Below the pieces are notes generated by a model, which was not told the DNA's origin, searched no databases, and saw only the letters and a program-made list of their open reading frames with translations. This document shows positions 1-64,000 of a stretch of DNA of 64,000 nt, one piece after another (position 1 is the first letter of the stretch; the number at the start of each line of letters is the position of its first letter). The stretch is from Planctomycetota bacterium (lineage in GTDB: Bacteria > Planctomycetota > UBA1135 > GCA-002686595): assembly GCA_016779225.1 (NCBI GenBank), contig JADHNZ010000012.1, positions 1 through 64,000 of the forward strand. Reading direction: 5' to 3'. The translations under genes were made by a program, and so were the position numbers.

Positions 1-149
1 TTCACGCCCACGAGGACGCGACGGTGCTGCTGGACCTCTTCAGCAGCAACTCGGTCGGCATCGTGGTCGAGGGCGACAACCGCCTGGTCGGCATCCTGAC
101 CAAGATGGACCTGGTGGATCACCTGACCCACCACATCACGGCCAGCTGA
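1..149 (+). CDS. C-terminal end of a CBS-domain protein (5' end outside window)
   Basis: Reading from base 3, the last 48 codons run to TGA at 147-149. The text ends with a typical second half of a CBS domain: a 'VGIVVEGDNRLVGILTKMDL' block followed by VDHLTHH. CBS domains bind adenine nucleotides or related ligands and regulate an attached enzyme or transporter. A CBS motif ending in 'GILTK-DL--HL' at the extreme C terminus fits a cystathionine beta-synthase/cysteine synthase with a regulatory CBS pair, but also other CBS proteins. The N-terminal part is not visible, so the enzyme cannot be named. Confidence 0.75.
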   Translation, partial: HAHEDATVLLDLFSSNSVGIVVEGDNRLVGILTKMDLVDHLTHHITAS

Positions 150-157
150 GCTCGACC

Positions 158-1000
158 TCAGCCAAGGTGCTCAAGCAGGTGGCCCACCGTGGCCGCCAGC
201 ACGCGCTCCAGGTCCGGCCCCACTTCGACGAGGGGGTGCGCCGCTCCGAAGGTGTGGCCGGCTCCCTCGAGGAGCAGGGTGCTCGCATTCGGCAGGGCCT
301 CCCCCAGCCGCTCCAGGCTCGAGGGCGTCACGGCCTCGTCATGGGTCCCATGGATCAGGAGCGTGGGCGCCGTGACGCGCCGCGCCGCGGCGACGATGTC
401 GAGCGCCTCGCGGTTCGCCTCCACATCCTCGAGCATGGCTCGCCCCATGCGCATGATCTGACCCGTTCGCAGGTTCGGGATGTCGAGGTGGCCCTCCCGC
501 CTCCAGCGCTCGACGGCGTCATCACCGAAGCGCTCGACCGTGTCGATGGCGGCCCAGGTGACGAGGGCCTGCAGCGGGTGCGCTGCGGCGTGCAGCAGCG
601 CCACGCCACCGCCGCGACTGTGCCCCACCATGCCCACCGCATCCTCCTGGACGGGCCCCAGGCGCCCCTCGAGCACGAACTGGCGCACGCGCTCGACCTC
701 CTCCAGCTGGCGGCTGAAGGTGTCACGCTCGAAGGAGGCCAGGTCGCTGAAGTCGACGAGGTCCTCCCCCACGCCGCTCCCGGCGGTGTTGAAGACCACC
801 GCGAGGAGACCCGTCTCGGCAAGACCCCGCGCGAACAGGGGGAAGAAGCCCCAGTCCATGAAGCCCTTGAAGCCGTGGAGGACGAGGACCGCGGGCAGCG
901 GGCGCTTCTGGGGGCCCCCAGGGCGCAGCGCGCGCCCACGCACGACGCGCGTCGGCTCTTCGGGCCAGGTGAGCTCGAAGGTCTGCTCGTGGATGCTCAT
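158..1000 (-). CDS. alpha/beta hydrolase (serine hydrolase of the dienelactone hydrolase/S9-like type)
   Basis: 280 residues. The fold is shown by an oxyanion-hole segment VLHGFKG (about 40-46), the nucleophile elbow GHSRGGG with Ser128, an acid in IHGTHDEAV (Asp221) and the catalytic His in GAGHTFG (His249). This is the complete Ser-Asp-His triad of the family; there is no signal peptide, so it is probably cytoplasmic. The substrate cannot be told from sequence. The ATG at 998-1000 was chosen because it overlaps the moeA stop as ATGA and removes a 90-residue Pro/Arg-rich extension that is moeA read in another frame. It is the second gene of a moeA-hydrolase unit, so translation is probably coupled. 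Confidence 0.85.
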   Translation of the reverse strand: MSIHEQTFELTWPEEPTRVVRGRALRPGGPQKRPLPAVLVLHGFKGFMDWGFFPLFARGLAETGLLAVVFNTAGSGVGEDLVDFSDLASFERDTFSRQLEEVERVRQFVLEGRLGPVQEDAVGMVGHSRGGGVALLHAAAHPLQALVTWAAIDTVERFGDDAVERWRREGHLDIPNLRTGQIMRMGRAMLEDVEANREALDIVAAARRVTAPTLLIHGTHDEAVTPSSLERLGEALPNASTLLLEGAGHTFGAAHPLVEVGPDLERVLAATVGHLLEHLG

Positions 1001-2199
1001 GCGCGGGGGCTCCGGGGCAAGAGGGCGCGCTCGTCCGCGCCCTGGCCCAGGTAGGGCAAGAAGCGCAGGACGGTGCCGGGGCCCCAGGCGCCGCCAGGCT
1101 CCAGATCCACCAGGCCATCCCCATGGGCCGCGGCGTAGAGGTCGCCACTTCCGTTCCACGCGATCGGATGGAGGCCGCTCGCATCCAGGCGCGCGGGCAG
1201 GAAGAGCCTGCGCTTGCCGCGATGGGCGTGGGCCACCGCCAGGGGTCGCTCGAGCCAGGCCGGCTCCCACCCGCCCAGGAAGCGGCCCACGAGAGGCGCG
1301 AGGAAGAGGTGCGCCGTGGCGAGGACGCTCACGGGATTCCCCGGCAGCCCCATGAGCGCGCGACCGTCGTCGCGCTGGGCGAGGAGCAGAGGCTTGCCGG
1401 GCTGAATGGCCACGCGGTGCAGGAGCTGGCGATAGCCCGCCATGGCCGCCGCGGCGGGGACCAGGTCCTTCTCTCCCATCGAGACGCCGCCCACGGTCAC
1501 GACGATCTCGTTGCGCTCGGCAAGGCCGCGCAGGACGGCCTGCATGCGCTCGGCGTCATCAGGAGCGTGGGCCCGCTCGAAGGGCAGGCCCAGCGCCGTG
1601 GCGAAGGCCGCCAGCAGCGGGCCGTTGGAGTCCTGGATGCCGGCGGGCCCGGCCGCTCCCACCTCGTCCCCGGTCGTGAGGATGCCAAGGCGAGGAGGCT
1701 GCCAGGCCTCGACCGTGCGCGCGCCCGCCATGGCCGCCGCGGCCACGCAGGCGACCGAGAGGCGCGCCCCGGCGAGCAGCACGGCGGCCCCCTCCTGGGC
1801 GTCCTCGCCCCTCCGGGCCACATTGCGGCCGGGCCGGAGCTCCCAGGACGGGTCCACCCGGGCCAGCTCCCCGTCCCGCTCCACGACCTCCACCGGCACC
1901 ACGCCGCAGCCCTCCGGCACGGGGGCGCCGGTCATGATGGCCACGGCCTCGTCCTCGGCCAGCGCGCCCTCGAAGCGCTCGCCGGCCATCACCGAGCCCA
2001 CGACGCAGAAGACCCGCCGCTCACAGGAGCGCACCGCAATGCCGTCCATCGTCGCCCGATCGAAGGGCGGCTGGTCACAGCCAGCCCGCACCTCGCGAGC
2101 GAGCACGGCGCCGAGGGCGTGCTCGATGGGCAGCTCCTCGGTCTGCGCGGGGACCTGCAGACCGCGCAGGAGCGCGAGAGCCTCGTCGTAGGTCAGCAT
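997..2199 (-). CDS. moeA: MoeA, molybdopterin molybdotransferase
   Basis: 400 residues, the usual MoeA length. It inserts molybdate into adenylated molybdopterin, the last step of molybdenum cofactor synthesis. Diagnostic motifs are present in order: DRATMDGIAVR near residue 47, an 'SNGPLLAAF' motif, GGVSMGEKD, and the C-terminal QPGKPLL...GLPGNPVSV. Start is ATG 2197-2199, where family homology begins (MLTYDEAL). Upstream reading only gives low-complexity Gly/Pro/Arg sequence. A TACCCT hexamer lies 9 bases before the ATG. The 202-base gap to the divergent icd gene must hold both promoters. No other molybdenum cofactor genes are in the window. Confidence 0.95.
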   Translation of the reverse strand: MLTYDEALALLRGLQVPAQTEELPIEHALGAVLAREVRAGCDQPPFDRATMDGIAVRSCERRVFCVVGSVMAGERFEGALAEDEAVAIMTGAPVPEGCGVVPVEVVERDGELARVDPSWELRPGRNVARRGEDAQEGAAVLLAGARLSVACVAAAAMAGARTVEAWQPPRLGILTTGDEVGAAGPAGIQDSNGPLLAAFATALGLPFERAHAPDDAERMQAVLRGLAERNEIVVTVGGVSMGEKDLVPAAAAMAGYRQLLHRVAIQPGKPLLLAQRDDGRALMGLPGNPVSVLATAHLFLAPLVGRFLGGWEPAWLERPLAVAHAHRGKRRLFLPARLDASGLHPIAWNGSGDLYAAAHGDGLVDLEPGGAWGPGTVLRFLPYLGQGADERALLPRSPRA

Positions 2200-2401
2200 G
2201 ACCAGGTGAGGGTACCGCGCCCGCACGCCCCGGCTGGCTCTCCGCCGGCCCCGTGGCGGCCCCACGATCCACCCGCAACCGCCCCGCAACCCGCTCGTCC
2301 CAGGGAGGGCGGGGGAGGCGGCGGCCCCCCAGGGCGAGCGCGGCGGTAGGTTATTCGGCCCCGCGCTCCCCGACCGCATCCCCCGAGCGCCCCACGACGC
2401 C

Positions 2402-4621
<2,220 letters not shown>

Positions 4622-4628
4622 TCGGGTC

Positions 4629-4656
4629 GCGGCCCAGCCCGCTGGCGCTGGGCCGC
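4629..4656 (+). terminator. GC hairpin after icd, terminator-like
   Basis: A perfect 10-base-pair stem (GCGGCCCAGC / GCTGGGCCGC) with an 8-base loop starts 8 bases after the icd stop. No T-tract follows, so it is either a Rho-assisted terminator or a 3'-end stabiliser rather than a classical intrinsic terminator. Confidence 0.5.
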
Positions 4657-4817
4657 GCAGGCCCGAGCTCTCTCGGTCGGACTCCCCGGAGGGCTCTCGC
4701 GAACTCGAGCGAGGCGCCCCTCGGGGTGGGGAGGCTGAGGTCAGGGCAGGAGAGCAGCCACGAGCCCGCAACCGGGGAGAGGTCTGTTCGTCCCGGGTGG
4801 GTGGGGGTGGCGGTGGT

Positions 4818-5717
4818 CTACCTCGGCTCCTCTTCGCCGAACATCCCCTGCTGACCCTGCACGCGCGTCAGCGGCTCGAGGTGTGGGAACGCCTCGACCA
4901 GGGTGGCCGGGGCGGCCACGGGCTTGCGCCCGCCCAGGAGCCACTTCAGCTCGAGGGCGTTGGCGACGGCCTGCCCCTCGAAGTGATTGTTCGTGACCAC
5001 CCAGGTCTGGTCGACCTCGCGCGCGAGAGCGTCCGCCCTCTCGGCCAGCTCCCCGACCTCTGGGGGTGAGTACAGGTAGTCGTAGCGCGCATCGCGCCCG
5101 ACGCCGGGCTGGAACCAGGTGGAGTGGTTGCGCCCGTGGAGGCGCAGGTAGCCGATGGGACCCGTCGGCCGGAAGCGCACGGGCGGGTGGGCCCAGGAGC
5201 TGGGAAGGTCCACATGGGCCACCGAGTAGCCGAGCCCGCCGACGCTCTTCAGCTGGGGCGGCTCGAACCACGAGCGATGGCGCACCTCGAGCACCAGCGG
5301 CAGGGGATCGAGGAGGCTCTGGATGTGGCCGAGGCGGCGGACCTCGTCAGGGCCCGCATGGAAGGTGGCTGGAAACTGCACCAACACGCCGCAGAGCAGC
5401 CGCCGGCGCACGAGCGGGACGAGGGCCTCGTGGAGCGCGCGGGCCTCGTCCTCCCAAGCCGGGAGATCGACGGGCCCGTGGGTGAAGCGCTGGCTCGCCT
5501 TGACGGTGAAGCGGAAGTCAGGAACGCCCTGCACGGCCTCGACCCAGCGAGCCACCACCTGGGAGCGCGTGCGCGCATAGAAGGTCGCGTTGACCTCCAC
5601 GCCGTCGAGGATCTGGGCCAGGAGGGCCAGCGGATGCACCCCACGGGGCAGCGGCTGCGGATGCACGCGTCCCGCCCAGTCGGGATAGGACCAGCCTGCC
5701 GTGGCGACTCGGATCAC
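4818..5717 (-). CDS. DUF72 (YecE-like) family protein
   Basis: 299 residues with the DUF72 TIM-barrel pattern: 'VATAGWSYPDWAG' at the N terminus, 'NATFYARTRSQVVARW', 'FRFTVKASQRFTH', 'LVLEVRHRSWF', 'YLRLHGRN' and 'TWVVTNNHFEGQAVANALEL'. The family is widespread; its biochemical role is not settled. The start is GTG 5715-5717, chosen because homology begins there and because it overlaps the stop of the upstream acyltransferase as GTGA. It is the last gene of the leftward unit 8203-4818. Confidence 0.9.
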   Translation of the reverse strand: MIRVATAGWSYPDWAGRVHPQPLPRGVHPLALLAQILDGVEVNATFYARTRSQVVARWVEAVQGVPDFRFTVKASQRFTHGPVDLPAWEDEARALHEALVPLVRRRLLCGVLVQFPATFHAGPDEVRRLGHIQSLLDPLPLVLEVRHRSWFEPPQLKSVGGLGYSVAHVDLPSSWAHPPVRFRPTGPIGYLRLHGRNHSTWFQPGVGRDARYDYLYSPPEVGELAERADALAREVDQTWVVTNNHFEGQAVANALELKWLLGGRKPVAAPATLVEAFPHLEPLTRVQGQQGMFGEEEPR

Positions 5718-6442
5718 ACCTCGGGCTCCGCTCCCGCGCGCCGCGCGGCCTCGCGCTCGGCCGCAAGCAGGGCCTCGCGGATCCCCGCCGTCCGGGACCG
5801 CACCTCCTCCTCCGAGATCCGGCGCGGCACCAAGATCGGGGCCCCCATGTGTGCGTGAACGCGGGCAAAGGGCTTGGGCACGGTGAAGCGATCCCAGGAG
5901 GGCATGCGCCAAGCCCGCTCCACATGGATCCCTACGGGAACGACGGGGTGGCCAGTCATGTGGGCCAGGAACGCCACGCCGTCGGTGATCGAGTGGATCG
6001 GCCCGCGCGGGCCGTCGGGAGTGATCGCAATGGTCATTCCGCCGCGGAGCGTGCGGATCATCTCCTTCATGGCACGGGATCCCCCCCGGCTGGAGGAGCC
6101 CACGATGATCGGGTAGCCCAGCTTGCGCAGGACCGCCATCGAGAGCTCTCCGTCCTTGGACGGTGAGACGAGGACGGCCGAGGGCAGGCCCTTCATGGCG
6201 CGCAGCACGGGGAAGGCCCGGCCATGCCAGAACACCAGGAGGCCGGGGTTCCCCGAGTTGAAGTCCAGGGTGCTCGGATCGTCCGCGGAGAGGACCCGCC
6301 GCCAGGTGAACGACAGGAAGCGGAAGATCGCGCCCCCGGCAAGGGCCACGATCGGCTTCAGCAGGCGCCGCCGCGCCCGACGCACTCGGGCGGTCGTGCG
6401 GTGCTTGCGCTCCCTGGGAGGCTCACCCCCGATCCTGGCCAT
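5714..6442 (-). CDS. DUF374 lysophospholipid acyltransferase-like protein
   Basis: 242 residues. Motifs of the DUF374 branch of the LPLAT/LpxL-like acyltransferases: 'FWHGRAF', 'SPSKDGEL', 'GSSSRGGSRAMKEM' and 'TPDGPRGP'. The N terminus is strongly basic and is followed by a hydrophobic stretch (about 32-47), consistent with association to the inner face of the membrane. In some bacteria DUF374 proteins act in lipid A or membrane lipid acylation; this is family-level inference. It lies 6 bases after the large exported-protein gene and overlaps the DUF72 gene by 4 bases. Confidence 0.85.
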   Translation of the reverse strand: MARIGGEPPRERKHRTTARVRRARRRLLKPIVALAGGAIFRFLSFTWRRVLSADDPSTLDFNSGNPGLLVFWHGRAFPVLRAMKGLPSAVLVSPSKDGELSMAVLRKLGYPIIVGSSSRGGSRAMKEMIRTLRGGMTIAITPDGPRGPIHSITDGVAFLAHMTGHPVVPVGIHVERAWRMPSWDRFTVPKPFARVHAHMGAPILVPRRISEEEVRSRTAGIREALLAAEREAARRAGAEPEV

Positions 6443-6448
6443 GCGGGA

Positions 6449-8203
6449 TCAGTAGTCCCCTGCCTCGGCGTTCGGGAGCGAGGACCCCTCCTCGAGCTCG
6501 AACTCCCCCGGCGCGGGCCCGGAGGGCTTCATCACCCCCACCGCCAGCATCGGGATCACCGCGAGGAACTCGGGCCCGAAGGAGGACTCGGAGTGGTAGC
6601 GAACGAGGTCTCCCTCGATCCGGCGCCAGCGGCTCGCAGGGCGGAAGTGCTTGCGCAGCAGGTCCGACGAGGGGAGCGCGTCCAGGGGGTTATCGAGGGC
6701 TGCCCCCTCCATCCCGGAGTCCTCGAGGGCGCTGTTCATGGGCGCCATGAACCCGCCCACGAGCGCGAGCACGCCGTCATAGGCCGCGGCCAGCACGCCC
6801 ATCCAGTCCTCTTCGGTGGCGAGGCCCGAGCCGTCCTGCACGGCGATCACGCCCTCGCCCTCCTCGCCCTGCGAGCGGATGGCCCGCTTCAGCTGGGACG
6901 CGTTGGTGCTCACAAGCAGGGCGCCGCCGGCGACCGAGAACGACGGCTTGAGCAGACCCACCAGGTCGATGGGCAGGGGCAGGTCGAGGTCCAGCTCGAT
7001 GCCCTCGGCGGCTTCGAGGGTGTAGAGCGGGCTCTTGCGGTAGGGCTTGTTGGTCACGGTGGCCGCTCCTGCGAGCTGAGCCTCCAGCACCCCCATCAGA
7101 GCCTCCAGGCCTGTACGAGCCGCCTCCTCGTCCTGGACCGGGATCGTCATCAGGAGCGGGGGGGCGGACAGCACCGAGATCTTGTTCGACATCGAAAGGG
7201 TTGCACGGTCCCCAAGGCTCCCCAGCAGGCTGCGCACGGCCGCGGCGTCCTGCTCGGAGGCACCCTCCAGGCCAAGACTGCGCTCGAGCTCGGCCGCTTG
7301 AAGGCTGTAGGTCACCTGGACCGAGGTCTCCTCCAGGCGCGCGATGGGAGCCTCCCCAAGGGGCCGCCCCCCAAGGGCTCGCGCACCAGGGGTCACCGGA
7401 AACCAGCCGTCCGTCATGAAGCGGTCACCCTCGAGCACGACGCGCCAGTCCCCACCCCGGGAGGCCATGGTGAACCAAGGCCCCATGAAGCCCTCGCCGA
7501 GGGTCTGGAGCAGGTCCCCCACGCCGGCCGCGGCCTCCCACTGAGGCTCGAGGCGGGCCTCCATCACGACCACCCCGGCCGTCGCACCGAACCTGGAGGC
7601 CGACGAGCGCGCGCCCTCAGCCACCGAGCGAGCCTCGCCCAGTGCGAGCTCGAGCCGGGACCCCGAGCGCTCGCACCGCATGGCAGGTGCGCCCGGCATC
7701 GCCAGGGTCCAGGACGCCGAGGCGGCTCCGAGCGCATCGAGTTGAGAGGCCTCGACACCGAGCTGCTGACCCATGGCTCGCTGGAGGGATACGGCAGCCT
7801 CGTCGGAGGTGGCGTCCATGAGCATCAGGACATCCGCCTTCGGAGGCGCCCCCTCCTGCATGGCGCTAAAGAGCTCGAAGGCCGCGCCAAGGGAGGGCCC
7901 CGACATCGAGACCGCCTGGACCTGGCCCATCAGCTCCATCCAGGGCAGGTCGAGCAGACCCAGGTTCCCCGTCAGGTCGCCAGTGAGGCCGTCGAGCATC
8001 TCCAGCAGCGGCTGAAGCTCGGGCTCCGCCAGGAGCGCGCCCCAGGCCGTCCCGCCGTAGGCCTCGACGAGCGCGGGCACATCAGGGACGCTGAGCGTGA
8101 AGGCTGCATCCTCGGGGTGAAGCGCGAGGTGATCCCCCGCGGGCCGGGAGCCTCCTAGGAGGGCGGGAGCGAGGGCGGCTAGAAGGAGGGCAGAGGAGGT
8201 CAT
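6449..8203 (-). CDS. Large exported protein of unknown function
   Basis: 584 residues. The N terminus MTSSALLLAALAPALLGGSR is a signal-peptide-like segment. The mature part is a soluble, Leu/Glu/Ala-rich sequence with many 'VPD-PALVEAYGGTAWGALL' and 'GLLKPSFSVAGGALLVSTNASQLKRAI' style segments. These recall DUF3352-like exported proteins of planctomycetes that carry 'P-D--A-V-V-D' and 'S-----L--A' repeats. I could not assign it with certainty. Near the C terminus is a hydrophobic 'EFLAVIPMLAVGVM' stretch followed by an acidic tail. The ATG at 8201-8203 was preferred because the secretion signal starts there. It is the first gene of the leftward unit with the DUF374 and DUF72 genes. Confidence 0.8.
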   Translation of the reverse strand: MTSSALLLAALAPALLGGSRPAGDHLALHPEDAAFTLSVPDVPALVEAYGGTAWGALLAEPELQPLLEMLDGLTGDLTGNLGLLDLPWMELMGQVQAVSMSGPSLGAAFELFSAMQEGAPPKADVLMLMDATSDEAAVSLQRAMGQQLGVEASQLDALGAASASWTLAMPGAPAMRCERSGSRLELALGEARSVAEGARSSASRFGATAGVVVMEARLEPQWEAAAGVGDLLQTLGEGFMGPWFTMASRGGDWRVVLEGDRFMTDGWFPVTPGARALGGRPLGEAPIARLEETSVQVTYSLQAAELERSLGLEGASEQDAAAVRSLLGSLGDRATLSMSNKISVLSAPPLLMTIPVQDEEAARTGLEALMGVLEAQLAGAATVTNKPYRKSPLYTLEAAEGIELDLDLPLPIDLVGLLKPSFSVAGGALLVSTNASQLKRAIRSQGEEGEGVIAVQDGSGLATEEDWMGVLAAAYDGVLALVGGFMAPMNSALEDSGMEGAALDNPLDALPSSDLLRKHFRPASRWRRIEGDLVRYHSESSFGPEFLAVIPMLAVGVMKPSGPAPGEFELEEGSSLPNAEAGDY

Positions 8204-8414
8204 GGCGGCGAAGATCGTGCGTGAGGTCGAGGGTCGCGTCCACCCAGAATCGGGCCAGCAGGCGCAGGGTTCGCCGTGAATCGGTCGATTCTTGTAGGAC
8301 GCCACCCGGCCCGGCGCGGGGCTATCATCCTCGATCGCCGGGCCCGAGCCGCCCGCTGCGGGCAGCGCCCGCCGGCGCGAGCCTCCCTAGACCGACCCCG
8401 ATCCGTTCCTCCCC

Positions 8415-9428
8415 ATGGCCAAGCACAAGGCACCCACCCAGGTCACGATCCTCCGCGAGGAGAAGTCGCTGATGCAGGCGTGGGTCGATCGCTACTGGAA
8501 GACCTTCGCCGCCCTCGCGGTCGCCCTCACCGCAGTCCTGCTCTACCGGACCTGGTCCGCCGAGCAGGCCCGTGCGCAGGTAGGCGCCGAGTGGGCCCCT
8601 CTGGACGCGGCCGTCCGCGAAGGGGACCGCGAGCAGCTCAGCGCCCTGCGGGTCGCCAACGCCGGCACCTCCTTGGGCGACTGGGCCGCCTTCGCAGAGG
8701 GTCAGGCCGCCCTGGCGGCTGGCGACTCGGCCAAGGCTGCTGCCGCCTTCTCTGCGCTGGAGGGCTCCCAGGACCCCGTTCTCGGCAAGCTGGCCCTTCC
8801 CCTTGGACCGGATGGCGCCGAGCAGACCATTGCTCAGCACCTTGCCGGCTCCTCTGCGGCCCAGGCCGCGTGGGAGGCCGCAAACCCGATCCTCGACAAC
8901 CCCGCGACCGCGCCCGACGCACCCAAGGTGATCCTCGAGACGGACAAGGGGGAGATCGAGCTGACCCTCTACACCGACAAGGCGCCCATCCACGCCCAGA
9001 ACTACATCAAGCTGGCCAAGGAGGGCTTCTTCGACGGCACCCTGTTCCACCGCGTGGTGCGCACGCCCGGCATGTGGATCGTCCAGGGGGGCGACCCCAA
9101 CTCGAAGGAGGGCGAGCCCAGCACCTGGGGCCAGGGAGGCCCGGGCTACGACCAGACCCCCGAGCAGAATGGCCTGATCCACGCGCGCGGCTACCTGTCC
9201 GCCGCCGCGCCGGGCGCGGGAGCCCGCAGCTCCGGCAGCCAGTTCTTCCTGACCCTCGGCTCCTGCCACTTCCTGGACACCAAGCACACGGTCTTCGGGA
9301 AGATCACCGGAGGCATGGACATCGCTGAGGCCATCGGAAATGGCGAGATCCGCCCCGCGGAGGGTGCTCTCCGGGACATCCCGGTCGAGCCCATCAAGAT
9401 CCTTCGGACCCGGGTCGAGGGAGCCTAG
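8415..9428 (+). CDS. Membrane-anchored cyclophilin-type peptidyl-prolyl isomerase
   Basis: 337 residues. A basic N terminus is followed by one transmembrane helix at about 29-46, an Ala-rich helical spacer (about 50-165) and a cyclophilin domain from about 171 to the end. Domain motifs include 'GEIELTLYTDKAP', 'FFDGTLFHRVV', 'IVQGGDPNS' and 'SGSQFFLTLG'. Cyclophilins isomerise Xaa-Pro bonds during folding. The Nin helix and basic N-terminal end suggest the catalytic domain faces the periplasm. The typical Phe-Arg pair of the active site is present in FHRVV. A TATCAT hexamer at 8334-8339 could be the -10 element. Confidence 0.92.
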   Translation: MAKHKAPTQVTILREEKSLMQAWVDRYWKTFAALAVALTAVLLYRTWSAEQARAQVGAEWAPLDAAVREGDREQLSALRVANAGTSLGDWAAFAEGQAALAAGDSAKAAAAFSALEGSQDPVLGKLALPLGPDGAEQTIAQHLAGSSAAQAAWEAANPILDNPATAPDAPKVILETDKGEIELTLYTDKAPIHAQNYIKLAKEGFFDGTLFHRVVRTPGMWIVQGGDPNSKEGEPSTWGQGGPGYDQTPEQNGLIHARGYLSAAAPGAGARSSGSQFFLTLGSCHFLDTKHTVFGKITGGMDIAEAIGNGEIRPAEGALRDIPVEPIKILRTRVEGA

Positions 9429-9751
9429 GTCCCCCCTCTCGGAACCCAATCCGCGCGGCCGCGCCCCTGAGTCGGGGGCGCGGCCGCGCTGCGTTACCCA
9501 CAAGGCGGAAGGCCGACTGGGGAGAGCCCCCTAGGATCAAGGGCTCTTGAAGCGTCAAGGGCCCGGGCACTGGGCCGCGGGCCAAGTGAGCGTGAAGCCC
9601 CACAAGCCCTTATGCCCAAGCCACTTACGCTGGCCAAGAAACTCATGGAGTGGCTTGAAACCAGCACCCGCCTCCGGGATCGCCACGAAGGCAGGGGCAG
9701 CCACACCCCCTTCAAGTGAGTTGTCCACATCCGCTCCACAGAGCGGCGTGA
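9429..9751. other. Non-coding gap between cyclophilin and parB
   Basis: 323 bases with no convincing gene. Besides the hairpin at 9453-9489 it holds two DnaA-box-like nonamers with one mismatch to TTATCCACA: TTACCCACA at 9494-9502 and TTGTCCACA at 9721-9729. It also holds a perfect 9-base inverted repeat, CAAGCCACT at 9617-9625 and AGTGGCTTG at 9649-9657. Base composition is visibly lower in GC than the flanking genes. The region may be regulatory or origin-related. Confidence 0.5.
9453..9489 (+). terminator. Very stable hairpin after the cyclophilin gene
   Basis: A perfect 15-base-pair stem (GCGCGGCCGCGCCCC and its complement) with a 7-base loop TGAGTCG, 24 bases after the stop codon. There is no T-tract, so it is terminator-like rather than a classical intrinsic terminator. 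Confidence 0.55.
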
Positions 9752-10618
9752 TCAGAGCTGAGCGGTCGGCGCGATCCGCGCGATGAGGACGTCCAGCTGC
9801 TCGCGACCGTGGAACTTCACGACCAGCCTTCCCTCGAGGTCCTCGGTGCAGTGCACCTCCACCGGCAGGCCGAGCGACCTCTCCATCTTCTTGCGCAGGT
9901 CGACCAGCCAGGACGGATCCTGACGGGTCGGCGCGCTGCCGCCCTTCTTGGAGGAGCCCTTGCTCGGAGCACCCTGGGAGTCCTTCGCAAGCTGCTCCGT
10001 GGCACGGACGCTGAGCTCCGAGCGCACAACCGTCTCGAGGCCCTTGAGCTGCGCCTTCTCACCCTTGAGGGCCGCAAGTGCCTTCGCGTGGCCGAAGGTG
10101 ATGAGGTCGGAGGCGACGGCCTCTTGGATGGGCTCCGGAAGGTCGAGGAGCCGAAGGTGGTTCGCCACCGCGGCGCGGCTGACCCCCACGCGCTTCGCCA
10201 CCTGCTCCTGGGTGTACCCCAGCGCCTCCATCATGTCGTGGAAGGCTCGGGCCTTCTCGATGGCATCGAGATCCTCACGCTGCAGGTTCTCGATGAGGGC
10301 CACCTCCATGGTGCGAGCCTCGTCGGAGTCCTGCACCACGACCGGGATCTCCGTCAGGCCCGAGAGGCGCGCAGCGCGCCAGCGACGCTCCCCCGCGACG
10401 ATCTGATACCCCCCTTCGACCGGCCTGACATTGATGGGCTGAAGGACCCCGTGCTGTTCGATGCTGGCCTTGAGGCTGTCCAGGGCCTCGCTGTCGAAGA
10501 CCTTGCGCGGCTGGTTCGGGTTCGGCCGGATGCGTGCAATCGGCAGCACCCGCGGAGTCTCCTGGGGGGTCTTCGAGTCGGAGATGAGGGAACCGAGGCC
10601 GCGGCCGAGTGCTGTCAT
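9752..10618 (-). CDS. parB: ParB/Spo0J chromosome-partition protein
   Basis: 288 residues. It binds parS, spreads on DNA as a CTP-dependent clamp and works with ParA to segregate the origin. Visible in order: N-terminal ParA-contact segment MTALGRGLGSLI, the CTP-binding ParB/sulfiredoxin domain ('IRPNPNQPRK', 'GERRWRAARL', 'ALIENLQRED'), an HTH ('YTQEQVAKRVGVSRAAVANHLRL' region) and the C-terminal dimer domain. A Lys/Ser/Gly linker lies near 220. Start ATG 10616-10618 matches family starts. Two parS sites lie 60 and 154 bases upstream. Unlike in most bacteria parA is not adjacent but about 10 kb away. Confidence 0.97.
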   Translation of the reverse strand: MTALGRGLGSLISDSKTPQETPRVLPIARIRPNPNQPRKVFDSEALDSLKASIEQHGVLQPINVRPVEGGYQIVAGERRWRAARLSGLTEIPVVVQDSDEARTMEVALIENLQREDLDAIEKARAFHDMMEALGYTQEQVAKRVGVSRAAVANHLRLLDLPEPIQEAVASDLITFGHAKALAALKGEKAQLKGLETVVRSELSVRATEQLAKDSQGAPSKGSSKKGGSAPTRQDPSWLVDLRKKMERSLGLPVEVHCTEDLEGRLVVKFHGREQLDVLIARIAPTAQL

Positions 10619-10677
10619 GGTGGGAAGGGTCTGGGGTTGGCCGGGCAGTATGCCTCCGCAACCCCCGCCCAGGCGAG

Positions 10678-10693
10678 TGTTCCACGTGGAACA
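10678..10693. promoter_or_regulatory. parS site 1
   Basis: TGTTCCACGTGGAACA, a perfect 16-base palindrome that matches the near-universal bacterial parS consensus (TGTTnCACGTGnAACA). It lies between parB and the divergent membrane-protein gene and is the expected ParB loading site. Confidence 0.93.
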
Positions 10694-10771
10694 CTCCCCT
10701 CTCATCCCGAACGGCGGAACGCCGCCTTCACCGCGGAACCCCTTGTTGCTGAGGTGCGTCCAGAGGATCGA

Positions 10772-10787
10772 TGTTCCACGTGGAACA
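10772..10787. promoter_or_regulatory. parS site 2
   Basis: A second identical copy, TGTTCCACGTGGAACA, 94 bases from the first (start to start, about nine helical turns). Translated in one frame it reads MFHVEH, which can mislead gene finders into extending the neighbouring gene across it. Confidence 0.93.
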
Positions 10788-10815
10788 CTCCGCCCCTTCG
10801 CGTCACCATGGCGCC

Positions 10816-11493
10816 ATGCGCATGAGCCCCCTTCTAGCCTGGTCCCTCCGCTCCCCCTGGAGGTCGCCGGTGTGCTGGGGCCTCCTGGGGCTGGGGGTCC
10901 TCGCACCCCCCATGCTCAACCGCGCCCTGCACCTGTCCATCCTGGACGGAGGGACCCAGGGGGCTCCGCTCCAGTGGGGCCTGCTGGCGGGCCTCGCTGG
11001 AAGCCTCCTGGGCCTCAGGCAGCTCGATCGGGGAAGCTGGATCCTCGCGCGCAGGAGAGCCCTTGCCTTGCCCCGGGAGGCGACGCTCCTGCTGGCTCCC
11101 GCTCTTGCCGCCATGGGGCTGGCCCTCCTGCTGGGCTGGCCCTGGTGGGGCCTCCCGGGGCTCGAGCCCCTTGCGGGTGCCGTCGCGCAGGTGGTGCAGT
11201 GGTCACTCCTTGGAACCCTGCTCTGGACCCTTGGCCTGAGGGACCTGCCGCTGATGGTTGCTCTGCCGCTCGCCGGGTGGGTGGTTCCGGCGGCCCTGGC
11301 TGGCTGGGGCAGCCCCGGACCCTACCTCGCGGCCAGCCTCAGTGGTGGGGCCTGGCCGGCCTCAACCCACCCCGGGGTGCACCAAGCTCCGGCCCTCGCG
11401 AGCATCCTGGGCCTTGCCCTCGTCACCATGGCAGCCCGCAGGCTTCCGCTCCCCGCCCTAGCACCCCCCCATGCGGTACGCGATCCTCGGTGA
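10816..11493 (+). CDS. Predicted multi-pass membrane protein, unknown function
   Basis: 225 residues if started at ATG 10816; an ATG at 10822 is also possible. It is rich in Leu, Gly, Trp and Pro with about five or six hydrophobic segments (for example 'WGLLGLGVLAPPML', 'GLLAGLAGSLLGL', 'LLLAPALAAMGLALLLGW', 'LMVALPLAGWVVPAALAGW', 'ASILGLALVTMAA'). No family was recognised. The layout recalls ABC-2 type permease-like or CPBP-like small membrane proteins, but no motif supports that. A longer reading through parS site 2 was rejected. The 3' end overlaps the next gene by 23 bases in another frame, so both are probably expressed together. Confidence 0.65.
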   Translation: MRMSPLLAWSLRSPWRSPVCWGLLGLGVLAPPMLNRALHLSILDGGTQGAPLQWGLLAGLAGSLLGLRQLDRGSWILARRRALALPREATLLLAPALAAMGLALLLGWPWWGLPGLEPLAGAVAQVVQWSLLGTLLWTLGLRDLPLMVALPLAGWVVPAALAGWGSPGPYLAASLSGGAWPASTHPGVHQAPALASILGLALVTMAARRLPLPALAPPHAVRDPR

Positions 11494-12205
11494 CATCCAC
11501 GCCAACCTGACCGCCCTGGAGACGGTCCTGCGCGCGCTGGAACCCATGGGAGTGGACCAGATCCTCTCCGTGGGTGACCTGGTTGGCTACGGGCCCTCGC
11601 CCAAGGAGACCATCGAGCGGGTCCGTGAGGCAGGAATCCTCTCCGTCCGCGGCAACCACGACGAGGCCTGCTCGGGGAGGATGGAGCCGCTCTTCTTCAG
11701 TGACTCCGCCCGGAGGGTTGCCGAGTGGACCCGAGGCGAGCTCAGCGACGCGGAGAAGTGCTGGCTGGCCGACCTCCCCCTGACCCTGGACCTCGAGGGC
11801 TGCTCCCTGGCGCACGCCACCTATGACTATCCCCGGGAGTTCCGACGGGTGACCACCCTCCGTGACGCCCGCGCAACCCTTGAACGGATCCCGAGTCGCG
11901 TGTGCTTCGTTGGCCATACCCATGTCCCCGTGGCCATCCTCCAGCGAGAGGCCGGCTCGCACGAGCTGACCTACTCGGTGTCCTCTGACCTGGACCTCTC
12001 CGCAACCCACAGGGCCCTGATCAATCCCGGCAGCGTGGGACAGCCGCGTGACGAGGATCCGCGGGCCGCCTTCGGAATCTTCGATGTCGAACGATCCCGA
12101 TACCAGCTCCACCGAGTGCCCTACGACATCGCGCAGGAGGCCGAGCGGGTACGCCGAGCAGGAATTCCCAGCTTCCTTGCAGAGCGCCTAGAGCTGGGCG
12201 TTTGA
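11471..12205 (+). CDS. Calcineurin-like metallophosphoesterase
   Basis: 244 residues. The metal-binding motifs of the family are all present: DIHAN (Asp8, His10), GDLVGYGP, GNHDE and GHTHVP. The order and spacing fit the YfcE/phosphodiesterase type acting on small phosphoesters; the substrate is not evident. The start ATG follows a TAGCAC hexamer by exactly six bases. It overlaps the upstream membrane-protein gene and ends 15 bases before the convergent HPr-fusion gene. Confidence 0.92.
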   Translation: MRYAILGDIHANLTALETVLRALEPMGVDQILSVGDLVGYGPSPKETIERVREAGILSVRGNHDEACSGRMEPLFFSDSARRVAEWTRGELSDAEKCWLADLPLTLDLEGCSLAHATYDYPREFRRVTTLRDARATLERIPSRVCFVGHTHVPVAILQREAGSHELTYSVSSDLDLSATHRALINPGSVGQPRDEDPRAAFGIFDVERSRYQLHRVPYDIAQEAERVRRAGIPSFLAERLELGV

Positions 12206-12220
12206 GGCGCAAGAAGGGGC

Positions 12221-13528
12221 TCAGCCGCGCAGGTAGTCGAGCTCTTCGGGCAGGCGCTCGAGGCCCCACTCCCCAATGCCGGCCTCGAAGAGCCGACGCA
12301 GGTCCTCCAGGGGCCGGGTGTCTCCGCGGAACACGAGCTCGCGGTGCTCGGGGTTGGAGCCCGCAAGGATCATGACCTCCAGGATCGAGCCGGCGTTGGC
12401 GACCTTGCCCGCCAGCTCGAGCTCGACCGGGGTGCCGTGGTGGTGGACCACCGCGACCAGGAGTGCGATCGGCCGCGCGTGCAGGGTCACCTCGGCCGGG
12501 ATCGCGAGCGTGATCACCTGGACATCGGTGTAGCTCGGGAGGAGGTCCTCGGCGAGAGCGCGACCCGCCTCGAGCACCTCGAGGGCCGCCTGGCCAAGGT
12601 CGTTCAGGACGAGGGTGTGGACCCGGTCCCGGGGAACGAGGGCGGACAGCCGCTCCTGGGCCTCCGCGGCGCGCTCACCATTCTCGTGGCGCTCCACGAA
12701 GTGGACCAGCTGGGTCACCGCCTCGAGCAGGTGCAGGGTCGCGGACACATGGCCGCGCAGCCGCGGGAGACGCCCGTCCTCGGCCTCCCGACGCGTGTTC
12801 TTGATGTGCGTGTCGTAGGCCGACTGAAGGTTGTGGACGGTGGCCTCGAACACGCGCGCGTGCTCCTCTCGGCAGCGCGCCAGGAGCAGCCTCTCGCGCT
12901 CAACGGGATCCTCGGACCGCTCGAGGCCCGCGGCCGCCAGCATGTCCGCGGCCTGGAGGTACTTGCTCGCCACCTCGGCGATGCGCTGCTCCTCGTCGGT
13001 GAGGTCCTGGATGCCGAGGGTGCGCGGCAGGCGGAAGTGAATGGCCGGCTGCGGGGGCCCCTCCGGCTCCTCGGACCCCACCGCGACCTCGACCCCCACC
13101 TGGGCCGCCTCCTCGCGGAGGGCCCCTAGGAGCGCGTCCAGGCTGGTGCGCACAAAGGACCGTCCGCGGTCCACGGCGGCTTGGACCGCAGCCACCCGAT
13201 CCTCGCCGAGGGCGCCCTCGAGGCCATAGCCCCCCAGGCGTCGGTGGAGGTGCTCGAGGGACAGCCCGGCCAGGGAGAAGCCGCGGATCGAGGCGGTCAG
13301 CTCAGTGAAGAGGTGATATTGCGCATTCCAACGGGCGCCGTAGTCATCGAGGCATGCCTCGAGCTCATCGGCCTCGCTGTGCAGCTCGAAGAGCTCGCGC
13401 TTCCCCCACGGCCGGTCCCCTCTGTTCGCCGCCCGGGCGGCCCGCAGGAACAGACCCGTGGCCTCCCGACTGAGCAGGCGCGCAAAGTCCGCCTCGGGGA
13501 CGAGGCGCTCGAGGGAGGTCTCAGACAT
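12221..13528 (-). CDS. Large helical protein with C-terminal HPr-like phosphocarrier domain
   Basis: 435 residues. The last ~90 residues match HPr: TLHARP with the phosphorylatable His350, and AGSILEVMILA with Ser381 in the place of the regulatory Ser46 of Firmicute HPr, followed by a family-like 'EDLRRLFEAGIGEWGL' helix. The first ~340 residues are Leu/Glu/Arg-rich and probably alpha-helical, with no domain recognised. HPr relays phosphate from enzyme I in the phosphotransferase system or in regulatory PTS chains. No enzyme I, EII or HPr kinase gene is in the window. A TACGAT hexamer 17 bases before the ATG may be the -10. The gene converges on the metallophosphoesterase gene. Confidence 0.8.
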   Translation of the reverse strand: MSETSLERLVPEADFARLLSREATGLFLRAARAANRGDRPWGKRELFELHSEADELEACLDDYGARWNAQYHLFTELTASIRGFSLAGLSLEHLHRRLGGYGLEGALGEDRVAAVQAAVDRGRSFVRTSLDALLGALREEAAQVGVEVAVGSEEPEGPPQPAIHFRLPRTLGIQDLTDEEQRIAEVASKYLQAADMLAAAGLERSEDPVERERLLLARCREEHARVFEATVHNLQSAYDTHIKNTRREAEDGRLPRLRGHVSATLHLLEAVTQLVHFVERHENGERAAEAQERLSALVPRDRVHTLVLNDLGQAALEVLEAGRALAEDLLPSYTDVQVITLAIPAEVTLHARPIALLVAVVHHHGTPVELELAGKVANAGSILEVMILAGSNPEHRELVFRGDTRPLEDLRRLFEAGIGEWGLERLPEELDYLRG

Positions 13529-13721
13529 GGGTGCGAGGGTTCTTCATCGTACCGCAGGGGGCTGGGACTCCACCTGAAGGGTCCAGACCAGGGCCGCTGC
13601 ATGTCCTCCTCAAGGGATCCAACCCTCGGCGCCGACAAGGCTTCAGGCAGAAGGTGTCTCCCAACCCCTTGTGCCGCACCTCCCCCTCCCACGAACCCCG
13701 AACCACCCCCAAGGCCCTGCC

Positions 13722-14528
13722 GTGAGCGCCGAACGCTGCCTCGAGACCTACCTCGTCGAGATCAACGAGGTCTCTCTGCTGAACGCGGATCAGGAGAAGG
13801 AGCTGGGACGCCGGATCCAGGCCGGCGACGAGGAGGCGCGGGAGCACATGATCCGCGCCAACCTGCGGCTGGTGGTGTCGATCGCCAAGCTGTACTCGGA
13901 CCGCGGCATGACGCTGCAGGACCTGATCGCCGAGGGGAACATCGGCCTGATGAGGGCCGTGGAGAAGTTCGATCCGGACGCGGGCTGCCGGTTCTCCACC
14001 TATGGCACCTGGTGGATCAAGCAGTCGATCCGCAGGGCGCTGACGAACACGGTGCGCTCCGTGCGCATCCCGGGCTACATGTCGGAGAACCTCTCCAAGT
14101 GGCGCTCGGTGTCCCAGGAGCTCTCCTATGTGCTGGGGCGCAACCCCACAATCGAGGAGGTCGCCCAGGAGCTCGGGATCCCCAAGGAGTCCTGGCCTCT
14201 CCTCAGGCAGACGATCGAGAACACCCGCGGTGGCGAGGTCTCCCTCGATGTCCTGCGTCAGAACCATGACACGGTCGAGGACGAGCGCCTCGACACCCCC
14301 GACGAGCGGACCAGCCAGAAGGACCTGCTCAACCGCCTGCGCGACCTGCTGGGTGAGCTCGACGACCGCGACTCCGCGGTCCTGCGGCTGCGCTACGGCC
14401 TCGACCCTGGCTCCGAGCCCATGACCCTGAAGGCCATTGGCCAGGTGGTTGGAGTGACCCGCGAGCGCGTCCGCCAGATCGAGCAGGACGCCCTGCGCAG
14501 GCTCTACGAGCGCATGGGCGTGCAGTAG
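13722..14528 (+). CDS. RNA polymerase sigma-70 factor (RpoD/SigA-RpoS group)
   Basis: 268 residues from GTG 13722 (an upstream ORF extension adds only Pro-rich sequence). It contains region 1.2 ('[17 protein letters not shown]'), region 2 ('[20 protein letters not shown]', '[20 protein letters not shown]', 'SIRRALTN'), region 3 and region 4.2 ('[20 protein letters not shown]'). Region 1.1 and the non-conserved insert of large primary sigmas are absent, so it resembles a group-1/group-2 factor of compact type. Whether it is the housekeeping sigma cannot be decided here. An intrinsic terminator follows. The 5' gap of ~190 bases to the divergent HPr gene shows no clear ribosome-binding site. Confidence 0.93.
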
Positions 14529-14585
14529 ACCGCCACCCGCTCGCACTGCTGCCCGATCCACGCGGATCAGGCCCAAAGAGCCAAG

Positions 14586-14616
14586 AGCCCCCTCGGCGCT
14601 GCCGTGGGGGCTTTTT
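14586..14616 (+). terminator. Intrinsic terminator after the sigma factor gene
   Basis: Stem AGCCCCC / GGGGGCT with a 13-base loop, running straight into a TTTTT tract, 57 bases after the sigma-factor stop codon. It is the only classical hairpin-plus-T-tract terminator I found in the window. Confidence 0.85.
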
Positions 14617-14742
14617 CCTGTTCCTTGCGCCCCGGGACGCGCCAGGGGAGGCGGGATTCGGCCGTTCCCCCTAGGCTCCTTGGCGGTCCCAGAGTCGCAC
14701 TCGCGGCCGGGCACCTTCTCTCCCCCTTCCTTTCACGACCCC

Positions 14743-16023
14743 ATGCGAATCCCCTCGAACCCCCGGGCCGCGGCCCTCTCCCTTGCCTCGCTAGGCGCCC
14801 TCGCCGGCTCCGCTGGCGCGCAGTCCACTGTGATCATCAGTGACACCTTCGAGACCGACACCTCCGCCGACTACACCATCGTCGACGACGGCACGCCGAA
14901 CGGCACCCAGGCCTTCAACTGGGACTATGTGGCCGCAGGCATCCCCCTCGCACCTCGCTCCCAGGCTGGCGACACCGGCGGCCTGCGCCTCACGGCCAAC
15001 GACACCGACGGCTCGGTGGACGCGTGGACCCTGTTCCACAACACGGCCGTGCAGGCCGACTTCTACAAGCTCACCGTCGATGTGTTCATGAACTGGGGCA
15101 GCGGCAGCGGAACCACCGAGCACGCCCATGTGGGCGTGGGTGGCGACGGCTCCACCTTCAACCAGCTCTTCTCGCCCATCAGCGGCTCGGGCGCCTTCAT
15201 CGCCTTCAGCGGCGACGGCGGCTCGTCCTCCGACTACCGCTGGTTCCGCGACCCCAACAACACGCCGACCGGCGAGACCGACAACACCACCCTGCCGAAC
15301 GACCACCCCAGCTACCTGGGCCACGGCAGCAACAACACCGGCGCCTTCTTCCAGAGCCTCTTCCCGTCGCCGCCGGCCACGGTCGCCGGCTCCCCGGGCA
15401 ACATCTGGACGACCCTCAAGATCGAGGTCGACAACCTGAACGGGATCATCTCGTTCTACTTCGACGACCAGCTGACCTTCGAGGGCCTGTTCTCGAACGA
15501 GTTCAACGGCTTCGTCAGCCTCGGGATGGCCGATGTGTTCACCTCGGTCGCGACCGGCGGCAACTTCACCCTGTACGACAACCTGCAGGTGGAGGTTCCC
15601 TCGGGCTCCATCGGCACGAACTACTGCGCCGCCGCCAACAACAGCACCGGCGCGCCCGCCGTCATCTCGGCGGTCGGCAGCAACTCGGCCTCGAACAACT
15701 CGCTGGTCCTCACCTGCGACTCGATGCCGAACAGCCAGTTCTCGTACTTCATCTGCGGCCAGGCCTCAGGCTTCATCGCCGGTCCGGGCGGCTCGCAGGG
15801 CAACCTCTGCATCCTCGGCCAGCTCGGTCGCTTCCGCAGCCAGATCCAGAACACCGGGACCACGGGCTCGGTCTCGATCACGGTCGACCTGACCTCGATC
15901 CCGGTGACGCCGGTGGTCGCGGTGCAGCCGGGTGACACCTGGTTCTTCCAGGCCTGGTACCGCGACAACAACCCGACCCCGACCTCCAACTTCTCGGACG
16001 GCATCCAGATCGACTTCCAGTGA
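14743..16023 (+). CDS. Secreted protein with a planctomycete-type C-terminal domain
   Basis: 426 residues. Signal peptide at about 1-27 (MRIPSNPRAAALSLASLGAL... ending in AGAQS). The N-terminal two-thirds is Asp/Thr/Gly/Asn-rich and looks like a concanavalin/jelly-roll type beta domain ('DTFETDTSADYTIVDDGTP', 'FYFDDQLTFEG', 'VFTSVATGGNFTLYDNLQV'). The C-terminal ~130 residues hold an 'NYCAAANNSTGAPAVISAVG' start, a GSQGNLCI core, and a TWFFQAWYRD...TSNFSDGIQI end. I remember this module as a very common ending of exported proteins in Saltatorellus/Poly30-like planctomycetes. A TAGGCT hexamer at 14672-14677 may be the -10, leaving a ~65-base leader. Confidence 0.88.
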   Translation: MRIPSNPRAAALSLASLGALAGSAGAQSTVIISDTFETDTSADYTIVDDGTPNGTQAFNWDYVAAGIPLAPRSQAGDTGGLRLTANDTDGSVDAWTLFHNTAVQADFYKLTVDVFMNWGSGSGTTEHAHVGVGGDGSTFNQLFSPISGSGAFIAFSGDGGSSSDYRWFRDPNNTPTGETDNTTLPNDHPSYLGHGSNNTGAFFQSLFPSPPATVAGSPGNIWTTLKIEVDNLNGIISFYFDDQLTFEGLFSNEFNGFVSLGMADVFTSVATGGNFTLYDNLQVEVPSGSIGTNYCAAANNSTGAPAVISAVGSNSASNNSLVLTCDSMPNSQFSYFICGQASGFIAGPGGSQGNLCILGQLGRFRSQIQNTGTTGSVSITVDLTSIPVTPVVAVQPGDTWFFQAWYRDNNPTPTSNFSDGIQIDFQ

Positions 16024-16172
16024 TCTGCCCGTGGCGGCGGGGCCCACGCCCTGCCGCACTCGGAGCTCCAAGGGCCCACCGTGCTGTCGCATGGCGGGCC
16101 CTGTCCGTTGGAGAAGCCCCAAGCCCACACGCGAACGGGAGTTGGCCGCCTCCATCTGTGATCGCAGGGCCC

Positions 16173-17423
16173 ATGATGGGGGACATGGACGGGTCCACGA
16201 ACCTGGGGCCGAGGCCCCCCGAGGCGCCCTTGCCCCGCGCGCTCGAGGGCACGCCCCTCTATGTGCACCTGCCCTTCTGCGCAGCGAAGTGCCACTACTG
16301 CGACTTCTTCTCGGTCCCTGACGAGGGCCAGGACCTCGGAGGCATGGTCGCGGCCATCCTGCGGGAGGCGGAGCAGCGCGCCCCGCAGAGGCCGCGGACC
16401 CTGTTCCTGGGAGGCGGCACCCCAAGCCTGCTGCCAGCGAGCCTCCTCGCTCGCCTCCTCGATGGTCTGCACGAGCTCACGGGATGGCGAGACTCGGTGG
16501 TCGAGGCGACGGCGGAGTGCAACCCCGAGAGCCTCGACCGCGACAAGGCGCGGGCCTTCCTGGACCTGGGGGTGCCACGCCTCTCGGTGGGGGTCCAGGC
16601 CCTCGATGACGAGGCCCTGCGCCTGTTCGGGAGGGTCCACAGCGCCGCCGACTCCCTGCGCGCAGTGGAGGCTGCCCAAGAGGCGGGCGTCGAGGAGCTC
16701 AGCGTGGACCTGATCTACGCCTGGCCGGGGCAGACCCTCGAGTCTTGGATCGCAGATCTAGGGACCATCTTGGGTCTAGGTACACATCATCTATCCGCCT
16801 ACAACCTCACCTACGAGGAGGACACCCGGTTCAAGAGGTGGCTCGACCGCGGGGAGCTCTCCCAGGCCCCCGAGGAGCTCGAGTTGGAGCTCTTCCAGGC
16901 GGTCCGCAAGGCGACGCACGACGCGGGGCTGGAGGCCTATGAGGTTTCCAATTACTCATCTAGTGGGTATGAATGTGCCCACAACATCAACTACTGGCAC
17001 GCGGGTGACTATGTGGGCCTGGGCCCCGGCGCGGTGAGCAAGGTGGGGCCCGTGCGGGCCGGCGCTCCTCGTGGGATCGCGCCCTACCTGCGCTGGATCG
17101 AGGCCTCTGGGCACGCAACCGCCTGGCGGGACGCGCCCACCGCCCCCACGCGCCTGGCCGAGGCCTGGTGGCTGGGCCTGCGCCTCCGCGAAGGTCTGAG
17201 CGCGCAGGAGGCCCTGATCCGCGCTGGGTGGCACCACTCGGAGGACCCCTCCGCCCCGGTCGTGGAGGAGCTGCTAGGCCTCGGGATGCTCGAGCGGGTG
17301 GGCGAGCGGGTGCGCCTCAGCGAGGCGGGGATCCCCGTGGCCGACGCGGTCGCCGGCCGCTTCCTGCGCGAGCTCTCCGAGGACACGCCGACCGCAACCG
17401 GGCCCGGGTCCGCGGCGTCCTAG
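16173..17423 (+). CDS. hemW: HemW-like radical SAM protein (heme chaperone, CPDH-like)
   Basis: 416 residues from ATG 16173; ATGs at 16176 and 16185 are alternatives. It has the iron-sulfur/SAM motif C-x3-C-x2-C (Cys36, Cys40, Cys43: FCAAKCHYC), the SAM-binding GGGTPS motif, 'ATAECNPES', 'RLSVGVQALDD' and the HemW C-terminal segment with 'GYECAHNINYW' and 'YVGLGPGAVS'. HemW proteins bind heme and were long misnamed oxygen-independent coproporphyrinogen oxidase. No other heme gene is near. Two short stretches (16755-16800 and 16945-16975) use A/T-rich codons unusual for this genome. Its stop codon overlaps the TAGAAT -10-like element of pyrF. Confidence 0.93.
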   Translation: MMGDMDGSTNLGPRPPEAPLPRALEGTPLYVHLPFCAAKCHYCDFFSVPDEGQDLGGMVAAILREAEQRAPQRPRTLFLGGGTPSLLPASLLARLLDGLHELTGWRDSVVEATAECNPESLDRDKARAFLDLGVPRLSVGVQALDDEALRLFGRVHSAADSLRAVEAAQEAGVEELSVDLIYAWPGQTLESWIADLGTILGLGTHHLSAYNLTYEEDTRFKRWLDRGELSQAPEELELELFQAVRKATHDAGLEAYEVSNYSSSGYECAHNINYWHAGDYVGLGPGAVSKVGPVRAGAPRGIAPYLRWIEASGHATAWRDAPTAPTRLAEAWWLGLRLREGLSAQEALIRAGWHHSEDPSAPVVEELLGLGMLERVGERVRLSEAGIPVADAVAGRFLRELSEDTPTATGPGSAAS

Positions 17424-17426
17424 AAT
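17421..17426 (+). promoter_or_regulatory. Candidate -10 element for the pyrF-bsh-parA operon
   Basis: TAGAAT overlapping the hemW stop codon, 82 bases before pyrF. The hexamer is rare in such GC-rich DNA and recurs before dnaN, kdsD and trxA. No good -35 was found. Confidence 0.4.
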
Positions 17427-17508
17427 CGGCCGCTGGCGCGCGCCTCCGCAAAGACCCGCCAAGCGGCCCCTTCGATCGCACGCCTGATCACCCAGGACCC
17501 ACGACCCG

Positions 17509-18405
17509 ATGAGCTACGCCGACCGCCTCCAGGACGCCATCCAGGCCAAGGGCACCCCCGCCCTGGTCGGCCTCGATCCGTTCCTCGACCGCATCCCCGA
17601 GGACTTCGCGGGGGTGCATGATCCCAACGCGACGGTGGCGGAGCGAGCCAGCGCCATGGGGGACTTCCTCTGCGCGGTCGTGGATGTGGTCGCGGACCGC
17701 GTCCCCGCGGTGAAGCCCCAGTCCGCCTTCTTCGAGGTCCTCGGCGCCGCGGGCGTCGCCCAGTGGGAGCGCGTGGTGCGCCACGCGCGGCGGGCCGGCC
17801 TGATCGTGGTGGGGGATGTGAAGCGCGGAGACATCGGCAGCACGGCGGCAGCCTATGCCGAGGCCTTCCTGACCGGAGCGCGGGGCGTTGACCCCGAGAC
17901 CCTGTGCGACGCGGTGACGGTCAACCCCCTCCTTGGAGACGACTCGATCACACCCTTCCTCGAGGCCTGCACGCAGGCCTCGGCGGGCATCTACATCCTG
18001 GTGCGCACCTCCAACCCAGGTGGCGCCCAGTTCCAGCTCCAGGGACAGCCCACGCTGACCGAGCACATCGCCGACGCAGTGGTCGCCTGGGGGGAGGGGC
18101 TCATCGGCGCGTCCGGGCTGTCTTCGGTGGGCGCGGTGGTGGGGGCCACGCACCCCGCGGAGCTCGCCTCCCTGCGCGCGCGGATGCCGCGCACGCCGCT
18201 GCTCTTGCCGGGCTACGGCGCCCAGGGTGCGGGCGCGGCCGAGGTGGCCTCGGGCTTCCTCGAGGGCGGACGCGGAGCGCTCGTGAACAGCTCGCGCGGC
18301 ATCCTCTACCCGGCCCGGGACGAGGGCGAGGATTGGCGCACGGCGACGAGCCGCGCCGTCGATCGCATGCGCGCGGATCTCGGCGCCGTCTGGGGAGGAG
18401 CCTAG
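17509..18405 (+). CDS. pyrF: Orotidine 5'-phosphate decarboxylase, type 2
   Basis: 298 residues, matching the longer type-2 branch of PyrF. It converts OMP to UMP, the last step of de novo pyrimidine synthesis. Key motifs: 'ALVGLDPFLDRIP' near the N terminus, 'AVKPQSAFFE', the catalytic Lys/Asp motif in VGDVKRGDIGSTA, 'VTVNPLLGDDSI' and a C-terminal 'LLPGYGAQGAG' phosphate-binding loop. It is the first gene of a rightward operon; the stop is 5 bases from the bshC start, so co-transcription with bacillithiol genes is likely. Confidence 0.95.
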   Translation: MSYADRLQDAIQAKGTPALVGLDPFLDRIPEDFAGVHDPNATVAERASAMGDFLCAVVDVVADRVPAVKPQSAFFEVLGAAGVAQWERVVRHARRAGLIVVGDVKRGDIGSTAAAYAEAFLTGARGVDPETLCDAVTVNPLLGDDSITPFLEACTQASAGIYILVRTSNPGGAQFQLQGQPTLTEHIADAVVAWGEGLIGASGLSSVGAVVGATHPAELASLRARMPRTPLLLPGYGAQGAGAAEVASGFLEGGRGALVNSSRGILYPARDEGEDWRTATSRAVDRMRADLGAVWGGA

Positions 18406-18409
18406 GCGC

Positions 18410-20026
18410 TTGAGGATTCGCCTGGAGGCCTTGCCGGCGGACATCCTCGGGCTTGGACCCGAGGCCCGCAGCGCGTGGTCCAGGGGCCGCGTGGGGGGCC
18501 TCCCCGTGGCCCGCTCCCTCGACGACATCCCGATCCCCGAAGAGCGCCTCACGGTCCTGGAGCGCAGCGAGCTCGTGGCCGGCCTGCGAGCAGGCCTGGC
18601 GCCCCACGACCCGCCGTCGCGCGTGGAAACCTCCCTGCGGCTGCTGGAAGAGGAGGGCACCGCCTGCGTGGTCACGGGACAGCAGGCCGGGTTCCTGGGG
18701 GGCCCGCTCTACACCCTCCTCAAGGCCCTGCAGACCTGCCGCCTGGCCGCCGAGCTGGGCGAGCGCTGGGGCAGGCCGGTGGTGCCGATCTTCTGGAACC
18801 ACGGGGACGATCACGACTGGGGCGAGGTTGCTCACGCCTGGCTCCTGAATCGCAACCAGGACCTGCAGAAGCTCGCGCTGCAGCCGGGCGAGGGCGCCGG
18901 CAGGCAGCCCGTCGGCCGGCTTCCGCTGAGTGACCGCGAGCACGGCCTCGAGGCCCTGCGCGCCGCAGTCTCCCAGGCCTTCGAGGAGCACGGACCGGCG
19001 GCCGAGGCGGTGCAGCTGCTGTTCCCGCGCGAAGGCGAGGCGCTCACGCAGGCCCTGACCCGCGCGCTGACGACCCTGCTCGGCACCCGCGGCCTGGTGG
19101 TTCTGGAGCCGGACTGGATCCGCCCCGCCCTGGCGCGCGGTCTGGCCCACGCGGTGGGCGCCGACCCGGTCGCTCACCTCGAGCCCGGACCCATCGACCC
19201 CGCTCGCGCGGCCCTCGCCTTCCGCGTGGACAGCCGCGGCCGCACGGCGGTCCGGCCCGCCTCCGGAGGCTTCCAGGTGGACGGCGAGCCAGGGGACATG
19301 ACGGGGGCGGAGCTGGCCGCCCTGGCCCTCGACGATCCTGGCGGCTGGTCCGCTGGCGCACTCCTGCGGCCCCTCGTTCAGGACCAGGTGCTCCCGGTCG
19401 CAGCCACGGTGGGGGGCTGGGGCGAGCTGGCCTACCACGCGCAGCTCCCGTCCCTCAGGGACCGCCTGGGCCTGCCGCGAACCCCCTTCGCTCCGCGCAT
19501 CAGCGTCACCCTGGTGGAGCCCGAGCTGGCCCACGCCCTGGAACGCATGGGCACCACCGTGCGCAGCGTGCTCGAGGAGGGCAAGGACTGGTCTCCCCCC
19601 CAAGCCGAGGAGCCCGAGGTGCTCAACGCCCTCGCCGCACAGCAGGAGCGCGCGCGTACGGAGCTCCTGAGCCTGCGCGGGAGCCTGCGCGAGCTCGAGC
19701 CCGCACTCGAGGCGAGCCTAAAGCGCACGGCGGACATCCTCAGCAAGGAGCTCGGCAAGCTGCTCGCCAAGGTGCAGCGCGTGCACCGCAACCGCGCCGG
19801 GACCGGCGAGAAGCAGGTGAAGCGAATCGTCAACGGCCTGCTGCCCCGCGGCCTCCCCCAGGAGCGCGTGTGGACCCTCATCCAGGCGCTGGCACCCCAC
19901 GGGAGCGCGTTGGTGGAGGCCCTATGGGAGGAGCTGCCGGGCCTGTCCGCCGAGCACCTGGTGGTCCTGCTGCCCCAGGAGACGGCGCCCGCTGAGCCCA
20001 CCGGAAGAGAGGCCCCCCATGAGTGA
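18410..20026 (+). CDS. bshC: BshC, bacillithiol biosynthesis cysteine-adding enzyme
   Basis: 538 residues, the usual BshC length. It is thought to ligate cysteine to glucosaminyl-malate, the last step of bacillithiol synthesis. The family signature is visible: 'CVVTGQQAGFLGGPLYTLLK', 'PVVPIFWNHGDDHDW', and the C-terminal coiled-coil stretch around 400-450 ('QQERARTELLSLRGSLRELE'). Start is a TTG codon at 18410, with GGAGGAG about 10 bases upstream as a ribosome-binding site. The 3' end overlaps bshB1 by 8 bases. Confidence 0.92.
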   Translation: MRIRLEALPADILGLGPEARSAWSRGRVGGLPVARSLDDIPIPEERLTVLERSELVAGLRAGLAPHDPPSRVETSLRLLEEEGTACVVTGQQAGFLGGPLYTLLKALQTCRLAAELGERWGRPVVPIFWNHGDDHDWGEVAHAWLLNRNQDLQKLALQPGEGAGRQPVGRLPLSDREHGLEALRAAVSQAFEEHGPAAEAVQLLFPREGEALTQALTRALTTLLGTRGLVVLEPDWIRPALARGLAHAVGADPVAHLEPGPIDPARAALAFRVDSRGRTAVRPASGGFQVDGEPGDMTGAELAALALDDPGGWSAGALLRPLVQDQVLPVAATVGGWGELAYHAQLPSLRDRLGLPRTPFAPRISVTLVEPELAHALERMGTTVRSVLEEGKDWSPPQAEEPEVLNALAAQQERARTELLSLRGSLRELEPALEASLKRTADILSKELGKLLAKVQRVHRNRAGTGEKQVKRIVNGLLPRGLPQERVWTLIQALAPHGSALVEALWEELPGLSAEHLVVLLPQETAPAEPTGREAPHE

Positions 20027-20783
20027 AGAGCGCATCCCCCTCGATGTCCTGGCCATTGCGGCCCATCCCGACGACGCCGAGATCTCCGCCGGGGGCACGA
20101 TCGCGCGCCTCGTGGAGGGTGGATACCGAGTCGGCGTCCTGGACCTCACGCGGGGCGAGATGGGGACCCGGGGCACCCAGGAGGACCGCGAAGAGGAGGC
20201 ACAGCGGGCGAGCGAGCTCCTCGGCCTGCGCCTGCGGCTGAACCTCGGCCTCCCCGACGGCCGGCTCGAGGCCACGGTGGAGGCCCGCGAGCGCGTGGCC
20301 GCCCTCCTGCGCGCCCACACGCCGCGCGTGGTGCTCGCCCACCACTCCGTGGACCCGCACCCCGACCACTGCGCGGCAGCGCGCATCGCGCAGGAGGCCT
20401 GGTACCTGTCCGGGCTCCGGCGCCTGGCAGAGCTGGCCGGAGGCCCCCCGGCCCGGCGCCCTGCACGCCTCTACCGCTTCCTGTCGCACACCGCCTTCGA
20501 GCCCAGCCTCGTGGTCGATGTCAGCGCGGTCTTCTCGCGCAAGCTGCGCGCCATCCAGGCCTATGCGACCCAGCTCTCCCCGCAGGACGCCAGCGACACC
20601 GGACGGCACTTCCTGTTCGGTGCGGACCTCGAGCAGCGCGTGATCACGAAGAACCGCTACCACGGCGAGTCGATTGGTGCGGAGTACGGTGAGCCGTTCC
20701 TGTCCGAGGGGCCCGTGTCCGCCGACTGCCCCCTGCTGGCCATGCTCGCCGCCGCCCCCCCGACCGGCGCGGGGACCGAGTAG
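20019..20783 (+). CDS. bshB1: BshB1, bacillithiol biosynthesis deacetylase
   Basis: 254 residues of the LmbE/PIG-L deacetylase family. It deacetylates GlcNAc-malate to GlcN-malate. The zinc-binding motif AHPDDAE is present at the N terminus, the second His motif in DPHPDHCAAARIA, and the BshB1-type 'LDLTRGEMGTRGT' and 'IQAYATQLSPQ' segments separate it from generic PIG-L enzymes. Start ATG 20019 overlaps bshC by 8 bases. The stop codon TAG lies inside the -10-like hexamer of parA. Confidence 0.93.
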   Translation: MSEERIPLDVLAIAAHPDDAEISAGGTIARLVEGGYRVGVLDLTRGEMGTRGTQEDREEEAQRASELLGLRLRLNLGLPDGRLEATVEARERVAALLRAHTPRVVLAHHSVDPHPDHCAAARIAQEAWYLSGLRRLAELAGGPPARRPARLYRFLSHTAFEPSLVVDVSAVFSRKLRAIQAYATQLSPQDASDTGRHFLFGADLEQRVITKNRYHGESIGAEYGEPFLSEGPVSADCPLLAMLAAAPPTGAGTE

Positions 20784-20792
20784 ACTGGCCCC

Positions 20793-22481
20793 ATGCGGCG
20801 GATCGCGATCATCAACCAGAAGGGCGGAGTGGGGAAGACCACCACGGCCGCCAACCTCGGAGCCGCCCTGGCGCGCGCGGGGCAGCGGGTGCTGGTGGTG
20901 GACCTCGATCCCCAGGCGAACCTCTCCATGTATCTCGGCGTCGAGACGGCGCCGGAGGAGCCCTCGAGCTACGGAGTCCTGTGCTCCGGCACGCGGGTGG
21001 CGATGGCCGTGAGACAGACCGCCACCCCGGGCCTGCTGCTGCTTCCGAGCCACATCGACCTCTCCGGAGCGGAGCTCGAGCTGGCGAGCACCTTCGGGCG
21101 CGAGACCCTGATGCGCGACGCGCTGGAGCGCTGGGTCCGCGAGGAGGCCAGCGAGGGCCGCGGCGTGGACTTCCTGCTGTTCGACTGCCCGCCCAGCCTG
21201 GGCCTGCTCTCCATCAACGGCCTCTGTGCCGCGAGCGAGGTCCTCGTGGTGGCCCAGACGGAGTTCTTCGCGCTGCAGGGGCTCTCGAAGCTCCTTGGGG
21301 TGATCGAGCTGGTCAAGCAGCGCCTGAACCCCGAGCTCGAGCTCACGGGCGTGCTCGCGGCCCTCTATGACTCGCGGCTGCGCCTGGCCCGTGAGGTCCT
21401 TGGCGAGCTGCGGCGCTTCTTCCCAGAGCAGACCTTCCAGACGACGATCGCGGCGAATGTGCGGCTCGCCGAGTCACCCAGCCACGGCAAGACGATCTTC
21501 GACTACGCGCCCGAGTCTCGCGGCGCCCAGGACTACGCCGCCCTCGCCGAGGAGGTCCTTGCCAAGGGTGCGCCAGCTGGCCCAAAGGACGAGGATCTGC
21601 GCGACAAGGCCGACGACCTAGCCCATGCCGACGCCACCCTGCGAAAGCAGGGGCGCAGCGCCTTCGAGGCTGCTGACCCCGAGCCCGCGCTCCCGAGACA
21701 GGCTGCGCGAGAGGCTCGAGGTGAGGGGCACGAGGCGCCCGACCGCCCCCTGGAGGGCCAGACGCCGGTCGCGCAAGAGCATGACGCCCGAGGGTGCGCA
21801 GACTCGCCCACCCAAGGGTCAGTCGAGGCTGCCCCTGCGGACTCGAAGACCCTGGAGCCCCGGGTCGCCGCCGAGGCACTCGCCGAGACGGCCACGGCCG
21901 TGCTGCAGGAGCCCGCGGCCAAGCCCGACCCAGCGCCTGCGAAGGACGAGTGGCTGATCCTCCACGAGGCCCTGATCTCCCCCGCGCCGCGGAAGGAGAG
22001 CGGTCCGGAGGAGGAGGTCGAGGCGGTCGAGGCTGAAGCCCCCCCCTCTCTCGCCACGCCGCCGCACACTGAGGAGTCGGCAGCGCATGCGCCGCGCAGC
22101 TCCGGCGCCGAAGCGTCTCGCCTCTCCAACGAATTCGGGGCAGGCATCCTGGAGGACGAGCCCAAGGCCTCGGGCCCCGCGCAGGCCGCCGCGCTGGCCT
22201 CCGATCAGGACTCAACCTCGCACGAGCACGCCGAGGAAGCTCCTCAGGCCGCAGCGAGCCCGGAGGCCGAGGAGACCGCGGGGTCGCCGGAGAGTGCGCC
22301 CAAGGAGCTCGAGTCCAAGCAGGCTGAGCCCGAGCAGGCCAGCCCACAGGGCAATGGGAGCACGGAATCCGAGCCCGAGCATCAGGCCGACGAGCGGCGT
22401 GCGCTCCCGGGTCTCGGGTGGGGGGACTACCTCGGAGAGGAGCGCTCGCGGCCGGTGTGGCCCGCGCGCCGCCACGCATGA
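20793..22481 (+). CDS. parA: ParA/Soj chromosome-partition ATPase with a long acidic C-terminal tail
   Basis: 562 residues, about twice the usual 250-290. Residues 1-~260 form a normal ParA: deviant Walker A KGGVGKTT (10-17), 'VDLDPQANLSMYLG' and FDCPPSLG switch region, 'VVAQTEFFALQGLSKLL'. ParA binds DNA non-specifically as an ATP dimer and moves ParB-parS. Residues ~270-562 are a Glu/Ala/Pro/Ser-rich tail without predicted fold, ending in a short ordered-looking 'RRALPGLGWGDYLGEE' motif. A TAGACT hexamer precedes the ATG by exactly six bases, so an internal promoter giving a leaderless mRNA is possible. The stop overlaps bshA as ATGA. Confidence 0.95.
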   Translation: MRRIAIINQKGGVGKTTTAANLGAALARAGQRVLVVDLDPQANLSMYLGVETAPEEPSSYGVLCSGTRVAMAVRQTATPGLLLLPSHIDLSGAELELASTFGRETLMRDALERWVREEASEGRGVDFLLFDCPPSLGLLSINGLCAASEVLVVAQTEFFALQGLSKLLGVIELVKQRLNPELELTGVLAALYDSRLRLAREVLGELRRFFPEQTFQTTIAANVRLAESPSHGKTIFDYAPESRGAQDYAALAEEVLAKGAPAGPKDEDLRDKADDLAHADATLRKQGRSAFEAADPEPALPRQAAREARGEGHEAPDRPLEGQTPVAQEHDARGCADSPTQGSVEAAPADSKTLEPRVAAEALAETATAVLQEPAAKPDPAPAKDEWLILHEALISPAPRKESGPEEEVEAVEAEAPPSLATPPHTEESAAHAPRSSGAEASRLSNEFGAGILEDEPKASGPAQAAALASDQDSTSHEHAEEAPQAAASPEAEETAGSPESAPKELESKQAEPEQASPQGNGSTESEPEHQADERRALPGLGWGDYLGEERSRPVWPARRHA

Positions 22482-23635
22482 CCGAGGGCGCTGCCGCCGC
22501 GGACGGACGCCTGTGCATCGGCGTCCTCTGCCACCCCACCTACGGCGGGTCGGGAGTGGTTGCCACGGAGTTGGCCCTCTCCATGGCGCGCAAGGGCCAT
22601 GAGGTCCATGTGTTCAGCCACGAGGTGCCTCCGCGCCTGGCGCGCTCGAGCGGCCCGGTGGAGATGCATGTGGCGCGGGGCTTTCCGTATCCGCTGTTCA
22701 CCTCAACGCCCCACGACCTGGCGGTGACCTCCAAGGTGCTGGAGATCCACCGCCTACGCGGCCTGGACCTGCTGCACGCGCACTACGCCCTGCCTCACGC
22801 GGTGAGCGCATTCCTCGCCCGCGAGGCCTCTCGCCACTACCACGAGCATGCGCCTCCGCGCGTGATCACGACCCTGCACGGCACCGACATCACCCTCGTC
22901 GGCAACGACCCGGCGTATGCGCCGCTGACGGAGCACGCCCTGCGAGCGAGCGATGCGGTGACCGCCGTGAGTGAGGACCTCGCACGGCGCACGCGCGAGT
23001 CGTTCTGCGTGGAGGAGGCTGCCTGCCCCATCGAGGTGATCCCCAACTTCGTGGACTGCGACCTGTTCGCACCCTCGAAGAGCGCGCGCCCAGGTTCGCC
23101 GACCCTGGTCCATGTCTCCAACTTCAGGCCGGTCAAGCGCGTGCCCTGGCTGGTGCGGGCCTTCGCCCTGGCCGCCCACGACCGGGATGCCCAGCTCGTG
23201 CTGGTGGGGGACGGCCCCGACCAGGCCGAGTGCCGACGCGTGGCCGCCGAGGGCGGCGTCGCGGACCGCGTCGTGTTCCTGGGCGAGCGCGATGCACTGC
23301 CTGGACTCCTCTCACCCGCCTCCGCGTTCTGCCTGACGAGCCGCGAGGAGAGCTTCGGCCTCTCCGCTCTGGAGGCCATGGCCTGCGGCACGCCCGTGAT
23401 CGCCACGCGCGTGGGTGGGGTCTCCGAGGTGGTCGAGGACGGCGTGTCCGGGATGCTCTGCGCGGCAGAGGACCTGGAGGGCTATGCCTCTCTGCTGCGG
23501 CGCGCCCTGGTGGACCCAGAGCTCGTGGCCCGCATGGGTGCCGCCGCGCGGGCCCGGGCCGTGGATCACTTCTCCTTCGAGCGGGTGCTGCCGCGCTACG
23601 AGGCCCTCTACCGTCGCGTCCTCGCCAAGCCCTGA
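22478..23635 (+). CDS. bshA: BshA, N-acetyl-alpha-D-glucosaminyl L-malate synthase
   Basis: 385 residues, GT4-family glycosyltransferase. It joins UDP-GlcNAc and L-malate in the first bacillithiol step. BshA-specific segments: 'CHPTYGGSGVVATELALSMA', 'GHEVHVFSHE', 'LHAHYALPHAVSAFLA' and 'TLHGTDITLVGNDP'. The nucleotide-sugar site is at the C-terminal half ('ESFGLSALEAMACGTPVIAT'). Start ATG 22478 overlaps the parA stop by four bases. The next gene begins within its stop codon (TGATG). Confidence 0.93.
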   Translation: MTEGAAAADGRLCIGVLCHPTYGGSGVVATELALSMARKGHEVHVFSHEVPPRLARSSGPVEMHVARGFPYPLFTSTPHDLAVTSKVLEIHRLRGLDLLHAHYALPHAVSAFLAREASRHYHEHAPPRVITTLHGTDITLVGNDPAYAPLTEHALRASDAVTAVSEDLARRTRESFCVEEAACPIEVIPNFVDCDLFAPSKSARPGSPTLVHVSNFRPVKRVPWLVRAFALAAHDRDAQLVLVGDGPDQAECRRVAAEGGVADRVVFLGERDALPGLLSPASAFCLTSREESFGLSALEAMACGTPVIATRVGGVSEVVEDGVSGMLCAAEDLEGYASLLRRALVDPELVARMGAAARARAVDHFSFERVLPRYEALYRRVLAKP

Positions 23636-24732
23636 TGGACGCCATCTACCTCGACCACAACGCGACCAGCCCCCTGCGCGCCGAGGCGCGGGAGGCCCTG
23701 CTCGCGGCGCTCGAGCTGGGGCCCCTGAATGCCTCCAGCGCGCACGCGGCCGGGCGGGCGGCGCGCGCGCTGCTGGATGAGGCCCGAGAGCGCGTCGCTG
23801 GCGCGCTGGGCGTGGCCGAGGAGGAGGTGGTGTTCACCTCAGGAGGCACGGAGGCCCTGAACCTGGCCATCGCGGGCGCGGTGGGGCCCGGAGGGCGCGT
23901 GGCGGCCTCAGCCGTGGAGCACCCCGCGGTGCTGGCTGCCTGTGAGCGCCACGCCGGAGCTCTGCAGCGCCTCCCCGTGGACTCCGAGGGCGCCCTGCTG
24001 CCCCTCGAGGCGCCCCTGGAGGTGGAGCTGGTCGCGGTTCAGGCGGCCAACAGCGAGACCGGCACGGTCCAGGACCTGCCTGACCTGAGCTCCAGGCTGC
24101 GGAGCGGCTGCCCGCTCCTGGTGGACGCCGTTCAGGCTCTCGGGAAGATCCCGGTGGACCTCAGCGCCTGGGGCGCAGACCTGGCGGCCTTCAGTGCCCA
24201 CAAGGTCGGGGGCCCCGCTGGCGTGGGGGTGCTCGTGAGACGCGGCCCCCAGAGGCTGAGTCCCCTGCTCGTCGGGGGCGGCCAAGAGGACGGGCTCAGG
24301 GCAGGCACCGAGGGCGTTGCGGCCATCCACGCCGCGTCGGTCGCCATCGCCCTCGCCGTGGACGAGCTCGCGGCGACTCGAGATCGCGTCGAGGGGCTCA
24401 CAGCGGCGCTCTGGGATGGGCTGCGTGAGGCGATCCCTGGCATCGAGTGCAACGGACGCCCGCCAGGCGTGCAGGGACGCCTACCGAACACCCTCAATGT
24501 GGCCCTGCCAGAGTGTGACGGGCGCGTGCTCGTCACGCGGCTGGACCTCGCCGGTCTGCAGGCCTCTGCAGGGAGTGCCTGCAGCAGCGGCTCCCTGGAG
24601 CCCTCTCCCGTGCTGCTGGCCATGGGTCAAGACCGTAAGCGCGCGCGGCGCGGCCTCCGCCTCTCGTGCGGGCGCACAACTACCCACAACGATATCCACA
24701 GGGCTGTGGAGATCCTGCGGGAAAGCAGGTAG
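23635..24732 (+). CDS. Cysteine desulfurase (NifS/IscS family)
   Basis: 365 residues, class V aminotransferase fold. It removes sulfur from cysteine for Fe-S cluster and thio-cofactor assembly. N terminus YLDHNATSP is typical, the PLP lysine is Lys190 in SAHKVGGP, and the persulfide Cys315 lies in a long loop SAGSACSSGS. The SSG-type loop fits the IscS/NifS group rather than SufS. Start ATG shares one base with the bshA stop. Placement after the bacillithiol genes links two uses of cysteine sulfur. The 3' end carries DnaA-box-like sites. Confidence 0.94.
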   Translation: MDAIYLDHNATSPLRAEAREALLAALELGPLNASSAHAAGRAARALLDEARERVAGALGVAEEEVVFTSGGTEALNLAIAGAVGPGGRVAASAVEHPAVLAACERHAGALQRLPVDSEGALLPLEAPLEVELVAVQAANSETGTVQDLPDLSSRLRSGCPLLVDAVQALGKIPVDLSAWGADLAAFSAHKVGGPAGVGVLVRRGPQRLSPLLVGGGQEDGLRAGTEGVAAIHAASVAIALAVDELAATRDRVEGLTAALWDGLREAIPGIECNGRPPGVQGRLPNTLNVALPECDGRVLVTRLDLAGLQASAGSACSSGSLEPSPVLLAMGQDRKRARRGLRLSCGRTTTHNDIHRAVEILRESR

Positions 24733-24791
24733 GCCCCGTTCGGTCCTGTGCACAACTCTGCCCATGTGGGCGGAATGTTGACCGCGTCAAC
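24680..24791. promoter_or_regulatory. Cluster of DnaA-box-like nonamers and an inverted repeat upstream of dnaA
   Basis: Four nonamers resemble the DnaA box TTATCCACA: CTACCCACA 24680-24688, ATATCCACA 24692-24700 (one mismatch), the reverse-strand box at 24705-24713 and another at 24747-24755 (two mismatches each). They overlap the 3' end of the cysteine desulfurase gene and run into the gap. At 24777-24791 is the perfect inverted repeat GTTGAC-CGC-GTCAAC. The position fits dnaA autoregulation or part of a bipartite origin. The nonamers are degenerate, so this is a candidate only. Confidence 0.45.
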
Positions 24792-24997
24792 GGCGCGTGA
24801 CATCATGCGCCTCGCGTCGGACGAGGTCCCCGCGGCTCCCTGCTCGGCGCGACGCGCCGCGCTCCCCCCAAGGGCCGCTCTCGCCACGACGGATCCCCCC
24901 GCATCGACCGACCGTGACGGACGTCGCCAGGAACACCGACCCCCCCGTGACGCCCAGGGAGCAGGAAGGGGATCAGGGTGAGTCCCAGGGCGAGGCC

Positions 24998-26497
24998 ATG
25001 GAAAGCCCGCGTGCCGGCGAGGACCTCCAGGACGACGGACGCGGCGTAGCCATGATGGAGCCCTCCGAGCATCTCAACGCCATCTGGATCGAGATCGCTG
25101 CTGGGCTGCATGCCGAGCTGGGGCCGACCCGCTACCGCACCTGGTTCAGCGCGGCCACGGCGGTTGCCCTGGACGATGAGGCCCTGACCCTCGCCCTCCC
25201 CAACGAATTCACGCGCACCTGGATCCACGACCACTTCAAGGAGCTCGTCCAGCGCAAGGCCAAGGATGTCCTGGGCTCGCCGCGGCGCCTGGAGCTCATC
25301 GTGGACGCCGAGGCCTGCTCCGCAGCGGCGCTGCCTCCGGGCGCGTTCGGGGCCGAGGACGCGGCCCCCTCGCAGGGAGAGGGCTCCCCCGAGCCGAAGA
25401 CCGAGGAGGCCACTCCCGAGCGACGCGCCAGCGGACTGCTCTGGAACTCGGATGTGGTCCTGAACCCGAGGTACACCTTCGACACCTATGTCATCGGGCC
25501 GTGCAACCGCTTCGGAGCGGCCCTGGCCACGGGTGCGGCGGACCAGCCAGGCACCACCTACAACCCGCTGTTCCTGCATGGCTCGGTGGGGGTTGGCAAG
25601 ACGCACCTGCTGCAGGCCCTGTGCTACCGGATCCTCGAGCGGAACCCCGACAGCCGCATCCTGTACCTGTCCTGCGAGACCTTCGTGAACCACTTCATCA
25701 GTGCCCTCGAGCACGGCGATCTGGACTCGTTCAGGAACAAGTACCGCAATGTGGATGTGCTGGTCGTGGATGACATCCACCTGCTCGCCAACAAGGAGCG
25801 CACGCAGGAGGAGTTCTTCCACACCTTCAACCAGCTCTACAACGGCCAGAAGCAGATCGTCCTGTCGTCGGACTCGCCCCCCAAGGACATCCCGACCCTC
25901 CAGGATCGTCTGGTGTCCCGCTTCAAGTGGGGCGTGGTCGCGGAGATCGAGGCCCCCTGCTTCGAGACGCGGATGGCTATCGTCCGCCGCAAGAGCCGCG
26001 AGCGGGGTGAGCCCTTCCCGGACGAGGTCAGCCAGCTCATCGCCGAGCATGTGGTGGACAATGTTCGCGAGCTGGAGGGTGCCGTCACGCGCCTGCTCGC
26101 CTTTGCCACCATGTCGCAGCGGCCGGTGACCCCAACGCTGGCGCGGGAGGCCCTCGGCGACCTGCTCGCCACGCGCACCGGGCCCCTGAGCCTCGAGACC
26201 ATCGTCTCCGAGGTCTGCACCACCTACTCCGTGAAGCTGAGTGACCTCCAGGGCAAGCGCCGGACGGCCTCGGTGGTCTGGCCTCGCCAGGTTGCGATGT
26301 TCCTGTTCCGGAAGCTGACGCCCAAGTCCCTCGAAGAGGTCGGCGCGTACTTCGGAGGTCGCGACCACAGCACGGTGCTGCACGCCGTGGACAAGGTTCG
26401 CCGCAAGGTCAGTGAGGAGGAGAGCGCGCGTGCTGAGCTCGTGGGCCTCCTGGAGCACCTGGGCGGCGGTCAGGATCCCCAGAAGCTGTTCGACTGA
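24998..26497 (+). CDS. dnaA: DnaA, chromosomal replication initiator
   Basis: 499 residues from ATG 24998; GTG 24914 and ATGs 25052/25055 are alternatives because family homology begins only with 'PSEHLNAIWIEIAAGL'. It binds DnaA boxes and melts the origin. Visible: domain I (about 20-95), a Glu/Pro linker with acidic stretches, the AAA+ core with Walker A 'GSVGVGKTHLL' (about 195-205), Walker B VVDDIHLL, and domain IV with the DNA-binding signature 'YFGGRDHSTVLHAVDKV'. The N-terminal extension before domain I is short and acidic if this start is right. dnaN follows after a 0.7 kb gap. Confidence 0.96.
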   Translation: MESPRAGEDLQDDGRGVAMMEPSEHLNAIWIEIAAGLHAELGPTRYRTWFSAATAVALDDEALTLALPNEFTRTWIHDHFKELVQRKAKDVLGSPRRLELIVDAEACSAAALPPGAFGAEDAAPSQGEGSPEPKTEEATPERRASGLLWNSDVVLNPRYTFDTYVIGPCNRFGAALATGAADQPGTTYNPLFLHGSVGVGKTHLLQALCYRILERNPDSRILYLSCETFVNHFISALEHGDLDSFRNKYRNVDVLVVDDIHLLANKERTQEEFFHTFNQLYNGQKQIVLSSDSPPKDIPTLQDRLVSRFKWGVVAEIEAPCFETRMAIVRRKSRERGEPFPDEVSQLIAEHVVDNVRELEGAVTRLLAFATMSQRPVTPTLAREALGDLLATRTGPLSLETIVSEVCTTYSVKLSDLQGKRRTASVVWPRQVAMFLFRKLTPKSLEEVGAYFGGRDHSTVLHAVDKVRRKVSEEESARAELVGLLEHLGGGQDPQKLFD

Positions 26498-27211
26498 GGG
26501 GCCTGGACGCCATGCGCAGGCAGGCCGCGCCTGGACTCCCTGGGCGGCTTCAGGAGTCTCCACAGGCCCTGTGCCCTCCCCCCGGCAGCTCCCCGCTCCA
26601 GCCTTGCCGCTCGGAGTCCTCCGCTCAGCGCACGCAGCGCGGCTCTCGCAGAGCGGAGGCGCCCTGGCTAGGGCTCAGTGGAGGCGCTTCACACCGCCCG
26701 CGCCTCGCTCCGCTCTCGCAGCTCGCGGTCCAAGCTGGGCGCCATGCCGGCCGGCGCAAGAAGGCCCGGAGGTCGCCAGCACGGGCTGTGGATGGGCCCA
26801 CTGACGAGCCCGCTCCCCGTCCAAGCGAGCCCCGAATCGATGTGGGTGACCGGTGGATTTCCCGTGCCCAATCCTGCGCATCGAGCGTGGACCTCTCGTG
26901 GGCATCCTCGACGGTTGCCGCGGGCCCTCGCGAGGCTCTGGAGACCTGTGGGGAACCACGCCACAACCCACCGCTTCTCCACACGGAAAAGGGCGTCTTC
27001 CCCAGACCCTGGACTGCCCATAAACCCCCGAGATCGCTAGAATTGCGGCTCCTCGAGGGCCCCTCCATCCACCTCCAGAGCCCCCCCTTATGAAGGTGAA
27101 GAATCTTCTTACTGGAGGACTCAGGTGGAGAACCCGCGACGCCCGGCCAGGCGCTGCCACGCCTCAGCCCACGGCACCCGCTCACGACCACGCCACCCCC
27201 AGGACGCTCCC
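26498..27211. other. Candidate replication origin region between dnaA and dnaN
   Basis: 714 bases with no convincing gene; the readings across it have skewed, Pro/Arg/Ser-rich translations. DnaA-box-like sites: TTCTCCACA at 26975-26983 (one mismatch to TTATCCACA); two-mismatch sites at 26556-26564, and on the other strand at 26787-26795 and 26947-26955. The least GC-rich stretches lie at 27018-27045 (CATAAAC...CTAGAATT) and 27085-27115 (TTATGAAGGTGAAGAATCTTC). TAGAAT at 27038-27043 is a candidate -10 for dnaN. The dnaA-dnaN gap is the classic place for oriC, but the boxes here are few. Confidence 0.5.
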
Positions 27212-28309
27212 ATGAAGGTCACCTGCCAGCGCGAGAAGCTCCGCGAGGCTCTCGCCGTCATCAACACCGTCGTTCCCGCCCGTGGAACCAAGCCGATCCT
27301 CGAGAACCTCAAGCTCGTGGCCACCGAGGATGCGCTGGAGCTGGCGGGTACGGACCTCGAGGTCAGCGCTCGCATCTCCGTCGAGGAGGTGACCATCGAG
27401 GAGACGGGCGTCGCGGTGATCCCCTGCAAGGTGACCCTCGACTTCGTACGCGACCTCAGCAGCGACGAGGTGACCCTGGTCTGTGAGGGCGACAAGTGCA
27501 CGATCCGCGGCGGGACCGACCAGTGCGAGCTCGTCACCCTAGACCCCGACGAGTTCCCGGTGGTGTCGCGCTTCGATGACGACGGCTCGTTCACGCTGCA
27601 GGGCGGCAACTTCTCGCGCCTCGTGCAGCAGACGAGCTTCGCCGCCGCGCGCGATGCCGGCCGCTATGCCATGCACGGCGTGCTGGTCGAGATTGCAGAG
27701 GACCAGGTGAAGATGGTCGCGACTGACGGACGACGGCTCGCGCTGGCCTCGCAGCCGATCGACGCGGGTGGCCGCAGCCAGTCGGCGATCGTGCCGACCA
27801 AGGGACTCTCCCTGTTCGCCCGCGTCATCGACGACCCCCTGGATCCGATCAAGCTCAGCTTCGATGCCAACCAGGTGGGCATCCGCACCCCCAACGCTCA
27901 GATCTTCGCGCGCCTCATCGACGGTGAGTTCCCGCGTTACTCGGCCGTGCTCCCCACGGAGACCGAGCACCGCATGGAGGCCGATCGTGATGCCCTGGCC
28001 CAGAAGCTGCGCCTGGTTGCGAATGTGACCGGTGACGATGCGCGGGCCGTGCGATTCAAGCTCGGGAAGGGCAAGCTCAGCCTCAGTGGGCAGAGCGCCG
28101 GACGCGGCAGCGCGGCCGCCCAGCTCGAGGTGGAGTACTCGGGTGAGGGCACCGAGATCGCGTTCAACCCCGACTATGTCGCGGACGGGCTCAAGCAGTG
28201 CCAGTCCGAGGTTGTAGCCCTGGAGTTCCAGCAGCGTTCGAGCCCTGGCAAGTTCACGCTGGGCGAGAACTATGTCTACATCGTGATGCCCATCACCATC
28301 GACGCCTGA
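27212..28309 (+). CDS. dnaN: DnaN, DNA polymerase III sliding clamp (beta subunit)
   Basis: 365 residues, the usual clamp length. It forms the ring that tethers polymerase III. The N terminus MKVTCQREKLREALAVI, the 'GRYAMHGVLVEIAEDQVKMVATDGRRLA' middle segment and the C-terminal 'NYVYIVMPI' are typical. Start ATG 27212 is where family homology begins. dciA starts 11 bases later and gyrB follows, making a dnaN-dciA-gyrB operon. Confidence 0.97.
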   Translation: MKVTCQREKLREALAVINTVVPARGTKPILENLKLVATEDALELAGTDLEVSARISVEEVTIEETGVAVIPCKVTLDFVRDLSSDEVTLVCEGDKCTIRGGTDQCELVTLDPDEFPVVSRFDDDGSFTLQGGNFSRLVQQTSFAAARDAGRYAMHGVLVEIAEDQVKMVATDGRRLALASQPIDAGGRSQSAIVPTKGLSLFARVIDDPLDPIKLSFDANQVGIRTPNAQIFARLIDGEFPRYSAVLPTETEHRMEADRDALAQKLRLVANVTGDDARAVRFKLGKGKLSLSGQSAGRGSAAAQLEVEYSGEGTEIAFNPDYVADGLKQCQSEVVALEFQQRSSPGKFTLGENYVYIVMPITIDA

Positions 28310-28319
28310 GCTGGCGCCC

Positions 28320-28646
28320 TTGTCGATCGACCGCAGACTCACCGCGCGCCAGCGTGATCCGATTGCGATGGGGGACGCCATGAAGGTGTTCCTCTCGGAG
28401 TCGGGTCTCGGTGCGAAGCTCCGTGACTGGGATGTCCACCAGGCCTGGCGGGACACCCTTGGTCCGGTGCTCTGCAAGCGCGCACGCAGCGTCCTCTACC
28501 GGAACGGCGAGCTTGTCGTGGAGGTGGAGTCCGCCGCTCACAAGCAGGAGCTCGAGTCCTTCACGGCCGAGGGGTACCGCCGCAAGGCGAACCAGCGCCT
28601 GGGCAACGAACGCATCCGCCGGGTCACCATCAAGCTGAAGAAATAG
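28320..28646 (+). CDS. dciA: DciA-like DUF721 protein, replicative helicase operator
   Basis: 108 residues with the DUF721 core: 'WDVHQAWRDTLGPVLCKRAR', 'LYRNGELVVEVESAAHKQEL' and a basic 'RIRRVTIKLKK' end. DciA loads or controls the replicative helicase DnaB in bacteria that lack DnaC. A position between dnaN and gyrB is typical. Start TTG 28320 is used here; ATG 28368 is a shorter alternative that still keeps the domain. It ends 2 bases before gyrB. Confidence 0.88.
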   Translation: MSIDRRLTARQRDPIAMGDAMKVFLSESGLGAKLRDWDVHQAWRDTLGPVLCKRARSVLYRNGELVVEVESAAHKQELESFTAEGYRRKANQRLGNERIRRVTIKLKK

Positions 28647-28648
28647 CC

Positions 28649-31084
28649 ATGTCAAACGAGCAGCCCTCAGCCCAATACGAAGCCAACCAGATCTCGGTCC
28701 TCGAGGGCCTCGAGGCCGTGCGTCACCGTCCCGCCATGTACATCGGCGACACCGATGTGCGTGGTGTGCACCACCTCATCTGGGAGGTCGTCGACAACGC
28801 CGTCGACGAGGCCCTGGCGGGTCACGCAAGCCGATGCCTCGTCACGCTCCAGGCTGACGGCTCGGTCACCGTGGAGGACGATGGGCGCGGCATCCCCGTG
28901 GACATCCACCCGAAGGAGAAGATCCCTGCGGTCGAGCTCGTTCTCACCAAGCTGCACGCGGGGGGAAAGTTCGGCGACGGCGCGTACAAGGTCTCGGGCG
29001 GCCTCCACGGCGTCGGCGTGAGCTGCGTGAACGCCCTCTCGGACTGGCTCAAGGTCACGGTCCACAAGCACGGGAAGATCCACACGATGGAGTTCGCCCG
29101 TGGCGTCAAGAGCAAGGAGCTCGAGGTGATTGGCGACACCGATCACACCGGCACCATCGTGCAGTGGAAGCCGGACGGTTCGATCTTCACGACCGTCGAC
29201 CACCAGTACGAGATCGTCCAGAAGCGCCTGCGCGAGACGGCGTACCTGATGGGCTCCCGCGGCCTCCGTCTGGAGCTCGTGAACGAGGCGAAGGGAACCC
29301 ACGAGGTCTTCGAGTATCCCGAGGGCATTCAGGCCTTCGTGCAGAACGCGAACCAGGGCAAGACGCCGCTGCACGAGGAGATCCTCTTCCTGGCTGGCAG
29401 CGCAGAGAGCCCCGACAACCCCGGAGAGGTCTACGAGGTCGAGCTGGCGATGCAGTGGACCGACGGCTATGCCGAGTCGGTCGCGACCTTCGTCAACAAC
29501 ATCAACACCCACGGAGGCGGCACGCACCTCACGGGGATGAAGACTGCCCTGGCGCGCGTCCTCGGCAAGTACGCCAAGGACTCCAAGGCCCTCAAGGAGG
29601 GGGACACCGGGCCCTCCGGTGACGACTACCGAGAGGGCCTTACGGCAGTGCTGTCCCTCAAGGTGCCCCAGCCCCAGTTCGAGGGTCAGACCAAGGACAA
29701 GCTCGGCAACCGCGAGGCGCAGGGCATCGTTGACTCGGTGATCGGACAACAGGTGGCCACCTTCCTCGAGGAGAACCCCGCCACCGCCAAGTCGATCATC
29801 CAGAAGGCGATTCAGGCCAAGCAGGCCCGGGACGCCGCGCGGAAGGCGCGGGACCTGGTGCGCCGCAAGAGCGCGCTCGCCAGCGGGAGCCTCCCGGGCA
29901 AGCTGGCCGACTGCCAGTCGAAGAACCGCGAGGAGACCGAGCTCTTCATCGTCGAGGGTGATTCGGCAGGCGGGCCCGCCAAGATGGGCCGTGACCGTCA
30001 CATCCAGGCGATCCTCCCCATCAAGGGCAAGATCCTGAATGTGGAGAAGGCCGCGCTCGACAAGATGCTCGGCCACCAGGAGATCCAGCTGATCGTCCAG
30101 GCGATGGGCTGCGGCATCTCCTCCGAGCTCGACCCCGAGAAGATCCGCTACGGCAAGACGATCATCATGACGGACGCCGATGTGGACGGCTCCCACATCC
30201 GCACCCTCCTGCTGACCTTCTTCTTCCGCCACATGCGCCCGCTGGTGGAGCAGGGCCGGCTCTACATCGCGCAGCCGCCGCTCTACAAGGTGACCAAGGG
30301 CAAGCGCTCGGCCTACCTCATCAACGACGCCAGCCTGCGCACCCACCTCATCGACATTGGCACGCAGTCCATGCGCATCGTGGACCGCAACGCCGACCGC
30401 ACCTTCGAGGGCGCTGAGCTGCAGGCCGTGGTCACGACCCTGGCCGAGCTCGACGGACTGGGCGAGGCCGCCATTCCGGTCTGGGCCCCGATTCGCTGGC
30501 GTGATGTCCTGGACCGCTACAACGGCGAGCGGCTCCCCACCTGGTGGGCCCGGGCCGACAAGATCGACCACTACTTTGACACGCACCAGCAGTACGAGGA
30601 CTTCCTCGAGCTGCGTCGCGGGATGGTCGAGGGTGAGCTCGTCGTCTACACCGGACCGGAGGGCGGCACGCTCATGGCCAATGCCCATGTGCTGGGGTCG
30701 CGGCTGAACAAGGTCGCCGAGGCCGCGGCCGTCCTGGCGCGGCTCGAGAGCATGGGCCTGGTGCTGCGCGGTGGCGGGGACTGGATCCTCGAGGGCGGCA
30801 AGGAGCCGAAGCCCGCGTCCGACATCGCCGGACTGGCGGCCCTCACCAAGCAGGGCACCCAGAGTGGCGTGGACATCCAGCGCTACAAGGGTCTGGGCGA
30901 GATGAACGCGGACCAGCTCTGGGAGTCGACGATGGACCCCGAGACGCGCAACCTCTATCAGGTCTCCATCGAGGATGCCCTGGAGGCCGATCAGATCTTC
31001 ACGATCCTGATGAGCGACGGCGTCGAGGCGCGACGGGACTACATCGAGAAGCACGCCCTCGAGGTCACCAACCTCGACGTGTAG
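28649..31084 (+). CDS. gyrB: GyrB, DNA gyrase subunit B
   Basis: 811 residues, the long Gram-negative form (E. coli 804). It provides the ATPase and Toprim parts of gyrase. Visible are the GHKL ATP site ('VDNAVDEALAGHA', 'DDGRGIPVDIH', 'GLHGVGVSCVNALS'), the Toprim motifs (IVEGDSAGG, 'TDADVDGSHIRTLLL') and the C-terminal 'YKGLGEMNADQLWESTMDP'. An extra segment with little conservation lies around 590-745, before the YKGLGEMN motif, as in long GyrBs. gyrA is not in the window. Confidence 0.98.
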   Translation: MSNEQPSAQYEANQISVLEGLEAVRHRPAMYIGDTDVRGVHHLIWEVVDNAVDEALAGHASRCLVTLQADGSVTVEDDGRGIPVDIHPKEKIPAVELVLTKLHAGGKFGDGAYKVSGGLHGVGVSCVNALSDWLKVTVHKHGKIHTMEFARGVKSKELEVIGDTDHTGTIVQWKPDGSIFTTVDHQYEIVQKRLRETAYLMGSRGLRLELVNEAKGTHEVFEYPEGIQAFVQNANQGKTPLHEEILFLAGSAESPDNPGEVYEVELAMQWTDGYAESVATFVNNINTHGGGTHLTGMKTALARVLGKYAKDSKALKEGDTGPSGDDYREGLTAVLSLKVPQPQFEGQTKDKLGNREAQGIVDSVIGQQVATFLEENPATAKSIIQKAIQAKQARDAARKARDLVRRKSALASGSLPGKLADCQSKNREETELFIVEGDSAGGPAKMGRDRHIQAILPIKGKILNVEKAALDKMLGHQEIQLIVQAMGCGISSELDPEKIRYGKTIIMTDADVDGSHIRTLLLTFFFRHMRPLVEQGRLYIAQPPLYKVTKGKRSAYLINDASLRTHLIDIGTQSMRIVDRNADRTFEGAELQAVVTTLAELDGLGEAAIPVWAPIRWRDVLDRYNGERLPTWWARADKIDHYFDTHQQYEDFLELRRGMVEGELVVYTGPEGGTLMANAHVLGSRLNKVAEAAAVLARLESMGLVLRGGGDWILEGGKEPKPASDIAGLAALTKQGTQSGVDIQRYKGLGEMNADQLWESTMDPETRNLYQVSIEDALEADQIFTILMSDGVEARRDYIEKHALEVTNLDV

Positions 31085-31086
31085 GC

Positions 31087-31106
31087 CCCTGGAGGCTTCT
31101 CCAGGG
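31087..31106 (+). terminator. Short hairpin after gyrB
   Basis: Stem CCCTGGAG / CTCCAGGG with a GCTT tetraloop, directly after the gyrB stop codon. No T-tract follows, so it is terminator-like at best. Confidence 0.4.
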
Positions 31107-31138
31107 CCGGTCGTCTCGCTTCGAGGCGGTCAAGGGGT

Positions 31139-31870
31139 ATGGCGCTGCTGGAAGCGCCTCAGGTGGGCGGGGGGCTCGTGTCGATAGGACCGATGGTCCT
31201 CCTCGAGCCCCCCTTGAAGCACACCCAGCGTCTCGACATCGCCCGCCTGGCCGGGATCCTCGGCGAACGGAACCTCGTCGAAGAGGAGGTCCTGACAGGC
31301 CTGCTCGAGGCCTCGCAGACCGGTGCGCAGCCCTTCTGTGAGGCGCTCGTGCAGGGCGGCTTCCTGAGCGACTGGGACCTGGGGCGAGTCGTCAGCGAGG
31401 TCTTCCAGCTCGCCTTCATCCCCACCGAGCAGCTGAAGCCCGACCCGGAGCTCCTCGAGGTCTTCGACGCCGACTTCCTGATGCAGCAGGGTCTCGTCCC
31501 CGTGCACCGGTTCGGAGAGGTGGTCACGGTCGCCATGCCGGGGCTCGTTCCCGCGGATGCGCTCGCTATGCTCGGGGCTGCGACGGACCTGGTGGTGCTG
31601 CCCGTCGTGGGCACCGTCCAAGGAAACCGCGCCTGGCTGGACAAGCACCTCCGCCCTGACATGAGCAGCGACTCACGCTGGGGCAACCTCTTTGACGAGG
31701 GCGAGGCCAATGTCCAGCGCGCCATCGACGGCGTCGCGGCCGCACTCCCCGCCGAGGGGCAGGCCGGTCACGCACGCTCCAACGCCGGCTCCCTGATGGG
31801 TGAGGGGGATGAGGTCGCCTGTGACCTCCCGCCGGCGCCCACCTTCGAGCCGGAGACCCGCGAGGCCTGA
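31139..31870 (+). CDS. Stand-alone GspE N-terminal (MshEN-type) domain protein
   Basis: 243 residues. The middle resembles the N-terminal domain of GspE/PilB/MshE secretion ATPases: 'IARLAGILGERNLVEEEVLTGLLE' then 'FCEALVQGGFLSDWDLGRVVSEVFQLAFIPTEQLKPDPELLEVF' style text and a 'GLVPVHRFGEVVTVAMPGLVP' segment. In MshE this region binds c-di-GMP. No ATPase domain follows; the C-terminal ~70 residues are a Glu/Ala/Gly-rich tail. It could be a free c-di-GMP sensor or a partner of a pilus/secretion ATPase. It follows gyrB by 54 bases; a run-on transcript is possible. Confidence 0.7.
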   Translation: MALLEAPQVGGGLVSIGPMVLLEPPLKHTQRLDIARLAGILGERNLVEEEVLTGLLEASQTGAQPFCEALVQGGFLSDWDLGRVVSEVFQLAFIPTEQLKPDPELLEVFDADFLMQQGLVPVHRFGEVVTVAMPGLVPADALAMLGAATDLVVLPVVGTVQGNRAWLDKHLRPDMSSDSRWGNLFDEGEANVQRAIDGVAAALPAEGQAGHARSNAGSLMGEGDEVACDLPPAPTFEPETREA

Positions 31871-31874
31871 TCCC

Positions 31875-32681
31875 CTAGCGGGGCGGAACCGACCAGCCGC
31901 CTCCAAGGCGCCGGACGAGCAGGCGGTCGGCTAGGCGCGGCGCGAAGGGGGTCAGCGCGCCAAGCAGGCGCCACTTCCAGCGCAGCGTGCGCTCGGGGTG
32001 CGGCTCGTAGGCGAGCTTCAGCACCTCCTCGGCCACGGTCTCCGCGGGGTCCGCTCCGGACAGGTCGGGATGCGCAAGCCCCGAGGGGTTGGGCTGGGCG
32101 TCGAAGAACCCGGTGGCGGTGAGGGCCGGGCAGAGGGTGCAGACCGCGATCCCCTCCTCCGCCCACTCGATGCGCAGGGCCTCGCCCATGGAGCACATGG
32201 CGGCCTTGGAGGCTGCATAGGCCGACTGGCCCGGGATCCCGCGGCGACCCACCACGGAGGCCACATTGACCACCACGGGCTCTGAGCCGCGGCGCAGCAG
32301 GGGGAGCGCGTGCTTTGCGAGCATCAGCGGTGCGAGGACATTGGTCTCGAACACCCTCCGGAGGGTCTCCTCCTCCAGCTCCTCGACCCGCGCGCGGTAG
32401 CCCATCCCCGCGTTGTTGACCAAGAGCTCGAGCCCGCCGCCAAAGGCGCGCTCGAGGCGCTCGAGAGCCTCCAGCACCTCCGCGCTCTGGGTGAGGTCGG
32501 CCGCCAGCGCGAGGTGGCCCGTCCCGGTGAGCGTGCCCCGCACGGCCTCGAGCTCCTCCTCTCGACGGGCCAGCAGCGCCACCTGGAAGCCCGCAGTCGC
32601 GAGCCTGCGCGCCGTGGCCGCGCCGATCCCCGAGGAGGCGCCCGTGACCAGGGCGCGGCGATGGGCGGGGGCGGGCGTCAC
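31875..32681 (-). CDS. Short-chain dehydrogenase/reductase
   Basis: 268 residues, classical SDR. NAD(P)-binding TGASSGIG motif at the N terminus, NNAG motif in 'LLVNNAGMGYRAR', the catalytic Ser in 'VVNVASVVGRRG', and YxxxK in 'SAYAASKAAM'. The sequence resembles SDR proteins that act on lipid or ketone substrates, but specificity cannot be told. Start GTG 32679-32681 overlaps the stop of the upstream gene as GTGA. It is the last gene of the leftward operon that begins at 37483. Confidence 0.92.
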   Translation of the reverse strand: MTPAPAHRRALVTGASSGIGAATARRLATAGFQVALLARREEELEAVRGTLTGTGHLALAADLTQSAEVLEALERLERAFGGGLELLVNNAGMGYRARVEELEEETLRRVFETNVLAPLMLAKHALPLLRRGSEPVVVNVASVVGRRGIPGQSAYAASKAAMCSMGEALRIEWAEEGIAVCTLCPALTATGFFDAQPNPSGLAHPDLSGADPAETVAEEVLKLAYEPHPERTLRWKWRLLGALTPFAPRLADRLLVRRLGGGWSVPPR

Positions 32682-33244
32682 TCTTCGGAGCCGCCGCTCA
32701 GCTTGCGGTACTTGCGGATGGCCTTGGCCCAGCGCGTGATCTCCCGGACGATGACGCGGACCTTCACATCTCCGTCGCCGTACTCGTTGCGGATGTCGAG
32801 CTCCCAGTCCACCACCAGGCCGGCGGCCTCCTCGTAGCGCGTGCGCGCGGCGACGGCCTTCTCGAGGAACAGCGCGTTGTTGCCCGCGGCCTCGGCGGCC
32901 GCGGCCTCCTCCATCAGCGCGTCCGCCTGTGCCGCAAGCTCCTTGGCCCGCACCCAGTCTGGCTCGCTGAGCAGGTCCGCGGGGGAGGCGTCGTAGCCCT
33001 TGGAGCTCTGCGCTCCACCACCCGGCCCGGTCGCGGCCGGCTTGGGCACCGAGCGGGCGGAGTCGTCGAAGGGGTCGGGCTTGGTGCGCGCCTCGTCTAG
33101 GCGCTGGACCGCCTCCGGGGGAAGCCCCCTCTCCTTGGAGCCCGACGCCAGGATTCCGGCGCCGAGGATCGCCACGGCGGCCACGGCGAAGGCTGCGAGC
33201 AGGGGGCTGGCGCTGCTGGCGCCCGTCCGGGAGTGGAACCGCAT
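32678..33244 (-). CDS. Small membrane-anchored protein of unknown function
   Basis: 188 residues. A basic N terminus, then one hydrophobic segment at about 13-34 ('SPLLAAFAVAAVAILGAGILAS'-like, shortened here to SPLLAAFAVAAVAILGAG), then a soluble Ala/Glu/Asp-rich part with an 'AKELAAQADALMEEAAAAEA' helix and a 'DGDVKVRVIVREITRWAKAI' strand-helix. No family was recognised. It lies 47 bases after rsmB and overlaps the SDR gene by 4 bases. Single-pass topology with a periplasmic C-terminal part is likely. Confidence 0.7.
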   Translation of the reverse strand: MRFHSRTGASSASPLLAAFAVAAVAILGAGILASGSKERGLPPEAVQRLDEARTKPDPFDDSARSVPKPAATGPGGGAQSSKGYDASPADLLSEPDWVRAKELAAQADALMEEAAAAEAAGNNALFLEKAVAARTRYEEAAGLVVDWELDIRNEYGDGDVKVRVIVREITRWAKAIRKYRKLSGGSEE

Positions 33245-33291
33245 CCGCGGAGTCTAGCGCCGTGCGCCCGAGGCGGGCGGATGACGGGGGC

Positions 33292-34599
33292 TCAGGCCCT
33301 GCGGACGAGGCGGGTGGCGTGGCCGCCGTCCACCGGGCCACCGGGACCGGGGAGGGCCGTGAAGCTCTCCTCGACCTCGAACTCGGGATGGTCGCGGAGG
33401 AACGCACGCACGCGCTGGTCTCCCTCTTCGGGCTCGAGGCTGCACACGCTCCACACGAGCGCCCCGCCGGGCAGGACGCGGGCCGCGGCGGACTCCAGGA
33501 GGCTCGCCTGCAGCTCGGTCAGCTCGCGCAGGCTTGCAGGCCCCAGCCGCCAGCGGGCGCCAGGTCGAGCTCCGAGCACGCCGGTGTTCGAGCAGGGGGC
33601 GTCCACCAGGACCGCGTCGAAGCGGGCGTCCAGCGCGAGGCCCTTTCCGGCATGGCACGCGACTGGCAGAACGCGACCGGTCAGCCCGCGGCGCTCGAGC
33701 TCTGCGGGCATGCGGGAGAGGCGGCGGCTCGAGCGGTCCGCGGCCACCACCCAGGCCCCGCCCGCCGCGAGGCCAAGAGCCTTCGTGCCAGGAGCTGCGC
33801 ACAGATCGAGGGCGCGCGTCCCGGGGCCGGTGCTCGCGAGGGCCGTGGCGCGTGCTGCGGTCTCTCCCTGCACGAAGAGCCGCCCGGCGCGGAAGCCCTC
33901 GAGCTCGAACAGCTCGCGCGCGCGGTCCGAGGGGAGCCTCCACGAGCCGCCCTCCTGCGCGCAGGCTCCCGCAGCAGCCAAGGCCTCAGCATCCTCACCG
34001 TCTGCGCCGTGCACCGCGAGCGGCGGCTCGTCAATGAACCAGTGCGCGAGGGACTGCGCGGCCTCCTCCCCATGACGCTTCGCCCAGCGCTTGTACAGGT
34101 GAGAGGGGATGTTGAGCGCGTCCTCGGCCCACAGCGCGGGGTGCTCTCCGGGGTCACGGAAGAGCGGGTCGCGGAAGTGGAGCTCGCGGCCAGGGAGGTC
34201 ACAGCGCGGATCGCCGGAGACGCCGGGCTCGAGCTGGCGCTGCACCTCGCGCAGCACGCCGTTGACGATGCGGCCCTTGGAGAGGCCAAGGGTGTCGCGG
34301 GCCGCTGAGACGGTCTCGCTGATGGCCGCGTGCGGCGGCACCTTGTCGAGGAAGAGCAGCTGCGCCAGGCCGATGCGCAGGTGCGCGGCCAGGTCGGCCT
34401 TCGGGGTGCCGTGGGTGAAGCGCTGCACGACGGCGCGCAGGGTGCCGCGGCGGCGCACCTCGGTGCCAATGATGCGGCGGAGCAGGCCTCGGTCGCGGGG
34501 CTCGAGCTCCCATGCGTCGGCGGCGTGGTCGACCTCACGCAGGGGCTGCTCGGAGCCCGAGCGCAGGATCTCCCAGGCAAGGTGGCGAAGGGTGGTCAT
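33292..34599 (-). CDS. rsmB: RsmB-like 16S rRNA (cytosine-C5) methyltransferase
   Basis: 435 residues. NusB-like N-terminal RNA-binding domain (about 1-140) followed by a Rossmann methyltransferase. SAM motif I is in 'ALDLCAAPGTKALGLAA', motif IV with catalytic Cys in VDAPCSNTGVLG, and motif VI in 'WSVCSLEPEEGDQ' with a second Cys. In E. coli RsmB methylates C967 of 16S rRNA. Start ATG 34597-34599 overlaps the fmt stop as ATGA; the fmt-rsmB pair is widely conserved. Confidence 0.93.
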   Translation of the reverse strand: MTTLRHLAWEILRSGSEQPLREVDHAADAWELEPRDRGLLRRIIGTEVRRRGTLRAVVQRFTHGTPKADLAAHLRIGLAQLLFLDKVPPHAAISETVSAARDTLGLSKGRIVNGVLREVQRQLEPGVSGDPRCDLPGRELHFRDPLFRDPGEHPALWAEDALNIPSHLYKRWAKRHGEEAAQSLAHWFIDEPPLAVHGADGEDAEALAAAGACAQEGGSWRLPSDRARELFELEGFRAGRLFVQGETAARATALASTGPGTRALDLCAAPGTKALGLAAGGAWVVAADRSSRRLSRMPAELERRGLTGRVLPVACHAGKGLALDARFDAVLVDAPCSNTGVLGARPGARWRLGPASLRELTELQASLLESAAARVLPGGALVWSVCSLEPEEGDQRVRAFLRDHPEFEVEESFTALPGPGGPVDGGHATRLVRRA

Positions 34600-35528
34600 G
34601 CGGGGTCTCCTCCAAGGCGGGTGCCGGGGCTGAGTGGAGTGCCGCGGAGGAAGGCGGCGTCCTCCATGGCGCCCTTTCCGGCGGGCTTCACCTCGGCGAG
34701 CCGCACCGCCCCGTCGCGGCAGGCCACGCAGAGGCCGGGTCCCTCGAGCACCGCTCCGGGCTCGCCCCGGCCGGCGCACGGCTCGAGCCGCAGCACCTGC
34801 AGGCGCCGCCCGTCGGGAAGCGTCGTGGACGCGCCCGGCCAGGGGCTCATGGCGCGGACGAGGCGCCCGAGCTCTTGCACGGTCGCGGCGAAGTCCATGA
34901 GGCCCGCCTCCTTGGGGACCTTGCGGCAGTGGGTGATGTGGGCCTCGTCCTGAGGCGTCGGCTGGACCGTTCCCGCCTCCACGGCATCGAGGGCCGCCAC
35001 GAGGGCCTCACCTCCGAGGACGGCTAGGCGCGCCGCAAGCTCACCCGCGGTCTCCTCGGCTCCGATGGGGGTGGAGCGCTCAAGGAGCACATCCCCCGCA
35101 TCGAGCTCCAGCACCATCTGCTGGATGCTGATGCCCGTCTCGGTGTCTCCCGCCAGGAGCGCCGCCTGGACCGGGGAGGCGCCGCGCCAGCGCGGCAGGA
35201 GGGAGCCGTGCACATTGAGGGCGCCGAACGGGGCCAGCTCGAGCACCTCCGTGCGCAGCAGCTCGCCGTAGCTGGCGACGGCGAGGACCTCGGGGTCTTG
35301 CTCGCGCAGCCACGCCACGCTCTCGGGCGCGCGCATGCTCTCGGGCTGCAAGACGGGGCATCCCCGAGCGTGCGCAGCGGCGGCCACAGGATTGCGCTGG
35401 AGCGCGCGACCGCGCCCCGAGCGGCGATCCGGGGGCGTCACCACCCCCACGACCTCATGGCTCGACGCGAGCAGCCGCTCGAGGACCGGGGTCGCGAAGG
35501 GAGGGGACCCCAGGAAGAGCGTGCGCAA
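34596..35528 (-). CDS. fmt: Methionyl-tRNA formyltransferase
   Basis: 310 residues. It formylates initiator Met-tRNA with 10-formyl-THF. N-terminal 'FLGSPPFATPVLERLL', catalytic HGSLLPRWRGASP, 'QMVLELDAGD' and the C-terminal OB-like domain around 'VRAMSPWPGA' are typical. Start is TTG 35526-35528, chosen at the point where family homology starts; upstream codons lie in the trxA region in another frame. It is 14 bases downstream of trxA and overlaps rsmB by 4 bases. Confidence 0.94.
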   Translation of the reverse strand: MRTLFLGSPPFATPVLERLLASSHEVVGVVTPPDRRSGRGRALQRNPVAAAAHARGCPVLQPESMRAPESVAWLREQDPEVLAVASYGELLRTEVLELAPFGALNVHGSLLPRWRGASPVQAALLAGDTETGISIQQMVLELDAGDVLLERSTPIGAEETAGELAARLAVLGGEALVAALDAVEAGTVQPTPQDEAHITHCRKVPKEAGLMDFAATVQELGRLVRAMSPWPGASTTLPDGRRLQVLRLEPCAGRGEPGAVLEGPGLCVACRDGAVRLAEVKPAGKGAMEDAAFLRGTPLSPGTRLGGDPA

Positions 35529-35542
35529 GGCAGGCGCCGCGC

Positions 35543-35866
35543 TCAGATGTGGGGCTCGACGGCGGCCTTGAAGGCCGCGTAGGGCATGGCGCCGACCATC
35601 TGGTGGGCGACGGCGCCGCTCTTCAGCACCACGAAGTTCGGGATCGACATGACGCCGTAGCGCGCGGCGACCTCGGGGTGCTCCTGGGTGTTGAGCTTGA
35701 CCACCTTGAGCTTGCCCTCCATCTCGCCGGCGAGCTGGTCGATGGTCGGACCCATCATCTTGCAGGGGCCGCACCAGGGGGCCCAGAAGTCGACCAGCAC
35801 CGGGATGGGGCTGTCGAGGACTTCGGATTGCCAGGTGGCGTCGGTGACGTCGAGGGCGCTGCTCAT
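35543..35866 (-). CDS. trxA: Thioredoxin
   Basis: 107 residues, ordinary TrxA length. Active site WCGPCK at 31-36, preceded by 'PVLVDFWAP'; cis-Pro is in MSIPNF. It reduces protein disulfides in the cytoplasm (no signal peptide). A TAGAAT -10-like hexamer on the minus strand at 35925-35930 lies ~59 bases upstream and partly inside the scpA stop codon, so trxA may have its own promoter besides transcription from S2P-scpA. Confidence 0.97.
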   Translation of the reverse strand: MSSALDVTDATWQSEVLDSPIPVLVDFWAPWCGPCKMMGPTIDQLAGEMEGKLKVVKLNTQEHPEVAARYGVMSIPNFVVLKSGAVAHQMVGAMPYAAFKAAVEPHI

Positions 35867-35927
35867 GGTCGAGGTGGGTTCGGGAGGTGCTGCGGTTGGG
35901 GGGCCCAGAAATCTCTGGGCGAGGATT

Positions 35928-36830
35928 CTAGTCCCCCTGCCCGGGGCCCTCCACCCCGGACTTGGAGGCTGAGGTCTCTGCGGACAAGGACTCCTGGCCT
36001 GCGCCCTGGGCGCCCTCGGCCGGGGGGTCCTCCTCGTCGGGGTCGTCCTCGTCCATGAAGCGCGATGAGCGGATCAGCGACTCGAAGTCGTCCCCCGCGT
36101 CCTCGCGGAGGACCAGCTCGATGGGGGCGCCCTGACCGTCCTGCTGGGCCCCCACGAGGCCGATCTTGACCAGCTCGAGGAGGGCGCAGAAGGCGCCGAT
36201 CATTCCGGCGCGCGTCGGCTCCTCCCCATCCAGGGTCAGGGCCTCCTCGAGCCTCAGCCGGCCCCTGCGGCGGACGGCCTGGGCGAGCTGGGACACATAC
36301 CAGCGCAGCGGCCGCGGGTCGCCAGCCACCGTGTGGGTGCGGTTCGCGAGGGTCTCGCGCATCAGGCGCGAGAAGGTCGCCAGCAGGTCCCAGGCCGTGA
36401 GCTCACCCATGTCCAGCTCGCGCTCGGGGACATGCATGCGCGCCTCGCCCCGGAACCCGCGCAGGTGCTCCTGCTTGCGCCGCTCGAAGCGGTCCCCGAG
36501 GTCATCCGCCGCCCCGCGGAAGCGGCGATACTCGATCAGGCGCTGGATCAGCTCGTCCTGCGGGTCGAGCTCGTCCTCGAGCTCCACCTCCTCGCGCGGC
36601 AGCAGCGAGCGACTCTTGATCGACATGAGCGTCGCGGCCATCACGAGGAACTCACCCGCGACCTCGATATCGAGCTGCTCGAGGTGCTGCAGGTACTCGA
36701 AGTAGCCGTCGATCACGCGGGCGATCTCGACATCCTGGATCTCGACCTCCTGCTCGCGCACGAGGTGCAGCAGCAGGTCCATCGGGCCCTCGAAGACCCG
36801 CTCCAGGAAGACGGTGTACTCCTCGGTCAT
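35928..36830 (-). CDS. scpA: ScpA, segregation and condensation protein A
   Basis: 300 residues. Kleisin subunit of the SMC-ScpAB condensin. N-terminal 'FEGPMDLLLHLVREQEVEI' and 'ATLMSIKSRSLLPREEVELE' and a C-terminal winged-helix-like region ('GMIGAFCALLELVKIGLVGAQQ') are diagnostic. An acidic tail rich in Asp/Glu closes the protein. Start ATG 36828-36830 overlaps the S2P stop by 4 bases. scpB is not in the window. Confidence 0.93.
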   Translation of the reverse strand: MTEEYTVFLERVFEGPMDLLLHLVREQEVEIQDVEIARVIDGYFEYLQHLEQLDIEVAGEFLVMAATLMSIKSRSLLPREEVELEDELDPQDELIQRLIEYRRFRGAADDLGDRFERRKQEHLRGFRGEARMHVPERELDMGELTAWDLLATFSRLMRETLANRTHTVAGDPRPLRWYVSQLAQAVRRRGRLRLEEALTLDGEEPTRAGMIGAFCALLELVKIGLVGAQQDGQGAPIELVLREDAGDDFESLIRSSRFMDEDDPDEEDPPAEGAQGAGQESLSAETSASKSGVEGPGQGD

Positions 36831-37483
36831 GCCCAGTTCCCTCCCGTCAGCGCCCACGCGAAGTCGATCAGCCCGTTGACCATGGAGGTCAGCAGCCCGT
36901 TGGTGCCGGGCAGCACGAAGAACACCAGCACCACCAGCAGCATGCCGTAGCGCTCGAGGCTGGCGTAGGGCACGCGCAGGCCCGGCGGCAGCAGCCAGGT
37001 CATCACCCGCGAGCCGTCGAGCGGCGGGATCGGCACCATGTTGAACGCGGCGAGGAGCATGTTGACGGCGACGCCCTGCTTGAGCACCTCGGGGAGGAGG
37101 TCCTTGGGGTGGTAGCCGAGCGAGAACACGCAGAGCTTGTAGATCGCGAGCAGCAGGACGGCGATCAGCACATTCGAGACCGGTCCTGCCAGCGCGACCA
37201 GGGACATGTCGCGCAGGGGGTTCCGCAGCCGCCGCATGTCCACCGGGACCGGGCGTGCCCCCCCGAAGGCGAACCCCGCCGTCAGGAACATCAGCACCGG
37301 GATCACCACCGTCCACATGGGGTCGATGTGAGCGATGGGGTTGAGGGTCAGGCGCCCGAGCTCGCGCGCGGTGCGGTCCCCGCGCAGGTCGGCGACCCAG
37401 GCGTGGGCGGCCTCGTGCACGGACAGGGAGAGCACCAGGACCGCGATGACCGCGCCTGCCTTGATGATCTGGAGGTCGTCCAT
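36827..37483 (-). CDS. Site-2 protease-like M50 metalloprotease, membrane
   Basis: 218 residues, mostly hydrophobic. The zinc-binding HExxH motif is HEAAH at 23-27, inside the first membrane helix; the second zinc ligand is Asp in 'NMVPIPPLDGSR'. This is the small one-domain branch of S2P proteases that is often next to scpA in bacterial genomes. It cleaves peptide bonds within the membrane; targets are unknown. It is the first gene of the seven-gene leftward operon. A TATCCT hexamer (37495-37500, minus strand) lies 11 bases before the ATG. Confidence 0.9.
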   Translation of the reverse strand: MDDLQIIKAGAVIAVLVLSLSVHEAAHAWVADLRGDRTARELGRLTLNPIAHIDPMWTVVIPVLMFLTAGFAFGGARPVPVDMRRLRNPLRDMSLVALAGPVSNVLIAVLLLAIYKLCVFSLGYHPKDLLPEVLKQGVAVNMLLAAFNMVPIPPLDGSRVMTWLLPPGLRVPYASLERYGMLLVVLVFFVLPGTNGLLTSMVNGLIDFAWALTGGNWA

Positions 37484-37642
37484 GCGTCCTCGCGAGGATA
37501 GGGGTCCTCCGCAGCCCCATCGAGCCCGCGACCGCCGATCTTCCCGCGCGGTTGCCGCGCTGTTGGCGGGCTCCCTAGAATTCCCCGTCTCGGCCCCGCT
37601 GGCCCAGGTGCGCTCGACCTGGGGCGACGGCCGCTCCCGCCC
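37484..37642. promoter_or_regulatory. Divergent promoter region between S2P and kdsD
   Basis: 159 bases that must drive both the leftward S2P-scpA-trxA-fmt-rsmB operon and the rightward kdsD-kdsC-lpt operon. On the plus strand TTGCCG at 37552-37557 and TAGAAT at 37576-37581 are spaced 18 bases apart, a good sigma-70 type promoter ~60 bases before kdsD. On the minus strand TATCCT at 37495-37500 could serve S2P. Confidence 0.55.
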
Positions 37643-38641
37643 ATGACCGAAGGTGACTCCAGCGCCTCCCGCCTGGCCCAGGCCCTGGAGGTGATCCGCA
37701 TCGAGGCGACCGCTCTCGACCTGCTCAGCAAGCGCCTGCGGGGCGGCGGTATGGAGGGCTTCGACGCGGTCGTGGACGCGGCGCTCGCCTGCACCGGCCA
37801 GCTGGTCATCACGGGCATGGGGAAGGCGGGCCTCGTGGGCTCCAAGATCTCGGCAACCCTGGCCTCGACGGGGACCCCGAGCTTCTACCTCCACCCCGGG
37901 GAGGCCCTCCACGGCGACCTGGGGCGGCTGCGCGAGGGCGACCTCCTGCTCGCCCTCTCCAACTCGGGCGAGACCGAGGAGGTCAATGCCGCGGTCCCGG
38001 CAGCGCGCAGGCTCGGCGTGCAGGTCTTCGCGATGACCGGCCGCCCCGAGTCCACCCTCGGCAGGCTGGCCGATGCGGTCCTCGACATCGGGCGCGTCGA
38101 GGAGGCCTGCCCCATGCGGCTCGCGCCCACCGCCTCGACCACGGCCATGCTCGTCCTCGGGGATGCCCTGGCCATGGTGATCCTGTCCGAGCGCGGCTTC
38201 GAGCGCAGCGACTACGCGCGCTTCCACCCCGCTGGCGCCCTGGGGCGCCGTCTGATGACCGTGGCCGAGGTCATGCGCAAGGGAGACGAGCTGCCGGTGG
38301 TTGCCGCGGGCGGGTCCGTCCTGGATGTGCTCCGTGCGACCAGCGAGACCCCTGGCCGGCCAGGTGCCGCCCTTGTGGTGGGGGCGGATGGGCGCCTGCA
38401 GGGGATCTTCACCGACGGCGACCTGCGCCGCCTCATCGACCAGACCGGGGGAGCCGCCCTGAGCGAGCCGGTTGACCAGCACATGGCTCGCGACCCCAAG
38501 GCCCTCCAGCCGGGCCAGCTGGCCGAGGAGGCCATGCGCCTCCTCGGGGAGCACCGCATCGACCAGGCTCCCGTCCTCGACGCCGACGGCCGCCCGGTGG
38601 GCCTCGTGGATGTGCAGGACCTGCTCGACCTGGGGCTCTGA
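37643..38641 (+). CDS. kdsD: D-arabinose 5-phosphate isomerase (KpsF/GutQ family)
   Basis: 332 residues: SIS sugar-isomerase domain followed by two CBS domains. It converts ribulose 5-phosphate to arabinose 5-phosphate, the first step to KDO. Motifs: 'VITGMGKAGLVGSKISATLA', 'PSFYLHPGEALHGDLG', 'LSNSGETEEV' and the CBS halves near 210-330 ('RLQGIFTDGDLRRLI', 'RPVGLVDVQDLLDLGL'). It heads an operon with kdsC and the giant LPS-export gene, which links it to lipopolysaccharide core synthesis. Confidence 0.95.
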   Translation: MTEGDSSASRLAQALEVIRIEATALDLLSKRLRGGGMEGFDAVVDAALACTGQLVITGMGKAGLVGSKISATLASTGTPSFYLHPGEALHGDLGRLREGDLLLALSNSGETEEVNAAVPAARRLGVQVFAMTGRPESTLGRLADAVLDIGRVEEACPMRLAPTASTTAMLVLGDALAMVILSERGFERSDYARFHPAGALGRRLMTVAEVMRKGDELPVVAAGGSVLDVLRATSETPGRPGAALVVGADGRLQGIFTDGDLRRLIDQTGGAALSEPVDQHMARDPKALQPGQLAEEAMRLLGEHRIDQAPVLDADGRPVGLVDVQDLLDLGL

Positions 38642-38656
38642 GCCTCTCCCACCTCG

Positions 38657-39190
38657 ATGCTGTCCCCCCAGGAGCTCCGTGAACGCCTCGGCCTCGTGCG
38701 CCTCGTTGCGCTCGATGTGGACGGGACCCTCACCGACGGCGGCGTGCGCTACGCAGGGGACGAGGAGCTCGTCCGCTTCTGCGTGCGTGACGGGCAGGGG
38801 CTCGTGTGGCTGCGGCGCGAGCTGGGGATCCACCTGGCCTGGATCACCGGGCGCGGCTGCCCGGCGGTCGAGCGCCGGGCGCGAGAGCTTGGGGTGGAGC
38901 ACCTTGTGATGAGGCCCGCATGCAAGCGCACCGCTCTGGCTGAGGTGCAGGCGGCTCTCGGGGTCACGCCCGAACAGACCCTCGCGATGGGGGACGACCT
39001 CCCGGACCTCGGCCTCGCGGCGCGGGCTTCGCTCCTCTGTGCCCCCGCGGATGCCCGCCGGGAGGTGCGTGAGCGCGCTGATCTGGTGACCCGCGCTCAC
39101 GCTGGAGACGGCGCGGTCCGCGAGGTCGCTGAGGTCCTCCTGGAGGCCCAGGGGGCCTGGACTCGCCTGCTCGAGCAGTGGTCCGAATGA
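38657..39190 (+). CDS. kdsC: 3-deoxy-D-manno-octulosonate 8-phosphate phosphatase
   Basis: 177 residues, C0-type HAD phosphatase without cap domain. HAD motif I is DVDGTLTDG, motif II is the Thr in ITGRG, motif III Lys in 'ACKRTALAEV', motif IV in MGDDLPDL. It removes phosphate from KDO-8-P to give KDO. The pair with kdsD and the following LPS-export gene makes this assignment firm. The stop overlaps the next start as ATGA. Confidence 0.94.
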   Translation: MLSPQELRERLGLVRLVALDVDGTLTDGGVRYAGDEELVRFCVRDGQGLVWLRRELGIHLAWITGRGCPAVERRARELGVEHLVMRPACKRTALAEVQAALGVTPEQTLAMGDDLPDLGLAARASLLCAPADARREVRERADLVTRAHAGDGAVREVAEVLLEAQGAWTRLLEQWSE

Positions 39191-42100
39191 AGCGCCTCGC
39201 CGCCTTCCTCCTCCTCTTCAGCTGCGGCGTTGCCCTGCTCGTCCTGCTCGACGGGTCGAGTGGTCCGCCGCAGCGCAGGCCCGTTGCGTCGACGCCGGAG
39301 GCCGAGCCCGTCGAGGTCGAGGACCCGGCTCCGGTGACACAGCGCGTGGAGGTGCGCGGCCGGACCCTCCTCGAGTTCTTCGACCTCGAGTCCGGACACC
39401 TGCGCCGCCGGCTGGAGGCCGAGGACCTGCAGCCCGTGGGGGACGACACACGCACGCCGTATCGCGCGCGGACGGTGGTCCTGGAGGAGTTCGAGCAGGG
39501 CGAGGAGGTCGCGCTGCGCACCGTTCGCGCGGGCGGCGCCGACTTCACCCTGGACCTCTCGGGAGGTCTTGCCGCGCCGGAGCTGGCAGAGCGGGGGCGC
39601 GTGGCCTTCGAGACGGTCGAGCTCGTTCAGTCGCGCGGGCTGCCCCAGGCGCCGGTCACGATCCGCTCGCCAGAGGTCCTCGCGGAGCTCGAGCGGGGCG
39701 TCTACTCGGCGCCACCCGAGGTCCAGGTGCAGGTCGAGGGCGAGGGGCTCAGCGCCGAGGGCAGGGGCCTGCTCTTCGAGGCGGCGCGCTCCACGATCGA
39801 GTTCCCCGCGGGCGGGACGGTGGACCTTGTTCAGGGTGGGACCCGCCGAGGGGTGCTCTCCACCGCCGAGGGGGCTGCCCTGGTCCTCGCTCGACAGGAC
39901 GACCAGGGTGGGGAGGCCTTTGGCATCCGCACCCTCGGGCCGTCGGTCCTCGCGGTCGAGGGCGAGCTCCCGCTGCAGGTGGATGCCGAGCGGTTCACCG
40001 TCGAGACGCGCGCCGTGGAGGGTGAGGTCGAGATCGAGCGCGTGCGCGCCTTCGGGGCGCTGACCGTCTCGCGCGGAGAGGACCGCTTCAGCGGTCGTGA
40101 CGCGACCATCACCTTCGATGCGGAGGGGGGCTCGCGCCTCGTGATCGAGGCCGATGCGGTGGCCACGGTCAGCGTGCAGGGCCCGGGAGGACAGCGACGC
40201 CCGCTCACCTTCCGCGGGGCAGAGGGCATGGTCCTCCGCGATGGTCCCCAGGGGCTGTTCCTGCGCATGGCTGGACCGTTCTCGGTGACGGACGCCACGG
40301 GCGCGCAGCTCGATGTGGACGGGGTGGGCGAAGGCCGGATTGATTCGGCGCGCACGGAGCTCGTGATGCGCCTCGATGGAGGCACTCGATTCCGCAGCGG
40401 CGAGACCGAGCTCGCCATGGGCAGTGCCGTGCTGCGCCACGAGGCGGGGGATCTCCAGCTGCTCCAGCTGGAGGGGTCCTCGGGCGTCGAGGCGCGCGCA
40501 CGCGCTGCGGACGGAGACTTCGTTGAGCTGACTGCCGAGGCGTGGAGCCTCGAGCTTCGGGGTGACCAGCCCCGCATTCTCTGGGCAGACGCCGTCAGCG
40601 TCCGCTCGCTCGAGGGGACCGGCCGCACGCTCTCCGCTGGCCGGATCGAGGACTTCCGCTGGGATGTCCGCTCCTTCCTGGCGCTCAGGGGCGTCCAGTG
40701 GGTGCTGCCCGAGGGGTCGGGCCGCGGCGAGCGCCTCGTGGCGCGCGGTGACGGCCTCGAGGTGGTCGGACGCGCGGACGAGCGCGCGAGCCTGCGCTAC
40801 GCCGTCATCGACTCGAGCGCCACGGACTCGGGCGCCTCGATCGAGCTCGAGGCCGTGCGCATTGATGTCACGCGCACCACCGTCGAGGCCTGGGGCGAAG
40901 TGCGCGTGGACGCCTCGGGTCCTCAGGGGGTCTCGGGCATGCTGGCCGAGCATGTGCGCATCGACCGTCGGCCTGCCGACGAGGAGGGCGGCTCGATCCA
41001 GGTCCTCGCGGAGCGCGTCCGTGAGGGCGTGCTCCAGCGGGAGGGGCGCTCCCTCGCGCTCGAGGCCGAGCTGCTCGAGGCCACCCTCGAGGGCGCGGAT
41101 CTTGCAGCGGGCCCGTTCCGCGCCTCGGGCGCCGTGCGCGCCCTCGCCTCCGAGCGGACGGCCCTGCGGCTCGAGGCGGACGCGCTCGAGCGGGACGCGG
41201 CGGGGGTTGCGCGGGCGGTCGCTCTCCCCGGCCGCCGCATCCGCGCCGAGGGCCTCCTGCCCGGGGGCAGCCAGGAGCCCTTTCGGCTGGAGGCGGACTC
41301 CCTCGAGCTTGGACCTGAGAGGCTCGTGGCGACGAGGGTTCGGGTCGAGCTGGGCGTTGCGCTGGTCCCCATGGGGGCAGCCGCTCGACCCGCAGCGGCG
41401 CCTCGCCCCTCGGTCCTCATGGCCGAGAGCCTCACCATTGCTCCCAGTGAGACGGTGTTCGCGGGGGCCGTCCTGGCGGAGACCTTCGACCTCGACGGCG
41501 TCCCCGTGCGGCTCGAGGCCGACAGGCTTCGGCTCGCCCATGACGACCTGCGTGCCGTCGAGAGTCCGAGTGCCGAGGCCGTGTCCGCGCTCGAGGCCGA
41601 GGGGGCGGTGCGCGTGCGGTACGGCGAGGGCGCCACGATCCAGGCCTCCGCCCTGCGGATGGACCGCGAGCGCGCTCAGCTGACGGGGACGCCGCTCGTG
41701 CTGACCTCTCTTGGGTACGAGCTGCAGACCGAGCTGCTCGAGCTGGACCTGACCGACTATCTGCTCGAGATCGGGCCGAGCCGCGTGACGCGCGGACCTG
41801 GCTGGGAGCTGCGCTTTGCGGGCGTCCTGCCCCACCGCATGGGCGGGGACCTGATGCAGTCCATGCATGGCATCACCCTCGAGGCTGGGGACCAGACCGC
41901 GCGCGCCAACCACGGGTCCTTCTGGCTGCACCCGGGGCGCTGGCGTCGGAGTGCTCACGAGGCGCTCTGGGGGCGGACCCTGGACCTCGAGCTGCCACTC
42001 GAGCCGGGCCCCGGACCCGCGCCGGACCTGTTCGAGTCGGGCCTCGTGAACAACTCCTTCCAGCGCCTCGCGCGGGGGGAGCTGGCCCAGTACCTGCGCG

Positions 42101-44145
42101 CCGCGCACTTCCAGGGCGCGATCGAGGTGGACCGCCAGGGCGAGCGGAGCGCGCGCGCCGAGGAGGTCTATCTGGATGTGGAGCACCGTCGTGGCTGGCT
42201 GAGCGGCGCCGAGCTCGCCTTCCAGATCCCGGTGCGCGGAAAGGAGGAGCGCATCCGCGCCTTCGCAGAGCGACTGGACTCTCTTCCAAACGGCGGGCTC
42301 GTTGCCGCAGAGGCCGCCCTCACGACCTGCTCGTTCGAGGAGCCGCACTTCGTCGTGCAGAGCAAGGACCTCCGGCTCGAGCCCCGCGAGGACGGGCGCT
42401 GGCGCTTCGGCGTGCGGGGCAACCGGCTGGTGTTTCCTCTCGGCGTCTCCCTCCCGCTCCCCGGAATCGGGGATGTCGTGCTCGACCAGAAGGGGGGCTT
42501 CGAGGGCATCGAGGATGACGAGGGGCAGGTCCGCACGATCCAGAACATCTTCCTCTCGAGCACGGCCCGCTTCGGCACGGCCCTTGGGACCGAGGGAACC
42601 ACCGATGTGGGGTCCGTGGGGCTGGGCCTCGCGGAGGCGCTTGGGTTCGATGAAGAGCAGGTGCGTGGACGCTGGCGGTACGAGGGGGCTTGGCTCGGCT
42701 CGCGAGGGCCGCTCCTCGGCCTTGGGCTCCAGCTGCGCGAGCGGCGGCCGGAAGCGGACACCGAGGATGCGTGGCTCGACCTCTGGCTGCGCGGGATCCC
42801 GGACCAGGGGGAGGACCGTGGCCTGATCCGAGTCCCACCGAACGAGCGGGACGGCCTGCGCAGCTGGATCAATGTGCGCGGGCGCTATCCCTTCGACGAC
42901 GAACAGTGGATCGACCTCGCCTGGACTCGGCAGAGCGACCCCGGCGTCCAGTCGGAGTTCTTCGAGTCCGAGTACCTGGCCTACGAGCAGCGCGACTCGT
43001 ACCTGCACTGGCGCAAGGCGCGCGGCGACGAGTACTTCCAGGCGAACCTCTCCATCCAGAGCGACCCGTGGCGGACGACCCTCCTGGAGCAGCCCTCGCT
43101 CGGGTACTCGAATGGCTCCAGCGCGCTCACCGAGTTCCTGGGCGTCCCCCTCCTCTATGCGGCCTCTACGGACGCCGCGCGGCTGCGACGGGCGGGAAGC
43201 GGAGACCCGAGCCTGTTCGAGCAGCCGTGGCTGGACTTCGATGGCCTCGCGGATGCGTTCGGCGAGGCGGAGGTCACGCGCCTGGACACCTGGCAGGAGC
43301 TCGCGGCGCCGGTTCAGCTTGGTGAGACGGGGGCGACCCTGGTGCCCAGCGTGGAGCTTCGGGCCTCGGCCTGGGACCGCTCACGCGGGAACGCCGGGGC
43401 CATCCAGCGCGCGGGCGCGGAGGCCGGGGTCGAGCTGGGCGGGTCGTGGTCGCGCCTCGGCAGCGGGACCGTCACCCTGCTATCCCCTTATGCGCGCGTC
43501 TCGCGGTCGCTCTGGACCGAGGAGGATGCTGGCGAGGTGGTGCGGTTCGACCAGGTGGAGGATCCCCTCGGCGGGGATCGGGTGGATGCCGGGCTGCGCA
43601 TGCGCTGGCGGCGTCCCTCGAGGCAGGACCAATTCGACCTCGAGCTCGGCGTGGGCCAGCACACCGACCGCGCCCTCGAGGCCCCCGATCAGGAGTCCTG
43701 GCGCGCGCTGGCCCGGCTCCAGACCACGGTCTCGGGGATCCCCACGGGCCTGCTCCTGGATGGTCGCTACGCCCTCGACGGCGGACCTACTGCCTACAGC
43801 TCCACGACCTACGCGGTTCGCCCCACGAGGGCGCTCGAGCTGCAGGTGGGCCACAGCCGCGCGGACGACGCGCTCGGAACCGCGGCCCTCTACGAGGCCA
43901 TCACCTACCGCGGGCGGATCACCCTCAACTCCAAGTGGGAGGTCGATCTGCTGAGCCAGGAGAACCTCCTCGGAGAGGGCGCCCTGCGCTCCGAGGCCGT
44001 CCTCCGGCGCCTGGGTCATGACTTCGTCTTCGAGCTGTCGGTGAACCACCGCGCGGGCGAGGGCAGCGGCATCAGCGTCAACTTCGCGCCCCTCATCGGC
44101 TGGCGCCGACCGCGCGTCTCGATCCTGCCGGTGCTGCAGCCTTGA
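39187..44145 (+). CDS. lptD: Giant LPS-export protein: apparent LptC-LptA-LptD fusion
   Basis: 1652 residues from ATG 39187. One N-terminal hydrophobic segment (about 4-22) has no clear cleavage site and looks like an LptC-type inner-membrane anchor; a Pro/Glu linker follows. Residues ~50 to ~900 are long runs of short beta-strands with repeated 'LEA--L' and 'AEGRGL--EAARSTIEF' type text, as in LptC/LptA/OstA jellyroll units. From about 990 the text is LptD-like ('RRGWLSGAELAF', 'AALTTCSFEEPHF' with Cys1048, 'NRLVFPLGVSLPLPGI'), followed by a ~550-residue region of alternating Trp/Tyr/Arg strands that fits an outer-membrane barrel. LptD inserts LPS in the outer membrane. No separate lptA or lptC gene is next to it. 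Confidence 0.8.
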   Translation: MKRLAAFLLLFSCGVALLVLLDGSSGPPQRRPVASTPEAEPVEVEDPAPVTQRVEVRGRTLLEFFDLESGHLRRRLEAEDLQPVGDDTRTPYRARTVVLEEFEQGEEVALRTVRAGGADFTLDLSGGLAAPELAERGRVAFETVELVQSRGLPQAPVTIRSPEVLAELERGVYSAPPEVQVQVEGEGLSAEGRGLLFEAARSTIEFPAGGTVDLVQGGTRRGVLSTAEGAALVLARQDDQGGEAFGIRTLGPSVLAVEGELPLQVDAERFTVETRAVEGEVEIERVRAFGALTVSRGEDRFSGRDATITFDAEGGSRLVIEADAVATVSVQGPGGQRRPLTFRGAEGMVLRDGPQGLFLRMAGPFSVTDATGAQLDVDGVGEGRIDSARTELVMRLDGGTRFRSGETELAMGSAVLRHEAGDLQLLQLEGSSGVEARARAADGDFVELTAEAWSLELRGDQPRILWADAVSVRSLEGTGRTLSAGRIEDFRWDVRSFLALRGVQWVLPEGSGRGERLVARGDGLEVVGRADERASLRYAVIDSSATDSGASIELEAVRIDVTRTTVEAWGEVRVDASGPQGVSGMLAEHVRIDRRPADEEGGSIQVLAERVREGVLQREGRSLALEAELLEATLEGADLAAGPFRASGAVRALASERTALRLEADALERDAAGVARAVALPGRRIRAEGLLPGGSQEPFRLEADSLELGPERLVATRVRVELGVALVPMGAAARPAAAPRPSVLMAESLTIAPSETVFAGAVLAETFDLDGVPVRLEADRLRLAHDDLRAVESPSAEAVSALEAEGAVRVRYGEGATIQASALRMDRERAQLTGTPLVLTSLGYELQTELLELDLTDYLLEIGPSRVTRGPGWELRFAGVLPHRMGGDLMQSMHGITLEAGDQTARANHGSFWLHPGRWRRSAHEALWGRTLDLELPLEPGPGPAPDLFESGLVNNSFQRLARGELAQYLRAAHFQGAIEVDRQGERSARAEEVYLDVEHRRGWLSGAELAFQIPVRGKEERIRAFAERLDSLPNGGLVAAEAALTTCSFEEPHFVVQSKDLRLEPREDGRWRFGVRGNRLVFPLGVSLPLPGIGDVVLDQKGGFEGIEDDEGQVRTIQNIFLSSTARFGTALGTEGTTDVGSVGLGLAEALGFDEEQVRGRWRYEGAWLGSRGPLLGLGLQLRERRPEADTEDAWLDLWLRGIPDQGEDRGLIRVPPNERDGLRSWINVRGRYPFDDEQWIDLAWTRQSDPGVQSEFFESEYLAYEQRDSYLHWRKARGDEYFQANLSIQSDPWRTTLLEQPSLGYSNGSSALTEFLGVPLLYAASTDAARLRRAGSGDPSLFEQPWLDFDGLADAFGEAEVTRLDTWQELAAPVQLGETGATLVPSVELRASAWDRSRGNAGAIQRAGAEAGVELGGSWSRLGSGTVTLLSPYARVSRSLWTEEDAGEVVRFDQVEDPLGGDRVDAGLRMRWRRPSRQDQFDLELGVGQHTDRALEAPDQESWRALARLQTTVSGIPTGLLLDGRYALDGGPTAYSSTTYAVRPTRALELQVGHSRADDALGTAALYEAITYRGRITLNSKWEVDLLSQENLLGEGALRSEAVLRRLGHDFVFELSVNHRAGEGSGISVNFAPLIGWRRPRVSILPVLQP

Positions 44146-44199
44146 GATTCGGGGGGGGAGCAGCCCCGACCTCAAGAGGGCAGACCGCCCCGAACTCCC

Positions 44200-46980
44200 T
44201 CAGGGTGCGGTGATCGTCCAGGTCGTGCCCTTCGGTCCAGCGAGGCGCACGAGGCCCTCGTCCGCCGCCTCGGTGGCCGGGCCCTCGAGGGTCCAGCTCG
44301 GGTCCACCTGGAGCAGGGCCTCCGCAGCTCCCAGTGCGGTCAGGCGGGCGCGCTGCACGCGGCCCTTGCGCCACTCCACATCCACCGCGAAGCCGCCTCG
44401 CGCGCGCAAGCCCTTAACCGAGCCCTCGGGCCAGCCCGTGGGCAGGGCTGGCAGGAGGCGGATCCGGCCGTTGCCAGACTGCAGCAGCATCTCTGCGACC
44501 CCGGCCGTCGCGCCGAAGTTGCCATCGATCTGGAAGGGCGGATGCAGGTCGAAGAGGTTCGGGGCCATCGAGCGCTGCATCAGGTACTGCAGGTGCCTGC
44601 GCGCGGCGTCCCCGTCCTCGAGGCGCGCCAGCATGTTGATCAGCCAGGCCCGGCTCCAGCCGGTGCCCCCGCCGCCGTGGGCGAGGCGCTTCTCGATCGT
44701 CATGCGCGCCGCGTGCGCAAGCTGACGGTCGCGCGCCACATCGAGGGCGTGGCCGGGATGCAGCGCGTAGAGGTGGCTCATGTGGCGATGCCCCGGCTCG
44801 GGCTCCAGGTGCGGTCGGTCCCACTCCTGGATGCGGCCGTCCTCCATCAGGACCAGGCCCGGAGCCAGCTGGGCGCGCTTCTCCCGCACCTCGGCGAGGA
44901 AGGCGTCCTCCTCGCGACCCAGGACCCGAGCAGCCTCGAGCACATGGTCGAGCAGCTCGGCCACGAGCTGCTGGTCCATCGCGGGCCCCATGGCGGTCGC
45001 CGCCTGGGTGCCGTCGGGCAGCCGGTAGGAGTTCTCGGGGCTGGTGGAGGGACCGCTGACCAGTCCGCGCCCCTCGACCTCGACCAGGAAGTCGAGCTGG
45101 AAGCGCGCGCAGCCCGCCAGCAGGGGCCAGGCCACCTCGGCGAGGAAGCGCTCGTCCCGCGTGAAGCGCCAGTGCTCCATCAGGTGCGCCGTGAGCCAGG
45201 TGCCGCCCTGGTGCCAGAAGCCCCAGAACGGCTGTACCGAGCGCGTCCACGCCGCCGCCCACAGGTCGGTCGCATGGGGCGCGACCCAGCCGCGCATGCC
45301 GAAGGACTCGCGGGCGCGGACGGCCCCGCGCTCCGCGAGGCGCCCGAGGAAGTCGAACAGCGGCAGGTGGCACTCGGGCAGGCCGGTCACCTCGGCCGGC
45401 CAGTAGTTCATCTGCAGGTTGATGTTGAGGTGGTAGTCCGCGTTCCACGGCGCCGCGAGGTGGTGGTTCCACAGGCCCTGGAGGTTCGCGGGATGCGTGC
45501 CGGCCCGCGAGCTCCCCATGAGCAGGTAGCGTCCGAACTGGAAGACCAGGGCCTCCAGGGCGGGATCGCTCTCCCCCCCCCGGATGCGCGCAAGGCGCTC
45601 GTCAGTGGGGAGTGCCGGGCTCTCGCCCAGGTCGAGCACCACGCGGTCGAACAGGGCGCGGTGATCGTCCGCATGGCGCTGCCGCAGCATGGCACCCGCG
45701 TGCTGGCGCGCGCCTGCAAGGTCCTCGACCGCGCGCTCGGGGTCCGCTCCCCCGAAGCCTGTGCGCGCCGTGAGCACGAGGACGAGCTCGCGCTCACCCG
45801 TGGCGTGCAGGCCGTCCTGGTCGGCACGCGCCCGCACGCCCTCGCCCTGCGCCTCGAGGAGCGCGAGATAGGGCGTCCCCAGCTCGCCGTTCCCCAGCGG
45901 GGCGTTCTTCTGGGTGGCCACCCCCTCCATGCGCAGCAGCCCGGTAGCAAGGGGCGTGACGCTCGGACCGGGCATGCCCTCCTCGACCGGACGCGAGAGT
46001 TGCGCGTGAACCTCGAGCAGGCCGGGCTCGGAGGCCGTCAGGCGCACCACCAGCGCCTGGTCCGGCGCACTCATGAAGACCTCGCGGGTGAACTCCACCG
46101 ACCCCACGCGCCAGCGCACGAGGCTGATCCCGGTCTCGAGGTCGAGGGTGCGCGCGTAGTCCTCGAGGTTTCCGTCGGGGAGCACCTGGCGCAGCTTCAG
46201 GTCGCCCAGGGTCTGGTGGCTGCGCGTGACGGAGCCCGCGGAGAAGGCTGGCATGGCCATCGCGTCCGCCTCAGCGGGCTTGCCTGCGAGCAGCAGCTCG
46301 CGCATGCGGTCGAGCTCCTCGCGCGAGCCCTTGTTGAGGCGCGGCTCGGGGCCGCCGGGCCAGAGCGAGTCCTCGTTCAGCTGGATGTGCTCCCACTCCG
46401 GGTCCCCGTGCACCATCCCGCCGAGGCGGCCATTGCCCAGGGGCAGCGCCTCGAGCCATTGACTCGCGGGCTGGCGGTACCAGAGCGTGTTCCGTCCGCC
46501 GGGGGCCTGCTCGCTCGAGGCCAGCCTCCGGAAGGGTCCCTCCATCCCGACCTCCAGGCCGTCCCCTCCGCCGGAGTCGTGGTACTCGAGCCGGAAGGAG
46601 TGCTTGCCGGGATCGAGGTCGATCGCTCCGTCCTTGCGGACCATGCCGTGCGGCCCACCGTTCTCCACCACGAGGGCCCCGTCGACGAAGAGCCGCGAGC
46701 CGTCATCGCTGATGGTGTGGAAGCGATACTCGCCCGGCCTCTCGATGGCGAGGTCCCCCTCGAACACGAGGGCGAAGTCGTCGACCTGCGTGCGGAACGA
46801 GATGACGATGTGGTCCGTCTCGCCGCTTGCCTTGGGCTCGAGGGTCGAGAAGTCCGGGATGTCCGGCCAGTCGCCTGCATAGGCCTCCCAGCGGATCGGC
46901 CCTGCGAAGGGGAGGTCCCCTGCGATGGCGAGACCCGGGGCGGCGAGGGCGGTCAGGAGGAGCGGGAGGAGGCGCATCAC
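44200..46980 (-). CDS. GH95 alpha-L-fucosidase with N-terminal PA14-like domain
   Basis: 926 residues with a signal peptide (about 1-20). Residues ~60-150 carry a PA14-like carbohydrate-binding fold ('[20 protein letters not shown]'). The GH95 part begins near 165: '[20 protein letters not shown]', '[11 protein letters not shown]', '[14 protein letters not shown]', a catalytic-acid-like Glu in STSPENSY at about 648, '[13 protein letters not shown]' and '[16 protein letters not shown]'. GH95 enzymes release fucose (some are galactosidases). Start GTG 46980 or ATG 46977; the GTG follows a TAGGCT hexamer by exactly 6 bases. The fucose-degrading role would fit a marine planctomycete that eats algal polysaccharides. 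Confidence 0.92.
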
Positions 46981-47054
46981 GGGTCGAGCCTAGCGCGGTC
47001 TGCGACGGCCGTCTCGGACCCGCGGGCGCTCAGGCCCCCGCTACAATGCCCGCC
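46981..47054. promoter_or_regulatory. Divergent promoter pair between GH95 and tatA-like gene
   Basis: Minus strand: TAGGCT at 46987-46992, six bases before the GH95 GTG. Plus strand: TACAAT at 47042-47047, seven bases before GTG 47055 of the TatA-like gene. Both spacings place the expected transcription start at or next to the first base of the start codon, so both mRNAs may be leaderless. No strong -35 on either side. Confidence 0.5.
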
Positions 47055-47597
47055 GTGCTGGGTCTGATCGGCAACCTGTCCCTCCCGGAGCTGCTCGTGG
47101 TGGCTGCGGGGGCCGTCCTGATCTTCGGGAGGCGCCTCCCCGAGGTCGCGATGCGGGGGGCCGCGCAGTTCATGCGGCTGCGCAGGAACCTCACCCAGGC
47201 CTGGCGCGACGCGGGCATCGAGGACGAGCTGCGGCGCGTGCGCTGGGACCTGGACCGCGAGGCGCGCGAGGTCGCGCGGTTCGACCAGCTGTCCAGCCCG
47301 GCGCCCGTGCCCTCGGTTCCGGACTACACCCTCGCCCCGGTCGACCCCGTGGAGCCGCTCGAGCGCGAGGCCCTCGACCACGAGCCGGGCATCGAGGGCG
47401 GCCTCGATCACGAGTCGTCGGAGGCGGACGAGGCCGAGGTTGGCTGGGCCGACGACCTGTCAGTGGGACCGAGTGAGGAGGAGCTGCGTGCCGAGCGCGG
47501 CAAGGACGAGCCCGGGCACTTCGAGCCACCGGCCGACCCGGACCCAGAGGGTGGCGCCCCGATCGAAGACTCCCCGGCCGATCCGGAGCACCCATGA
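47046..47597 (+). CDS. tatA: TatA/TatB-like twin-arginine translocase protein with acidic tail
   Basis: 183 residues. The N terminus has the TatA/B layout: a short hydrophobic helix 'SLPELLVVAAGAVLIFGRRLP' (given here as SLPELLVVAAGAVLIFGR), the FGRRLPE hinge and an amphipathic helix, followed by a long Glu/Asp/Pro-rich tail. TatA/B form the pore/receptor for folded proteins with RR signals, such as the DUF1501 protein at 56781. Start ATG 47046 lies inside the TACAAT hexamer; GTG 47055, three codons later, is probably the true start. The stop overlaps the next gene as ATGA. tatC is not in the window. Confidence 0.85.
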   Translation: MPAVLGLIGNLSLPELLVVAAGAVLIFGRRLPEVAMRGAAQFMRLRRNLTQAWRDAGIEDELRRVRWDLDREAREVARFDQLSSPAPVPSVPDYTLAPVDPVEPLEREALDHEPGIEGGLDHESSEADEAEVGWADDLSVGPSEEELRAERGKDEPGHFEPPADPDPEGGAPIEDSPADPEHP

Positions 47598-48484
47598 CCC
47601 CTCCGTTCCGACTCGCCTACAACTCCAATGGCCTCGCGCACCACCGCCTCCTGGACGCGCTGCCCATGCTCGCGGAGATCGGCTACGGAGGGATGGCGAT
47701 CACGCCCGACGCGGGCCACCTCGACCCCTACGCGCTGGATGCCGGGGAGGTTGCTGCGGTGCGCAGACGGGCGGACCAGCTCGGGCTCACGCTGACGGTC
47801 GAGACTGGAGCCCGCTTCGTGCTCGATCCGTGGATCAAGCACGGCCCGAACCTCATGGACACCCTCCAGTCTGGGCGGAGTCGTCGGGTTGACTTCTACC
47901 GGCGCTGCATCGACCTGGCTGTCGCCCTCGAGGCGCCTGTGGTCTCGCTCTGGGCAGGCGCGGAGCCCGAGGGGCATGAGTGGAGCCAGGCCCCGGCCGC
48001 GCTGCGCGAGCGCCTGGCCGAGGGGCTCGAGCGCGTCCTCGAGCATGCCCGCGCAGGGGGCGTTCGGATCGGCTTCGAGCCCGAGCCGGGAATGTTCATC
48101 GAGCGCCCCAGCGGCTTCGCCGAGCTGCGCGAGCTGATGGGGGAGCGGGGCGCCGATCTGGGCCTGACCCTGGATGTCGGCCACCTCGTGGTGACGGGGG
48201 ATCGACCGGAGGCCGCCGTGATCCGCGCCTTTGCTGACGACCTCGTGCAGGTGCACCTGGACGACTGCCCCGTCGGAGTGCACGAGCACCGCCCCTTCGG
48301 CGAGGGCGACCTGGACCTGCTCGCGGTCCTGGAGGCCCTCATTGAGGTGGACTTCTCTGGCCAGGCGGCCGTGGAGCTCTCGCGCGACTCGCACCGCGCG
48401 CCGCAGGCGGCCGAGGATGCCATGCGCGCCCTGCGCACCGCCCTCGACCGCCTCGAGGATCGCAAGCGCACGAGCCGCTCCTAG
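47594..48484 (+). CDS. Sugar phosphate isomerase/epimerase-like TIM barrel (AP endonuclease 2 family)
   Basis: 296 residues. 'YNSNGLAHHRLLDALPMLAEIGYGG' N terminus, 'VSLWAG', 'IGFEPEPGMFIE' and 'LTLDVGHL' with the metal-binding Glu, Asp and His, then 'QVHLDDCPVGVHEHRPFGEG'. This is the xylose-isomerase-like barrel of the AP-endonuclease-2 superfamily, which includes sugar and inositol-related isomerases and EboE-like proteins. Substrate unknown. It overlaps the TatA gene by 4 bases, so it is translationally coupled to it. Confidence 0.88.
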   Translation: MTPPFRLAYNSNGLAHHRLLDALPMLAEIGYGGMAITPDAGHLDPYALDAGEVAAVRRRADQLGLTLTVETGARFVLDPWIKHGPNLMDTLQSGRSRRVDFYRRCIDLAVALEAPVVSLWAGAEPEGHEWSQAPAALRERLAEGLERVLEHARAGGVRIGFEPEPGMFIERPSGFAELRELMGERGADLGLTLDVGHLVVTGDRPEAAVIRAFADDLVQVHLDDCPVGVHEHRPFGEGDLDLLAVLEALIEVDFSGQAAVELSRDSHRAPQAAEDAMRALRTALDRLEDRKRTSRS

Positions 48485-48546
48485 GCCGGCGCCCCTCTCG
48501 GCCTTGACGCCCGCTCGCGGACGGTGAATCGTCGAGGACCACGCCC

Positions 48547-49866
48547 ATGGACCCTCTCCGATCCCTGCTCGCCCTCACGCTTGCCGCGACTGCCGTTGCG
48601 CAGACCCCCGACGCCCCCGCGCTCGAGACCCTCGACAACGGCGTGCTGCGGGTGGGTCTCTCCACGGACCACGGCGGCGCATTGGCCTACCTCAGCCTCG
48701 CGGACAGGGACGACAACCTGATCAACATCCACGATCTCGGGCGCTTCGTTCAGCAGTCCTACTACTCGGGGCCCAAGCCCTTTCTGCCCGAGGGCGCCCG
48801 CGCCCATGAGGCCTGGGCGGGCTGGGGCTGGAACCCAATCCAGGCCGGCGATGTGTACCTGAACCGTCCGCGCCTCCTGGAGGTTCAGCGCGAGTGGGAC
48901 TCGCTCTCCATTCGAAGCGTGCCGATGCAGTGGGCCCTCGACGGCGTCCCTGGCGAGTGCGTGTTCGAGACGCGCGTGCGCCTCGACGCGAACCGCGTGC
49001 ACCTGCGGGTCCGTCTCGAGAACGGACGCGAGGACCGGACGCGCTATCCGGCGCAGCACCAGGAGCTCCCCGCCGTCTACACCATTGGCCGGCTCCATCG
49101 CCTGTTCACCTATACGGGTGACCGGCCCTTCGAGGGTGAGCCCCTCACGGAGATCGAGAACGCGGGCCCGCCCTGGGAGTACTGGACGAGCACCGAGCGC
49201 TGGTCGGCCCTCGTGGATGACGAGGGTTTTGGACTGGGCGTCTTCAGCCCGAGCGCTCTCCTCACGGTCGGCGGGTTCCACGGGCCGAAGGGCCAGGGGG
49301 GGCCGAGGGACGGCTCGACGGGGTACCTCGCCCCGCTCCACACCGAGGTGCTCGATCACGACATCGTCTACGAGGCGAGCGCGACCCTCATCGTTGGCGA
49401 TCTGGAGCGCGACATCCGAGCCTTCGCCAAGAAGCACCGGCCTGATCCGCTGCCGGACCTGGACTTCTCCCGCGACCGCGCCCACTGCGTGCCCTTCCGG
49501 ATGGAGGATGAAGCCCCTCCCTACGAGGGGAGCTGGCGGCTCACCCTCGACCAGGACGACCCACACCTCGTGTGTGCGCCCATGCACTTCGAGGCCCGCC
49601 GGGCGCGCAAGCTCTACCTGCGGGCGGCGTACAGCACCAAGGGCCGCGAGGGTGAGCTGTACTTCGCACCCCCCGGAGGCGAGTTCAGCCCCGAGCGGCG
49701 TGTCACCTTTCGCGTGAAGCCCGACGGCCGCATGCGCACCTACGAGATCGACCTCTCGAAGCACCCCCTCTACACGGGAACGATCGGTCACCTCCGCCTC
49801 GACCCGGTCCTGGAGCAGGCGGGGGGGGATACGGTCGCGCTGGAGTTCCTGCGCGCCAAGAAGTGA
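48547..49866 (+). CDS. Secreted protein of unknown function, carbohydrate-active-like
   Basis: 439 residues. Signal peptide about 1-19 (MDPLRSLLALTLAATAVAQ). The mature protein has many aromatic and acidic residues, a 'GGALAYLSL' segment, 'HDLGRFVQQSYYSG' and, near the end, a beta-sandwich-like 'TGTIGHLRLDPV' segment. The style is that of exported planctomycete proteins acting on polysaccharides, but I cannot assign a family. The last codons (EFLRAKK) are repeated downstream in non-coding DNA (see repeat). It lies 62 bases after the TIM-barrel gene. Confidence 0.75.
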   Translation: MDPLRSLLALTLAATAVAQTPDAPALETLDNGVLRVGLSTDHGGALAYLSLADRDDNLINIHDLGRFVQQSYYSGPKPFLPEGARAHEAWAGWGWNPIQAGDVYLNRPRLLEVQREWDSLSIRSVPMQWALDGVPGECVFETRVRLDANRVHLRVRLENGREDRTRYPAQHQELPAVYTIGRLHRLFTYTGDRPFEGEPLTEIENAGPPWEYWTSTERWSALVDDEGFGLGVFSPSALLTVGGFHGPKGQGGPRDGSTGYLAPLHTEVLDHDIVYEASATLIVGDLERDIRAFAKKHRPDPLPDLDFSRDRAHCVPFRMEDEAPPYEGSWRLTLDQDDPHLVCAPMHFEARRARKLYLRAAYSTKGREGELYFAPPGGEFSPERRVTFRVKPDGRMRTYEIDLSKHPLYTGTIGHLRLDPVLEQAGGDTVALEFLRAKK

Positions 49867-49945
49867 CCGCGCGCTGGAGTTCCTGCGCGCCAAGAAGTGA
49901 CCGCGCGCTGGAGTTCCTGCGCGCCAAGAAGTGACCGCGCGCTGG
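49836..49945 (+). repeat. 34-base tandem repeat, about 3.2 copies, copying the 3' end of the upstream gene
   Basis: Three copies of a 34-base unit (core TGGAGTTCCTGCGCGCC AAG..., starting at 49841, 49875 and 49909) plus a partial fourth. The first copy is the end of the coding sequence including its TGA; copies two and three lie beyond the stop and keep the sequence with no changes. Period 34 is not a multiple of 3, so the extra copies are out of frame with each other. Confidence 0.95.
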
Positions 49946-50118
49946 GGCCCGGCGCGGCAGCGCCCGCCCCGCGGGGCGCTCTCTGCCCGGCTCGCCACCC
50001 CTCCAGGCCTCTCCAGGGGGCCCTTGGGGTCAAAAACCGCCCCCGGAGGACAGGAGCGAAGGCCCCCCGCCGAACTATCTTCATAAGGGCGTCCCTAAGG
50101 GGGCGCTCTGGGACCGCC

Positions 50119-50322
50119 GTGGAAGACTCCAGCCGTATCTGCCCGACCCGCACCGATGGTCGCGCGTCCCTCTTCGCGCACAAGGTGAGCCTGCCCCAGT
50201 GCCAGGAGCGCCAGCGGAAGAGCTTCCACAAGTGCTTCACCTGCGCTCACAACAACAACCTCCAGCAGCCGGTGAAGGGTCCGACGATCCTCTCGCGGTC
50301 CAAGCTGGAGCTGAAGCCGTAG
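50119..50322 (+). CDS. Small Cys-containing protein, unknown
   Basis: 67 residues from GTG 50119. Four cysteines, including KCFTCAHNNN near the middle and single Cys in 'RICPTRTD' and 'LPQCQERQRK', suggest a small zinc-binding fold. AAGGGG lies ~20 bases upstream, and a TATCTT hexamer at 50076-50081 may be a -10. A longer upstream reading goes through the tandem repeat and was rejected. No neighbour suggests a role. Confidence 0.5.
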   Translation: MEDSSRICPTRTDGRASLFAHKVSLPQCQERQRKSFHKCFTCAHNNNLQQPVKGPTILSRSKLELKP

Positions 50323-50503
50323 GGCGCGTCGCGCCGCCCGCCCGAGGCGCCCCCAGGGGGCCTGTGCATGGCCCCTGACCTCACCTTCTCTGGGGATGGT
50401 CTAACCTGTGCACGCGGAGCTCCGTGCGAAGTCGCTTCCTGGCGACCAGCTGCCCCGGTCGGGTCTTCGCGTGGATCGTCCGATACCTCTTCCGAGGCCC
50501 CCC

Positions 50504-53500
50504 ATGAAGCTGCACTCCCTGCTCCATCTCCTGCTTGCGTCGTCTGCCCTGGCTGCCTCCTCGGGGGACCGGGACGCCCTCCAGCCGCGCTCCATCGGGC
50601 CGGCGGGGATGAGCGGCCGAGTGGCTGCCGTCACCGGCGTCCCCGGAGACCCGCGCGTGCTGTGGGTCGGCGCGGCGACGGGGGGGCTCTGGCACTCCGA
50701 GGACGGCGGCCTCTCCTGGACGCCGCGCTATGAGGACGGCACCTCCAGCTCCATCGGCGCGATCGCCCTCTGGCCCACGGATCCGGATGTGGTGTGGATC
50801 GGGACCGGTGAGGGCAACCCCCGCAACTCCTCGTCCGTTGGGACGGGCATGGCGCGCAGCGTCGACGGTGGGCGCACCTGGAAGGACCTCGGGCTGGCGG
50901 ACTCCGAGAAGATCCATCGCATCCTGCTCGACCCTCGGGATCAGAACATCGCTTGGGTCGGCGTGCTGGGTCCCACCTGGTCGGATGGGGTCGAGCGAGG
51001 CGTCTACCGCACGAAGGACGCAGGAGAGACCTGGGAGCGCACCCTCTTCGTGGATGAGCGCACCGGCTGCTCGGACCTCGCCGCGGACCCACGCAACCCC
51101 GAGCACATGCTCGCCGGCATGTGGTCCCACCGCCGCAGCCCCGACTTCTTCACCAGCGGTGGAGAGGGCTCTGGCCTGTGGGTGACTCACGACGGCGGCG
51201 ACTCCTGGAGCCAGCTCACCGAGGAGCACGGCCTGCCCAAGGGGGAGCTCGGGCGCATTGGCCTCGCCTGGAGCGAGAGCCACCCGCACATCGTCTACGC
51301 CCTCGTCGAGGCCGAGCAGCCCGTGCTGCTGCGCTCGGACGACGGCGGAAGCTCCTGGCGCACCGTGAACCGCGAGGACTCGGTCGCGCCGCGGCCCTTC
51401 TACTTCTGCGATATCCGGGTCGACCCGGCGGACCCCGACCGGGTCTACAGCCTGCACACCATCGTCACGGTCTCCGAGGACGGCGGCGCGAGCTTCGAGG
51501 AGTTCATCCCCTACAACCTCATTCACCCCGACCACCACGCCATGTGGATCGACCCCACCGATCCCAACCGCATCGTGAACGGGAACGATGGGGGCATCGC
51601 CCTCTCGATCGACCGCGGCAAGAGCTGGCGCTTCGTCCGGAACCTGCCCCTCGCGCAGTACTACCACGTCTCCGTCGACATGGATGTCCCGTACAACGTT
51701 TACGGCGGCATGCAGGACAACGGCTCCTGGCGGGGTCCGTCCTCCGTCTGGGAGAACGGCGGCATTCGCAACCACCACTGGAGCGAGGTGGGCTTCGGGG
51801 ATGGGTTCGGGTGCGTCACCCTTCCGGGCTCCACGAACCGCGGCTACGGGATGAGCCAGGGCGGCTCGCTCTACCGCTGGAACGATGTCACCGGCGAGCG
51901 CGCGGCCATCCGTCCCGACGCCCCGGAGGGGACCAAGCTGCGCTTCGCCTGGAACGCCGGCCTCGCCCTGGATCCGTTCGATCCCAACGCCCTGTTCTAC
52001 GGGAGCCAGTTCGTCCATCTGTCCCGGGACATGGGGCACACCTGGACGACCATCAGCCCTGACCTGACGACGAACGAGCCGCGCTGGCAGCGTCAGGCCG
52101 AGTCGGGCGGCCTGAGCCGCGATGTGACCGCGGCCGAGAACCACTGCACGATCCTCACCATCGCACCGAGCGAGCTCGAGGAGGGCCTGCTGTGGATCGG
52201 GACCGATGACGGCCAGCTGTGGCGCGGGCACTCCAGCTCCTCGGGCGCCGAGGGGGACTGGGAGCCGCTCCACACGCGCCTCGAGGGCGTGCCCCTCAAC
52301 ACCTGGATCTCCCATGTGGAGGCGAGCCGCCACGACGCGGCGCGCGCCTTCGTGGTGCTCGACGGCCATCGGCGCGGGGATCGGACCCCCTACCTGTTCC
52401 GCACGGACGATGGTGGGGCCACCTTCCAGCGGGTGCTCCTGGCGGGGGTCACGGGCCACGCCCACACCCTCGAGGAGGACCCGGTGGATCCGCACCTCCT
52501 GTTCCTTGGGACCGAGGCGGGGCTCTGGCTCAGCCAGGACGGCGGCGCATCCTGGTCGAAGTGGGGTGAGGGCTTCCCGACCGTGCCAGTGCGCTCGCTC
52601 GTGGTCCATCCTCGGGATCACGACCTCGTCATCGGGACCCATGGCCGGGCGGCCTGGGTGGTGGATGACATCAGGCCCCTGCGCGCCCGCAGCGCTGAGG
52701 ACCGTGCGCGGGTCGTGGACCTTGTCGCGCCGCCCCCGGTCGTGGCGCACCTCGTCAAGCAGACCCGCGAGTCACGCTTCGCGGGAACCGAGGAGTTCCG
52801 CGGGCAGAATCGCAGCCGCGGCGCCCTGCTCTCCTTCCATCTGCGCGAGCCGGAGGGAGGATTCGATGGGAGGGGGCACCTCGACATCCTGAGCGGCGAG
52901 GGCCAGGTGCTGCGTCGCCTCACCTTCGAGCCCAGCGCGGGCCTGCATCGCCTGGTCTGGGACCTGCGGCGTCACGGAGAGCGTGGTGCCCGCACCAGCG
53001 GCAGGCTGATCGAGCTCACCGGCGGACCTGAGGTGGTTGCCGGGCGCTATCGCGTTCGCGTCACGGTGGGCGAGTTCGAGGACGAGGCACCTCTCGATGT
53101 GCTGCCCGACCCCCGTCTCGAGGCCAGTGAGGACGAGCTCCGCGCGCGCCACGACCTGCTTGCACGGCACGCGGCCCTGAGTGCGCGCCTCGACGCAGAC
53201 CTGGCCCACCTCGAGCGCGTCACGGAGGATCTCTCCTGGCTCGAGGCCCGCGCTCGGTCCGGCAAGGACCCGGAGGCCGAGGAGGGTGCGCCCCATCCCC
53301 AGCAGGCCCTCCTCGATGCCCTCGAGGCCCATCGCAAGCAGATCGATGCCCTCCTCGATCGCGCGCGCGAGCCACGCGGCCTGCGCGGCATCCACGAGTC
53401 CGACCGCATCCAGGACCGGCTGGGCACCGTCCGCTGGCATGTGGGCTCCTCACACCGCGCGCCGCGTCCTGCTGAGCTTGCACTCCTGGCGCGCGTGGAG

Positions 53501-53617
53501 GCCGAGTGTGCTGCGTTCCGCGTGGAGCTGGAGGAGCTGACGGGAGCGCCCCTCGAGGCCCTCCGAAGGCAGGCCTCCGAGGCGGGCATCGGTCCGCTCA
53601 AGGGCCTCGATCACTGA
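50504..53617 (+). CDS. Exported BNR/VPS10-like beta-propeller protein
   Basis: 1037 residues. Signal peptide about 1-19. The N-terminal ~680 residues contain many BNR/Asp-box repeats ('SEDGGLSW', 'SVDGGRTW', 'TKDAGETW', 'SDDGGSSW', 'SQDGGASW') in an order typical of bacterial VPS10/sortilin-like propellers ('GATGGLWHSEDGG', 'VWIGTGEGNPRNS', 'GVYRTKDAGETWER'). The last ~350 residues are a beta/helical region with an 'LARHAALSARLDADLAHLE' helix. Such proteins are frequent in planctomycetes; ligand unknown. Start ATG 50504 has the secretion signal; an upstream TAACCT at 50401 could be a -10. Confidence 0.88.
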   Translation: MKLHSLLHLLLASSALAASSGDRDALQPRSIGPAGMSGRVAAVTGVPGDPRVLWVGAATGGLWHSEDGGLSWTPRYEDGTSSSIGAIALWPTDPDVVWIGTGEGNPRNSSSVGTGMARSVDGGRTWKDLGLADSEKIHRILLDPRDQNIAWVGVLGPTWSDGVERGVYRTKDAGETWERTLFVDERTGCSDLAADPRNPEHMLAGMWSHRRSPDFFTSGGEGSGLWVTHDGGDSWSQLTEEHGLPKGELGRIGLAWSESHPHIVYALVEAEQPVLLRSDDGGSSWRTVNREDSVAPRPFYFCDIRVDPADPDRVYSLHTIVTVSEDGGASFEEFIPYNLIHPDHHAMWIDPTDPNRIVNGNDGGIALSIDRGKSWRFVRNLPLAQYYHVSVDMDVPYNVYGGMQDNGSWRGPSSVWENGGIRNHHWSEVGFGDGFGCVTLPGSTNRGYGMSQGGSLYRWNDVTGERAAIRPDAPEGTKLRFAWNAGLALDPFDPNALFYGSQFVHLSRDMGHTWTTISPDLTTNEPRWQRQAESGGLSRDVTAAENHCTILTIAPSELEEGLLWIGTDDGQLWRGHSSSSGAEGDWEPLHTRLEGVPLNTWISHVEASRHDAARAFVVLDGHRRGDRTPYLFRTDDGGATFQRVLLAGVTGHAHTLEEDPVDPHLLFLGTEAGLWLSQDGGASWSKWGEGFPTVPVRSLVVHPRDHDLVIGTHGRAAWVVDDIRPLRARSAEDRARVVDLVAPPPVVAHLVKQTRESRFAGTEEFRGQNRSRGALLSFHLREPEGGFDGRGHLDILSGEGQVLRRLTFEPSAGLHRLVWDLRRHGERGARTSGRLIELTGGPEVVAGRYRVRVTVGEFEDEAPLDVLPDPRLEASEDELRARHDLLARHAALSARLDADLAHLERVTEDLSWLEARARSGKDPEAEEGAPHPQQALLDALEAHRKQIDALLDRAREPRGLRGIHESDRIQDRLGTVRWHVGSSHRAPRPAELALLARVEAECAAFRVELEELTGAPLEALRRQASEAGIGPLKGLDH

Positions 53618-53743
53618 GTCGTCAGGAGCCCCTCAGCGGGTTGCACAGCCCGCGGGCCAGGCGGCCTCCCCGCTCAGGCTCTCGCTCTCCAGGGCGCCGC
53701 GACGCCCTCTCGCGCGGCGCCTCGAGGGGCAACGCGCTTCGCG

Positions 53744-53929
53744 TCACGCGGAGCGCCGGTGCACGGCAAGGACGAGGACATCCTCGCCCTTGTAGTGCTC
53801 GAGGGCCCGGATCCGGGCCTCACATGAGGTCCTCGCCAGAATCGGGAAGGACAGCGTGCATCCGCTCGAGTTGGCGCGGACCTGGACGCGGTACCACCGG
53901 GGATTCCTGTTGTGCAGCAGCTGGATCAT
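53744..53929 (-). CDS. Small protein of unknown function
   Basis: 61 residues, basic, with NPRWYRVQVRANSSGCTLSF and a 'RALEHYKGEDVLVLAVHR' second half, which looks like a compact beta/alpha domain. A good promoter (TTGCCG-18-TATCCT) lies 71 bases before the ATG, which supports that the gene is real. No family recognised. It is convergent with the VPS10-like gene. Confidence 0.5.
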   Translation of the reverse strand: MIQLLHNRNPRWYRVQVRANSSGCTLSFPILARTSCEARIRALEHYKGEDVLVLAVHRRSA

Positions 53930-53999
53930 GCGGCCTTGGCTCTCCTCTCTTCGGACCCTTGAGCGCTCTTCTGGCTGAGAACGCACGAACTCTCCCGCA

Positions 54000-54029
54000 A
54001 GGATAGAGAGCGCGGTCACAGATCGGCAA
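54000..54029 (-). promoter_or_regulatory. Sigma-70 type promoter for the 61-residue gene
   Basis: On the minus strand, -35 TTGCCG (54024-54029) and -10 TATCCT (54000-54005) with an 18-base spacer, in a 155-base gap that is visibly less GC-rich. The same -35 and spacing occurs before kdsD. The leader would be ~65 bases. Confidence 0.55.
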
Positions 54030-54084
54030 TTCGACCTCACACGCTTCTCACGATTGGAATGGAACCTGGCAGGGCAGGCCCCCG

Positions 54085-54603
54085 TCAGCCGCGACCCAGG
54101 GCCGCGTCCTCGATGGCGATCCGGTGGCGCAGGACGAGCAGCTTGGGCAGGAGGACTCCGGCCGCGGTCCAGGGCAGGTCGAGCGCCAGGGGCACGGTGA
54201 CCAGCTGCAGCACGACCGCGGTGTAGTTGGGGTGCCGCATCCATCCGTGCAGGCCGGTCGCGATGGGGGGCGATCCCGGGAGGATCACGACGCCCACATT
54301 CCAGCGCACGCCAAGGTTCCGAATGCATGCGATCCGTAGGCCCTCGGAGGCCACGGCCAGGACCGCGGCGGTCCAGAGGACGCCGGAGGGAAGCCCCGCC
54401 CGTCCCAGGAGCGCTTCCTCGAGGACCATCCCCGCGAACCAGGCGGTGTGGACGATCACCAGTCCCAAGGTCCCGTCCGGGCGCACTCGATGACCCCCGC
54501 GACGCTCGATCTCGCGCTGGTTGCGGGCGGACAGCCACAGCTCGAAGACCCGTGAGGCGCCTGCGAGGGCAAGGACGAGGAGGGTGAGGGGGTGCAGGGT
54601 CAT
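54085..54603 (-). CDS. Isoprenylcysteine carboxylmethyltransferase-like membrane enzyme
   Basis: 172 residues, about four membrane segments. The ICMT hallmark 'GWMRHPNYTAVVLQL' is present near the C terminus, and the family's C-terminal Glu in 'RIAIEDAALG'. ICMT-type proteins methylate carboxyl or phenolic groups of lipids. In many bacteria this type sits with a type III polyketide synthase and an MMPL exporter; here the exporter is directly upstream (ATGA overlap) but no polyketide synthase is in the window. Confidence 0.85.
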   Translation of the reverse strand: MTLHPLTLLVLALAGASRVFELWLSARNQREIERRGGHRVRPDGTLGLVIVHTAWFAGMVLEEALLGRAGLPSGVLWTAAVLAVASEGLRIACIRNLGVRWNVGVVILPGSPPIATGLHGWMRHPNYTAVVLQLVTVPLALDLPWTAAGVLLPKLLVLRHRIAIEDAALGRG

Positions 54604-56645
54604 GCGGGCTCTTGCTCCTCGAGCCAGAGGGCAGGCAGGACGAGGAGGTCTCCGATCCAAGCTGCTGCGATCCCAAGGGCACACAGCAGTCCGAAGCGCG
54701 AGGTGGGCAGGAACTCCGTGGGCGCGAGGGAGCCGAAGCCGAGCAGGAGCGCGAAGGCGCCCACCGTCAGCGCTCCGCCGACCTCATCGAAGGCCGCGAG
54801 CTTGCCTCCGGGGCCCTCTCCGCCCGCCGCCGCCCGGTGGACCAGGTGCAGGGTTCCGTCGACGGCCAGGCCCAAGACGATTGCGGCGACCATCACGGTG
54901 GCGGGGTCCACGGGGATGGCCAAGAGCCCCATGGAGGCAACGACGGCCGCGACCGGGAACAGGTTGGCGACCATCGCCGCGAGGAGGGCTCGGGGTGAGC
55001 GAGTCACGAGTAGGAAGAGGGCGCCCGTGAGGGCAGCGGTCCAGGCGAGCGAGCTGGCGAGCGTGCGCGCGAGGTGCTGCTGGAGCTCGACGAGGAAGGG
55101 CACGGAGCCTGTGATCGTCATGCGCTCTTCGTCTGTGACCTCTAGAGCACTGCTGCGCAGGGACGCGACGGCGGCCGCAGGGTCTGCCCCCGCATCGAGG
55201 CCCACTGTCCAGCGCCAGAGTGTCTGCTCGCGGTCGAGCCGGCCAGCCCGCTGCTGGGCCGCTCTCACCACCGGCGTCAGGGCGGCCAGCGGGTTGGACG
55301 CGGTCAGCGCTCGCTCCACGAGCTCGGGCCCGAACACCCGCCGGATGCCCGCGCCCTGGGCAAGCGCCTCCCCCAGTCCCGGAGGGGCAACCTCCGCGCG
55401 CACCAGGAGCTCCACGGTCGAGAGGGTGGCGCCCTGGTCCTCCAGGGCGTCGTAGGCCTGGCGGACCGGGGCGCTGGGGGGGAAGAGGGCGATCCCATTC
55501 GCAGCGTAGGCCTGGTGCGATGCCGCCCAGAGCGCGCCTGCCGCCAGGGCCAGCGTGGCGCCAAGGATGGGCACCCGACGGGTGCGGGACCAGCCGGCCA
55601 GGGCGCCCCAGCGCCAGGCACGCCTCACTCTCGAGGGTGATGCTCCCTTGGGGCGCTCGCCGGCCAGGCCAGCGGCGACAAGGGGGAGCAGCGCGGGAGT
55701 CACCAGGCTCGAGCCGGCGAGGAGTGCTCCGGGGCGCGCGACCGACGCAACCTCACTCAGGCCGAAGACCCCGAAGCCGGCAGCGGTCGTCAGGCCGGCC
55801 AGGATGCAGGCGGGGAGCTTCTCGGTGAGGGCGCGGCGTGCGGCCTGGGCCGGCTCGTCTCCTGCCTTCACGCGCTGGGCGTGGCGCAGCACGAGGTGCA
55901 GGCCGCTCGCAAGCGCAAGCACGAAGGCCACGGGACCGGCTGTGACGAGCAGCAGGTCCGAGGGTCCGATCCAGGTGCGCCCCACTGCCCGGACCAGCAG
56001 GCTCGCGGTCGCACCCAGCAGCAGGCAGCACAGGGCCCTCCGACCGGAGCGCAGCCCGATGAGCAACGCGACGGCTGCCACGCCAAGGAGGGTGGGGGTC
56101 GCGCGCTGCTCGACCTTCGCGGACTCTTGCTCGATTGCGGCTGCCACGAGGGGGTGCCCCGCAGCCATGCAGCTTGCGCCGGTGTCGGCCTCGAGTGCAC
56201 CCAGCGCCTCGGCGAGGGCCAGCCGGTCCTCGGGCGTTGCCCCCGGGGCGACCGTTACGAGGAAGTCCAGCCGCGTCCCGTCAGGATCGGCGAGGTCGAG
56301 CTCCCGGATGACCGGGTCCTGCTCCAGCGCGTCCCAGCGGATCACGCCCGAGGCGTGGGTCCCCGGAACCACCAGGGCGCTCACCACCTCGCTCACGCCG
56401 CGCAGCTCCTCGAGGCGCGCCTGCACCGCGAACAGCTCCGCGTCGGCTCCGCGTGCCCGCACCAGCGCGAACTCGTCGCCGCCGAAGCGCTCCTCGAGCA
56501 GGGCCAGCCCCGGGTCGCGACCGAGCTGGCCGCTCCAGCGAGCGATCCGGTTGTCGCTCGGCCACTCGCGCGTCCAGCCCGCCAGGGCCAGGACGGCGAG
56601 ACCCCACAGGGCAAGGAGGATGGTGCTGCGCGTGGGGGCCGCCAT
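54600..56645 (-). CDS. RND/MMPL-family exporter
   Basis: 681 residues from ATG 56645 (an upstream ATG at 56702 is possible). One N-terminal membrane helix, a large periplasmic loop (about 25-185), a first group of five helices ('LLGVAAVALLIGLR', 'LLLVTAGPVAFVLALASGL'), a second loop and a second group of helices ('LAWTAALTGALFLLVT', 'AAVVASMGLLAIPV', 'ATVMVAAIVLGLAVDG'). This is the MMPL/RND half-repeat pattern. It would export a lipid or lipid-like product, perhaps the ICMT product. Confidence 0.88.
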   Translation of the reverse strand: MAAPTRSTILLALWGLAVLALAGWTREWPSDNRIARWSGQLGRDPGLALLEERFGGDEFALVRARGADAELFAVQARLEELRGVSEVVSALVVPGTHASGVIRWDALEQDPVIRELDLADPDGTRLDFLVTVAPGATPEDRLALAEALGALEADTGASCMAAGHPLVAAAIEQESAKVEQRATPTLLGVAAVALLIGLRSGRRALCCLLLGATASLLVRAVGRTWIGPSDLLLVTAGPVAFVLALASGLHLVLRHAQRVKAGDEPAQAARRALTEKLPACILAGLTTAAGFGVFGLSEVASVARPGALLAGSSLVTPALLPLVAAGLAGERPKGASPSRVRRAWRWGALAGWSRTRRVPILGATLALAAGALWAASHQAYAANGIALFPPSAPVRQAYDALEDQGATLSTVELLVRAEVAPPGLGEALAQGAGIRRVFGPELVERALTASNPLAALTPVVRAAQQRAGRLDREQTLWRWTVGLDAGADPAAAVASLRSSALEVTDEERMTITGSVPFLVELQQHLARTLASSLAWTAALTGALFLLVTRSPRALLAAMVANLFPVAAVVASMGLLAIPVDPATVMVAAIVLGLAVDGTLHLVHRAAAGGEGPGGKLAAFDEVGGALTVGAFALLLGFGSLAPTEFLPTSRFGLLCALGIAAAWIGDLLVLPALWLEEQEPA

Positions 56646-56780
56646 GGGGGACCCCAGAGGATCGCCCGGCGGGCCCGCGGGGGTCCACCACAAGGCTGTC
56701 ATCCCGGGCGAAGGACCGCTGAGCCCCGGCGGTGGGTCGCCTTGGGTCCCGGGCCCGGGCCGTCGTGCCGGGGTCCAGGC

Positions 56781-58181
<1,401 letters not shown>

Positions 58182-58205
58182 GGGGCTTCGGGGAGGTCAG
58201 GGTCC

Positions 58206-61200
58206 TCAGTCGATGAACATGAACTCGTTGAGGTTGAGGGCGAGCAGGGCGAGCTGTCGGAAGGCTGAGTCTGGACTCAGGCCGAGCTCACTCTCGAGCT
58301 CGCTCTGGAGCTCGACCAGGGTCTCGATCTCAGCGGGCGTTGCGCTGCGCTGCAGGGTGTGCTCGAAGAGGGCGCTGATGCGCTCCTCCGCGGTGCTCCC
58401 CGCCGTTCCCTGGACGAGCCCAGCCAGCGCGGCCGCGGCCTCGTGGGCCGACTCGCTGTTCATGAGGTGCAGCGCCTGCTGGGGCTGGATGGTCGTGAAG
58501 CGCGTGGGGCAGGGCGCGTCGGTGTCGGCGAAGTCGAAGGCCGCGAGCTCCGGCGGCACCAGCGAGCGCTTGACCTTGATGTAGAGGCTGCGGCGACGCT
58601 GCTGGTCCTCGGGACTCTTGCCCCACACATTGCCCGGCTGGCTGGAGGTCTGCAGCACCTCCTGCGGGACCCTGGTGAAGATGGGCGGTCCACCCATCTG
58701 CGGGTTCAGGCGGTCGGTCACGGCGAGCAGGGAGTCGCGGACCTCCTCGGCGCCCATGCGCCGCATGCGGAAGGCCCACAGCAGCGTGTTCGTGGGGTCC
58801 GCCTCGTCGGCAAGAGCGGCGACCTCGGGCCGCGGGCGGCTGTCCTGGCGGTAGGCGCTCGAGGTCACGAGCAGGCGGTGCAGGGCCTTCATCGAGGAGC
58901 CCGTCTCCACGAACCAGCCCGCAAGCCAGTCCAGCAGCTCGGGGTGGCTCGGGCGCTCGCCCAGCTCGCCGAAGTCGCTCACGGAGGGCACTAGCCCCAC
59001 GCCGAAGTGGTGCGCCCAGGTCCGGTTGACCGCTGTGCGGGCGGCGAGGCCGTTCTCGGGGGAGGTGATCCACTGGGCCAGAACCGTGCGCCGGCCGCTG
59101 GTGGGTCCCTTCGCCTCCGGAATCACGGCGCGCTCCTCGTCCATGCAGGCAGGCCAGTCGGGCTCCACCGGCTCGCCCGTCGCCAAGGCGTTGCCGCGCA
59201 CATGCACGAACATCTGCGGGGGCTTGGGGCCGCGCTCGGTCACCACATAGGCCATGCGCTCCGGCTGCGGGCGGTCGCGGTTCAGCCGCTCGCGCTCCTC
59301 GAGTAGGGCCTGGAAGCGCTCGGCGCCCTCCTTGCCCAGGAGGCGCTCGCCATGCGTGCGGACCAGGCCGCGGACATCGCCCGATTGGACCGGGCCCCTT
59401 CCGCCCGTCAGGGAGGACCAGCCCTGGGCGACGGCGCCGAGCCTGCCGAGGCGCGTCTCGTGCCGGTGCACGGCGCGAGCGTGGATGTACTGGCCCCCTC
59501 CCGTCTGGCGGCAGTGGACGGCCAGGGTGTTGAGCCCCTTGCGGACCGTCGCGCGGGCGGCCTCGCTGATCTCGAACACGGCGTAGTCCCCGCGGAAGTG
59601 CGGCACCCGCAGGGCCTCGACCCCATTGATGTAGACCTCCGCGTGCTCGTCGTGGTGCAGTAGCACCACGAGGTCGTCGGCGGACTCGGTGTCCCACTCG
59701 AACTCCCGTCGCAGCCAGATCTCCGGCTCGCTCCACTCCGTGGCCACCAGAGCGCCAGGAGTGCCCGAGGTGCCGAAGCCTCCCTGACCCTGGGACCAGG
59801 TGGAGGCGTCGAAGCCCGGGGACTCCCATCCCGCGTCAGGCCGCTTCGTCGTGTGGCTCCAGACATCATCGCCGACCGCGCGCCAGGCCAGCTGGAGGAT
59901 CGCTGGGCCACCGCGCTGCATGTACTCAAGCCGGATCTCGGCGCTCCCCTCCTCCAGGGCAGCCTTGCCCCACAGCCCCCCGGAGCCTGCGAGGGCGACC
60001 TCACCGTTGAGCAGGAGGCGAGCTCCGTCGTCCACCGTCGCGCGGAACTCATACTCGCCCGTGCGCGGCACGGCGAGCCGGCCTTCGAAGACCAGACCGA
60101 AGGCGTTGGGCCGCGTGGCCGGGGAGAGGTCGAAGAGGCCCATGTGCGGCCCCTCCTCCTCGTGCCGCAGGCCCTCGAACTCCGGCAGCTCGTCCCAGGT
60201 GTCGCGGTAGAACCGGTAGCGCAGGTCCGTCAGGGAGGTCGCGCCGTAGTCCTCGCCGTCGAGCAGGGCGAGGAGCTCGCGCTGGGCCTCGTCGATGCGC
60301 CGGTCGTGGTCGCGGATGGCCGCCTCGTGGGCCTCGCGCCGGCGCTCGAAGGCGGCCTGCTCCTCGGGCGTCAGGATCGACACCTGGCTGCCACCGCTCG
60401 ACTGGTCCGTCAGGCCTTCGAAGAAGGCCATGAAGGAGTAGTAGTCGGTCTGGTCGACGGGATCGCCCTTGTGGTCGTGACAGCGCGCGCAGCCGAGGGT
60501 CGTCGCGAGGAACGCCTCGCTGCTGGCGCGCACGATGTCGTCGAGCCCGTCGTACCGGGCCTGGATGCGCCCCTGGGCCGGCTCGTCGTCCCACTGGCCG
60601 AGGCGCAGGAACCCGGTGGCCACGAGCGCGTCGGGGTCGTCCGGCCTGAGCTCGTCGCCAGCAAGCTGCATCCTCACGAACTCGTCGTACGGCAGGTCCT
60701 CGTTCAGCGCCCGGACGACCCAGTCCCGATAGCGCCAGATGTTGGGCTTGTTGCCGTCGCGCTCGAAGCCGTTGGTCTCCGCATAGCGCACGAGGTCCAG
60801 CCAGTGCCGCCCCCACCGCTCGCCGTACTGCGGCCGCGCGAGGAGGGCGTCCACGAGGCGCTCATAGGCGTCGGGGGCGTCGTCGGCGACGAAGGCCTCG
60901 ACCTCGCCGGGGGTCGGGGGCAGACCGGTCAGGTCGTAGGTCACCCGGCGGATCAGGGTCCGCCGGTCGGCCTCGGGTGCCGGACCCAGGCCGGCGGTCT
61001 CAAGCCGCGCCAGGACGAAGCGGTCCACGGGGGTCCGGGCCCATGAGCCCTGAACGGCGGGCGGCTCGGGTCGGGCGAGGGGCGCGTAGGCCCAGCCCTC
61101 CATGCCGTCCCCCTTGGTGATGCGCTTGGGCGCCTCGCGCGCCGTCTCCTCGATCGCGACTCGCTCCGACCACGGGATGCCCCGCTGGACCCAGCGCCGC

Positions 61201-61523
61201 AGGACCTCGCGCTCCGCCTCGGGGAGCGGCCCGGTGGGCGGCATCTGGTTGTACTCGTCCTGGTAGCTGATCTTGCGCAGAAGGAGCGAGGCGAGCGGGT
61301 CCACCAGGTCCACAGCCGGGCCGGAGTCGCCTCCCGCCAGGAGTCCCTCGCGCCGCGTGAGCCAGAGCCCGGCGCGCAGCTCCTCTCCGCTGCCGTGGCA
61401 CTCGAGGCAGCGCGCCTCCAGGACCGGCAGGACCTCCTGCTCGAAGAAGGTGGAGTCGTCGGCGGGGCTCGCGGGGCTCTCGCTGAAGAGCACGAGGGGG
61501 AGCAGGGCCAGTGCAGTCATCAC
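58206..61523 (-). CDS. PSD1-type exported protein: cytochrome c-like, DUF1549, PA14-like, DUF1553
   Basis: 1105 residues from GTG 61523 (ATG 61520 is the next codon). N-terminal secretion signal, then a heme-binding-like CLECHG (Cys39, Cys42, His43) as in the Planctomycete cytochrome C domain, 'KISYQDEYNQMPPTG', a DUF1549 part ('TPVDRFVLARLE', 'RYAETNGFERDG', 'GCARCHDHKGDP' with a second CxxCH), a PA14-like insert ('TGEYEFRATVDDGARLLLNG') and DUF1553 at the C terminus ('HPELLDWLAGWFVE', 'RMRRMGAEEVRDSLL'). A TAGGAT hexamer lies 6 bases before the GTG. First gene of the pair with DUF1501. Confidence 0.94.
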   Translation of the reverse strand: MMTALALLPLVLFSESPASPADDSTFFEQEVLPVLEARCLECHGSGEELRAGLWLTRREGLLAGGDSGPAVDLVDPLASLLLRKISYQDEYNQMPPTGPLPEAEREVLRRWVQRGIPWSERVAIEETAREAPKRITKGDGMEGWAYAPLARPEPPAVQGSWARTPVDRFVLARLETAGLGPAPEADRRTLIRRVTYDLTGLPPTPGEVEAFVADDAPDAYERLVDALLARPQYGERWGRHWLDLVRYAETNGFERDGNKPNIWRYRDWVVRALNEDLPYDEFVRMQLAGDELRPDDPDALVATGFLRLGQWDDEPAQGRIQARYDGLDDIVRASSEAFLATTLGCARCHDHKGDPVDQTDYYSFMAFFEGLTDQSSGGSQVSILTPEEQAAFERRREAHEAAIRDHDRRIDEAQRELLALLDGEDYGATSLTDLRYRFYRDTWDELPEFEGLRHEEEGPHMGLFDLSPATRPNAFGLVFEGRLAVPRTGEYEFRATVDDGARLLLNGEVALAGSGGLWGKAALEEGSAEIRLEYMQRGGPAILQLAWRAVGDDVWSHTTKRPDAGWESPGFDASTWSQGQGGFGTSGTPGALVATEWSEPEIWLRREFEWDTESADDLVVLLHHDEHAEVYINGVEALRVPHFRGDYAVFEISEAARATVRKGLNTLAVHCRQTGGGQYIHARAVHRHETRLGRLGAVAQGWSSLTGGRGPVQSGDVRGLVRTHGERLLGKEGAERFQALLEERERLNRDRPQPERMAYVVTERGPKPPQMFVHVRGNALATGEPVEPDWPACMDEERAVIPEAKGPTSGRRTVLAQWITSPENGLAARTAVNRTWAHHFGVGLVPSVSDFGELGERPSHPELLDWLAGWFVETGSSMKALHRLLVTSSAYRQDSRPRPEVAALADEADPTNTLLWAFRMRRMGAEEVRDSLLAVTDRLNPQMGGPPIFTRVPQEVLQTSSQPGNVWGKSPEDQQRRRSLYIKVKRSLVPPELAAFDFADTDAPCPTRFTTIQPQQALHLMNSESAHEAAAALAGLVQGTAGSTAEERISALFEHTLQRSATPAEIETLVELQSELESELGLSPDSAFRQLALLALNLNEFMFID

Positions 61524-61572
61524 GGCCTCATCCTAAGGGCCGAGCCGCTTGTGGGCAGGGGTGAACGGCGCC

Positions 61573-61599
61573 CACTTGCGGGTACCCGTCCTGCAAGTG
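61573..61599. promoter_or_regulatory. Inverted repeat upstream of the PSD1-DUF1501 operon
   Basis: CACTTGC at 61573-61579 and GCAAGTG at 61593-61599, with GGGTACCC palindrome between them. The site lies ~50 bases upstream of the PSD1 start, on the far side of the TAGGAT -10-like element, a normal place for an operator or activator site. The rest of the ~295-base gap (61524-61817) holds only low-complexity GC-rich sequence. Confidence 0.4.
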
Positions 61600-61817
61600 A
61601 GGGTTGCGGCGTGCGGGCGGGCCAGGGGAGGGGCCTCGAGGTTCCGCGGAGGCGCGGCAGGGGTCCGCTGCGGGGGGAGCGAGCAGGGCCCCTCGCTGCA
61701 GGGATAGGCCACCGCCTCCCCCGCCCTCCCTGGGACGCACGGGGCGGGGCCTGGTTGCGGGGCGCGTCGCGAACTGCGCGCTCCGCACGGAGCCCACCAC
61801 TCGCCTGCGCGCCAGCC

Positions 61818-63029
61818 TCAGCTGGCGGCGGCCGCGGCGACCACTTCCTCGTCCGTCAGCTGGCGGTTGGAGGTCTTGGCCGCCTGGAGGACCTTCTCGA
61901 TCCGGTCGTCGCTGGGCTCCACGCCGTGGCGCTCCAGGACCCAGACGATGTTCGACTTGCCGGACATGGGCCCCACCGCGATCTTCTGCTCCAGTCCGAA
62001 CAGGTCGGCCGGGACCCCCGAGTACACGCGGTTCGCGAGCCAGTGGTCACCCTTCTTGAAGGCCTTGATCACGGCGGCGGCGTGCACCCCCGTGGAGGTC
62101 TCGAAGGCGTCCTTCCCGAAGACGGCGTAGTTCGGGGGCAGCGGGACGCCCACGGAGCGCGCGGCGAGCTGCACATAGTCGGTGAGGGCCGTCAGGTCCC
62201 CGTCGAACCACCCCAGCAGCTTCAGGTTCACCAGGAGCAGGTCCATCTCCACATTGCCCGTGCGCTCGCCCACGCCCATGGCCGAGCCGTGGATGCGGGT
62301 GGCACCAGCCTCGATGGCGGCGAGGGCGTTGGCGAGGCCGAGGCCGCGGTCCCGGTGGCCGTGCCAGTCGATGCCGACCTCCTGACCGCTCTCCTCGACG
62401 ATCTTTCGGACGAAGGTGATCAGGGAGCGCACGCCCGAGGGCGTCACATGCCCGCAGGTGTCGCAGACGCAGATGCGCTTGGCGCCGGCCTCGATGGCCG
62501 TCTCGTACAGCGCTCGCACATGGTCGGGGTGGGCGCGCGTCGTGTCCTCGGTCACGAACATGCAGGGGAGGCCCTCGCCGGTCGCGAAGGAGACGGCCTC
62601 TTTCGAGAGGGCCACCATCTTCTCGATCTCCCAGCCCTCGGCGTACATCCGGATGGGGGAGGAGCCGATGAACGCGCACACCTCGACCGGCGAGCCGACC
62701 TGCTGGGCGACCTCGGCCGCGGGTGCGATGTCGGACACCAGGGTCCGACAGGCCACATTGGGGGTGATCGTCAGGTCGGCCATCTCCCGGCACAGGGCCA
62801 GGATGTGCTCACGCGCCTTCGCGCTGGCGCCGGGGAGGCCCACATTGGCTGTGTCGATGCCGAGGCTGTCCATGATGTGGACGAGTGCGAGCTTGTCGTC
62901 CAGGCTCGGGTCCAGGGCGGAGGGGCTCTGCAGGCCGTCCCGGAGGGTCTCGTCATCCAGCTGCACGCGGAAGCCGGGGGAGGGGTCCTGGTTCCAGTCG
63001 TGGATCAGCTCGCGGTCTTCGGCGGTCAT
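61818..63029 (-). CDS. Isopropylmalate/homocitrate synthase family enzyme (DRE-TIM metallolyase)
   Basis: 403 residues. The N-terminal motif DETLRDG at about 26-32 and the HxH metal site in DWHGHRD (His223, His225), plus 'GVGERTGN', place it among the isopropylmalate/homocitrate/citramalate synthases, which join acetyl-CoA to a 2-oxo acid. The C-terminal regulatory LeuA dimer domain is absent, so feedback inhibition of the leucine type is unlikely. The exact substrate cannot be told. It stands alone with a 100-base gap to mgtE. Confidence 0.85.
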   Translation of the reverse strand: MTAEDRELIHDWNQDPSPGFRVQLDDETLRDGLQSPSALDPSLDDKLALVHIMDSLGIDTANVGLPGASAKAREHILALCREMADLTITPNVACRTLVSDIAPAAEVAQQVGSPVEVCAFIGSSPIRMYAEGWEIEKMVALSKEAVSFATGEGLPCMFVTEDTTRAHPDHVRALYETAIEAGAKRICVCDTCGHVTPSGVRSLITFVRKIVEESGQEVGIDWHGHRDRGLGLANALAAIEAGATRIHGSAMGVGERTGNVEMDLLLVNLKLLGWFDGDLTALTDYVQLAARSVGVPLPPNYAVFGKDAFETSTGVHAAAVIKAFKKGDHWLANRVYSGVPADLFGLEQKIAVGPMSGKSNIVWVLERHGVEPSDDRIEKVLQAAKTSNRQLTDEEVVAAAAAS

Positions 63030-63117
63030 GGCTTCGCTTGGGGTTCGGCGCGGCGGGGCGCGCCACGCATGGTACGGGGGAGCCGCACCTGGTGGGGCGG
63101 GCGGCCCGGGAGGGGGC

Positions 63118-63123
63118 TAGGAT
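63118..63123 (+). promoter_or_regulatory. -10-like TAGGAT hexamer, six bases before mgtE
   Basis: TAGGAT ends 6 bases before the mgtE ATG, which would place the transcription start at the A of the ATG. No ribosome-binding site fits between them, consistent with a leaderless mRNA. Confidence 0.5.
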
Positions 63124-63129
63124 GCGCCC

Positions 63130-64000
63130 ATGGTGCCGGCCGGTAAGGAGGAGAAGGACGCAGGGGGCTTCCGTACCCTCCTCGAGACCTCGCCCGGCCA
63201 GGCTGCCCGCTACCTCGATGGGGTCCACGCGGCGGACCGCGCCCAGTGGCTGCGGGATGTGGGCGCTGAGGATGCCTGGCGCGTGTTCGGCGAGCTGACC
63301 ACGGAGAGCCAGGCCGAGCTGATCGAGTACGCCGACGACGACCTGCGGGCGGTCCTCATCGCGCGCATGAGCGCGGGTGACCTGCGCGGAGTGCTCGACG
63401 AGCTGCCTTCGGACGAGGCCGCGGACCTGCTCGGAGAGGCGGACACGCGCGTCGCCGAGGATGTCCTCGCGGCGATCGACTCCGAGACCGCCCAGGAGCT
63501 GCGCGAGCTGGCGGCCCACGAGCCCGATACGGCCGGCGGCATCATGGCCACCGAGTTCGTCACGGTCGGGCCGGAGGAGCGCGTCGGCGATGCCGTCAAG
63601 GCGATCCGCAAGCAGGGGGACGACGCCGAGGAGGAGCTGGCGGTCTTCGTCGTGGACGAGGAGGGCAAGCCCCTCGGCTTCCTCCCCGACCGCGTGCTGC
63701 TCAGCCAGCCCATCCACACGCCCGTGCTCGAGGCGATGGTGGAGCCGATCACGGTCGGCGTCGCCCAGGATCAGGAGGAGGCGGCGCGCCTCGTCGAGAA
63801 GTACGGCCTCCTGAGCCTTGGCGTGGTCGACGAGGGGGGCTCCCTCATCGGGGTGATCTCGGCCGACGACGCGGCCGAGGTGCTCGCAGAGGAGGCCGAG
63901 GAGGACCTGCTGCGCATGGCCGGCGCCAGCGTCGAGAGCCTCCACGGGCGGGCGACCGTCCTGCGCCGCGTGCGCAATCGGCTGCCCCTCATGGGCATCA
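63130..64000 (+). CDS. mgtE: MgtE-type magnesium transporter, N-terminal part (runs off the window)
   Basis: 290 residues visible with no stop codon before the window end. N-terminal MgtE superhelical domain (about 10-140: 'ELTTESQAELIEYADDDLRA', 'LDELPSDEAADLL', 'HEPDTAGGIMATEFVTV'), then a CBS pair (about 140-270: 'VFVVDEEGKPLGFLPDRVLL', 'LGVVDEGGSLIGVISADDA') that senses Mg2+ and adenosine nucleotides in the family, and the start of the membrane part at RVRNRLPLMGI. It imports Mg2+ (or Co2+). Start ATG 63130 follows a TAGGAT hexamer by six bases. Confidence 0.93.
   Translation, partial: MVPAGKEEKDAGGFRTLLETSPGQAARYLDGVHAADRAQWLRDVGAEDAWRVFGELTTESQAELIEYADDDLRAVLIARMSAGDLRGVLDELPSDEAADLLGEADTRVAEDVLAAIDSETAQELRELAAHEPDTAGGIMATEFVTVGPEERVGDAVKAIRKQGDDAEEELAVFVVDEEGKPLGFLPDRVLLSQPIHTPVLEAMVEPITVGVAQDQEEAARLVEKYGLLSLGVVDEGGSLIGVISADDAAEVLAEEAEEDLLRMAGASVESLHGRATVLRRVRNRLPLMGI

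Follow-up and report, generated by a model that had tools for sequence, protein, structure and literature searches.

A gene of a Planctomycetota bacterium probably encodes, in one chain of 1652 residues, a natural single-chain form of LptC, LptA and LptD, and this is the best explanation of the evidence taken as a whole. It lies in the window, by which is meant the whole stretch of 64,000 nucleotides that was analysed, and comes from an assembly of 3.2 Mb in 99 contigs that is 77% complete. The reading draws on LptC profiles, predicted folds, gene order, split relatives and the lack of any separate lptC or lptA gene in the searches described below, and it upholds the earlier note on this DNA, which had proposed an LptC-like anchor, LptA-like jellyrolls and an LptD barrel in one protein. 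The features on which that proposal was built, namely one uninterrupted frame, a single N-terminal hydrophobic segment, a repetitive beta-strand middle followed by a barrel-like C-terminal part, and Cys1048, were all recovered, the middle and C-terminal parts in AlphaFold models. A signal-peptidase site was sought at the N-terminus and separate lptA and lptC genes in the genome and its relatives, and none was found; the same fusion is present in 20 genera of the family. Coordinates and the evidence for each feature are collected in Table 1.

Table 1. Features of the fused gene and its upstream neighbours (window positions, strand, residues of the encoded protein, and basis of assignment)
Feature	Position	Strand	Residues	Basis
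kdsD, arabinose-5-phosphate isomerase (SIS and CBS domains)	37643..38641	+		Pfam SIS 5.5e-25, CBS 1.6e-16
kdsC, HAD-type Kdo-8-phosphate phosphatase	38657..39190	+		Pfam HAD hydrolases 5.7e-09 and 4.8e-07; operon position
Fused lptC-lptA-lptD-like gene	39187..44145	+	1-1652	Single frame; full-length homologous frames in 20 genera of the family
ATGA overlap with kdsC stop codon (translational coupling)	39187..39190	+		Sequence; 4-base kdsC-lptC overlap also annotated in E. coli MG1655
N-terminal membrane anchor, signal-anchor type, without AxA cleavage site	39190..39252	+	2-22	Helix 2-19 in model; consensus MKR..hF.hhFG.G..hL common to fused and split-upstream proteins
Flexible low-confidence linker	39253..39357	+	23-57	pLDDT <50 for 21-26 and 30-50
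LptC-like domain	39358..39837	+	58-217	hhalign; Pfam LptC in homologues; PDB LptC fold matches
LptA-like continuous beta-jellyroll	39838..41772	+	218-862	Continuous strands, pLDDT mostly 80-95; PDB LptA/LptH fold matches
Junction of former upstream protein and former LptD	41770..41805	+	862-873	Alignment to split homologues and other fusions; confident beta structure predicted
LptD N-terminal periplasmic domain (limits approximate)	41782..42312	+	866-1042	Homology to N-terminal part of stand-alone LptD in split relatives
Disordered loop within this domain, possible protease-sensitive site	41968..42039	+	928-951	pLDDT <50 for 932-952
Cys1048, conserved T-x-C motif, sole cysteine outside anchor	42328..42330	+	1048	Sequence; cysteine in 43 of 46 aligned homologues
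LptD-type outer-membrane beta-barrel, about 26 strands	42352..44142	+	1056-1652	Foldseek to LptD; model

Gene context

The gene order leading into the fused gene is kdsD, kdsC and then the fused gene itself, whose 1652 codons are read without interruption. Both kds genes lie directly upstream, as had been claimed, but the ATGA coupling ascribed to the whole series holds only for kdsC and the fused gene, where the start codon of the latter overlaps the stop of the former; kdsD and kdsC are 15 bases apart.

Further downstream, a TatA-like single-helix protein is encoded at window positions 47046-47597 (+ strand; weak Pfam TatA match, E 0.018), and in the family and the order many members have a TatA-like gene directly 3' of lptD. 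In the window, a large gene on the opposite strand (44200-46980, -), which we take for a putative glycoside hydrolase of family 95, separates the lptD part from the TatA-like gene. It looks like a local insertion, since in two congeners (L067 and L068) the TatA-like gene follows at a distance of at most about 30 bases.

The N-terminal anchor

Hydropathy analysis gave one peak, at the N-terminus (mean 2.78, against a mid-chain maximum of 1.34), corresponding to an anchor of about 20 hydrophobic residues. The N-termini of fused proteins and of the upstream proteins of split relatives have a common plan, with MKR followed by some 18 hydrophobic residues and then a charged residue, and no AxA after the core. 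A signal-peptidase-like motif was seen in one of 60 such anchor-type N-termini as against 13 of the 19 N-termini of split LptD proteins (Fisher p 1.3e-9, a descriptive value because the motif was chosen post hoc on these sequences and the rows are related). At sequence level the segment has the character of the single, uncleaved membrane helix of LptC (helix 2-19, no signal-peptidase motif), and its retention in the inner membrane is predicted. A lipobox at Cys13 was considered and rejected, this cysteine not being conserved among relatives.

LptC-like and LptA-like parts

On its own, the window protein gave no match above cut-off in Pfam and NCBIfam scans, PF06835 (LptC) included, and searches of PDB sequences with the protein or with profiles returned no convincing match. 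Among its fused homologues, 12 of 45 matched PF06835 (best 2.6e-6). Comparisons by hhalign with the single E. coli sequences of LptC, LptA and LptD were not significant; significance was reached for LptC alone, after switching to a small LptC alignment that includes the E. coli protein, against which the family alignment as query matched at residues 62-217 (probability 90.7, E 1.2e-6). The LptA/OstA profiles PF03968 and PF13100 had no match above cut-off in the bacterium's own genome and 60 related genomes; the assignment of the LptA-like part is thus based on predicted fold and on position. Of the profile searches suggested by the earlier note, that for LptC thus succeeded by way of the homologues and the family alignment, while that for LptA, and any search with the window protein alone, did not.

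The AlphaFold model of residues 1-1060 (mean pLDDT 84.7, pTM 0.52) has a helix at 2-19, low confidence to about residue 57 and strands from there through 914. About 63 short beta strands fall within residues 58-914, and their predicted arrangement is that of the LptA/OstA beta-jellyroll. The best PDB fold matches of this model were to LptD, followed by LptC and LptA/LptH. For LptC these were 6mit_C (E 4.5e-4) and 3my2 (E 0.033, TM-score 0.78 on the target, rmsd 2.1); for LptA/LptH, TM-scores on the target were 0.64-0.71 at probability 1.00 and weak E values of 0.01-0.08, the tool giving no position on the query. Taken together, the LptA and LptC matches had TM-scores of 0.62-0.79 on their targets. 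Counting about 69 predicted strands before the barrel and two per 4.8 A step, the groove can be estimated very roughly at 16 nm, which is about the length of LptC, two to three LptA and the LptD domain.

LptD part

Residues 700-1652 were modelled with a pLDDT of 81.0 and a pTM of 0.55, and the model matched full-length LptD in Foldseek (best E 3.1e-23; TM-score about 0.65 to LptD core structures). It has the architecture of LptD, an N-terminal periplasmic domain followed by a barrel of about 26 strands. The LptD profile PF04453 matched five of 45 homologues weakly (best E 0.0026) and not the window protein. The only cysteines of the latter are residue 13, in the anchor, and 1048, and intramolecular disulfides of the E. 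coli type are accordingly missing; this does not exclude membership of the LptD family, because these disulfides are a feature of the E. coli protein and not of all LptD. Cys1048 is conserved despite there being no second cysteine outside the anchor of the window protein.

Other Lpt and lipopolysaccharide genes

The genome also carries LptB (E 2.2e-102), and LptF and LptG lie side by side on contig C45. No separate LptA or LptC gene was found with PF03968, PF06835 and PF13100 in the 77%-complete genome and 60 relatives: across these 61 genomes Pfam LptC gave 11 matches, six of them over the cut-off, and all were on the fused protein or its split upstream homologue. More weight attaches to a search with the family's own profile, because the Pfam profiles also miss the jellyrolls of the fused protein. 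It found the fused gene alone in the own genome and, in the other family members searched, the fused or split locus plus three weak matches in two genomes. LpxC is present in 59 of the 61 genomes, including all 28 of high quality. It was not found in the own incomplete assembly, a gap that probably reflects incompleteness since the relatives carry the gene.

Distribution and origin of the fusion

The family, most of it uncultured, was sampled with 37 genomes, the own included. A fused frame of at least 1600 codons is present in 24, five have the split form (G020, G021, G022, G027, G036), five run into contig ends or are fragmentary (G003, G024, G026, G031, G035) and three have no match (G006, G023, G029). 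The 24 fused genomes represent 20 genera, with full-length frames of about 1600-2000 codons; identity to the window protein is 45% within its own genus and about 29-43% over matched parts in 19 further genera. That relatives across 20 genera keep the full length marks the frame as more than a chance ORF in GC-rich DNA. Scanning genome contigs with the single protein returned nothing, and with an alignment 64 loci. In a sample of 149 genomes from the phylum, frames of more than 1600 codons were confined to the family among the matches listed, others reaching about 1190. Elsewhere among planctomycetes, Pfam LptC matches sit mostly in frames some 500-1200 codons long; long proteins containing LptC therefore occur widely across the phylum.

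The split form consists of an anchored protein, roughly 800-1200 residues long, and after it LptD in a different frame; the ends of the two frames often overlap. The separate LptD begins with its own signal peptide, and the pair occupies the operon place of the fused gene, the typical order being kdsD, kdsC, anchored protein, LptD and TatA-like gene. This form was seen in other families of the order and at eleven loci of the own family, whose split members include the closed Planctomycetota genomes Pla86 and Pla163 (the latter presumably Rohdeia mirabilis). One of the eleven, the GC-rich locus L093, is split and mimics a fusion: its LptD frame (525-6123) stays open by chance across most of the upstream frame (331-3694), a trap for automatic fusion calls.

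Since the order usually has neighbouring genes for an anchored jellyroll protein and LptD, what is new is that LptD has been joined on, and the fused gene is the evolutionary product of a fusion between two neighbouring genes. The covalent link is not indispensable, because the same family holds split members. Trees built from the LptD part imply two or three changes between the fused and the split state, and a single fusion origin was not rejected (AU test p 0.111, 37 rows). The junction of the window protein is compact. Other fused proteins, of a clade including L111, L119, L126, L130 and L136, have by comparison long inserts here, partly of low complexity and ranging up to linkers rich in glycine, serine and proline, which suggests a second fusion event in that clade.

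Hydropathy revealed no hydrophobic segment at the junction of the window protein, nor is there an internal signal peptide, so the LptD part could not be exported alone. Across the homologues, 852 to 1158 residues precede the junction (coefficient of variation 7.2%) and the LptD part has 742 to 846 (2.1%), two rows cut by contig ends being omitted from these statistics. The bridge had been expected to be of fixed length: the single chain stands, but the variation across genera means that its length is set per lineage.

Proposed mechanism and alternatives

The fusion probably arose from two adjacent, translationally coupled genes through loss of a stop codon and of the LptD signal peptide. It would need no new topology, because the N-to-C order of LptC, LptA and LptD is that of the E. 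coli bridge, as is the head-to-tail direction. The N-terminus would enter the inner membrane and stay there as an uncleaved signal anchor, placing the LptC part beside LptF and LptG, and the LptC-like domain would take lipopolysaccharide from LptB2FG, for which the genome has the LptB, LptF and LptG genes. The lipid could then slide along one continuous jellyroll groove to the LptD N-terminal domain and leave through the LptD barrel. The barrel would be inserted by the Bam machinery while the N-terminus is still in the inner membrane.

That the long frame is an artefact, whether a chance frame in GC-rich DNA or a misassembly joining two genes, is scarcely credible: L093 illustrates how such a frame can stay open across an upstream gene, but in independent genomes from 20 genera the fused frame recurs, homologous along its length. 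The cargo is presumably lipopolysaccharide. Other lipids do have carriers among groove proteins of this general type, and the gap for LpxC in the own assembly would fit another lipid or glycolipid; given LpxC in nearly all the genomes searched and the Kdo genes kdsD and kdsC in the same operon, this is very unlikely. Nor is it at all likely that the hydrophobic segment is a cleaved signal peptide, leaving an LptD with a very long periplasmic arm that docks unanchored on LptF and LptG. Export requires a Sec signal, for which the N-terminal segment is the only candidate, and E. coli LptC without its membrane helix still binds LptB2FG (PMC9972910), yet the segment follows the signal-anchor consensus, has no properly placed AxA site, and is of a type in which the motif so frequent in split LptD is almost never seen.

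A covalent bridge joining both membranes is likely, because fused forms keep only the uncleaved type of anchor, and the chain may well stay intact. It might instead be translated whole and then cleaved in the periplasm, by a protease acting at the junction or in the loop at 928-951, to yield an ordinary two-part machine. The low confidence of residues 932-952, the flexible-looking junction inserts of one fused clade and the fact that split relatives manage without a covalent link all speak for such a cut. Against it, the model places the junction of the window protein confidently in beta structure, no conserved cleavage motif was seen, and the loop was not made by the fusion, since a stand-alone split LptD (L037) has one at the same place; we regard cleavage as unlikely. 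The balance tips modestly towards a permanently covalent bridge that is held in both membranes as one intact polypeptide, cannot operate by a soluble shuttle, is put together with no disulfide checkpoint on LptD, and may double as a tie or spacer between the membranes whose length evolves with the lineage.

The number of LptA units per periplasmic bridge in E. coli has been stated to be unknown (PMC8727689). If the present reading is true, a natural one-chain version fixes the composition of one bridge and excludes a free shuttle in its host, and raises the question of how a barrel is inserted when the N-terminus is already fixed in the inner membrane. Since the family holds fused and split forms, relatives with and without the covalent link can be compared for its effect. 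The planctomycete Lpt system has been described as largely reduced (PMC8871954), a picture that may reflect the merging of LptC and LptA in long, diverged proteins mostly missed by standard profiles.

Comparison with known systems

The closest reference is the E. coli Lpt bridge (LptB2FG, LptC, LptA and LptD-LptE), with which the fused protein shares predicted folds, order of parts and head-to-tail direction (PMC8727689, PMC9972910); in E. coli, LptC, LptA and LptD follow one another in the assembled bridge in a C-to-N configuration (PMC8727689). The gene order of E. coli MG1655, kdsD, kdsC, lptC, lptA and lptB, is paralleled in the window by kdsD, kdsC and the fused gene, with the same four-base overlap after kdsC. 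In E. coli, however, LptC, LptA and LptD are separate proteins, and LptD maturation needs a disulfide-bond checkpoint, whereas the planctomycete protein is one chain with one cysteine outside the anchor. The two-gene planctomycete form (Pla86, Pla163 and other families) is alike in operon place, anchor type and homologous parts, and differs in that LptD is separate and has its own signal peptide. DUF3769 (PF12600), which we take to be the LptD of cyanobacteria, matches the window protein weakly at residues 1021-1094 (E 0.05) and seven of 45 homologues (best 2.4e-4); the match spans the start of the profile only, and implies no anchor or LptC part.

No description of a natural LptC/LptA/LptD fusion was found in the open-access literature, subscription papers lying outside the scope of the search. 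What is new here is LptD fused onto an anchored LptC/LptA-like protein, a variant of the Lpt system. The transenvelope MlaD of Veillonella parvula is a close conceptual precedent, being likewise a single polypeptide that carries an inner-membrane anchor and an outer-membrane barrel and is proposed to form a lipid bridge (PMC10665443). It belongs to an unrelated family, consists of MCE and helical parts instead of jellyrolls, has 419 residues and handles phospholipids, and its barrel is reported to be absent from the MlaD of the PVC group (PMC10665443).
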